Source: a virus. Taken from it: a stretch of 35,839 bases of DNA. Made by a program: the position numbers and the translations under genes. The number at the start of each line of letters is the position of its first letter. Positions within the stretch are counted from its first letter, which is position 1. The notes under the pieces are model-generated. The model was not told the DNA's origin. It saw nothing but the letters and a program-made list of their open reading frames with translations, and did not search any database. This document shows, one piece after another, positions 1 through 35,839 of the stretch. The stretch covers positions 1 through 35,839 of the IMG/VR virus record IMGVR_UViG_3300044679_000059. One strand, given 5' to 3'.

Positions 1-52
1 TTGGTAATCGTCTTAAAAGATGAATTTAAATTCAAAAAGGAGTAATAAAATA

Positions 53-433
53 ATGGAATCCATTAAAAAAGAAAAACTTGATTTCTCGGAAATTAAGATA
101 TTTCAAAAAAGAAAAGCTCATGAAGGAGCCGCTCAGATACGGATTACTGAGGATGGTAAAATAAATTTCAGCATTCATTTCCGAAGAAAAAATGCAGACA
201 TATTCAATAAATATGAATGGGTTCAATTAGGGTATTTAGAGAGGCCTCATATTTTCGTTTTAAAAATGTGCCCTTCAAGAGAGGAAGAAGCATATAAATT
301 AAGGGCCTCTCTTCCCGCGCATCAATGTTTTGTACATTTTAATTTGGATGTTAAAAAAATACATGGCTTGTATTTACCTAATTTGGAAATGTTTGATAAA
401 CACCCGGTAATATGTATAAAATTAAAAAAATAG
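53..433 (+). CDS. Hypothetical early protein, 126 aa
   Basis: I do not recognise the family. I chose ATG 53 because AAGGAG (37-42) lies ten bases upstream; an in-frame ATG at 20 has no ribosome binding site. The protein is soluble and basic, with no membrane segment. Its pattern (a short 'DGKI' strand, a mid-protein 'MCP' segment, a late 'GLYLPNLEMF' segment) loosely matches the 132-aa protein at 34947-35345, so the two may be diverged paralogues. It belongs to the rightward early operon that crosses the sequence ends, and its promoter candidate is at 35600-35627. The first 147 bases recur at 35693-35839 with one change (codon 26, Ala to Pro). Confidence 0.75.
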   Translation: MESIKKEKLDFSEIKIFQKRKAHEGAAQIRITEDGKINFSIHFRRKNADIFNKYEWVQLGYLERPHIFVLKMCPSREEEAYKLRASLPAHQCFVHFNLDVKKIHGLYLPNLEMFDKHPVICIKLKK

Positions 434-457
434 ATGCCGATTTATTGAAATAATGTT

Positions 458-1036
458 ATGGATAACAAATTACCGAAAGCTCATAGAGGATTGTTAGCGA
501 AGAAATACACCAAAAGTGGAACTCTTAGAAAAGATGTTGCCAAAAAAGAGCGTATTGACGCTGAAATTGATTCAATGTGGAAAGCGTGTTTTAATTTAAA
601 ATTGAACAGAGGTCAAAAGTTACAGCTAATTCGAGGAAGTATAGGATGCCGTCAAAGAAAAGATATCCAGCAACACATACCACAGATGACGCGTTTTGTT
701 ATTCAAAAATATGAAGAGAATAAAAATCTACCCTCTCTATTATACCTGAAACTATTGGCCCAAGAAGTTAATAAGCGTGAACGAATACGAATAAAAAAAG
801 GAACGAGAATGCTTATCCTTAGTAGAAAACTAGACGAAATGATGTGCATAGGAGATGATATAAAATTGACCATACTAGATGTAAGAGGCCGACAAGTAAG
901 AATAGGGATTGAAGCGCCTAAAGATGTGGTTATTCATCGAGAAGAGATTTACGAGAAGGTGAAAGAGCAAGAACAGTTCATCAAGAAGGGGCTTGAGCAT
1001 TATTCAAAAGAGAAAGAGGAAGTAAAAGATGATTGA
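458..1036 (+). CDS. csrA: CsrA-domain protein (N-terminal extension plus CsrA)
   Basis: The last 75 of 192 residues form a complete CsrA/RsmA RNA-binding domain. Numbered from its own Met (residue 118), it has MLILSRK at the start, IGDD, the [11 protein letters not shown] core and HREEIY, and it keeps Leu4, Arg6 and Arg44, which bind GGA motifs in the family. CsrA dimers usually repress or stabilise mRNAs by binding around ribosome binding sites. Residues 1-117 are basic and unrecognised. Normal CsrA is about 61-65 aa, so this is either a fusion or a nested gene: ATG 458 has no clear Shine-Dalgarno, whereas the internal ATG 809 has AAGGA six bases upstream. A lysine/glutamate tail of about 25 residues follows the domain. 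The gene end overlaps the next small gene. Targets, host or phage, are unknown. Confidence 0.9.
798..811 (+). promoter_or_regulatory. Internal ribosome binding site and start for a standalone CsrA
   Basis: AAGGA (798-802) lies six bases before ATG 809-811, in frame with the larger ORF, exactly where the CsrA domain begins. This is a much better initiation site than the one at 458, so a 75-aa CsrA is probably made, alone or together with the 192-aa form. Confidence 0.65.
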
Positions 1037-1178
1037 ATTCATGCCATTATTAGCGACCTTAACTATTTTTTTATTGCTCGGCATGTTGCTAGGGATGGTT
1101 TACGCGATAAATAAACAACTTGGAAGGATTATAGACCTGATCATTGCTATAGAAACTCACCGAAGGAACCAAAAATGA
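1029..1178 (+). CDS. Small membrane protein, 49 aa
   Basis: A short ORF with one hydrophobic segment of about 22 residues near the N-terminus (residues 5-26, Leu-rich, ending before AINKQ) and a basic tail ending HRRNQK. The start overlaps the end of the CsrA-domain gene and the stop overlaps the next ATG (ATGA, 1175-1178), so translation is probably coupled. It begins Met-Ile-Glu, as does the next gene, and the two look like a tandem pair of single-span proteins. Holin, pinholin or spanin-like roles are possible, but nothing here proves them and the lysozyme gene is far away. Confidence 0.6.
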
Positions 1179-1372
1179 TTGAATGGATAACTTTGATAAC
1201 TGAACTCTTAATATGGACTGTTCTCGTTTGGTTTATTTATGATCACATGAAAAGAGTTGATAAGCTACAAGAATGTGTAGAAAGCGTTACCAAAATGTAT
1301 GTTCAGCTTACATGGAGAGTAGAAGACTTAGAAAAGAAATGTGTCATAACTCAAAAAACTATTGACACATAA
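1175..1372 (+). CDS. Small membrane protein with coiled coil, 65 aa
   Basis: It has one N-terminal hydrophobic segment (residues 5-22, ending WFIYDHMKR) followed by a charged helix with heptad character (about 27-57), so it is probably an inner-membrane anchor with a cytoplasmic coiled coil. The ATG sits in an ATGA overlap with the upstream 49-aa gene, and GAAGGA (1162-1167) provides the ribosome binding site. The promoter of the downstream replication gene overlaps its last codons. A lysis or membrane-association role is conceivable but not shown. Confidence 0.65.
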   Translation: MIEWITLITELLIWTVLVWFIYDHMKRVDKLQECVESVTKMYVQLTWRVEDLEKKCVITQKTIDT

Positions 1373-1391
1373 GAAATTAGGCAGGTATACT
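1362..1391 (+). promoter_or_regulatory. Sigma70 promoter of the replication gene
   Basis: TTGACA (1362-1367) and TATACT (1386-1391) are separated by 18 bases. The -10 lies inside an inverted repeat (1383-1415), so repression by a dimeric repressor would be simple. Predicted transcription would start near 1398, only about 20 bases before the GTG start. Confidence 0.65.
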
Positions 1392-1415
1392 CTCCCGTAC
1401 AAAGATAGTATACCT
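1383..1415 (+). promoter_or_regulatory. Operator-like inverted repeat with two GTATAC sites
   Basis: AGGTATACT (1383-1391) and AGTATACCT (1407-1415) are perfect 9-base inverted arms with a 15-base spacer. Each arm contains the palindrome GTATAC, and the two are 23 bases apart, about two helical turns. The repeat covers the -10 and start region of the promoter, as expected for an operator. The binding protein is unknown; the 79-aa HTH protein or the initiator itself are candidates. Confidence 0.6.
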
Positions 1416-1417
1416 TA

Positions 1418-2794
1418 GTGTATAGTACTTTTGAAAGTAGAAGTGCAATGATGCATGACATATATCAAACAAGATTGACTACCGCTCTCGGAAATAAGTA
1501 TAGTATGGAACTCTCAGTTAAGCAAACAAAATTTTTCCCCTTCCAGGATTCATTGAATCAAAAATCAGTTTTTGTTATCAGTCGAGCCGTTAAATATCAT
1601 TTTCAAAAAGACGACAGGATAAGCCACACATGGCGTACTTGGGAGTTTCTTTACGATTTAGCCCATTATGACCCCGAGTATAAAGTTAGATTATCTTTAT
1701 GGGATATTGTTAATCGTCTCCCTACTTCAATAAGTTTGTCTACCGTACAACGGCATATACGTTTGCTTGTCGCTACCGGATGGTTGTTTATAATTAATAC
1801 AAAAACCAAATATGGCACAGCCCCCAACATTTATAAGATAGGCATTCCCGAACATCTGATGCCAGAGATTACTCGGATGCAAGATAGAAAATTTAAAGTA
1901 GTCCCAACGGTCGATTATTCTTGCCCCCCTTCTCAGATTACCCCCCCCCTCGATAGGGGAGGGCCCCCCATTTCCGCTGATAATAAAAGTTATCAGGTGG
2001 TAGATACTTATCCTTCACAGGATGACACCCAAATCCCTCAAACTATCCCTTTTCAGCGGTTGGTCATCAGTGACCACCCTAATATTAGTCCTAAAGATAA
2101 TATAACTAACTACACGGAACTACCTCCAATTGAATACCCAGAGATTACATTCACAGAAGTCGTTGACGCCATAAGAATTGAGTTAGTTAGTGAAGATTCT
2201 TCGGGGGAAGGGGAGAAGAGGGGAGAAGAGAAAGACCCACTGCAAGAAGCGATTCAATACGTGAACAAAGTTTGCGCAGAAGGCCATTACGGAAGCACCT
2301 CGGAGCAAGTTATCAATACGCTAGAAGCCACGCTTGCCAATGCGGGACAAGAAGAAAAATCCGCTAGCAAAGCATTTGACGATGCAGCAGGGGGCGATAA
2401 GTTCAGAGCGATGAGGACAATGCAGGACAAGAGCGCATTCACCTATCAAATCAAAACGCAACTGGAAAATTTCAAGAGAATGGCAGACAGGATTGCAGCT
2501 AATAGGGTCTCGGTTCAGCAGGAAGATGGGAAATTGGGCGCTCCGGGTTTATGTTTTACAGAAGAAGATTTTAATGCTCTACATCAAAAATTAAAAAAAC
2601 TTCGCATTAAAGTGGTTGACATTAAAAAAATTATGATTGAAGTAATATGGTCGATTTGCTTTGGCTCTTTCAAAATCTGCAAGAGAACAGGGCGCGATAA
2701 TACGACAGAGCAGGGAAGGCGAGATTGCATTGAAGCTGCCGTCTATTTGATTTGTGTAGGGAAGTGGTCAACACCAAAAGGAATGATACATTAG
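1418..2794 (+). CDS. Putative replication initiator (winged-helix protein)
   Basis: A 458-aa protein. Residues about 40-150 resemble phage/plasmid replication proteins with a helix-turn-helix (LSLWDIVNRL, STVQRHIRLL, ATGWLFI, then a Y-x-x-G wing near the GIPEHLM segment), a pattern seen in O-protein or RepA-like initiators. A proline-rich linker follows (about 165-245), then a charged region and a C-terminal domain (about 370-458) I do not recognise. GTG 1418 is the longest start; ATG 1448 or 1451 are alternatives and neither has a strong ribosome binding site. The linker DNA carries several dyads and C/G runs that could be the origin, as in lambda O. Base composition becomes more GC-rich after about 2190, suggesting a mosaic gene. 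No ATPase motif is visible, so it probably recruits host helicase. Confidence 0.65.
   Translation: MYSTFESRSAMMHDIYQTRLTTALGNKYSMELSVKQTKFFPFQDSLNQKSVFVISRAVKYHFQKDDRISHTWRTWEFLYDLAHYDPEYKVRLSLWDIVNRLPTSISLSTVQRHIRLLVATGWLFIINTKTKYGTAPNIYKIGIPEHLMPEITRMQDRKFKVVPTVDYSCPPSQITPPLDRGGPPISADNKSYQVVDTYPSQDDTQIPQTIPFQRLVISDHPNISPKDNITNYTELPPIEYPEITFTEVVDAIRIELVSEDSSGEGEKRGEEKDPLQEAIQYVNKVCAEGHYGSTSEQVINTLEATLANAGQEEKSASKAFDDAAGGDKFRAMRTMQDKSAFTYQIKTQLENFKRMADRIAANRVSVQQEDGKLGAPGLCFTEEDFNALHQKLKKLRIKVVDIKKIMIEVIWSICFGSFKICKRTGRDNTTEQGRRDCIEAAVYLICVGKWSTPKGMIH
1941..2112 (+). other. Candidate replication origin inside the initiator gene
   Basis: Within the linker coding region are a C9 run (1941-1949), CCCC/GGGG arms (1946-1949 and 1956-1959), TGATAA/TTATCA (1978-1983, 1990-1995), ATCC/GGAT (2010-2013, 2020-2023) and TGGTCA/TGACCA (2061-2066, 2071-2076), followed by an AT-rich stretch to 2112. 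Dyads plus AT-rich DNA inside an initiator gene recall lambda-type origins. No clear iterons were seen, so this is inference. Confidence 0.35.
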
Positions 2795-2800
2795 TAAAAA

Positions 2801-2835
2801 GATGTGCCAGGGTCCTTCCTGCCCGTAAGTACATC
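2801..2835 (+). other. Hairpin just after the initiator gene
   Basis: GATGT (2801-2805) pairs with ACATC (2831-2835), with an inner CAGG/CCTG pair (2808-2811, 2818-2821). It sits between the stop codon and two terminators, so it may take part in attenuation or antitermination. It has no T-run of its own. Confidence 0.35.
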
Positions 2836-2842
2836 TTAAAAA

Positions 2843-2897
2843 CTCTCTCAGCAAAAGTTTTCTTAATTTTTCTTTTGCTATAGGAGAGGGGTTTTTT
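2843..2897 (+). terminator. Rho-independent terminator 1
   Basis: GCAAAAG (2851-2857) pairs with CTTTTGC (2872-2878), and the outer CTCTC (2843-2847) pairs with GAGAG (2884-2888). The stem is followed by GGG and six T (2892-2897). It closes the rightward early/replication transcript. Confidence 0.8.
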
Positions 2898-2898
2898 A

Positions 2899-2937
2899 AC
2901 CGCTCAAGTTTATATCCTTCCTTGAGCGGTATTTTTT
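2899..2937 (+). terminator. Rho-independent terminator 2
   Basis: ACCGCTCAAG (2899-2908) and CTTGAGCGGT (2921-2930) form a perfect ten-base stem with a 12-base loop, followed by a T-run (2932-2937). It directly follows terminator 1 and leaves only 19 bases before the next start codon. Confidence 0.88.
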
Positions 2938-2956
2938 ATGCACATGGAGTGCTATA

Positions 2957-3298
2957 ATGACGGAAGCAGATGAACAAATAGCACTTGTACAGTGGCTAAA
3001 TCTTAAAAAAATATTATACTACCACATCCCCAATGGACTACGTCGGCATATTTTAGAGGCCAAAAAGCTGAAGAAAATGGGAGTTATGCCAGGCGTCCCC
3101 GATTTATGCATACCAATCCCAAACAAAAAGTATCACGGCTTATATATAGAACTGAAACGAACAGGCGGCGGACTTGTTTCCCCTGCACAATTGATATGGA
3201 TAGAGAAGCTTAATAATAATGGCTATATGGCTACGATTGCTAATGGTTTTGATGAAGCGGCTAAAGTAGTAGAAGGGTATTTGAATGACAAAAGATGA
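2957..3298 (+). CDS. VRR-NUC domain nuclease
   Basis: A 113-aa protein that is essentially one VRR-NUC domain, the small phage version of the PD-(D/E)XK nuclease superfamily (virus-type replication-repair nuclease, thought to cut branched DNA). Visible motifs are Glu3 and the HIPN segment (23-26), GVPDL with Asp49, YIELKR with Glu65 and Lys67, and the trailing Q78/W81 helix and small G89 strand. GGAG (2946-2949) precedes ATG 2957. It is the first gene after two terminators, with no convincing promoter between, and overlaps the next gene by 14 bases. A role in resolving replication or recombination intermediates before packaging is likely. Confidence 0.88.
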   Translation: MTEADEQIALVQWLNLKKILYYHIPNGLRRHILEAKKLKKMGVMPGVPDLCIPIPNKKYHGLYIELKRTGGGLVSPAQLIWIEKLNNNGYMATIANGFDEAAKVVEGYLNDKR

Positions 3299-3629
3299 AT
3301 TTATTCAAGAAATAGACAGGTTGCATGCAATTTATGGTCAATTTGTTATGGGGAAATGTGATGAGACCCACCCCGAAATGCAGCATTTTATTTTTGCTAG
3401 TAATTTAATCTTGACAGGCGTTAGTGCTCAAATGAGGTATAGCGAAGGAGATACTATCAATATTCCTGATTTCATAGATGGTCATGAAAGAATTCGATAT
3501 TCTATGGAAGAAGATAAAATGCTGAGAAAAAACATGGCTGGTAAATCGACAATGGAAAAATCGGATATGATAGCTAATGTAGCGAGTGACGCACTTACTA
3601 GATTGGCGGATTACATAGATGGAAGATAA
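3285..3629 (+). CDS. Hypothetical protein, 114 aa
   Basis: Not recognised. A soluble, mostly helical, acidic protein starting MTKDEF, a style of N-terminus shared with the genes at 6423 and 6885 (MTNEEF, MTHEEF). AGAAGGG lies upstream. It overlaps the VRR-NUC gene by 14 bases and the next gene by 11, so translation is probably coupled. Confidence 0.7.
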   Translation: MTKDEFIQEIDRLHAIYGQFVMGKCDETHPEMQHFIFASNLILTGVSAQMRYSEGDTINIPDFIDGHERIRYSMEEDKMLRKNMAGKSTMEKSDMIANVASDALTRLADYIDGR

Positions 3630-3966
3630 AAGACTCCCGAAAGTAAAGGAATGGCAAGATAGTCTTCCGAAAGGGCCGAATGGTACTTTTGGAGAAACAT
3701 TAACAGCTAAGCAACTACAAGACTATATAAAATCATGTGAAGAAAGCAAACCAATTAATGAAAAAATATTAAATGAGGCACATGCTTTATGGCATGTTCT
3801 TAATAAAAAGGCAAAAACAGGACTTTCGTTAAACCAATTTACAGGCTTCTTAAATTCATTAACAAAACAAATTGAAGCGTCGGAAGGAACTGGCGATTGG
3901 CTCGGTCCAGAGTGGTGGGAAAGGATAAAGAAATATTTGAAGATTATAAAAAGGATGGGTAAATAA
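3619..3966 (+). CDS. Hypothetical protein, 115 aa
   Basis: Not recognised. It has a basic C-terminal helix (about 100-115, Lys/Ile-rich) after a Trp-rich stretch (DWLGPEWWERI, about 92-104). No membrane segment. It overlaps the preceding gene by 11 bases and is followed directly by the next ATG. Confidence 0.68.
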   Translation: MEDKRLPKVKEWQDSLPKGPNGTFGETLTAKQLQDYIKSCEESKPINEKILNEAHALWHVLNKKAKTGLSLNQFTGFLNSLTKQIEASEGTGDWLGPEWWERIKKYLKIIKRMGK

Positions 3967-4203
3967 ATGGTGTGTGACAGGAATATAACCGTATGGTTAG
4001 ATGATGTAGGTTATAATTATACTTTACAATCTGGTGTTATTACTAAGTATGGGGGCGCTGGAGGTAGTAGTGGTGGGATAGAAGACACCATTCACACGGA
4101 AAATTTTCCAAATTTGGAAGCTACAAATTATATAATAGTGGATGATGAAAAGGATGAGATTCTTATGACGATTCCATCTCATTACAAAGACACAAAAGGA
4201 TAA
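3967..4203 (+). CDS. Hypothetical protein, 78 aa
   Basis: Not recognised. Mostly beta-type sequence with a short Gly/Ser-rich linker (about 30-38). The ATG touches the preceding stop (TAA ATG), indicating coupling. Confidence 0.6.
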   Translation: MVCDRNITVWLDDVGYNYTLQSGVITKYGGAGGSSGGIEDTIHTENFPNLEATNYIIVDDEKDEILMTIPSHYKDTKG

Positions 4204-4207
4204 ATAG

Positions 4208-4414
4208 ATGGAAGATGAAGCGCTATCCTGTAAATTACAGATTTTAAACTTGTTGCACTATGCATTAGACGCAGCAGCTGGCCGTTTTGTTGAAGATGAG
4301 GAACTTTATGAGTTCATCACAAGAATGAGTCAGGAAATAAGAAAATTAAAAGGAGGGAGAGGGATAGTTAATCCTGATAATATTCACGTAGTCTGCAGTG
4401 AAAAGGATGAATAA
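4208..4414 (+). CDS. Hypothetical acidic protein, 68 aa
   Basis: Not recognised. A small acidic helical protein with two Cys. AAAGGA (4196-4201) lies upstream of ATG 4208. A gap of 37 bases follows, holding only an eight-codon ATG-to-TAG reading frame (4415-4441) of doubtful meaning. Confidence 0.58.
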   Translation: MEDEALSCKLQILNLLHYALDAAAGRFVEDEELYEFITRMSQEIRKLKGGRGIVNPDNIHVVCSEKDE

Positions 4415-4451
4415 ATGGATGAAAAATTAATTATTTTATAGAAGGGTAAGC

Positions 4452-4637
4452 ATGGGTAATTTACTTACTGAGAAAGTATGGGTCTATACTGTTTTACCCA
4501 TTAAAGAAGAGGGCCACACTATAGGATATTGCCAGATTTTTCGTGACGGAAAAGGAAATAAAAAAACTACTCTTCTTAATGCAATAGGAGATGAAATTGA
4601 AATTGTTGAAGAAGAGGGAGGAGCAATAGATGAATGA
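4452..4637 (+). CDS. Hypothetical protein, 61 aa
   Basis: Not recognised. A beta-rich small protein with a run of Glu near the C-terminus. GAAGGG precedes the ATG. Its end overlaps the next gene by eight bases. Confidence 0.58.
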   Translation: MGNLLTEKVWVYTVLPIKEEGHTIGYCQIFRDGKGNKKTTLLNAIGDEIEIVEEEGGAIDE

Positions 4638-4833
4638 TAATTATAATGCGAATGGGAAAAAGTTTCCTGTTGATTCTGAATCTCTAGCGTTATATGCCAA
4701 GATATTCAAAGAAACGCAAGAATTTTCCAAACAATGGAAACAGGAAATAAAAGAAATTGGCGAAAAAAGAGGATGGTTCAAGAGTCAATACCATGAGCCA
4801 ATGTATACGAGGTCTATAAAAAAGGAAGGATAG
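4630..4833 (+). CDS. Hypothetical protein, 67 aa
   Basis: Not recognised. Helical, Lys/Glu-rich in the middle (about 25-50). GGGAGGAGC supplies a strong ribosome binding site. The stop is directly followed by the HigA-like gene, so any toxin partner would be expected here or just after; this sequence does not resemble HigB. Confidence 0.58.
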   Translation: MNDNYNANGKKFPVDSESLALYAKIFKETQEFSKQWKQEIKEIGEKRGWFKSQYHEPMYTRSIKKEG

Positions 4834-5097
4834 ATGTCCATCACAAAACGCAAGCCTGATTCAGTTGGGACTATCTTACGCGAAGAGTTCATGTTTCCTC
4901 TTTGTATAACTGAGGAACAAATGATAGATGCCCTCCAGATAAATCAAGAATTGATTAGAGTTCTTGATGATGCTCTTTCTCCTCTTACATCAGAAATGAG
5001 TTCTTTTCTTGCTAGTTTCTTTAAAACAACTAAAGAATTTTGGCTTAATATCCAAAAAGACAATGGTGAGTGGAATGCAGCCAATAAGGAAGAATAG
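4834..5097 (+). CDS. HigA-like (XRE-type) antidote-family protein, 87 aa
   Basis: It matches the HigA/VapI-type antidote pattern: G-x-ILREEFM-x-PL at residues 12-23 and the closing FFKTTKEFWLNIQ at 62-74, the two best conserved segments of that family. HigA proteins neutralise HigB mRNA interferases and repress their own promoters. The central helices (25-58), where the DNA-binding helix would lie, are divergent from the family consensus, so DNA binding is uncertain. Neither neighbour looks like HigB, so this is an orphan, perhaps used against a host toxin-antitoxin system or as a regulator. AAGGA precedes the start. Confidence 0.72.
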   Translation: MSITKRKPDSVGTILREEFMFPLCITEEQMIDALQINQELIRVLDDALSPLTSEMSSFLASFFKTTKEFWLNIQKDNGEWNAANKEE

Positions 5098-5418
5098 ATG
5101 ACGCAAATTACATGGGAAGAAATTTGTAAAAATTATACAAAAAGAATAGAAGGGATGGCAAACCCATCCTCTAAAGAGGCTAAAAAAACTAAACGCTATA
5201 TAGCAGAAACGAGCCAGTTGTGTATGGAATTACAAGCTAGACTTACATTTAAGACTCAGACGGTAATTTCTGATGAAGATACATTAAATTTTTTAAGATT
5301 TATAGTGAGATTCTTTGATGAACTTCCTTCTTCTCCTGTTCTAACCATGGATTCAATTGGGCTAATGGTAAATCCTCCGCATGAATGCAATCTGAATGCA
5401 TCCAAAATTATTAATTAG
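5098..5418 (+). CDS. Hypothetical protein, 106 aa
   Basis: Not recognised. Lys-rich helical N-terminal half, hydrophobic/acidic second half. It begins directly after the HigA-like gene (TAG ATG), which would be the position of a toxin partner, but no HigB or RelE motif is visible. Confidence 0.63.
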   Translation: MTQITWEEICKNYTKRIEGMANPSSKEAKKTKRYIAETSQLCMELQARLTFKTQTVISDEDTLNFLRFIVRFFDELPSSPVLTMDSIGLMVNPPHECNLNASKIIN

Positions 5419-5432
5419 AAGAAGGAAGGCCA

Positions 5433-5666
5433 ATGACTAAAAACATATCTGGTGTAGCTTTAATGCGACCGTATGAGGAAGAATGCGATAGACAGTACCG
5501 CACTTTCTTGAAGGACAATCCTGATTTTAATCCTGAGCATCTACGCTATATATTAGAATCTGAAAAACAAACTCAAATTTTTTATGAGAAATTTGTAAAA
5601 GAATGCCCTAATTATAAAGAAGTGTTAAAAGAAGGCTTAAAAGAATTCGAAGAGAGGGTGAAGTAA
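5433..5666 (+). CDS. Hypothetical protein, 77 aa
   Basis: Not recognised. A charged helical protein. GAAGGAAGG supplies the ribosome binding site, and the stop overlaps the next ATG (TAATG). Confidence 0.62.
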   Translation: MTKNISGVALMRPYEEECDRQYRTFLKDNPDFNPEHLRYILESEKQTQIFYEKFVKECPNYKEVLKEGLKEFEERVK

Positions 5667-5893
5667 TGACTGACATAAAACCTCATGACCTACCTGTAAC
5701 GGTTCGGCTTCTGAAACTTGAGGCTGCTATTGAAAAATTGACTAATGAAATTGCAGAGATTCGGAAGACGTTCGTTGATAAAAAGCCTAAAGATACTCGC
5801 AGCACTAAAGGCTTTAAACGTTTCGGCGCTGATAGTTGGGTAGATGCAAAAGGGAATCGAGTAGTACCAGAGTGGGAGAAGAAAGAGAAATGA
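5666..5893 (+). CDS. Hypothetical coiled-coil protein, 75 aa
   Basis: Not recognised. Residues about 13-36 form a heptad-like helix (LLKLEAAIEKL, EIAEIRK), followed by a basic tail with Trp. The start overlaps the preceding stop and the end overlaps the next ATG (ATGA at 5890). Confidence 0.6.
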   Translation: MTDIKPHDLPVTVRLLKLEAAIEKLTNEIAEIRKTFVDKKPKDTRSTKGFKRFGADSWVDAKGNRVVPEWEKKEK

Positions 5894-6084
5894 AAGCTGC
5901 AAATGATATGACACTTCAAGAGCTAATGGATAGCCTCAAGCTAATTTACAATCAGTTAACGACTATTCCATGGCAAGATTTGAATAGACGCGTTACTCGA
6001 TTAGAGATTATAGAGAAGAGTGGAAGGCCTACAACTGCGTGGAATCACGTTAAGAAATGGTTTCAGCCAAAGGAAGACGAATGA
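5890..6084 (+). CDS. Hypothetical protein, 64 aa
   Basis: Not recognised. I chose ATG 5890 (ATGA overlap with the upstream stop) rather than an upstream in-frame start that would run far into the preceding gene. Like its neighbour it has a predicted coiled-coil stretch (about 8-38) and ends in acidic residues. It ends in an AAGGAAGACGAATGA junction that also starts the next gene. Confidence 0.6.
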   Translation: MKAANDMTLQELMDSLKLIYNQLTTIPWQDLNRRVTRLEIIEKSGRPTTAWNHVKKWFQPKEDE

Positions 6085-6251
6085 GTGAAGATTATAGGTG
6101 TTGTGGTATAACGCTTACTTATGAAGAAATGAAAGATTGGGGAAAGCCTGTTGAAGATGTAGAGGTACTGGGCATAGATGTGGGCATCGCCATCTTAGAA
6201 AGCTTACAAAGAATAGAGAAACATTTAGGGATTGTTAAGGAAGAAGAATGA
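6081..6251 (+). CDS. Hypothetical protein, 56 aa
   Basis: Not recognised. ATG 6081 lies in an ATGA overlap and has AAGGAAG upstream, better than the upstream in-frame ATG at 6057. It has a CC pair near the N-terminus and ends in a short amphipathic helix. Confidence 0.58.
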   Translation: MSEDYRCCGITLTYEEMKDWGKPVEDVEVLGIDVGIAILESLQRIEKHLGIVKEEE

Positions 6252-6252
6252 C

Positions 6253-6426
6253 ATGAGTTTATATATAAAAATAGAACTAGTGACTGAGGGCGGCAAAACG
6301 ATGTCTGAATTTTTTCTGGGAAAAATAGAAAATAAACTAACAGATGAAGAAGGCTTGCGCGTTAAAAATCTCATAAACGCACAAATAGATGAGTATTGTA
6401 AAGAAGAGATAAAGGAAGACGAATGA
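6253..6426 (+). CDS. Hypothetical protein, 57 aa
   Basis: Not recognised. ATG 6253 has AAGGAAG eight bases upstream; an internal ATG at 6301 would give 41 aa. Acidic, probably helical C-terminus. It ends in a second AAGGAAGACGAATGA junction identical in layout to that at 6070-6084. Confidence 0.52.
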   Translation: MSLYIKIELVTEGGKTMSEFFLGKIENKLTDEEGLRVKNLINAQIDEYCKEEIKEDE

Positions 6427-6872
6427 CCAATGAAGAATTCATAGCGCAACTTCGGGCAGAATTAAACACCTTTCTAGTAGATTCCGTGAAGGACAGCCAA
6501 ATAAAATATGCCAGGATCCAATCTCAAATTCATGAGATACGCGAACAAATGACCCTCATCCAGAATGAATTTAATACTGTAGATAAAATGTCTTTCCTTT
6601 TGGAGAGGGTGTTATCTGATAATACTATAGACAAGAATATCAAAAGTAGAACGAACCAATTGAATAGGGTTCGCCAAACTATAGATAGGATAAAAGTAAA
6701 TTATTTGTCTGAAGATGGTTGGGATGATTTCTATCCTTATACAAGTGAGCCAACTATGTTTCACAAGGGTCAAAAGGCGCTTTCAGGAAAAAAGCATGAT
6801 GCTAAAATAAAAGAATATTTGAAACTCAATCTCGAAGATTTACAGAAAGATGTAGAAGAACTGTGCTGCTAA
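6423..6872 (+). CDS. Hypothetical coiled-coil protein, 149 aa
   Basis: Not recognised. A mostly helical protein with long heptad-like segments (about 25-90) and two terminal Cys. Its first 25 residues (MTNEEF... LNTFLVDSVKD) closely match the next gene's (MTHEEF... LNDFLVEMVHE), so the two are tandem paralogues at least in that part. The start is in an ATGA overlap. Confidence 0.67.
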   Translation: MTNEEFIAQLRAELNTFLVDSVKDSQIKYARIQSQIHEIREQMTLIQNEFNTVDKMSFLLERVLSDNTIDKNIKSRTNQLNRVRQTIDRIKVNYLSEDGWDDFYPYTSEPTMFHKGQKALSGKKHDAKIKEYLKLNLEDLQKDVEELCC

Positions 6873-6884
6873 AGAGGCTAAAAA

Positions 6885-7346
6885 ATGACCCACGAAGAAT
6901 TCCTAGAGAATATGACGAAAGCCCTGAATGATTTTCTTGTTGAAATGGTTCACGAAAACGATAAACGCGCTGACAAAATCGAAAAGATGGCATTAGAGAC
7001 TCGAAGTGAGATGCGTGAGTTGATTCATGAAGTCAATCTAATGCGTAACGCCATCGGGAAAAAGTGGGGTTTGGAAGCTATTGAAGCTAAAATGGATAAA
7101 GTAAGAGAGGTATTCATTGCTTTCGCATCTCTTCGGAATCCTGATAGTTTAATAAATAGACATTATTTTTCTTATCTAGCAAATCCAAAATATAAAGAAT
7201 GGGAGCAATCAAAAGGAATAGAAAGAGATCTTGAAGAAATTATTGAAGATGCTAGGTGGGAACAATTCCTAATCATTTTAGATGAGTTGGAAAAGAAGTT
7301 GTTATATATATTTGAAATAAAAGATGTGGATGATTTTATGTTATGA
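6885..7346 (+). CDS. Hypothetical coiled-coil protein, 153 aa, paralogue of upstream gene
   Basis: Not recognised. The N-terminal 25 residues match the protein at 6423-6872; the rest diverges but stays helical and acidic. The start is preceded by only a weak AGAGG. The stop overlaps the next ATG (TTATGA). Confidence 0.65.
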   Translation: MTHEEFLENMTKALNDFLVEMVHENDKRADKIEKMALETRSEMRELIHEVNLMRNAIGKKWGLEAIEAKMDKVREVFIAFASLRNPDSLINRHYFSYLANPKYKEWEQSKGIERDLEEIIEDARWEQFLIILDELEKKLLYIFEIKDVDDFML

Positions 7347-7675
7347 ACAGTAAAGAAATACAAGAACTTACAAGATATTCTAATCAATACGGCATTAATA
7401 TTGTCAATTGCGAAAATTATAACGGCACATTGGAAGCGCATTATGGTATCTTTCAATCGGTAATGATTAGTGACGACCTTCCACTTGACGCAGCCAAGAG
7501 TATCATACAATCTATCGTTCGGCTTTATCCCATTGCCAAGATAGAAAAAGACCACGAGAATAAAATTATAGAGATACTCAAGCACAAGAATATTGTAGAT
7601 TTGGAGATAATGAAATTGCAAGAGCTTCAGTCTCGTGATGAAAAGCAGTTGCAAGAGCTTATTAGGATGGTTTGA
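7343..7675 (+). CDS. Hypothetical protein, 110 aa
   Basis: Not recognised. Residues 1-60 resemble the following 67-aa gene (short helix with K-E-x-Q-x-L, a G-x-x-x-x-x-C strand, then a Tyr-rich strand and a helix), so this is another tandem pair. A Gln/Glu-rich helix closes the protein. Confidence 0.62.
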   Translation: MNSKEIQELTRYSNQYGINIVNCENYNGTLEAHYGIFQSVMISDDLPLDAAKSIIQSIVRLYPIAKIEKDHENKIIEILKHKNIVDLEIMKLQELQSRDEKQLQELIRMV

Positions 7676-7878
7676 TGACTAAAGAAGAACTCCAACAATT
7701 AGAAAAAGAAGCGGCTATGTTAGGCATGAAATTTACTGACTGCGCTCAATTCTATGAGATTCAATATGCCGTGATAAACTATCATATGATAGATATCGAT
7801 GATAATTATTCGTCTCAAGAAGTGCGCAATATTCTGCATTCTCTCTCTAAGCGGGATATTGTGCCACTTCCCTTTTAA
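7675..7878 (+). CDS. Hypothetical protein, 67 aa, paralogue of upstream gene
   Basis: Not recognised. ATG 7675 overlaps the preceding TGA by one base; AGGATGG lies upstream. It aligns with the first 60 residues of the 110-aa neighbour. It is the last gene of the rightward small-gene block and ends four bases from the stop of the convergent lysozyme gene. Confidence 0.6.
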   Translation: MTKEELQQLEKEAAMLGMKFTDCAQFYEIQYAVINYHMIDIDDNYSSQEVRNILHSLSKRDIVPLPF

Positions 7879-7881
7879 TAA

Positions 7882-8310
7882 TTAGCCACTCCTCATCAAT
7901 ACGGCCAATCTTTGAGCACGTTCTGGCTCTTGTTTAGCCCATAAAGAGGCTAGCATCTCTTGTGCTGCTTTTTCGTACTCTTTAGCATTCACCGCATCTA
8001 TCACACCTACAAATTGACCTAATTTGCCAATTCCCATATTGAAACACATATTTATCAATACCGTTTTCCGGTTATCTGATAAGTCATCGTACACTGGGAA
8101 AAGCTTTATTACGTTATTTTCGGCTACTAATATATCGGTGTTAAGCAAAGAATAAGCTTCTGGCATGGAAATACCGACCGTAGAAAGATTGCGCCCAATG
8201 CCTATCGTTAAGAATCCCATTGTGTCTTTGTATGGGAACTTTCTATAGCCCTCATCATTAACTAACTGCTGAATTAATTGTTTGTGACCTTGTTCGGATA
8301 AAGCTGCCAT
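7882..8310 (-). CDS. Endolysin, T4-type lysozyme (GH24)
   Basis: A 142-aa muramidase that cleaves the MurNAc-GlcNAc bond in peptidoglycan at lysis. The catalytic triad spacing of T4 lysozyme is present: Glu20 (in VNDEGYRKF), Asp29 (YKDT) and Thr35 (FLTIGIGRN), nine and six residues apart as in T4 E11-D20-T26. The C-terminal W-x(5)-E-R-A-x-R-L motif is typical of phage members. No signal peptide or signal anchor is seen, so it needs a holin. AAGGATG precedes ATG 8310. It lies alone on the minus strand between two plus-strand blocks, and no holin or spanin gene is adjacent. Confidence 0.93.
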   Translation of the reverse strand: MAALSEQGHKQLIQQLVNDEGYRKFPYKDTMGFLTIGIGRNLSTVGISMPEAYSLLNTDILVAENNVIKLFPVYDDLSDNRKTVLINMCFNMGIGKLGQFVGVIDAVNAKEYEKAAQEMLASLWAKQEPERAQRLAVLMRSG

Positions 8311-8342
8311 TTTACATCCTTATAAGTTTTGATTTGTCAAAT

Positions 8343-8366
8343 GGTGAGTTTTATCTCACCTTTTTT
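8343..8366 (+). terminator. Hairpin terminator on the plus strand
   Basis: GGTGAG (8343-8348) pairs with CTCACC (8355-8360), loop TTTTAT, followed by six T (8361-8366). It could stop rightward transcripts that have read through the lysozyme gene in antisense. The stem is short, so efficiency is uncertain. Confidence 0.55.
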
Positions 8367-8414
8367 CTCACCTCATTGATTTTTATATGAAATCACCTTT
8401 CACCTTTTTTCTCA
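8343..8414. repeat. Cluster of TCACC repeats upstream of lysozyme
   Basis: TCACC occurs at 8356, 8368, 8393 and 8400 and inverted at 8343. A 15-base direct repeat (TCACC, six T, CTCA) is at 8356-8370 and 8400-8414. The rest of 8415-8526 holds only small dyads such as TTGCAT/ATGCAA and no gene. The cluster may bind a regulator of the lysozyme transcript or be a remnant of local duplication. Confidence 0.45.
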
Positions 8415-8526
8415 GGTAAATTGGGTTGCGGTCGCCAGATTTTCACTGACCACTGAAAGGGTCATAGATAACAGAGTGTGTTAATGTCATCTCTTTCAGG
8501 TTGCATCATGCAAAACCGCATCTAAG

Positions 8527-8601
8527 TGGCTGCATGACTAGGATTCGAACCTAGGAATGGTGGGATCAAAGCCCGCTGCCTTACCTCTTGGCGACCATGC
8601 A
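8527..8601 (-). tRNA. tRNA-Gln(UUG)
   Basis: A full cloverleaf reads on the minus strand: seven-pair acceptor (TGCATGG with TCATGCA, last pair G-U), D-arm GCC/GGC, anticodon loop CTTTGAT giving anticodon TTG with U33, T-arm CTAGG/CCTAG with loop TTCGAAT, discriminator G and an encoded CCA (8527-8529). The anticodon stem has one C-A mismatch. It would read CAA, which is frequent in the Gln-rich portal and scaffold genes. It lies upstream of the lysozyme on the same strand. Confidence 0.93.
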
Positions 8602-8620
8602 TCTAAATTAAGAATGCATT

Positions 8621-8664
8621 TTTACATTAAAAGTATTGATTGTATAGAAAAATGTTTGTAAACT
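8621..8664 (+). promoter_or_regulatory. Candidate promoter of the packaging genes
   Basis: Two overlapping sigma70-like arrangements: TTTACA (8621-8626) with TATAGA (8643-8648), 16-base spacer; or TTGATT (8636-8641) with TAAACT (8659-8664), 17-base spacer. Either would serve the gene at 8696 and the terminase genes. Confidence 0.4.
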
Positions 8665-8695
8665 AAAGTATTATGTTTGAAGGGGTATTTATAAA

Positions 8696-8917
8696 ATGAG
8701 CTTAGTTGATATGTGCCCTCATTGCTGGGGAAGTGGTCTTGTGGGAGAGCCTTTAATGGAATGTCCTAAATGCGATGGTCAAGGAATGCTTTTTATAGAA
8801 AAAATCAATCAAGGATGTAGAAAGTTAAAAGATGATAAATACCAATACAACGTCAACAAATTTAAAAATGCAAGAGCAAGCTGGAAAGAGAGGGCTTCAT
8901 GCAGCTACGGAACCTAA
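8696..8917 (+). CDS. Small zinc-ribbon protein, 73 aa
   Basis: Two C-P-x-C-x-G-x-G motifs (residues 7-14 and 23-30), as in the cysteine-rich repeats of DnaJ, predict one zinc site. The rest is short and basic. AAGGGG precedes ATG 8696. It overlaps the terminase small subunit gene by 86 bases in another frame if TerS starts at 8832, so either TerS starts later or the two genes are truly overlapping. Function unknown; it may assist packaging. Confidence 0.65.
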   Translation: MSLVDMCPHCWGSGLVGEPLMECPKCDGQGMLFIEKINQGCRKLKDDKYQYNVNKFKNARASWKERASCSYGT

Positions 8918-9392
8918 TGCCAAATGTGGCCGTTTCCATTGTGAAATGCATTTGCGTCGCTTTTGTTATGCGTATTTATTAAATGGTTTTAATGCAAAAG
9001 AAGCAGCTTATCATATTGGTGACAAAAAAAACTATGCTAATGCGCATTACACCCGATACTTAAAACATCCCTTCGTTCAAAACTTTATCAGGGAACACAC
9101 ACAGAAAATGGAACAAATCATAGAAGTAAATTTAGCGTGGAAGATTCAAAAGCTCAAAAAGATTATAGATATCTGCATTCCAGATACTGCCAAAAGTCGA
9201 AATGACTTATATACCAAAGGTGCAATTGCTGCCATTAGCGAGCTTAATAAGATGCAAGGCCATTATGCCCCAGAACGTTCGATTAGTTCCAGCATTAATC
9301 GTGAATTGGGTCTTAATATGGAAGTAGACGATTTAAAAATTAGTGAAGAAATCTTGGAAGAATTGAATAAAAAATACAAAAAAGATTACTAA
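8832..9392 (+). CDS. Terminase small subunit
   Basis: A 186-aa protein placed directly before the large terminase. Residues about 35-85 show the usual small-terminase helix-turn-helix region (FCYAYLLNGFNAKEAAYHIG, then YTRYLKHPFVQNFI), which binds the packaging start site; the remainder is helical, with an acidic C-terminus. ATG 8832 is the longest start; ATG 8868 is an alternative that would shorten the overlap with the zinc-ribbon gene. The stop overlaps the TerL start (TAATG). Confidence 0.85.
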   Translation: MINTNTTSTNLKMQEQAGKRGLHAATEPNAKCGRFHCEMHLRRFCYAYLLNGFNAKEAAYHIGDKKNYANAHYTRYLKHPFVQNFIREHTQKMEQIIEVNLAWKIQKLKKIIDICIPDTAKSRNDLYTKGAIAAISELNKMQGHYAPERSISSSINRELGLNMEVDDLKISEEILEELNKKYKKDY

Positions 9393-10963
9393 TGAATGTG
9401 GAAGCATATCAAGATCTTATTCCGCGTACAGAACATGAAGCTATGGCTTTACGTGCTCGGCTATGTGGTTCTCTGTTACTTTTTACTCAGTTTTTTTACA
9501 AGCTAAGAACTGGGCGTAATTTTGATTTAAGTTTGCCCGTTTCCCGTGAAAGTCATTACATTACCGTATGCCGTGAATTAACTCATGTTGCTGAAGGGAA
9601 AACTAAGCGCTTGTTAATTAATATTCCGCCGCGTTATGGAAAAACTGAGCTTTTGATACATTTTGTCGCGTGGACTTTGGCTAAAAATCCTTCTAATAAT
9701 TATATTTATATAAGTTATTCCCATTCTTTGGCTAAAACCCAAACTCAAACCATTCGTTCTATTCTTCAATTGCCCCTTTATAAAAAAATATTTAAAGTCG
9801 AATTATCACCAGATAGTACTGCAAAAGGTAATTTTAAAACAACAGCAGGTGGCAATATATATGCTGCTGGTGCTGGGGGTACTATTACTGGTTTTGGTTC
9901 TGGTATACATGGTGGTACCGACATTGGCGGCGCTTTAATAATAGATGACATTCACAAACCGGACCAAGTAACTAGTGATGTAATAAGGGCAAATATTAAT
10001 GAATGGTGGTTTAACACATGCATGTCTCGCGTTAATAATCCAAACACGCCTATTGTTGGCATTGGCCAACGCCTTCATGAAGATGATTTATTTGCTAACT
10101 TTGCAAAGAACAATGAATGGAAGAGTCTTATTATTCCCGCATTAGATATTCACAATAATGCTTTACATCCAGGATTACATACGACTGAAAAGCTTTTGGA
10201 AATGAAAGAAGCTTCACCTTATAACTTTGCTGCTCAATATCAGCAAAATCCCATCCCAGCAGGTGGTTCCGTCTTTAAGCCGGAATGGTTCGAGCTAATG
10301 GATGAAGAGCCAAATATTTTAGTGACATTTATCACAGCTGATACAGCTGAAACTGATAAGACCTACAATGATGCTACTGTTTTTAGTTTCTGGGGTCTTT
10401 ATAAAATTGTTAATTTTGGACGAGAAACCGATGCTTATGCACTTCACTGGATAGATTGTTATGAAACTCGCATAGAACCAAAAGATTTACATGATGAGTT
10501 CATGGCATTTTATCAAGGATGCATGATGCATAAAGTAGCACCCTCATTGGCTGCGATTGAAAAGAAATCTACGGGAGTTACATTGCTCTCTGTTTTAAAA
10601 GAAATGAGGGGAATTAGAATTTTAGAAGTTGAGCGTAATGCTAATTCTCTAAATAAAGCCGCTCGATTTTATAATATCCAAGGATTCGTTGCTAAGAAGT
10701 GCATTAGTTTGCCGCGTATAGGACGACATACTGTGAACTGCCTAGAACATTGTCGCAAAATAACAGGCAACAACTCTCATCGCTTTGATGATATTGCCGA
10801 TACGCTCTACGACGCAATCAAGATTGCTCTAATCGATAAAATACTTATCAACTACATCCCAACTGAACAAGCGCATAACAAAGTCTTGGAGACGATGGCG
10901 CAAAAGTTCAATTACCAACAGCAAATTAGGAGTGCACGCTATGGGAATTCCAGCATACGATGA
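9392..10963 (+). CDS. Terminase large subunit
   Basis: A 523-aa packaging motor and headful nuclease. The ATPase domain has a Walker A-type PPRYGKTE (79-86) and Walker B LIIDD (182-186) followed by the coupling region. The C-terminal RNase H-like nuclease shows the expected acidic residues: Asp317 (TADTA), Glu390 (AAIEKKS) and Asp466/467 (RFDDIADTLYDA). Length is normal for this family. It works with TerS at the portal. The ATG overlaps the TerS stop and its end overlaps the portal start region. Confidence 0.96.
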   Translation: MNVEAYQDLIPRTEHEAMALRARLCGSLLLFTQFFYKLRTGRNFDLSLPVSRESHYITVCRELTHVAEGKTKRLLINIPPRYGKTELLIHFVAWTLAKNPSNNYIYISYSHSLAKTQTQTIRSILQLPLYKKIFKVELSPDSTAKGNFKTTAGGNIYAAGAGGTITGFGSGIHGGTDIGGALIIDDIHKPDQVTSDVIRANINEWWFNTCMSRVNNPNTPIVGIGQRLHEDDLFANFAKNNEWKSLIIPALDIHNNALHPGLHTTEKLLEMKEASPYNFAAQYQQNPIPAGGSVFKPEWFELMDEEPNILVTFITADTAETDKTYNDATVFSFWGLYKIVNFGRETDAYALHWIDCYETRIEPKDLHDEFMAFYQGCMMHKVAPSLAAIEKKSTGVTLLSVLKEMRGIRILEVERNANSLNKAARFYNIQGFVAKKCISLPRIGRHTVNCLEHCRKITGNNSHRFDDIADTLYDAIKIALIDKILINYIPTEQAHNKVLETMAQKFNYQQQIRSARYGNSSIR

Positions 10964-13115
10964 ATCAGATGAATTAAAAGAATTCAAAGAAAATATCAAA
11001 CGAACCTATTTATATTGGCGTCCTAACAGTGAACGCTATTACCGCTTTCGCAAAATGATTTTTGATACCACAATGTCTCCAGAAGATATTGCCGTCATGG
11101 AAGAACTCCAGAAGCCATCAATAGAATGCAATATTCTAGAGTCTTATATTAGCCGACCTCGTGGCGAATTTAGTAAACAAGAACCTTCAATTGAAATCAC
11201 CGCTAAACCCAACAAAAATCCCAGTCCTCGGCTCATTAAATTTATAGAAGGGCATATACGTTATTTGATTGAGTCTTCAAATGCAAAATATGCAACTGCT
11301 TTTAATATATTTACCGATTTGCTAACGGGCGGTTTTAGCGTAGCAAAAATTACAACTGATTATGAGAACCCCATGTCATTCGATCGCGTCATTGAATTTA
11401 AAAAGGCATTTGATGCGACTATGTGCGGTTTCGATCCACTCGCGATGACTCCCTCAAAATATGATGGCCGTTTTTGTTTTGAGCTTTTCCCCAAGAGCAA
11501 GAAAGAAGCAGAAGAGATGGGCATTAATACAACTAATCTCGCTTTCTCCAAAGAAATGGGCGGTTTTAATTGGTCTTACAAAAGTGAGCAAGAAAAGATT
11601 GTACTGATTGCAGAATATTATCACAAGAAAGTGAAGCGTAAAAAGATTGTAAAGGTTGCGCCGATTCCCACCCTTAATATACCTGAACAAGAGATGTTGG
11701 CTAGTCAATATAAACAACTCATAGAGCGCTGGAATCAAGAAGGCATCATTGAACAACCGCCCGTTATCATTGAAGAACGAATGACTGAAATCCCAGAAAT
11801 TTGGCAATACCTGATTGTAGAAAATGAAATCCTCAAGGAAACAAAGACGGATTTAACTTATTTCCCGCTCGTTTACTTTGACGGGAACAGTGCCATTATA
11901 CGGGACGATACTAACGGCTCTAGTTATCAATATACTCGCCCACTGGTTTATAATGCGTTGGGTGTTCAAAAACTCATGAACTTTTCTATTCAATCTTTAG
12001 CCAATGAATTGGAGAATTTGGTTCAACATAAATTCATGGCCTCTAAAGAAAGTATACCAGACCAATATGTAGATGCGTGGATGAATGTACAAAAGCCAAA
12101 CACACTCATCTACAATGAATTCTATGAAAACAATGTTGATGCAAGATTAACGCCACCACGTGAAATTGCACGGCCCCCCATCCCTCAAGAAATTATGGGA
12201 ACGATTAGCCTTTGCGGTCAATTGAGTCAACAAGTATTAGGCAATTATGATGCGGCTCTCGCGAAGTTACCATCTAATCAAACTAGTGGTGTAGCAATAC
12301 AAGAAACTATTTCGCTTTCCAATGATAATGTGATGCCTTGTATTGTTAATTACATGCAATCATTAACGCATTGCGGTTATATATTTGCTGATAGGATTCC
12401 TAAATGTCATCCCACGCCCTCAACACTTCCTGTTATTGATGCTTCAGGCCAGAAAGCTTTTATTAAAGTCAACGAAGAACAAAATGCCATGCAAGGATTT
12501 GGTCAGCAACAGCAAGAAACTATTAATCTTTATCATAGCAGTACTCATTTAGATATTTGTATTAAAGCTGGCCTTAATTTCAAAATGCAAAAATCGAGAA
12601 CGTTGCAAGAAATAACTTCTCTTATGCAAGCTTCTCCTATATTTGCAGAATTTATGAATGCGAAAGCGTTACCACAATTAGTGGATAATCTTGAAATTAG
12701 AAATCAAGAAGAACTAAAAGAACTTGCAGACCAATTCATGCAAGAGATGCAACAACGAATGCAGCAAGCGCAGCAACAACAAGGACAACAAGGTAATCCA
12801 AATCAAGCACGCGAACAATTAGAAATGGCAAAATTACAATTAGCAGCGCAAGAGATGCAACAAAAAGATAAACAATTTGATGTAAGCACTCACCTTAAAG
12901 TTGCTCAAATGGAAAATGAACGCAAGACTGATGATGAACGCTTGACAAACGAACGCATTAAGTTATTATCCGACATAAAGCTTGAACATGAAAACAGTCA
13001 AGTTCAAATGCATAAGGCATCTACAGAACGCTACGCAAAGAATGTAGATTTAGCAATTAAACATTTGGACAGTGAACGCAAGCATCAACAATCTTCAGAA
13101 AGCCTAATGGAGTAA
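10941..13115 (+). CDS. Portal protein, P22 gp1-type
   Basis: A 724-aa portal subunit, almost the length of P22 gp1 (725 aa). It forms the dodecameric ring at the packaging vertex. I chose ATG 10941 because AGGAG (10928-10932) is spaced eight bases away; an upstream GTG at 10932 overlaps that same site. Recognisable P22-type features are the N-terminal YWRPNSERYYRF region, the IECNILESYISRPRGE segment, and a long helical, Gln-rich barrel region near the C-terminus (about 590-650). Many Gln codons are CAA, matching the phage tRNA-Gln. Confidence 0.94.
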   Translation: MGIPAYDESDELKEFKENIKRTYLYWRPNSERYYRFRKMIFDTTMSPEDIAVMEELQKPSIECNILESYISRPRGEFSKQEPSIEITAKPNKNPSPRLIKFIEGHIRYLIESSNAKYATAFNIFTDLLTGGFSVAKITTDYENPMSFDRVIEFKKAFDATMCGFDPLAMTPSKYDGRFCFELFPKSKKEAEEMGINTTNLAFSKEMGGFNWSYKSEQEKIVLIAEYYHKKVKRKKIVKVAPIPTLNIPEQEMLASQYKQLIERWNQEGIIEQPPVIIEERMTEIPEIWQYLIVENEILKETKTDLTYFPLVYFDGNSAIIRDDTNGSSYQYTRPLVYNALGVQKLMNFSIQSLANELENLVQHKFMASKESIPDQYVDAWMNVQKPNTLIYNEFYENNVDARLTPPREIARPPIPQEIMGTISLCGQLSQQVLGNYDAALAKLPSNQTSGVAIQETISLSNDNVMPCIVNYMQSLTHCGYIFADRIPKCHPTPSTLPVIDASGQKAFIKVNEEQNAMQGFGQQQQETINLYHSSTHLDICIKAGLNFKMQKSRTLQEITSLMQASPIFAEFMNAKALPQLVDNLEIRNQEELKELADQFMQEMQQRMQQAQQQQGQQGNPNQAREQLEMAKLQLAAQEMQQKDKQFDVSTHLKVAQMENERKTDDERLTNERIKLLSDIKLEHENSQVQMHKASTERYAKNVDLAIKHLDSERKHQQSSESLME

Positions 13116-13118
13116 ATC

Positions 13119-13316
13119 ATGGCACATAAACCAAAACTAGGAAGTGGCCAACGTTTTAAATCTTTTACGAACAAATTAGAACATGAAGGCTACAGTAAAA
13201 AATCGGCTGGTGCTATTGCAGCATCTGCGGGTAGGAAAGCGCATGGCGCAAAAGAAATGGCGCATATGGCTTCAGCGGGTAAAAAACGTCACTCAGCAAT
13301 AATGCATCAAAAGTAA
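13119..13316 (+). CDS. Small basic phage protein, 65 aa
   Basis: It resembles short, basic proteins often found near phage structural genes (K-L-G-S-G-x-R-F start, then AGAIAASAGRKAHG). Rich in Lys, Ala, His and Gly. It lies four bases after the portal gene. The role is unknown; DNA- or capsid-association is only a guess. Confidence 0.72.
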   Translation: MAHKPKLGSGQRFKSFTNKLEHEGYSKKSAGAIAASAGRKAHGAKEMAHMASAGKKRHSAIMHQK

Positions 13317-13327
13317 GGAGCACTAAA

Positions 13328-13564
13328 ATGGCACAAGCCGAAAGAAAGTTAGTAAAAGAACCCAACAAAATGAGCGCAATGCCAAAAGATGTAGGTCATG
13401 ACCATCTTAAGATGCAACATGCTCACCATAAGAAAATGGCAAAACATCATATGGATGGTGCTAAACACCATGAAGAAATGCGTAAACATATGGAACATGC
13501 ACTGGAAAAACATAAAGTGCATAAAGAACATAAAAAAGAACATCATAAACGCAATCATGATTAA
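13328..13564 (+). CDS. Histidine/lysine-rich protein, 78 aa
   Basis: Not assigned to a family. It contains 17 His and a similar number of Lys, in repeated K-H, H-H and E-H pairs over residues 24-77, with several Met, a composition suited to metal or nucleic acid binding. AAGGAG lies upstream. It sits between portal and scaffold, so a virion or assembly role is possible. Confidence 0.7.
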   Translation: MAQAERKLVKEPNKMSAMPKDVGHDHLKMQHAHHKKMAKHHMDGAKHHEEMRKHMEHALEKHKVHKEHKKEHHKRNHD

Positions 13565-13599
13565 GAATAAAATAAATATCTAGGTTATTAAAAATATAC

Positions 13600-13627
13600 T
13601 TGATATTTAAAATATAATCAGTATAAT
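13600..13627 (+). promoter_or_regulatory. Strong promoter before the scaffold and capsid genes
   Basis: TTGATA (13600-13605) and TATAAT (13622-13627), 16-base spacer. A start near 13634 gives a leader of about 195 bases before the scaffold ATG. Confidence 0.65.
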
Positions 13628-13633
13628 TTTTAA

Positions 13634-13825
13634 TGCTATGCGGTTATGGAAGGTGTCCCTCTTGTTTTTACACGTCCAGTGGCAAGAGGGTATGCCATCA
13701 TTCAAAGTTACTCGGTCTTCAAAACGAGTTAGAACGAAACTATTCGCCTCAATAAAAATAGTTGTTACTCATACATTAATGAGTTAGAAGGCGTGACGGC
13801 TTTAGTGGAATAGTCAGAAGAGGTT
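13634..13825 (+). ncRNA. Structured leader RNA before the scaffold gene
   Basis: Non-coding stretch with several perfect hairpins in a row: CCCTCTTG/CAAGAGGG (13657-13664, 13683-13690), ACTCG/CGAGT (13710-13714, 13725-13729), AACTATT/AATAGTT (13738-13744, 13757-13763) and ACTCAT/ATGAGT (13767-13772, 13779-13784). CGCC (13745-13748) in one loop can pair with GGCG (13790-13793), suggesting a pseudoknot. It matches no RNA family I know and lacks group I core segments. It may be a regulatory 5' leader or a separate small RNA. Confidence 0.5.
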
Positions 13826-13829
13826 ATTA

Positions 13830-14552
13830 ATGGATAATGAAACAATTGATTTGGCACAGGTAGAAGCAGATGCAATGCCCGAACCAGAGAAAATGATACC
13901 TGCTTCTAAAGTTACTGAAATGATTCGAAGTGAACGTTTTAAAGCTTTAGAAAAGGGAAGAAGGGAAGCAGCTTTTTTGACACAGCAGCAACAACAGTCG
14001 TCAGCGCCACCAGCAGAACAAGCTTCTTCAAATGGTGCCAATATGTCACCGGATGATGTGCGTGGCCTGTTTGCTGAAGAAACTAGGCGCATGCAAGAAC
14101 ATCTTTACCAACAACAGCAAGAGCTTGCTCAGCAACAAAAAATGCAACAAATTGTTAAAGAATTTGAGAGCAAATTAGAGACGGGTAAAGAAAAATATGC
14201 AGATTTTGATGAAATAGTAAATAAAAAGGCATTGCCAAGCATTGCATATATGGCTCAACTGGCGAATGAAGTTGATAATACAGCCGATGTTATGTATGAA
14301 GTGATGAAAAATCCTTCAAAAATAACCTCTATTCTCGGACTTGTAGATCCTAAACTTCCGCATGAAGAGCAATTTTTAGCACATAGGGCAATGAAAAATT
14401 TATCTGAATCTATTAAATCAAATGAAAAAGCGCTAGGTCAACGAGCACCTTCTCAACCATTATCACATTTAAAACCTTCTAATGTATCGAGTGATAATGG
14501 ATCGCCGTCCTCGGTCAGTGACTTTAGAAGAATGTCTTGGTTACGTGGATAA
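13830..14552 (+). CDS. Scaffolding protein
   Basis: A 240-aa acidic-then-basic helical protein directly before the coat gene, the standard place for a scaffold. Long helices with poly-Gln runs (about 50-110), a Pro/Ser-rich linker and a short basic C-terminus (RRMSWLRG) match scaffold design, where the basic tail binds coat protein. It would direct procapsid assembly and leave before maturation. AGAGG lies upstream of ATG 13830. Confidence 0.78.
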   Translation: MDNETIDLAQVEADAMPEPEKMIPASKVTEMIRSERFKALEKGRREAAFLTQQQQQSSAPPAEQASSNGANMSPDDVRGLFAEETRRMQEHLYQQQQELAQQQKMQQIVKEFESKLETGKEKYADFDEIVNKKALPSIAYMAQLANEVDNTADVMYEVMKNPSKITSILGLVDPKLPHEEQFLAHRAMKNLSESIKSNEKALGQRAPSQPLSHLKPSNVSSDNGSPSSVSDFRRMSWLRG

Positions 14553-14603
14553 GTAACTAATAATAGGCATAAAGTAACACCTACCCAGCTCAATTCATTA
14601 TCA

Positions 14604-14624
14604 CTCTAGATTTCAACACTAGAG
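14604..14624 (+). promoter_or_regulatory. Hairpin overlapping the coat gene ribosome binding site
   Basis: CTCTAG (14604-14609) pairs with CTAGAG (14619-14624). The downstream arm overlaps the AGAGGT ribosome binding site of the coat gene, so the stem could limit initiation. Confidence 0.4.
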
Positions 14625-14631
14625 GTGCATA

Positions 14632-16128
14632 ATGGCAAGTTTCCCAAACAATATTTTACAACAAGTTCAAACTTATCAAATGGCAGGCTTAGCGTTCCTT
14701 GAGAATTCTAGCTGCATGGTTTACACATCGAATAATAAATTTCGCAACTTTGACCAAATGATTGCGAACTTAGGTTAACTAATGGCCTCGCCTGTCAGTA
14801 ATGATAGGTTGTTACTGGGTGAATTCAGGGAACATCTTTAAAAGACAATCCTGAACCAAGCCGCAAAAAAGCGGAAGGTGCAACGACTATCCCGTAAGGG
14901 AGTACACTCAAGTGAGTGGAAGCGCCCAGCCCCTGCAAAGGGTGAAGATATAGTCTAATCTGCCAAGTGATTGGTAGCTGCCGAAAGGCGGGTTAAGTCT
15001 AACGAACTTAATCGAATATGAATGGATACAGTTACTTTTGACTTACCACCACGTTTCACAACAGGTAATAGCCTTGTTGTTACTTTCCAATCCGCACAAC
15101 AACGGGTTGCTAATTTGACGGTTCAAGGGCAAGCCAATACTTCCTTTACTTTCACCAACCAACAATTCATTTTTAATGTACGTGAGTACATGGACAGGTT
15201 TGGTGAAGCAGCTATTAAACAGTTAGGCTCTGTTATTGAAAGGGATGTTTCAAAAGTGGCCGAGACTAGCACCTTCCGTTATTTCGGTACTCCTTCGGCT
15301 CCAATTACTACATTCGGCCAAATGGCGCAAATGATTGCAAACTATAAAAGCTTTGGTGTGGCAGACAATAAAATAAAAGTCTATTTACCGATGACTGCCG
15401 TCCCTCAAATTGTTAACAGTGGTTTAAATCAGTTCGTCGTAGACCGTAACGAAGAGATGGCTTTTAGTTGGATGTTGGGTAAATGGCAAGGTGTTGACTA
15501 TTATCAATCTAACTTATTGCCTACGCACATATCTGGCGATACCGGAAATCTGCAACAAACCCTGACAGTTATCAGTACTAATGACCCCACAGGCCAAAAC
15601 ATTACACAGATTACCTTTAGCGGCGCGTCAGCAAGTGATGTTAATGCGGTGAAAGCTGGTGATTTGTTTACTTTTCAAGATGGGGTTACGGGCCAACCTA
15701 ACATGCGGTTCTTAACTTTCATTGGTTTTAACTTAACACCTTTGCAAGTTCAATTTGCGGCTGCTGCTGATGCGGCTTCTGACGGTAGTGGCAATGTCAC
15801 GATTACCTTGTTGCAGCCTTTAGTATCTGCGGCAGGTCAAAATCAGAATATTAATAATAACGTAGCTGCTGGCATGCAAGTTCTTGGTATACAAAATCAT
15901 GCTTGCGGCTTAGTCGTTGGCGGTGATGCGCTGTTCTTGGGAATGCCACGTTTACCAGACCAAACACCGTTCCCAACATCCAACCATGTTGATGAAGAGA
16001 CAGGTGTTTCTATTCGCCAATACTTCGGAACCTTATTTGGTCAAAACCAACAAGGGATGGTATATGACGCTATTTGGGGCAAAACATTAGTGCCTGAATA
16101 TGCAATGCGTTTGATTTTCCCAGCTTAA
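14632..16128 (+). CDS. Major capsid protein (P22 gp5-type), interrupted by a group I intron
   Basis: Exon 1 is 14632-14775 (48 codons, MASFPNNILQQ... IANLG) and exon 2 is 15025-16128 (367 codons, DTVTFDLPPRF...). Joining them gives 415 aa, close to P22 coat (430 aa), and restores the ANLG-DTVTFDLPPRF junction that is continuous in related phage coats. Exon 2 carries TNQQFIFNVREY and the long internal insertion domain, and ends MRLIFPA. The raw sequence has a TAA directly after codon 48, and the ATG at 15022 has no ribosome binding site, so exon 2 is not a separate gene. AGAGGTG precedes ATG 14632. The coat forms the icosahedral shell with the upstream scaffold. Confidence 0.93.
14776..15024 (+). 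ncRNA. Group I intron in the capsid gene, 249 nt
   Basis: Conserved group I core elements are visible in order. P1 forms between exon AGGT and intron GCCT, with the required U-G at the splice site. The P4/J4-5 segment AATCCTGAACCAAGCCGC is at 14847-14864, with the CCGC/GCGG stem (P5). GGAAGGTGCA is at 14873-14882. P7 is GACTA (14885-14889) with TAGTC (14951-14955, in AAGATATAGTC). Helices CCC-GTAA-GGG (14891-14900), CACTC/GAGTG (14905-14909, 14914-14918) and a P9-type GCC-GAAA-GGC (14980-14989) follow. The last base is G (15024). No homing endonuclease is encoded, so it is a small, immobile or trans-mobilised, probably self-splicing intron. Confidence 0.95.
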
Positions 16129-16149
16129 TCAACAAGAGGAAATTACATT

Positions 16150-16950
16150 ATGAGTATTCCTATATTTCCAACTACATATGATCCCATTATCAATAATGCG
16201 TTTTTTCTCTATGCATATGGGATGAATATAACTCCCGTTATATCAACTTTGACGGCATCTATCTCTGATGGATTAATGCGTGATAGCACTAATACCGATG
16301 ATATTGCTGTAAACACTAATGGCGCAGGCACTATTTTAAATCTGGGTATTAATGGATTGAATGGATTGGATACTGGGACAGCAACTGCTAATACGTTTTA
16401 TCAAGTATTTGCTATCGCAGATCCAACTGGCTACCAACCATCAGGTTTCATTGCCAGTGTTAATGCCGCCCCACTTTTACCCTTTCAATATGGGTTATAT
16501 AGACGCATTGGTTGGTTGTTATTAAATGCAACTCCAACCATTGAGTATTTCTATCAAGTAGGATTGGATAATACTCGATTTTATCAATATACCCCGGTTG
16601 CTACTAGTTCCGGGATAACCCCTGCTGATACAGCATTTCATGTAGTGGATATTAATTATTTTTGTCCTCCACAAGTATGCAAAACATTTATCAATGTGAG
16701 TTGTACTAGCACCGTAGCAAGTGATGTTGCGCTTTCTCTACAAAGTGGAAATTCAACTAATACAAATGGCTCTTTAGCACCCGTTATTATGAACATCAAC
16801 AATATAAGTGGAAGCACGGATTTTTATTTTCCGCCTGCTGTGCTGATTTGTGGTGTTGTCTCCTCAAATGCAGCTATTCAATATGCAGTAAATGCTTTTT
16901 CAGGCCTAACATTGCATTTTCAAGGCTCAGCTTTTGAAGATTATATTTAA
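16150..16950 (+). CDS. Capsid-associated or decoration-like protein A, 266 aa
   Basis: Not assigned to a known family. It aligns over much of its length with the next gene: P-T-T-Y/F-DPI at the N-terminus, D-G-L-x-RDSTNTDDI (about 40-50), ILNLGINGLNGLD, TGYQPSGFI and LYRRIGW. The last 100 residues are beta-rich and differ between the two. Position after the coat gene and before the gp4 gene suggests a head decoration, head fibre or minor capsid protein. AAGAGGAA precedes ATG 16150. Confidence 0.75.
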   Translation: MSIPIFPTTYDPIINNAFFLYAYGMNITPVISTLTASISDGLMRDSTNTDDIAVNTNGAGTILNLGINGLNGLDTGTATANTFYQVFAIADPTGYQPSGFIASVNAAPLLPFQYGLYRRIGWLLLNATPTIEYFYQVGLDNTRFYQYTPVATSSGITPADTAFHVVDINYFCPPQVCKTFINVSCTSTVASDVALSLQSGNSTNTNGSLAPVIMNINNISGSTDFYFPPAVLICGVVSSNAAIQYAVNAFSGLTLHFQGSAFEDYI

Positions 16951-16983
16951 TTTCAAAGAAGAGAGAGAAAGAGGAATATTATT

Positions 16984-17799
16984 ATGACAGTAGGTCCAGT
17001 GTTTCCAACTACATTCGATCCCATCGTAAACGGAGCGAATTTATACATTAATGGAATGAGTTTAGGTGTTACAGATTTTGTAAATACGCTTGATATTTTC
17101 GATGGTTTATGCAGAGACAGTACCAATACCGATGATATTGTCGTAAGCACAACTGAGGGCTTTACTATTTTAAATTTGGGTATCAATGGAGCCAATGGAT
17201 TAGATAGCGGCACATTTAATACTGGATTTTATACTATTTTTGCCATTGGAGATGCTACTGGTTATCAACCATCTGCATACATTGGGAGTCTGAATTTGGA
17301 TACACCAGTGATGCCCTATGGCTACGATCTCTATAGAAGAATTGGTTATATCAAAGCAGAAGCCGGAAATATTACTCCTTTTAGCCAGTATGGGAATTCA
17401 AACGACCGTATTTATAATTATGTAACTGCAATTCAAGTTCTTACAAACGGAGCAGCTACTACTTGGACGGACGTCGATTTATCAGCAGCTATTCCAAATG
17501 TAAATAATAGTACAACGCCAATTAATCCTGACATCCCTGTTTTCATGTACTTGCAAGGAACCCCTAGCTCTGTGGGTGATTTGATGTCAGTAAGACCACC
17601 CAGTAGTTCTTCTTTTACTGGATTAATCCCCATAACTTATCAAGCACCTATAGCAGGCGTTAATATTTCTATGACGTCAGAGATGTTAATAGGAAGTGCA
17701 ATATTTAGCGGAGTTACGAAACCAGCAGTTCAATATTACGGTAGTTCATCATCCGATTTATGGAATATATTCATAATAGGATATAGAGACTCTTTGTAA
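16984..17799 (+). CDS. Capsid-associated or decoration-like protein B, 271 aa
   Basis: Tandem paralogue of the previous gene, with the same RDSTNTDDI, ILNLGINGANGLD, TGYQPSAYIG and LYRRIGYI segments and a different C-terminal domain. Two copies with divergent ends would allow surface variation. It overlaps the gp4 gene start by one base (TAATGG). Function inferred from position only. Confidence 0.75.
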   Translation: MTVGPVFPTTFDPIVNGANLYINGMSLGVTDFVNTLDIFDGLCRDSTNTDDIVVSTTEGFTILNLGINGANGLDSGTFNTGFYTIFAIGDATGYQPSAYIGSLNLDTPVMPYGYDLYRRIGYIKAEAGNITPFSQYGNSNDRIYNYVTAIQVLTNGAATTWTDVDLSAAIPNVNNSTTPINPDIPVFMYLQGTPSSVGDLMSVRPPSSSSFTGLIPITYQAPIAGVNISMTSEMLIGSAIFSGVTKPAVQYYGSSSSDLWNIFIIGYRDSL

Positions 17800-18506
17800 T
17801 GGCCTACACCGTAACGCATTTAATTACGCAGGCTTATTATCTCTCGGGGATAGTAGCACGTGAGCTTCAAGAAGCGACAGGCAAGCAATTGTCTGATGGC
17901 CTTGAACTTTTAAATGCGTTATTGGCTGTTAAATCTATCGATGGCAGCAAGATAAATTATTACACAAAATATAATTTTAATGCTGTAGTGGGACAAGAAA
18001 TTTACTTTATCCCCAATTTGATTGACTTAGAAACGTTTACTTTCTTTCTAAATAGCATCCGTTATTCGATGGTGAAAGAGTATCGTAAAGTCTATTTGGG
18101 TTCACCACGCGCTAATAATATAACTTCATTGCCTTTCAATTGGCATCATGAACGGGTCCTTAATGGCAGCAATCTATACGTCTATTTTTTCCCTGACCAG
18201 CAATATCCGATGGAAATCTACGGGAAGTTCTCTTTAACGCAAGTAGCCCTCAATCAAGATTTGCTATTAATTCTGGATAATTTCTACATTGAATATCTGC
18301 GCTATGAATTGGCAAATTATATTTGCGGTCTTTATAACATTCAATTCAGTGCTCAAAATGCTGCCATCCTTGGTGCCTATGAGAATCAGATGAAAGATAT
18401 TGACCCTATCGATTTCTCTCAAATTAAGATGAGTTATTTACGCAAGAAAGCAGGCTTCTCATATGCTGACGTCAACCTCGGGAGGGGTTGGCGCCCAGGT
18501 GCTTGA
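17799..18506 (+). CDS. Head-tail adaptor, P22 gp4-type tail accessory factor
   Basis: A 235-aa relative of P22 gp4, which binds the portal ring and seals DNA after packaging. Family features are the N-terminal helices (VTHLITQAYYLSGIVARE, QLSDGLELLNALLAVKS), the FIPNLIDLETFTF segment, the PRANN... LPFNWH segment and the helical C-terminus. In P22 gp4 also has cell-wall hydrolase activity; I cannot judge it here. It lies between the head genes and gp10, in the P22 order. Confidence 0.85.
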   Translation: MAYTVTHLITQAYYLSGIVARELQEATGKQLSDGLELLNALLAVKSIDGSKINYYTKYNFNAVVGQEIYFIPNLIDLETFTFFLNSIRYSMVKEYRKVYLGSPRANNITSLPFNWHHERVLNGSNLYVYFFPDQQYPMEIYGKFSLTQVALNQDLLLILDNFYIEYLRYELANYICGLYNIQFSAQNAAILGAYENQMKDIDPIDFSQIKMSYLRKKAGFSYADVNLGRGWRPGA

Positions 18507-18524
18507 TTTATATGGATTTTTTAA

Positions 18525-20153
18525 TTGAAACAAAATACACAGAATCAACAAATTATTCCCGTTGAAATGGCTGGTTCTACCAAGTTTGGACGCTATCCAA
18601 AAATCTCCCTTGAACAAACTTTTAACATGATGATATCCGATGATTTTCTAGTTCCCTACGCAGGCTATAAAAAACAAATCACAACTAACGGTCAAGTAGG
18701 ACGGCGTATTTATAGCAGCTATCGGTTGGGAAAAATGATAGCAGTCATAGATAATAATGTTTATGTAGTGGATTCCAACCTTTCTTTTGCTCTTATTGGG
18801 CAGCTCAACACCTTTGTTGGGGACGTCTTTATCGATGAGAATGTAAGTTACCAAATTGGTATTTGCGATAAAAAAGATATTTGGATTTATAACTGGGCAA
18901 ATGATACGTTCCTGCAAGCAACGCTGGATTTTCAGCCAGGGTACATTACTTATCAAGATACGCGCTTCGCCGCGCCCAATATTCAAACGGCAAATAATCC
19001 TGGACTTTGGCGCTTATCGGCAAATAGTAACGGATTAAGTTGGCCCGATGATGCTCAGCATGTAGGTGCCTTACAAAGCAAAGCTGATTATGCGGTAGCC
19101 ACTTTACGCTTTCCGGGACTAGGGAATTGCCTATTAGTATTTGGTAATACCGTTACGGAAGTCTGGCAAGATGTAGGCGCACAACTTTTCCCTTATCAAA
19201 AAAATACCAGCTTTAATATTGACTATGGTTGCGGTAACCCTGCAACGATTGCCGCTAATAAAAATATGGTTTGCTGGTTGGGATTTAACCAACAATCCGG
19301 TCTCGCTATTCTTTTTACCGACGGTCAAAATGTACAAAAAATATCTACTGACGGTATTGATTTTAAGTTGGGTCAAGTCAAAAACCCTCAGAACTCATTT
19401 GGATTCTTATTTGAGCAATATGGACATATTTTTTATCAATTAACATTTGCAGACCCTGCGGATAATTTTACTTATACCTATGATTTTAATCTGCAAAAAT
19501 TTTATACGCTGACTGATGAAAATATGGATCATCATATTGCCAGAAATATAGCTTTTTTTAATAGTACTTATTATTTTGTTTCTACTAGGGACGGTAATAT
19601 TTATGAACTTAATAATGAATTTAATAGCTATGACTACGGGGGAGGAGATAACCATATCTTTGAAATCCCTCGCATTCGCGTTACATCTTCCTTTCGTTTT
19701 ACCGATGCTTCTTATTTTGTTATTAACAATATTACTTTCCCGATAGAAATGGGCGTAGATGCAGATTATAAAACCGACCAACCGTTTATTTTAGTTACCG
19801 AGGGCGGCAATTATCTGGTCACAGAAAACACTGAAAATCCTCAATCACCACCCGATATCACCCTTGATGATTATAGGGATGTAGTCCTTGGCCAAAGTCA
19901 AGGTCAATACTTTTTGGTTAACAACCCTGGAAGTCAATACGATTATGTTCCTCGCGTAGATTTGTCTATTAGCACGGATGGAGGCCAAGCATTCGGCAGC
20001 ATCGTAGCCAATAAATTAAACCCCGTTGGATATAGCAAAAATAGATTTGTATGGTGGCGTTGCGGCGTAGCGAATGAAGTGATCTTAATGTTTCGTTTTG
20101 TTGGTTTTGGCCGCTGGGTTTGTACCAATGGCGAGATGGTAATTTATAGATAA
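18525..20153 (+). CDS. Packaged DNA stabilisation protein, P22 gp10-type
   Basis: A 542-aa beta-propeller-like tail protein that binds gp4 and closes the channel (P22 gp10 is 472 aa). The N-terminal IIPVEMAGSTKFGRYPKIS region and the repeated VYVVD/WIYNW/IYELN blades fit the family. TTG 18525 is the only upstream start, since an in-frame TAA immediately precedes it and the next Met is at 18567. Near residue 425 it contains LVTEGGNYLVTEN, a motif also found in the small tail protein at 26927. Extra C-terminal length may form an added domain. Confidence 0.85.
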   Translation: MKQNTQNQQIIPVEMAGSTKFGRYPKISLEQTFNMMISDDFLVPYAGYKKQITTNGQVGRRIYSSYRLGKMIAVIDNNVYVVDSNLSFALIGQLNTFVGDVFIDENVSYQIGICDKKDIWIYNWANDTFLQATLDFQPGYITYQDTRFAAPNIQTANNPGLWRLSANSNGLSWPDDAQHVGALQSKADYAVATLRFPGLGNCLLVFGNTVTEVWQDVGAQLFPYQKNTSFNIDYGCGNPATIAANKNMVCWLGFNQQSGLAILFTDGQNVQKISTDGIDFKLGQVKNPQNSFGFLFEQYGHIFYQLTFADPADNFTYTYDFNLQKFYTLTDENMDHHIARNIAFFNSTYYFVSTRDGNIYELNNEFNSYDYGGGDNHIFEIPRIRVTSSFRFTDASYFVINNITFPIEMGVDADYKTDQPFILVTEGGNYLVTENTENPQSPPDITLDDYRDVVLGQSQGQYFLVNNPGSQYDYVPRVDLSISTDGGQAFGSIVANKLNPVGYSKNRFVWWRCGVANEVILMFRFVGFGRWVCTNGEMVIYR

Positions 20154-20223
20154 TGTATAACATAGTAATTTATAAATAATACGTGTAAAATGTTCCACAT
20201 AGAACAAGTATGAGTCATAAAGA

Positions 20224-20484
20224 ATGAATGTACCTAATTTTATATATGAACGTGTCGTAGATGATAAAGGTTTTTTAACAGCAGCATGGCAAAAGTTTTT
20301 TAATCAATTGATTAACGAGATGAATCAGAATTTGGGGGAAGAGGGGCTTGTGATGCCATCTCAGCCCACTACTAATATTGCGCTATTAACGAATGCGTTA
20401 AATGGCGCAATGGTTTATGACGCAACGATTAATCAACCGAAAATTAATGTAAATGGAACTTTTAAGACAATTGTAACGGTCTAA
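20224..20484 (+). CDS. Small tail protein, 86 aa
   Basis: A short protein in the slot that P22 uses for its tail needle (gp26/gp14 region). The sequence (PNFIYERVVDDKGFLTAAWQKFF, then QPTTNIALLTNALNG... YDATINQPKI) resembles phage small tail/fibre proteins, with no long coiled coil, so it is not a P22-like needle. Only a weak ribosome binding site. The preceding gap 20154-20223 contains just a small dyad (TGTTC/GAACA). Confidence 0.65.
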   Translation: MNVPNFIYERVVDDKGFLTAAWQKFFNQLINEMNQNLGEEGLVMPSQPTTNIALLTNALNGAMVYDATINQPKINVNGTFKTIVTV

Positions 20485-20522
20485 GGGGAGTAGATCGTAA
20501 TAAGCTTAAGGATAAGAGCGAT

Positions 20523-21245
20523 ATGGGTTTTTTTAGTGATGCCTTTGGTAGTGGTGGGTCTGATCCAGCTAAAGCGGCTGATAAATATTTAAGTCAAATA
20601 CCGGGAACTATTACCCCTTACTATCAGCCTTATACCCAAGCAGGTGGGCAAGCGTTAGGTCAATATGGTGCCGAATCTAATGCCCTTGCGGGTATGCGTC
20701 CTGATTTAATGCAAGCTCTTACTCAACTCTTGCAAAATCCCGGGAACGTCTATAACCAATTAGGTCAAGGTTACCAACAATCTCCCGGCTATGAATTCAA
20801 TAAAAATCAAAATATGCAAGCTATTACCAATGCTGCGGCTGCTGGTGGTATGGCCGGAACTCCTCAGCATCAAATGCAAGCAGGGGCTATGGCAAGCGAT
20901 TTAGCCAATCAAGATTTCAATCAATATCTTGAGCATGTGATGGGCTTGATGACGAGGGGTCTAAGTGGTGGTATGGGGATGTACGAACAAGGGTTTGGTG
21001 GTCTTCATAATCTAACAAATATTGGCTATCAATCTTCCAATGACTTAGCTAGTAGTCTGGCATCTAACTTGGTTAATCAAGCTAATAATGCCTATGCTGG
21101 CGCTGCTAATAAAAATCAAAGAAGAGGGGGCGCATTAGGTGCAGGGTTAGGCTTTCTTGGTTCCTTAGCAGGAGGCGCTATTGGTGGCCCTACAGGTGCT
21201 TATATAGGCGGTATGGGCGGCTCTGCACTCGGGAGAGCCTTTTAA
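20523..21245 (+). CDS. DNA ejection protein, gp7-like
   Basis: A 240-aa protein rich in Gly, Gln, Ala and Asn, first of three genes in the gp7-gp20-gp16 positions of P22. The C-terminus (GGALGAGLGFLGSLAGGAIGGP... GGSALGRAF) is a glycine-zipper hydrophobic tail of the kind seen in ejected proteins that enter the host membrane to help DNA transfer. GATAAGAGCG precedes ATG 20523; the next gene begins directly after the stop. Confidence 0.78.
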   Translation: MGFFSDAFGSGGSDPAKAADKYLSQIPGTITPYYQPYTQAGGQALGQYGAESNALAGMRPDLMQALTQLLQNPGNVYNQLGQGYQQSPGYEFNKNQNMQAITNAAAAGGMAGTPQHQMQAGAMASDLANQDFNQYLEHVMGLMTRGLSGGMGMYEQGFGGLHNLTNIGYQSSNDLASSLASNLVNQANNAYAGAANKNQRRGGALGAGLGFLGSLAGGAIGGPTGAYIGGMGGSALGRAF

Positions 21246-22454
21246 ATGACAGTCCCACAAGGTAATTTCCCAATCTTAAACTTCGAGCAGAATAATCCTT
21301 TGCTGACTGGTATTCAAAAAGGTTTAAGCATGGGATATGGGGCGCGTGGTTCCGAAAACCAATTACGAACTGATGCTTTTAAACGTGCGTTGCTAGAAAA
21401 ATATGGCGTGCAAGAAGCAGAGCAGGGCATCGAAAAAGATAGATTGGCTAATGCTTTATCACAGATAGAACTTCAGTATGCACCACAAACAGCAGAAACA
21501 GCGCTTGCTTATAAACAAGGACAGATTCCTTTGATGAATGAGCAGGCTCAAACTTTAGCATTTAAACGCAACAATCCTTTGGTGGGAACCGGTGGCGCAG
21601 CAGGACAAATAGGGGCATTGGACTTTTTACAACATCAAGGCAATCCTCATGCAGCAACTTTAGAAAGAGCTTTATCGAATGAGCAGCAACGTAAAGATGC
21701 ATTGATGGAACGCTTAAATGTTCTCAATAAATCTCAAGATTTTAAAAGTCTCCCTATGGATGCAAAAAGTTTTCAAATTGGACTCGCACGAAGTATGGGA
21801 TATACCCCTGATGAAGCAGCTCATGCATTTAATCAGGGTTTAAGCATAAATGATTTAGGCGAAGCAAAAGGTTATACCCAAGAAGAAGTTCGCAATCTCA
21901 TTCCATCCATGGTAGCAACTAAAGCAACGTTAAATAGACAGCAATTAGCTAATACTGCATTAGCTGGGTTAAATGCTATTGAGCCTATTATGACACAAGC
22001 ATTAGCACCTTATTCTCAAAAAATTATAGGGATGTCGCCTAAATTGGCGTGGGAAGGTTTAAGGGGTGTTAATGAAGATTCACAAGCTAAAGCATTAGCC
22101 GCGAATGCACTGGCCCCTGAATTAGCTGCTCTTAGAATTAAAGCACAAGGGGGCACAATTGGTATTACGGCTATTCAGGAAGTGCGCGATGCTTCTTTGC
22201 AAAGACTCCATCAATTTGAAGGAATTGTTACCCCAACTGTCTATAGAAAAATGAATGAGCATCTTGGAAGTTGGATTAACAAAATGAATGCGGCTGAGAA
22301 CAAAGCGGTATTGGGATTGCAAAATAATAATCAACCCCAACAACGTTCCCATAATTATAATCAAGAAGATATAGCTTATACCGCAGAAAAATATGGGATG
22401 ACTGAAGAAGAAGTATTGAATAAATTATTAGGAGAAGAAGAAAGTGCCTATTGA
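21246..22454 (+). CDS. DNA ejection protein, gp20-like
   Basis: A 402-aa protein, largely helical and Gln/Ala-rich, in the P22 gp20 position between two other ejection-type proteins. It would be packaged in the head and injected ahead of the DNA. Motif evidence is weak; the call rests on gene order and composition. Start adjoins the upstream stop. Confidence 0.72.
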   Translation: MTVPQGNFPILNFEQNNPLLTGIQKGLSMGYGARGSENQLRTDAFKRALLEKYGVQEAEQGIEKDRLANALSQIELQYAPQTAETALAYKQGQIPLMNEQAQTLAFKRNNPLVGTGGAAGQIGALDFLQHQGNPHAATLERALSNEQQRKDALMERLNVLNKSQDFKSLPMDAKSFQIGLARSMGYTPDEAAHAFNQGLSINDLGEAKGYTQEEVRNLIPSMVATKATLNRQQLANTALAGLNAIEPIMTQALAPYSQKIIGMSPKLAWEGLRGVNEDSQAKALAANALAPELAALRIKAQGGTIGITAIQEVRDASLQRLHQFEGIVTPTVYRKMNEHLGSWINKMNAAENKAVLGLQNNNQPQQRSHNYNQEDIAYTAEKYGMTEEEVLNKLLGEEESAY

Positions 22455-24177
22455 TTTATTCGAACAGGAAGCCCAACAACAACAAAAAAAGAAAGGTCAA
22501 GATTTATTTGCTGGTAAAAATTTTAATATAGCCAAAAAAAATGAAGAAATGCCGCAAAAAGAACCTGAATTATCTGAATTAATCAAAAATAGTCTTACTA
22601 AAGAATTAGCTAAGGGCTTATCACCTATTTCAACTGGATTAGAAGAAGGACTGTACGGCCTGTTTAATCTCCCTCATCAAGCAGCTAAGGCTCTTCATCC
22701 AAAGCTTGGCGAGTTTATCAGCGAAGTCAAACCGCGAAATTACATGGAAGAATCAGGCATAACCGACCCCGATATGTTCCAACAATTTGTTAAAGAAGGC
22801 GCATCTTATTTACCTGCCACCGCATTAGGGGGCTTAGGACAAGCTACTAAATTGGGTCAAGCCGTTTTAAAATCTGCGCCTTCTTTAACAACAACAATGC
22901 GGGGATTATTAGAAGGAGGGTTGCATGGAGGCACTACTTCTGAGGAAAACAAAATACAAAATGCAGCCGACGAAGGAATAACAAATGCTTTAATAGCAGG
23001 AGTTCCTGGAGGAATAGGGAAGGGATTACGTGCTTTTAAAACTGCACCGGAAAAATTAGAACGCTTTACTAATCAATTAAATGATATGTTTGCAGGAAGT
23101 CGCCAAAATGATTTAACAAAAGCTTTTCCCGCGGCTGAAAAAACATTGGCAGGAATAAAAAAAGAAGCGAACCAAGTATGGGGATTGGCACATGAATTAG
23201 CCGAAGGCGTCCATTATAACAATAAAGAATTAGAAGAAGCTATTGCGAATAGATTGCATACCTTAGAAAAGGAAGGGGAAAAATCCAGCATCGCTAAAAA
23301 TAATAATGTACCATCGATTAATTTTTTAAAAGAAATATTAAACACGGATATTCCCCATCTTAATACTTATGAAGATGCAATGCAGTTTAGAAAAAATTTA
23401 AATTCTATTTATAAACGAGAAGTTCCCAAAGAAAGCAGGTCAAAAACAAAAAAAGAATTAGATTTTGTTTCAAAGAATGTTAGAAATGATTTTGCAAAAC
23501 GGACCGACGAAGATGGATTGTTAGAACTTCGAGAGGCAACCGATAAAGCTAATGCTTTAACTAAATATGAAAAAAAATTATTCTATGAAAAAGATTTAGC
23601 GACTGGGAAAAAAGGAAAGAGTGTAACAGGACGCTTATTAGAATCAACTGAACATCCTACACCTGAAATTTTAGTTAATGAATTTGTGCCGCGTCCAGGC
23701 GAAATAGGAACTGGAAGATTTCAGCAATTAGAAGAAATCTTGGGAAGCAAACCGCTTACGCAACAAATGCTTAAAGCAAAAATATATGGCCATATATTTT
23801 CCCCTACTAAGGAAGAAATAGCGCAAGGGGCAAAAGAACCACCCAGAAAAATAGCCAATCAATTTATTAATAGCTATTTTGATAAAGGTAAAATCAGCGA
23901 AGCACAAAATGCTTATTTATTTACCCCTCAAGAACGCCATACCATTGTAGAATTAAAGAAATTTCATGATAAATATCCAGAAGAATTAAATAAAAACAAA
24001 CTATTTAAAGAATGGGTATCCAATATCATTGGATTGCGCCATAAAGTAGGTATTAATAAAAAAGGCTTAGCAAAAGTTAATAAGCAATTAGAACGTCCAA
24101 CGACCCAATATCTAACCAAATCATTAGCAGCTGAACTCAGGAAGAGTAATAACAATAACAAGGAGGCTCAAGAATGA
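22444..24177 (+). CDS. DNA ejection protein, gp16-like
   Basis: A 577-aa helical protein in the P22 gp16 position. GTG 22444 is used, with AGGAG upstream, and overlaps the previous gene by 11 bases. The N-terminal part is amphipathic and moderately hydrophobic (about 90-145); the rest is Lys/Glu-rich helix. It probably completes the ejection complex. The C-terminus overlaps the fibre gene (ATGA). Confidence 0.75.
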   Translation: MPIDLFEQEAQQQQKKKGQDLFAGKNFNIAKKNEEMPQKEPELSELIKNSLTKELAKGLSPISTGLEEGLYGLFNLPHQAAKALHPKLGEFISEVKPRNYMEESGITDPDMFQQFVKEGASYLPATALGGLGQATKLGQAVLKSAPSLTTTMRGLLEGGLHGGTTSEENKIQNAADEGITNALIAGVPGGIGKGLRAFKTAPEKLERFTNQLNDMFAGSRQNDLTKAFPAAEKTLAGIKKEANQVWGLAHELAEGVHYNNKELEEAIANRLHTLEKEGEKSSIAKNNNVPSINFLKEILNTDIPHLNTYEDAMQFRKNLNSIYKREVPKESRSKTKKELDFVSKNVRNDFAKRTDEDGLLELREATDKANALTKYEKKLFYEKDLATGKKGKSVTGRLLESTEHPTPEILVNEFVPRPGEIGTGRFQQLEEILGSKPLTQQMLKAKIYGHIFSPTKEEIAQGAKEPPRKIANQFINSYFDKGKISEAQNAYLFTPQERHTIVELKKFHDKYPEELNKNKLFKEWVSNIIGLRHKVGINKKGLAKVNKQLERPTTQYLTKSLAAELRKSNNNNKEAQE

Positions 24178-26546
24178 GTGCATTCCCAAATCCATTATTT
24201 GTAGCCTGTCCACCACTTCAAACATTCTTCATTGATAAAGATACAGGACTACCGTTGTCGAATGGGATTGTGACATTTTTTGAGGACGTGAATAGAACTA
24301 GTTTAAAGCCAGTTTATGTATTGAGTGGAGTAGCCCCCAATTATCAATTCACTCAAGTATCTTCAGTTCAAGTCTTAAGCAATGTAGGTACATTCAATTA
24401 CAATAACCGAGATACCGAACTATATCTTTATCCCTATGATGCTGATGGGAATATCAGTCTTTACTATGTAACTGTAACAAATGCATTGGGTGTTCCTCAA
24501 TTTACACGGCAAGGATGGCCGCCATTTGAATTAGAAGACATACAGGCGATTCCGCAAGATGAGCAAGTTAATTTTATCCCTAATGGTCAATTCTTGGCAC
24601 ATTTTATTGTTCCTCCCACTAGCGTTACAAGCGCTGGCACAATTACGCAGCCTATTACTAACATTGCGCCAGGTGGTTTCACTTTTGAAAGACCTAGCGG
24701 CAGCTCAGCCACTGACATTGTCACTTTTAATCGTTTTGGGTCTTACGTGCAAGTACCTTCAGGCAGCCCACGTTACGAGGTTCAAGTCCAGTGCACTAGC
24801 GCTAATCCAGCCGATAGTTTCAAGTATCTTGCAGTCAAATGGATCAACGTAAATACTTTCTCTTCGGATGTTCAACCCTATACATTTTTCTTTGAAGCAC
24901 TTTCCTTAACGGGGAATTTTGATGTTCAAGTAGTAGTGGTCAAAAATTTTGGTACAGGTGGTTCGCCTTCATCACCTGTTGTTATTCCTATTTCTACTAT
25001 TACTCTAACGCCAAGCCGTCAAAACTATAATATCAACATTATTTTTGGGGCTAATACTAATTTCTCCATCGGCACTAATGACGATGATTATGTTCAAGTA
25101 GCAATCGCTTTACCGACAGCTAATACTTTTGGTTTGACCACGACAGATTGGGTATTATTCGAAGGTGAGCAAACTATTCAAAGTTTCCCAATAACTACAA
25201 CAGCCGATTTTTTAACTAGAGGGGTAGCAGGTTGGATGCCTATTCCCGATCCACTAGGGAGTGAGTTAGGCCTCTATTTAATGCAAACCAAAAGTGGTCT
25301 GGCATGGGATGATTCTATTATTGGAAATATAATCTATTCTGCTCTTCCTTATGATTCTAGTCAGCCTTATTTGCCATGTGATGGTAGTCAATTCAGAACG
25401 GTCGCTTATTCTGCCATTGGAATCCCTTACAGTCGGCTTCAATCAAAATTATTTATAGGCGCTCCTTATAATTTGCCTCGTTATGGAACGGGAAGCACCT
25501 ATTTAACTGCTTATATTCAAGATGGCTTCCCTAATGGATTAAGAATTACTACCAATCAAGCTGGATTGCAACCCATTACCACCACCGCCAGTGTTCCATT
25601 TGCTGTAACACAAACTACTTTGGGGCAATCAGACAGCGGTTTAAATTCTTCTATTACGAGTGCCGGACAGGTCTATTTTAAAAATAATGCAATAGGTGCC
25701 GTTACCAATCCTACCGCTGGCACGATGGCTATTTTTAGCAGTACAGTTATTCAAAACAATGCAAATACCCAAGCTCAGATAATTTTATCATCCGGTGCGC
25801 CTGTCAATATCAGCAGTTATTTTACTTTCAGTACCACAGTGGGAAATTTTTATTGCTGGTTTACAGTGAATGGTGCTGGAAGCAACCCATCACCAGGGGG
25901 TACGCCTATACAAATTAATACATTAAGCAACTATACATCTAATGAAGTTAATTATGTCATTAAAGATGCTATGAAGGGATGGCAACTTACTAATCTGCAA
26001 ATGACTGCTGGTAACACGATTACCGCAGGCGGTTACATCTCAATTTATGCAGCTTCTCAACAATATATTATTTGGTATACGGTAGATGGAATAGGAACTG
26101 CCCCATCAATTGGAGGTTCTTATTTAATTCAAGTGGATGTTTTAAGTACTGATAGCGCCAATATTGTAGCCCTTAAAACACAAGCCGCCATTAATGTTCA
26201 ATTTTTTGCTGTCCCGAATGCTAATAATTTATTCCTACGCATTCGAAATGGGACAAATTTCCTAAGTAATAATGATTTAAGAGTCAATCAATTAAGTGCA
26301 ATTGGTCTAGCTGCTGATGTGGGTAGTTTTCAAGATTATGCGGTTCAATCACATAATCATACAGGAACTGTAACAGTTCATGGGCAATCAAATACCGGGT
26401 CTGGCAGCCCTGATACTATTCAATTTATTCAGCCTCCCGCGATCCCAACTCCCCAATCTCAAGTAGAAACATTAGTTATTAATAACTACGGATTAACTGA
26501 GACGCGCTCAGAAAATTTATATGTGAATGCGTTTATACGATATTAA
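24174..26546 (+). CDS. Tail fibre or spike protein, 790 aa
   Basis: A large beta-structured fibre. The first 130 residues (LFVACPPLQTFFIDKDTGLP, YNNRDTELYLYPYDADGN) resemble an N-terminal virion-attachment domain. The C-terminus shows a tail-collar-type ending: SHNHTGTVTVHGQSN and the terminal TETRSENLYVNAFIRY, like the collar domain of phage short fibres. Two similar repeats of about 65 residues with a YCWFTVNG/YIIWYTVDG pattern (about 560-605 and 625-680) suggest internal duplication. Likely receptor binding. Confidence 0.85.
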   Translation: MSAFPNPLFVACPPLQTFFIDKDTGLPLSNGIVTFFEDVNRTSLKPVYVLSGVAPNYQFTQVSSVQVLSNVGTFNYNNRDTELYLYPYDADGNISLYYVTVTNALGVPQFTRQGWPPFELEDIQAIPQDEQVNFIPNGQFLAHFIVPPTSVTSAGTITQPITNIAPGGFTFERPSGSSATDIVTFNRFGSYVQVPSGSPRYEVQVQCTSANPADSFKYLAVKWINVNTFSSDVQPYTFFFEALSLTGNFDVQVVVVKNFGTGGSPSSPVVIPISTITLTPSRQNYNINIIFGANTNFSIGTNDDDYVQVAIALPTANTFGLTTTDWVLFEGEQTIQSFPITTTADFLTRGVAGWMPIPDPLGSELGLYLMQTKSGLAWDDSIIGNIIYSALPYDSSQPYLPCDGSQFRTVAYSAIGIPYSRLQSKLFIGAPYNLPRYGTGSTYLTAYIQDGFPNGLRITTNQAGLQPITTTASVPFAVTQTTLGQSDSGLNSSITSAGQVYFKNNAIGAVTNPTAGTMAIFSSTVIQNNANTQAQIILSSGAPVNISSYFTFSTTVGNFYCWFTVNGAGSNPSPGGTPIQINTLSNYTSNEVNYVIKDAMKGWQLTNLQMTAGNTITAGGYISIYAASQQYIIWYTVDGIGTAPSIGGSYLIQVDVLSTDSANIVALKTQAAINVQFFAVPNANNLFLRIRNGTNFLSNNDLRVNQLSAIGLAADVGSFQDYAVQSHNHTGTVTVHGQSNTGSGSPDTIQFIQPPAIPTPQSQVETLVINNYGLTETRSENLYVNAFIRY

Positions 26547-26561
26547 ATAAGTGAGAATTAT

Positions 26562-26927
26562 ATGAGTGAATTATTAAATTTTACCAGAGATGCAGGCGGC
26601 TACAATACTTTTGGATTGCCTTTTACGTCCGATACAGCCACAGGCATATTAACCCCCAATGTCGAAACTATCATTACAGTTCCATCTAATTATCCGTATT
26701 GGGAAGCCTTTTTTTCTTATCTTCCTGGGGCAGCTGTATGGGTATTTTTAAATCAAACCGCTGTTGTCCCCACTACTACTTTCGCATTTGGAAATGGTGG
26801 AGAGCTTAATCCCGGCGTTAAACCTTGCATGGGAGGGGATACTATCCATTTAATTACTTTAGATGCTGCTGACCAAGTAGGAATCGTACTGTACAAGCAA
26901 CAATATGCAGGTGGAGGAGGGATTTAA
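26562..26927 (+). CDS. Small tail-associated protein, 121 aa
   Basis: Not assigned to a known family. A compact beta-rich protein ending in a Gly-rich tail, inside the fibre cluster, so a fibre or connector role is likely. It overlaps the next start (TAATGG). Confidence 0.65.
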   Translation: MSELLNFTRDAGGYNTFGLPFTSDTATGILTPNVETIITVPSNYPYWEAFFSYLPGAAVWVFLNQTAVVPTTTFAFGNGGELNPGVKPCMGGDTIHLITLDAADQVGIVLYKQQYAGGGGI

Positions 26928-27205
26928 TGGCCGTTGAGAATATCCCCATTTATAGCAATATTAATGCGGGCACTAAAAATCATACTTATTTTAGCCAATC
27001 GGTGCCTCATCCAATTTTTGTTAGTTGGCCCGCAAATGCAAAACAAACCAGTTCTACTGATGGGGTCTTAGCTACCGAAAACCTTAATTACATTGTTACT
27101 GAAGATGGTAATTATATTGCGATTGAATCTAATGGTGCCTACCTCGGAACTCAAAACGCGAATTTTATTGTTACAGAAAATGGAAATTATCTCATGGTTA
27201 GATAA
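26927..27205 (+). CDS. Small tail-associated protein with TE-GNY repeats, 92 aa
   Basis: Contains two near-identical segments, NYIVTEDGNYI and NFIVTENGNYL (about 56-66 and 80-90), with a looser one in between, and the same motif as LVTEGGNYLVTEN of the gp10-type protein at 18525. It may be a binding module used to dock onto gp10. Function otherwise unknown. Confidence 0.65.
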   Translation: MAVENIPIYSNINAGTKNHTYFSQSVPHPIFVSWPANAKQTSSTDGVLATENLNYIVTEDGNYIAIESNGAYLGTQNANFIVTENGNYLMVR

Positions 27206-27239
27206 TTGGATTTAACAAAAACAAACATGGAGTATTTAT

Positions 27240-28517
27240 ATGCCTATTGCAATTCCCATAACATCCTTACCTGCTGCTAGCCAAGTTTTATCTACTGATA
27301 TTTACGTCGCTGTCGACACGACAGACCATACAGATGCTCCCACCGGGACTGACAAACAATATACAGTTAGCCAATTAAATAGCTTTTTAGGGGTGTCTAA
27401 CAGTAGTAATAAATTATCAGCTCGATTAGGGAGTACAGCCAATCTAACGGCTACTTATAATAATGGCACTTTGGGTGTAGGTGCTACATTAACTAATAGT
27501 GGTACGTTAGCCGCTTTTGCATTAGATGGTGTCAGTGCTAATGTTAATGATAGAGTTCTGATTAAAGACCAATCTACGAAAACCCAAAATGGCATTTATG
27601 TCGTTACCACAGTAGGTAGTGGTTCAGTTGCATGGGTATTGACCCGTTCTAGTGATTATAACAATTCAACTGCGGGTCAAGTTGTGGAGGGAACTTTTGT
27701 TGGAGTTTCTGAAGGAAGCGTTAATACAGGTACCTTGTGGATGGAAGTAGGGGTTAACCCTATCGTCATCGGCACTAATAATATTATTTTTCAAAATATT
27801 GCCAACGATTTAGCAGGTGTTCTGCCATTAGATAAAGGAGGCACTAATAATAATTTAACCGCAATAGCTGGCGGCATCGTTTACAGTGATAATACTAAAT
27901 TAGATATATTGGCTGCCGGAACTACAGGCCAAGTTTTGCAATCCAAAGGTGCAACGGCTCCTTCATGGTCAACGCCCACTTATCCTTCAAGCAGCGGAAC
28001 ATTAAACTCTTATTTAACAAGCAACGGAACTAATAATATTTATAGCCCTCATACGTTAAATTTGGGCGGTAATGTTATTACGCAGGGTGCTGTTTCCTTC
28101 TTAGGCGCTTTTTCAAGCACTTTTAATTTTACAGCGGGCACTAATGTAACCTTCCCAACGAGCGGCACATTGGCTACTACTAGTGAAATGTTCATGTGGA
28201 ATAATATTACTACTTCTCAATCATTGGTCCCCAATAATGGCTACACCGTTGATAGTGGAATAGCGACCACACTTCTTCTGCCGACAACAGCAGCTTACGG
28301 CACCATCATCCGCATTACCAATATAAATAGCGGTAATTTTACGATTGCACAAAATGCGGGGCAATCAATTTTATTTGGGTTAAATACTACGACTGTAGGC
28401 ACAGGTGGCAGTATTTCTTCAACTAATCAGGGAGACGCTATAGAACTATTATGTATCGTTACCAATACTATTTGGCAAGTTTCTACTGGGCCACTGGGAA
28501 ATTTCACAATCGTTTAA
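27240..28517 (+). CDS. Tail fibre-like protein, 425 aa
   Basis: A Thr/Ser/Gly/Asn-rich fibre. The N-terminus (TSLPAASQV... YVAVDTTD... YTVSQLNSFLG) resembles a virion-anchor domain; the middle has the NDRVLIKDQSTKTQNGIYVV segment found in several phage fibres; the last 110 residues (PTSGTLATT onward) match the next gene. AACATGGAGT precedes ATG 27240. Confidence 0.82.
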   Translation: MPIAIPITSLPAASQVLSTDIYVAVDTTDHTDAPTGTDKQYTVSQLNSFLGVSNSSNKLSARLGSTANLTATYNNGTLGVGATLTNSGTLAAFALDGVSANVNDRVLIKDQSTKTQNGIYVVTTVGSGSVAWVLTRSSDYNNSTAGQVVEGTFVGVSEGSVNTGTLWMEVGVNPIVIGTNNIIFQNIANDLAGVLPLDKGGTNNNLTAIAGGIVYSDNTKLDILAAGTTGQVLQSKGATAPSWSTPTYPSSSGTLNSYLTSNGTNNIYSPHTLNLGGNVITQGAVSFLGAFSSTFNFTAGTNVTFPTSGTLATTSEMFMWNNITTSQSLVPNNGYTVDSGIATTLLLPTTAAYGTIIRITNINSGNFTIAQNAGQSILFGLNTTTVGTGGSISSTNQGDAIELLCIVTNTIWQVSTGPLGNFTIV

Positions 28518-28597
28518 ATATTAGAGAGTCACTTTAAAGGAAGGAATGGATTTATTTAGGTTAATAGCAGTAACAACAACAGCGGAGAGTTATACAA

Positions 28598-29137
28598 ATG
28601 ACAACTAATAATGCAATCAATGCCCCATTTCCTTTTACGGCAGCTCAAGGTGGTACAGGCGTAGCCAACAGTAATACGATTACTATCGGCGGCAATGTAT
28701 CGACAGCGGGTGCTTTTACTATATCAGGTGCTTTCGGGACGACTTTAACTGTTACAGGAACCACGTCGGTAACCCTTCCCACCAGTGGCACATTGGCTAC
28801 TACAACTCAATTATTTGCATGGAATACTGTTAGCGGTACAAGCCAAACAGTTGCTGCCGGTAATGGTTATTTTGCTAATAATGCTGGTCTTGTAACTTTT
28901 ACGCTTCCTACAACAGCAGCCGTTGGTGATACTTTTCGTATAGAAGGAGAGGGCGCAGGTGGCTGGACAATTGTTTATGGAACGGGTCAATCTATTCGTA
29001 TAGGTAATCAAACAACGACTACCACGAGTGGCTCATTATCAAGTACCAATCAATATGACGGCGTATTAATAGTGTGTATGACAGCCAATACTATTTTTAA
29101 AGCAATGCCCACTATTGGTAATTTGACTGTTGCTTAA
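28598..29137 (+). CDS. Short tail fibre-like protein, 179 aa
   Basis: Its second half aligns with the end of the upstream 425-aa fibre (PTSGTLATT, LPTTAA-x-G-x-x-x-RI, QSI-x-x-G, SLSSTNQ). The DNA GGCACATTGGCTACTAC is identical at 28175-28191 and 28789-28805. It lacks the upstream anchor domain, so it may be a second or competing tip. The 28518-28597 gap holds no gene. Confidence 0.78.
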   Translation: MTTNNAINAPFPFTAAQGGTGVANSNTITIGGNVSTAGAFTISGAFGTTLTVTGTTSVTLPTSGTLATTTQLFAWNTVSGTSQTVAAGNGYFANNAGLVTFTLPTTAAVGDTFRIEGEGAGGWTIVYGTGQSIRIGNQTTTTTSGSLSSTNQYDGVLIVCMTANTIFKAMPTIGNLTVA

Positions 29138-29152
29138 CAAAGGAAATGATAA

Positions 29153-29839
29153 ATGAGTACAATTCAAAATGCTATTGAGCGCGCTACACCCATTAATCTT
29201 ATTAATGTCCAAACATTTGCGGCATCAGGAACTTACACTCCACACGCAGGCTTGGTTGAGGCACAAATGACAGCCATTGGAGCGGGCGGTGGTGGTGGTG
29301 GCGCTACAGGCGGCGTCTCTGGCTTTTCTGGCGGTGGTGGCGGTGGCGGCGGTGGCTCCGCCATCAAATCCTTCACTGCAGCTACCATTGGAGCATCCCA
29401 AACCATCACTATAGGTACGGGGGGAACCGCGGGAACTGCGGGCGGTGGTAATGGTGGAAATGGAGGAACCACAACAGTAGGAGCGCTTTTAACCGCTACG
29501 GGCGGAGCGGGAGGCTTAGGAGCAGGCAATATAACTACAAGTGGGATTACAAGCGGTAATTTCGGCGGCGTAGGTAGTAGTGGTGATGTAAATTTAGTAG
29601 GTACGATTGGCGGTTATGGACTTGTGGTAGCAGGTCTTTTTGCCGTAAATGGTGTAGGTGGAAACTCATTTTATGGAACTGGCGGCTCTTATACCCTTTC
29701 TGTTTTTGGACAAACTGCTGGTACTAACGGAAGCGGGGCGGGCGCAGGTGCATCGGGTGGTTTATCTACTACTACTAATCAAGCAGGCGGTACAGGCGCA
29801 AATGGTGGTGTTTTCATTACCGAATATTGTAGTGTCTAA
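29153..29839 (+). CDS. Glycine-rich tail adhesin-like protein, 228 aa
   Basis: Begins MSTIQNAIERATPINLI, then QTFAASGTYTPHAG, followed by long Gly tracts (about 43-130 and 205-228), a composition seen in phage adhesins that form polyglycine-type folds and determine receptor range. It is the last gene of the late operon, a usual place for an adhesin. Ends EYCSV. The function is inferred. Confidence 0.78.
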   Translation: MSTIQNAIERATPINLINVQTFAASGTYTPHAGLVEAQMTAIGAGGGGGGATGGVSGFSGGGGGGGGGSAIKSFTAATIGASQTITIGTGGTAGTAGGGNGGNGGTTTVGALLTATGGAGGLGAGNITTSGITSGNFGGVGSSGDVNLVGTIGGYGLVVAGLFAVNGVGGNSFYGTGGSYTLSVFGQTAGTNGSGAGAGASGGLSTTTNQAGGTGANGGVFITEYCSV

Positions 29840-29841
29840 AT

Positions 29842-29915
29842 AAAAAAAGGTGCGCTCTTCCCGATTGCTACAGGATTAAATCATTCTAATGGGAGTGAGA
29901 ATGCTAAAGAGCGCA
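29842..29915 (-). terminator. Terminator of the leftward early operon
   Basis: Reading on the minus strand, the stem is TGCGCTCTT (complement of 29907-29915) with AAGAGCGCA (complement of 29851-29859), then CC and a run of seven T (29848-29842). A second hairpin, CATTCT/AGAATG (29882-29887, 29898-29903), lies in the loop. It separates the leftward genes from the convergent fibre genes. Confidence 0.7.
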
Positions 29916-29923
29916 TAGATAAA

Positions 29924-30187
29924 TTAAGATGCTGATGATGATGGTGGTGCGGCTGGAGGAGTTGAATTAGTCACCGAAGCTTTGCTAATCTCATTATTAA
30001 TAAGAGAAGTCGCTGTACTAATTACTTCACTCAAGGCGGCTTGTTGAGGCGCTGATAACCTGAGGCTTATCATAGTTTTAGCTGCGGTAAAAACATCCTC
30101 TAACAATGTCTTGGCTAATGTATGTTGTGAAGACACCAATGAGAATTTGCCAATCTCTGCTTCTATTGAACTTAAACTTAACGACAT
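29924..30187 (-). CDS. Hypothetical protein, 87 aa
   Basis: Not recognised. A mostly helical protein with a Pro/Ser/Ala tail (PPAAPPSSSAS). GGGAGGAG precedes the start, which overlaps the 60-aa gene upstream by ten bases. It is the last gene of the leftward operon. Confidence 0.65.
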   Translation of the reverse strand: MSLSLSSIEAEIGKFSLVSSQHTLAKTLLEDVFTAAKTMISLRLSAPQQAALSEVISTATSLINNEISKASVTNSTPPAAPPSSSAS

Positions 30188-30360
30188 GATGCTGTACTCC
30201 TCCCTTTCTTTTTCCGCGGTGATTTCTTTTTAGACTCATCTGCTTTGCTATACATAATTGCTACAGCCTGTTTCGGAGGTTTTCCGGCTTCTATTTCACG
30301 CCTGATATTCTCTTCCCGGCCTTCACGGGTTCTAGCTTTTCTTCCGCTAACTAATGGCAT
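30178..30360 (-). CDS. Small basic protein, 60 aa
   Basis: It resembles the short proteins with EIEAGKPPKQAVAIMYSKA that are widespread in phages and end in a Lys/Arg-rich tail (here KKKSPRKKKGR). AAGGAG precedes the ATG. Function unknown; nucleic acid binding fits the charge. Confidence 0.68.
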   Translation of the reverse strand: MPLVSGRKARTREGREENIRREIEAGKPPKQAVAIMYSKADESKKKSPRKKKGRSTASCR

Positions 30361-30413
30361 AATGTCTTCTCCTTAGACAATCAAAACATTATGCATCATA
30401 TCAAAAATAAATA

Positions 30414-30806
30414 TTAATGTATATTTTTATTGAGCAACGAGGTACAACGAGCAGTTGATATTTTTTTAAAAAATTCTGGGATTAATATAGGTAATCGCCC
30501 AATGTCGTCTTCCTCCAAAAACATATGACATATGCCGTTTTCTGGGAGAATGGCAGTAAATATATATTTGCACTTATTATTTTTTAATTGTTCGTAATTA
30601 GTGGGTCCATCATTGTACTTAGAATTTACAAAATCTATAAAAATTTTTTTATCTACAAAAAACACGCTGCATTCTTCAAGATGGTATTTATTAAGAGCGT
30701 GGGTACATAAACACCCTATTAAATCTGTTAATGCCTTGTCACTTAAAGTAATACATTTTTTTGTCTTAATAGTCAGATATTTCTCTGTTTTCATGTCAAT
30801 AGACAT
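30414..30806 (-). CDS. Hypothetical early protein, 130 aa
   Basis: Not recognised. It aligns with the next gene upstream in the operon: a KK-x-F strand, N-Y-E-Q-L-K-N-N-K helix, FTAILPENG and EEDDIGR correspond to DKKD-x-F, DYKKALENKS, LLIQQRGK and SKDVIGR. They are probable paralogues in tandem. AAGGA precedes the ATG. Confidence 0.63.
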   Translation of the reverse strand: MSIDMKTEKYLTIKTKKCITLSDKALTDLIGCLCTHALNKYHLEECSVFFVDKKIFIDFVNSKYNDGPTNYEQLKNNKCKYIFTAILPENGICHMFLEEDDIGRLPILIPEFFKKISTARCTSLLNKNIH

Positions 30807-30826
30807 TCTAATTTTCCTTCTTTATA

Positions 30827-31192
30827 TTAATGCGTACTGTTATATTCAAAAAACTCTGGATGCGCCAAGCTCGCGTGTTCTAACTCCATTTGAATTCTTC
30901 CTATCACATCTTTAGAAAAAAACTCTACAAAACTTTCTTCTTTTCCGCGCTGTTGAATCAAAAGAACATATGCAAGTGATTTATTTTCTAATGCTTTTTT
31001 ATAATCATTAGAAAGTCTATCTTCTGGATTTTCAAGAAATAGCAAAAAATCTTTTTTATTAATAAAAGCTATTAGCATATTTTTAGCGTTAATGTTATTG
31101 CTCATAACAAAATGATGACAATTAATTTGAAAAATTTCTTCTACTTCTTTTTTAGAAAAAGTAACGCTATTCTCATCTTTAATTTTTTTCAT
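30827..31192 (-). CDS. Hypothetical early protein, 121 aa
   Basis: Not recognised. Paralogue of the 130-aa neighbour (see there). I prefer ATG 31192, which has AGGAAGGA about eight bases upstream; ATG 31213 is in frame but overlaps the RecT-like gene and has no site. Acidic, mixed alpha/beta. Confidence 0.6.
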   Translation of the reverse strand: MKKIKDENSVTFSKKEVEEIFQINCHHFVMSNNINAKNMLIAFINKKDFLLFLENPEDRLSNDYKKALENKSLAYVLLIQQRGKEESFVEFFSKDVIGRIQMELEHASLAHPEFFEYNSTH

Positions 31193-31196
31193 AAAT

Positions 31197-32060
31197 TTAT
31201 CCTTCCTCTTCATTTTCAGCTATTAATACCTGTTGTTGATTCTTAATGGCTCCTTCCTCTGCCCACTGTCTAGTAGCTTCATATTTTTCTAATGGAAAAT
31301 CTTCCAATGAAGTTATGGGGGGATAAAAGCTTTTAAGACGTTCCATTAACTTATCTCTGTATTCTAGAGGACATAAATTAAGCAAGTCGTTAAGTTCAAT
31401 AGATTGATCCAAAGATATCTTTTCATAATCTGTTTGCAATATCTTTTTTTCTGGTAGATGGTCGTCTATTTTCCGTACATCTTTCTCACTATTTATTACA
31501 ATTTCATCTACTTCATCGGGGTTATAACCACAGTTACGGGAAACATCGGGGAATAATTGCCTGAATAATTTGCTAAGCGCGCGATTATAGCACATCACAT
31601 CGGGGTATTTGATCCATGCATTTTGATAAATACCTGCACGTTGTGCATCCTCTATGCTAAAACTGACTGTCCATGTATCACCATTATCAGCACGTTTACC
31701 ATGCAAAATGCAGATAGTATCATCAGATTTGGAGTCTTTTTGAATAGAGTGCCCTTTAAGTCTAATAAGCATCGCCATTGTTTCGGCATACATTCCTATA
31801 CGACCCTGCACACAATAAAAATATTTGAAAGATTGGTAAGGATCTATTGCATGTGCCTTAGCAGCTAATAAAATAGCGAGTACATCCTGATTGCTATATC
31901 TACAATAAGATGGAACATCAGAAAAGGTAGCGCAAAATTTTACTAAACTATCTGCCTGTTCTGGGTAAATAGAACCAATTTGAACAGATATTAATTGAAT
32001 ATCTAAAGTTGTTTTTTGTGCTTGTTGTAAATAATTTTTATTTTGATATGGCATTGTCAT
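31197..32060 (-). CDS. RecT-like annealing protein
   Basis: A 287-aa protein with the RecT-family pattern: an N-terminal helical region with AILLAAKAHAIDPYQSFKYFYCVQGRIGM (about 65-93), the GDTWTVSFSIEDAQRAGI strand-helix (about 127-145) and the family signature WIKYPDVMCYNRALSKLFRQLFPDV (about 149-173). These proteins bind single-stranded DNA and anneal complementary strands; the partner RecE-like nuclease lies upstream. GGAAGGAGGAG precedes the ATG, which overlaps the stop of the upstream gene (ATGA). The C-terminus is acidic, as usual. Confidence 0.82.
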   Translation of the reverse strand: MTMPYQNKNYLQQAQKTTLDIQLISVQIGSIYPEQADSLVKFCATFSDVPSYCRYSNQDVLAILLAAKAHAIDPYQSFKYFYCVQGRIGMYAETMAMLIRLKGHSIQKDSKSDDTICILHGKRADNGDTWTVSFSIEDAQRAGIYQNAWIKYPDVMCYNRALSKLFRQLFPDVSRNCGYNPDEVDEIVINSEKDVRKIDDHLPEKKILQTDYEKISLDQSIELNDLLNLCPLEYRDKLMERLKSFYPPITSLEDFPLEKYEATRQWAEEGAIKNQQQVLIAENEEEG

Positions 32061-32254
32061 TTGGTTTCTCCTCCTTCCTCTTGTTTCATCTGAATAATTA
32101 CATTAATCTCATTTAAGGCATGATTAAGAATGATGTGCGACCGATTAATAGCTCTATCATGAATGTATAACAATATTCCCAAATCTTCATAAAGTGTCTC
32201 AATCGGTTCTTTTTTGTTCACATCAAATTTCCTTCTGTTGAATGGATCGGCCAT
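32057..32254 (-). CDS. Hypothetical early protein, 65 aa
   Basis: Not recognised. A single long helix is likely, with Lys at the N-terminus and EEGGETK at the end. It overlaps its upstream neighbour by one base and the RecT-like gene by four. Confidence 0.6.
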   Translation of the reverse strand: MADPFNRRKFDVNKKEPIETLYEDLGILLYIHDRAINRSHIILNHALNEINVIIQMKQEEGGETK

Positions 32255-32580
32255 TAATCACCATCCTCATTCTTCTTTATAAACAAGCTATTTTCTTCGT
32301 AATTTTTCAGAAACTTACAACAAAATTCTTTTACTCTTTGGTAGCATATTCCCGAATAATGAAGATTGTGTTTAGCATCGCATTGATGTGATTTTAGTTC
32401 ATAAAGCGCCCCTAATTTATGATAAGATAATATTGCTATATGCTCCAAAATATGAATTGCTGGGGTATATTCCTTAAATTCAGCCCCTGTCCTGAATATT
32501 GATTCAAGATGCAAATTAATTTGTTGCTCATGATGATTCAAAACCTTCACTAAACCATTGTTATTAATTGATGTATTCAT
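32254..32580 (-). CDS. Hypothetical early protein, 108 aa
   Basis: Not recognised. Helical, with His and Cys scattered through the middle (KSHQCDAKHNLHYSGICYQ). AAGGAG precedes the ATG. It lies between the recombination genes, so a cofactor role in recombination is possible. Confidence 0.62.
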   Translation of the reverse strand: MNTSINNNGLVKVLNHHEQQINLHLESIFRTGAEFKEYTPAIHILEHIAILSYHKLGALYELKSHQCDAKHNLHYSGICYQRVKEFCCKFLKNYEENSLFIKKNEDGD

Positions 32581-32616
32581 TTAATCCTTCTCCTTCCTTC
32601 TTTAATTTATTTAATA

Positions 32617-33504
32617 TTAGAATGGTGCTGAAATCATCTCAGCGGTGGCATTCATAGATTGATTGATTGCCCAAGCTGGTAAACCAATCGATCGAATCCC
32701 TTCGGGGTACCCATTCCATCGTTTATTTCTGAGGCATTCTTTATATATACCTATTCCTTGCTTATATTTTTCTCTTCCTATTTCTATACTTTCATTATCT
32801 AAAACATAAACCGCAGTTAAGTAAGGCGGCAACTTTTCGACTGCCAAGATTACAAACTCGCGCTTTGTCGCTTGAGGGCAAATATGCTCAAGAGCATCTA
32901 AAGCAAGTGCCGCTTGAATATGATAACCATATTTATAAATGCTCTTTTTAAAATCTTCCTCACTTGCGTTTAATGTGGTTTTCAAATCCAATACCATAAA
33001 ATCATTAAACAAATCAGGTCTTGACTTTAACAACACATCATAATTTTTATGCTTAAAATAAAGAGATGTTTCTATATGGGTATTTTCTTTATGCGACATA
33101 ATATTATTATAATCTCTATTAGAAAATACAGCATCTACCATAGACTGTACTTGCTCCATCTCATTCGCATTCAAATAGGTTTTGCCTTGATTAATATTCA
33201 AAATATTATTGAATTCTTCCTTGCCTTTTTTAGTTCTTCGGTCTATCTTTTCCAAATGAGCAGGCCATGTATAGAACCTATTGTTGAATGCGTAAGGTTC
33301 TAATACTTTTGTATGCAATGCTTGGCCTATTACTAAACATCTACTTTCTTTTGAATCATGTAAATGCTTTGAAGGATTGAGATACTCGTACCAATATTTT
33401 TTAGGGCATTCTAGCAAAAGTTTAATAGCACTAGCGCTTAAGCCTTCGCTTGCATGATATTCATCTATTGGTAAATCTTTAATTATTCCATTTAATGCTG
33501 TCAT
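32617..33504 (-). CDS. RecE-like exonuclease (PD-(D/E)XK)
   Basis: A 295-aa protein of the RecE-type phage exonuclease group. The N-terminus has the typical L-P-x-x-x-Y-H motif with SASAIKLLLECPKKYWYEYL and GQALHTKVLEP (His64). Catalytic motif residues visible are Glu145 (ETSLYF), Asp164 (SRPDLF), Asp173 and Lys175 (LDLKTT) and Gln197 (YHIQAALALD). It would chew 5' strands of double-stranded DNA to give single strands for the RecT-like protein. It forms the recombination module with the RecT-like gene, spaced by two small genes. Full-length RecE is far longer; phage versions are commonly about 300 aa. Confidence 0.87.
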   Translation of the reverse strand: MTALNGIIKDLPIDEYHASEGLSASAIKLLLECPKKYWYEYLNPSKHLHDSKESRCLVIGQALHTKVLEPYAFNNRFYTWPAHLEKIDRRTKKGKEEFNNILNINQGKTYLNANEMEQVQSMVDAVFSNRDYNNIMSHKENTHIETSLYFKHKNYDVLLKSRPDLFNDFMVLDLKTTLNASEEDFKKSIYKYGYHIQAALALDALEHICPQATKREFVILAVEKLPPYLTAVYVLDNESIEIGREKYKQGIGIYKECLRNKRWNGYPEGIRSIGLPAWAINQSMNATAEMISAPF

Positions 33505-33527
33505 CTTAATTCTCCTTACTTAATTGC

Positions 33528-33692
33528 TTAATTATTAACTAAAACATTATCATTAGCCGGAGGATATAAAATAGCCATTATCTCCTCCCACAAAGTGCCT
33601 ATCTCTTCTTGCTTTTGATAGATTAAAGCTTGGTCCGCATCGATTTGCGCAAGTATATTAGTAAACTCTGCAACGTGGTTTGACTTTGTCAT
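33528..33692 (-). CDS. Hypothetical early protein, 54 aa
   Basis: Not recognised. I chose the ATG at 33692 (MTKSNHV), which has AAGGAG upstream, over a farther in-frame start at 33716. Helical, acidic middle (IDADQALIYQKQEEIGTLWEE). It overlaps the end of the 61-aa gene. Confidence 0.58.
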   Translation of the reverse strand: MTKSNHVAEFTNILAQIDADQALIYQKQEEIGTLWEEIMAILYPPANDNVLVNN

Positions 33693-33843
33693 TTTCCCGT
33701 TTCTCCTTATTATCAAATTTTAAAAAATCCAACATAATATTTATGTTTTCAAATATATACCTATTAAACTGCCCATCCTGAAAGATGGACAACTCCACTT
33801 CATCATTAAGCGGCATAGTTCCAATCGTAATAGGTTTCATCAT
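33658..33843 (-). CDS. Hypothetical early protein, 61 aa
   Basis: Not recognised. It starts within the end of the 152-aa gene in another frame (overlap of 38 bases), with AAGGA about eight bases upstream. A small alpha/beta protein with a basic end. Confidence 0.55.
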   Translation of the reverse strand: MMKPITIGTMPLNDEVELSIFQDGQFNRYIFENINIMLDFLKFDNKEKRENDKVKPRCRVY

Positions 33844-34264
33844 TTATACTGTCCTTAAATTCGATAAAGTTATAAAATGCAAAGTCTAGATGTTTACGTA
33901 TTCTAGGCTCGTAATAATTTATAACATTATTTTTTATGCAAGACAAAAATTCTTCATCTGCTTCTGAATCATTTAAGTACAGCATTGAGCGAAAAGAGTC
34001 CATAATCGTCTCAAAGTAATCATTTTCACGTATGCACTCAAAGTTATCCTCAATTACCTGAGCAAAGTTACGATTCTTGCTGTAACTATCATAACGATTG
34101 CGATAACTATCTTCCTCAAAGAGAACCGCTGCAAACTTGTACTTATCTTTGTCTGACAAATCTTCATAATCAAACTCATAATGATCGCGCTTGTCTCTCG
34201 AATAACGCTCAACAAGTTTGTAGGACATGTTATAAATCTCTCGGCCAATATATTCGTTAGTCAT
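33806..34264 (-). CDS. Hypothetical acidic early protein, 152 aa
   Basis: Not recognised. First gene of the leftward operon, so expressed earliest. Rich in Asp, Glu and Tyr (FDYEDLSDKDKY, NYYEPR, YYDWNYAA), predicted mostly helical. ATG 34264 has AAGGAG seven bases upstream; a TTG at 34270 is less likely. An early, acidic protein might be a host-takeover or anti-defence factor, but no known motif supports that. Confidence 0.68.
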   Translation of the reverse strand: MTNEYIGREIYNMSYKLVERYSRDKRDHYEFDYEDLSDKDKYKFAAVLFEEDSYRNRYDSYSKNRNFAQVIEDNFECIRENDYFETIMDSFRSMLYLNDSEADEEFLSCIKNNVINYYEPRIRKHLDFAFYNFIEFKDSINDETYYDWNYAA

Positions 34265-34313
34265 TTTCAATCTCCTTAGTTAAGTCATTTAATTTAAAAC
34301 GTTTACAAGGGAT

Positions 34314-34342
34314 ATTATATAAATAACTTTAAAGGTTGTCAA
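34314..34342 (-). promoter_or_regulatory. Consensus early leftward promoter
   Basis: Minus strand TTGACA (34342-34337) and TATAAT (34319-34314) separated by exactly 17 bases: a full match to the sigma70 consensus. It drives the whole leftward operon. Confidence 0.88.
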
Positions 34343-34423
34343 CTACATTTCTGTCTTTTTGTAATATTTTTTTAAATAACTTTACTTTCCTTTAATGTTA
34401 TATATAATCAGTCTTATAAAGTT
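34321..34423. repeat. AACTTTA operator-like repeats in the control region
   Basis: The 11-base AAATAACTTTA occurs at 34321-34331, within the leftward promoter spacer, and at 34374-34384, at the -35 of the rightward promoter. The core AACTTTA recurs inverted at 34417-34423, between the rightward -10 and the HTH gene. Such placement is what repressor operators would show. Two more AACTTTA copies are near 35600. Confidence 0.55.
34381..34408 (+). promoter_or_regulatory. Rightward promoter of the HTH gene
   Basis: TTTACT (34381-34386) and TATAAT (34403-34408), 16-base spacer, diverging from the leftward promoter about 60 bases away. Confidence 0.65.
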
Positions 34424-34439
34424 TTGAGGGAAGGATAAA

Positions 34440-34679
34440 ATGTCAGCTGGATTAAATATAAAAATACTAAGAACGAAATTAGGATTAAATCAAATAAATT
34501 TCGCTAAAAAATTAAAGATTCATCAAGTAACAGTTTCAGATTATGAAACTAATAAAATTATTCCGTCTGCTAAAATAATCAGACTCATGATGAAATTGGC
34601 TTTAAAAGAAGGAATAGAGATAAGGTGCGAAGATTTAATGAGCGTATCCGAAGAAAACATTAAAAATAAGGAAGATTAA
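34440..34679 (+). CDS. Cro/CI-type HTH transcriptional regulator, 79 aa
   Basis: One XRE-type helix-turn-helix domain: NIKILRTKLGLNQINFAKKLKIHQVTVSDYETNK (about 7-40) with the typical Q-x-x-x-A turn and recognition helix H-Q-V-T-V-S-x-Y-E. It is the size of Cro or a short repressor and lacks the CI cleavage/dimerisation domain. It lies next to divergent promoters and repeated AACTTTA sites, so it probably represses one or both. GGGAAGGA precedes the ATG. Confidence 0.86.
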   Translation: MSAGLNIKILRTKLGLNQINFAKKLKIHQVTVSDYETNKIIPSAKIIRLMMKLALKEGIEIRCEDLMSVSEENIKNKED

Positions 34680-34681
34680 AA

Positions 34682-34936
34682 GTGGTTGAAACTCTATCTT
34701 CCATTTTGATTACAATAATAATTTCATTGATAGTAATCGGTATATTTATAGTATGTGCCATGATTGGAGAAGGGAGTATTCAAAAAGGACTAGATTCTTT
34801 TGGAGAAACATTAGAAGATAGTTTTAAATTTATTTTCAAATTCCTCGGAAAAATATTCTTAATACTATTTTGGATAGCTATAATTATAGCATTTCTCTTT
34901 TTAATGAGAGCATGTGTACATTTTTTAATATATTAG
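34682..34936 (+). CDS. Membrane protein with two hydrophobic segments, 84 aa
   Basis: Not assigned to a family. Two membrane spans (about 7-27 and 56-80) flank an acidic/amphipathic loop. GTG start with AAGGA nine bases upstream. Two-span small proteins can be holins or superinfection-exclusion proteins, but its place beside the early regulator favours an early role. No enzyme motif. Confidence 0.65.
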   Translation: MVETLSSILITIIISLIVIGIFIVCAMIGEGSIQKGLDSFGETLEDSFKFIFKFLGKIFLILFWIAIIIAFLFLMRACVHFLIY

Positions 34937-34946
34937 AGGTTTTAAT

Positions 34947-35345
34947 ATGACTGATATTAAATGGGATGATATCGAAGCTTTTACAGATAAAGGGCGTCGG
35001 AGTAATAGAAATGAATGTGTAATAAACAAAAATGGCATAATTACAATTGCTACTAAATTATTGGATGCCGATTTAAATAAAGACAAAGCAAAAAAAGATT
35101 GCGTTAATTTATTTTTTTCTAAAAAAAATAATGCAATTCTTATGCAGTTTGTCCCTGGATGGATTGGGAATACGGAAGCAAGTAATATTCGTTTAATATT
35201 AGGTTATGAGACAGATCCTACTTTTAGTTTTAGAGCCCTTAATTTTCTTAAAGTACATAATATTATACTACCGGAAAAAACAAAAAAGTATCCCATTTTT
35301 TATGAAGAAATCAATAATAAATATTGGTTTGTTATTAGATTATAG
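34947..35345 (+). CDS. Hypothetical early protein, 132 aa
   Basis: Not recognised. An alpha/beta protein with an 'NGIITIA' strand, 'MQFVPGW' in the middle and 'NIILPEKTKKYP' late, echoing the layout of the 126-aa protein at 53-433. Basic N-terminal section (KGRRSNRNE). GAGG precedes the start. Confidence 0.68.
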   Translation: MTDIKWDDIEAFTDKGRRSNRNECVINKNGIITIATKLLDADLNKDKAKKDCVNLFFSKKNNAILMQFVPGWIGNTEASNIRLILGYETDPTFSFRALNFLKVHNIILPEKTKKYPIFYEEINNKYWFVIRL

Positions 35346-35424
35346 AGAAAACACAATTTTCCTTCAAAAAGGGTATGCCCACTCTTATTGTAATGAAGCG
35401 TGTTCTTATTAAGGAAACTTAAAG

Positions 35425-35574
35425 ATGAAAACCAAAAAAGACGGGAACGAAAAGCTACAAAAAAGTATTCAAATGGTTAAACAACTCATAAATAATGATC
35501 CAAAATTAAATAAAAAAATTATTGAGGATGTGCTCAACGCCTCCAAAGAAATCCAAAAATGGAGAGGGTGGTAA
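35425..35574 (+). CDS. Hypothetical basic protein, 49 aa
   Basis: Not recognised. A short ORF, MKTKKDGNEKLQKS... KWRGW, Lys-rich with a helical centre. AAGGAA lies upstream, at a wider spacing than usual. It lies between two clear early genes in the same direction. The preceding gap 35346-35424 holds nothing convincing. Confidence 0.52.
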   Translation: MKTKKDGNEKLQKSIQMVKQLINNDPKLNKKIIEDVLNASKEIQKWRGW

Positions 35575-35599
35575 AAGTAATCTTCCTTTATTAACACAA

Positions 35600-35627
35600 A
35601 CTTTAACTAAAGAAACTTTATTATAAT
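35600..35627 (+). promoter_or_regulatory. Candidate promoter with AACTTTA repeats before gene 53
   Basis: TATAAT (35622-35627) lies next to two AACTTTA copies (35600-35606 and 35615-35621), the same core motif as in the main control region. No good -35 is visible at the usual distance, so it may need an activator or be weak. Confidence 0.4.
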
Positions 35628-35640
35628 GGAAATCAATTGG

Positions 35641-35839
35641 TTGGTAATCGTCTTAAAAGATGAATTTAAATTCAAAAAGGAGTAATAAAATAATGGAATC
35701 CATTAAAAAAGAAAAACTTGATTTCTCGGAAATTAAGATATTTCAAAAAAGAAAAGCTCATGAAGGACCCGCTCAGATACGGATTACTGAGGATGGTAAA
35801 ATAAATTTCAGCATTCATTTCCGAAGAAAAAATGCAGAC
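35641..35839 (+). repeat. Terminal overlap, identical to 1-199 except one base
   Basis: The final 199 bases repeat the first 199. The only difference is G at 128 versus C at 35768. This marks a circular or terminally redundant genome of 35,640 bases. P22-type phages pack by headful, which gives circularly permuted ends, so the overlap is probably an assembly product. Confidence 0.95.
35693..35839 (+). CDS. Partial second copy of the gene at 53, cut by the window end
   Basis: Repeats codons 1-49 of the 126-aa gene with the same ribosome binding site. Codon 26 reads CCC (Pro) instead of GCC (Ala). This is the overlap described for 35641-35839, not a true second gene. Confidence 0.85.
   Translation, partial: MESIKKEKLDFSEIKIFQKRKAHEGPAQIRITEDGKINFSIHFRRKNAD

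Follow-up and report, generated by a model that had tools for sequence, protein, structure and literature searches.

The coat gene and its interruption

The window analysed here, meaning the whole stretch of DNA, is a 35.8-kb viral contig in which terminase, P22-like portal, scaffold and coat genes lie in the usual order; as a single contig from a metagenome, it is possibly incomplete. The coat gene is divided between two open reading frames, and the features of this region are as follows.

10932-13115, + strand: P22-like portal gene (PF16510, E 1.2e-76)
13830-14552, + strand: scaffolding protein gene, directly upstream of the coat gene (PHROG 8865, E 1.5e-7)
14632-14775, + strand: exon 1, codons 1-48 of the coat gene (MASFPNN...IANLG), placed by homology of the N-terminus
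14776-15024, + strand: group I intron of IA type, 249 nt, without an ORF (RF00028, 82.1 bits)
15022-15024, + strand: last three intron bases, ATG, a false start codon for gene callers
15025-16128, + strand: exon 2, 367 codons of the coat gene plus stop (PHROG 283 major head protein, E 1.1e-16, profile positions 43-382)
14632-14778 and 15022-16128: the ORFs bordering the intron, of 48 and 368 codons

Several other features of the window deserve a mention. Between the portal and scaffold genes there is an ORF of 78 residues with an extremely high content of His, Lys and Met (13328-13564, + strand). Downstream of the coat gene, two adjacent ORFs on the + strand (16150-16950 and 16984-17799) have alike N-termini (FPTTxDPIxN...) and are possibly duplicated decoration or fibre proteins. 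A 192-aa protein (458-1036, + strand) possesses a C-terminal CsrA domain (PF02599, E 3.9e-23), which is typical of translational regulators and here occurs in a phage, together with a 117-residue N-terminal extension. In addition, we observed a minus-strand tRNA gene (8530-8601; Rfam, 49.3 bits), situated upstream of the terminase genes, and a PD-(D/E)XK nuclease (32617-33504, - strand; DUF3799, E 2e-28) which, with its weak RecT-like neighbour (31197-32060), likely forms a recombination pair.

A preliminary description of this DNA had proposed, from the sequence alone, that the major capsid gene contains a group I intron, and a covariance-model search bears this out. RF00028 matched positions 14766-14977 with 82.1 bits (gathering score 50, E 1.4e-19), and this match at the coat gene was the sole one in the contig. 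Our own covariance model, R1, scored the intron at 296.7 bits, having been trained on that same intron. The coordinates proposed for exon 1, intron and exon 2 proved correct, and the core motifs that had been named are present in P4-P6 (AATCCTGAACCAAGCC, GGAAGGTGCA) and in P7 (GACTA/TAGTC). The base preceding the 5' splice site is U and the final intron base is G (G15024), as had also been claimed, and the same two bases occupy these positions in all eight coat introns examined. A homing endonuclease had been said to be lacking, and we likewise found no ORF above 37 aa inside the intron. A shifted register (U14776/G15025) was considered and rejected: it would give Tyr at a position where Asp, Ser or Glu is encoded in 86 intronless relatives. 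Because the shifted register conflicts with protein conservation, the register 14775/15024 is supported.

The joined frame, which had been read as ANLG-DTV, is that of a real coat protein. In seven intronless relatives, the N-terminus runs on without a break and is 50-55% identical to exon 1; exon 1 retains conserved residues of the coat family, and the NLG-DTV junction falls inside an ungapped alignment block with intronless relatives in IMG/VR. Whereas exon 2 alone matched PHROG 283 with 62.2 bits from profile position 43, the joined 415-residue protein matched it with 72.3 bits over positions 3-382 of 385; joining thus adds 10 bits, and exon 1 restores positions 3-42 at the N-terminus of the profile. 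In the PDB, the coat-family profile also finds P22 gene 5 (E 1.6e-4). On the strength of the full-length profile match and of the portal, scaffold and terminase neighbours, the joined product is predicted to be a P22-like coat protein with the HK97 fold. Gene callers would start this protein at 15022 and lose 48 residues, as the preliminary description had anticipated, and the ORF listing does start there.

We compared 91 coat loci and found that 87 had one uninterrupted match and that two others end at a contig edge; the only interrupted genes among them were those of the window and of contig L031. In 12 coat relatives from bacterial genome assemblies, one of these relatives being from an isolate of Legionella maceachernii, Rfam gave no intron match.

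Intron structure and predicted splicing

The main structural elements of the intron RNA, all on the + strand, were placed as follows.

14772-14788: P1, in which the 5' exon AGGU-UA (hyphen at the splice site) pairs with the internal guide UGGCCU, with a U14775-G wobble at the 5' splice site
14790-14809: P2 hairpin, GCCUGUCA/UGAUAGGU with a GUAA loop, with compensatory change in 6/8 pairs
14815-14929: P3 (CUGGGUG/CGCCCAG), enclosing P4, P5, P6, P6a, the 5' strand of P7, P7.1 and P7.2
14885-14955: P7 pseudoknot GACUA/UAGUC, the guanosine-binding helix, invariant in eight introns
14960-15012: P9, P9.1 and P9.2 hairpins before the 3' splice site

The helices assigned were P1, P2, P3, P4, P5, P6, P6a, P7, P7.1, P7.2, P8, P9, P9.1 and P9.2, and this series is kept, with the P7 pseudoknot, in seven related introns, many of its helices via compensatory changes. 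Over the eight homologous coat introns, 92.6% of the cells were paired, a percentage favoured by the structure having been drawn on one of the eight aligned sequences; in P3, P4, P6, P7, P7.1 and P7.2 the value was 100%, and when the partners were slid by one to three columns, pairing stayed below 46%. Compensatory changes are stronger structural evidence than the paired percentage. Both sides had changed in 33 base pairs, compared with 17.1 in shuffles, and among the eight introns compensatory change was seen in P3, P4 and P6, while in P7.1 and P7.2 three of the four and all five pairs, respectively, had changed on both sides. In addition, the guide and its exon target vary jointly among the homologous introns, and the fold was more stable than 200 dinucleotide shuffles (z -3.2). 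By sequence inspection, P10, the pairing of the guide with the 3' exon, amounts to only about two base pairs, which counts against the splicing proposal given below; P10 is not essential in all group I introns. The presence of P7.1 and P7.2 between P7 and P3 marks subgroup IA, and the intron was therefore assigned to this subgroup, as probably IA2-like. Over half of viral group I introns are of the IA2 type (PMC11835236).

Taken together, we hold it highly probable (roughly 0.94) that a 249-nt group I intron interrupts the coat gene and that its RNA would self-splice to give a joined mRNA for a 415-residue coat. Under this proposal, the late transcript would fold into a ribozyme, and an external guanosine bound in P7 would attack after U14775, which P1 would hold as the U-G wobble. 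Exon 1 would next attack after G15024, and the exons would be joined into the mRNA that encodes the coat protein. We infer from the sequence features that splicing would take place in the infected cell, and efficiently so; the shell protein would probably be made only after the RNA has been excised.

There is very little to suggest that the intron is dead, or that exon 2 is translated alone from the ATG at 15022 into a 368-residue coat protein devoid of the N-terminal arm, and we regard this as very improbable. First, all of the core helices are intact and show compensatory changes, and exon 1 keeps residues that are conserved in the coat family. Second, neither a Shine-Dalgarno-like sequence within 25 bases before 15022 nor a sense-strand promoter-like site between the exons was found. 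Third, the terminal ATG is not conserved, as related coat introns end in ATG, TTG, TCG or AAG. An assembly artefact or chimera has next to no probability, for although the window is a single metagenome contig, homologous introns occur on independent contigs, both within this gene and, on L273 and L296, at the identical codon.

Related introns in coat genes and other hosts

We searched IMG/VR with intron core patterns and scanned the neighbourhoods of the matches with the coat-family profile. The new result is that, among the matches listed, the introns most similar to that of the window are also in P22-like coat genes, at five defined sites. Each junction was defined by the U before the intron, the G at its end and the restored coat frame.

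Site A, after Ala45: L031
Site B, after Gly48: the window and L273, with L296 at the homologous codon (ATG-QTI) of a very distant coat
Site C, interrupting the Tyr codon of SSY-QQL: L213 and L146
Site D, 11 nt on the 3' side of site C: L220
Site E, near codon 23: L125

The introns of these seven other contigs are homologous to one another and to that of the window, are 245-284 nt long and carry no endonuclease ORF. Contig L131 likely holds a further coat intron; the site count covers introns with an exact junction and leaves this one out. On this GC-rich contig (L131 636-1151, + strand), an HNH endonuclease frame lies directly upstream of the intron and P22-like coat gene, and this arrangement might represent a relative of the coat introns that is associated with an endonuclease.

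P1 is remade for each site: it reads GAGCU/GGCUC at site C, AGGU/GCCU at site B and, with the pairing read by eye, GCUU/GAGC at site D. A maximum likelihood tree comprising 75 introns separated all six introns of sites B, C and D from the rest with 97.4 SH-aLRT and 95 bootstrap support, and the site-B trio was split with 98.1 and 85, respectively. Monophyly of all eight coat introns was not supported; because L125 and L031 branch outside the clade, P22-like coats have probably undergone more than one invasion. At site B, the introns of L273 and L296 are 84.2% and 80.8% identical to that of the window, compared with 56.4% and 45.2% for the exons. An intron identity so far above exon identity suggests horizontal spread without a resident endonuclease, with structural constraint on the intron accounting for part of the gap without any transfer, and the junction shared by such divergent coats would most simply be explained by horizontal transfer.

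The preliminary description had considered a coat-gene site unusual, and here it must be corrected. Capsid introns have been published (PMC3706429, PMC7886860), and major head genes, belonging to six PHROG families, host at least 31 of the 127 introns listed after removal of near-duplicates. DNA polymerase genes host at least 33 of the 127, and 41 are without a host assignment. Among the matches listed, capsid genes thus appear to host roughly a quarter of closely related introns, a fraction that describes this intron subfamily only, the search pattern having been derived from these introns themselves. For these host assignments, the flanking exons were grouped, and one representative per larger group was scanned against PHROGs. 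Single-linkage grouping of exons at E 1e-6 merged unrelated genes, and a stricter grouping was used; the annotation of the first intron BLAST matches, which pointed to polymerase and terminase hosts, was misleading for metagenome contigs and was discarded. These annotations, like the accompanying view that phage group I introns are better known from terminase, polymerase and nucleotide metabolism genes, agree with several deposited phages, where the matches inspected lay within or next to genes for DNA polymerase, helicase or ribonucleotide reductase. In the IMG/VR subfamily, among the matches listed, capsid and polymerase hosts are about equally frequent.

Some of these records hold more than one intron. 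On L264, two such introns (4734-5006 and 5536-5819) are separated by about 800 nt and seem to share a single major head gene (PHROG 267), and the same apparent arrangement was observed on L306, L251, L255 and L258. Several introns of the coat-intron type occur near a PHROG 9953 head gene on L137 and L162.

Mobility and comparison with known systems

Hypotheses on mobility are separate from the splicing claim and compatible with it. Two routes have been described for ORF-less introns: an endonuclease may be supplied in trans, or the intron may reverse-splice where four to six bases are complementary (PMC3984707). We infer horizontal transfer as the origin of the intron, through an endonuclease that acted in trans or has since been lost or, less likely, through reverse splicing.

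Spread by DNA homing, through an endonuclease encoded elsewhere or lost, is reasonably probable; homing in trans is known for ORF-less introns of T4-like phages. The codon junction is identical in very divergent coats whose introns share high identity, and the conserved GDT codons at site B, found in 44 of 86 empty sites, provide a stable DNA target. Moreover, a review treats endonucleases that serve ORF-less phage introns in trans (PMC3984707), endonuclease genes cluster near capsid genes (PMC10448857), and HNH genes occur on the L125 and L131 contigs. However, HNH, HNH_3, GIY-YIG, T5orf172 and LAGLIDADG_3 had no match in the window, a 35.8-kb contig that is possibly incomplete, and no homing endonuclease emerged when the majority of its larger ORFs were scanned with Pfam. 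At the thresholds used, endonuclease domains were also absent from the six coat-intron records L273, L296, L213, L146, L220 and L031, several of which are fragments.

Relocation at the RNA level is unlikely, and it deserves to be weighed because the guides have been refitted and multiple sites in one gene are occupied. The excised intron would reverse-splice into coat mRNA at a guide match of 4-6 nt, and reverse transcription and recombination would follow. Consistent with this, one clade holds six related introns from three coat sites with guides fitted to each, an endonuclease ORF is absent from all of the coat introns, and L125 and the window, although at different positions, have the common target UUAGGU. 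This common target may be due to chance, however, and L125 lies outside the clade; the site pairs within 9 and 11 nt would also be explained by a nearby endonuclease cut, and Pfam identified no reverse transcriptase in the window. A rather doubtful extension is that an ORF-less IA lineage has become specialised in capsid genes and shifts among sites and divergent coats while refitting its guide, plausibly by reverse splicing. If true, such a lineage would travel without an endonuclease of its own, via the very abundant coat mRNA.

These results concern the gene for the most abundant virion protein: in P22-like phages, several sites of the coat gene have been invaded by small endonuclease-free ribozymes, and the production of virion particles would depend on RNA splicing. 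One lineage in one gene, with differing sites and guides, forms a natural series for testing how ORF-less introns move, and we consider this multi-site lineage the part most worth following. In addition, the possibility that coat genes are split, and wrongly annotated, in viral metagenomes has consequences for trees built on marker genes and for surveys of structures.

Among known systems, the T4 td, nrdB and nrdD introns and other IA2 phage introns resemble that of the window in their IA-type fold with P7.1 and P7.2 and in the U-G pair of P1. Those introns reside in genes of nucleotide metabolism and have, or once had, endonuclease genes. In mycobacteriophage LittleE, a probable group I intron lies in the capsid gene, and its splicing was proven by RT-PCR and protein sequencing (PMC3706429); Tuc2009 is cited in the same paper as also having a capsid intron. 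LittleE is like the window in that the host is the major capsid gene of a tailed phage and the intron is preceded by U and ends in G, but its intron is about 820 nt long, has a putative homing endonuclease ORF and belongs to an unrelated phage group (PMC3706429). Group I introns were also found by comparative genomics in the MCP genes of Delta and Zeta crAss-like phages (PMC7886860). There, some genomes have several introns per gene, identified by their endonuclease domains (PMC7886860), whereas the window has one ORF-less intron. Finally, phage C72C1 (OQ984150) carries a related intron (85.7% over 116 nt), likewise in a major head gene, though one of another capsid family (PHROG 1328). In the deposited annotation, its head gene (L359 1111-2312) appears as two CDS separated by antisense hypothetical ORFs, and the gap contains a group I intron scoring 81.8 bits; this annotation shows the gene-calling error expected for intron-split coat genes.
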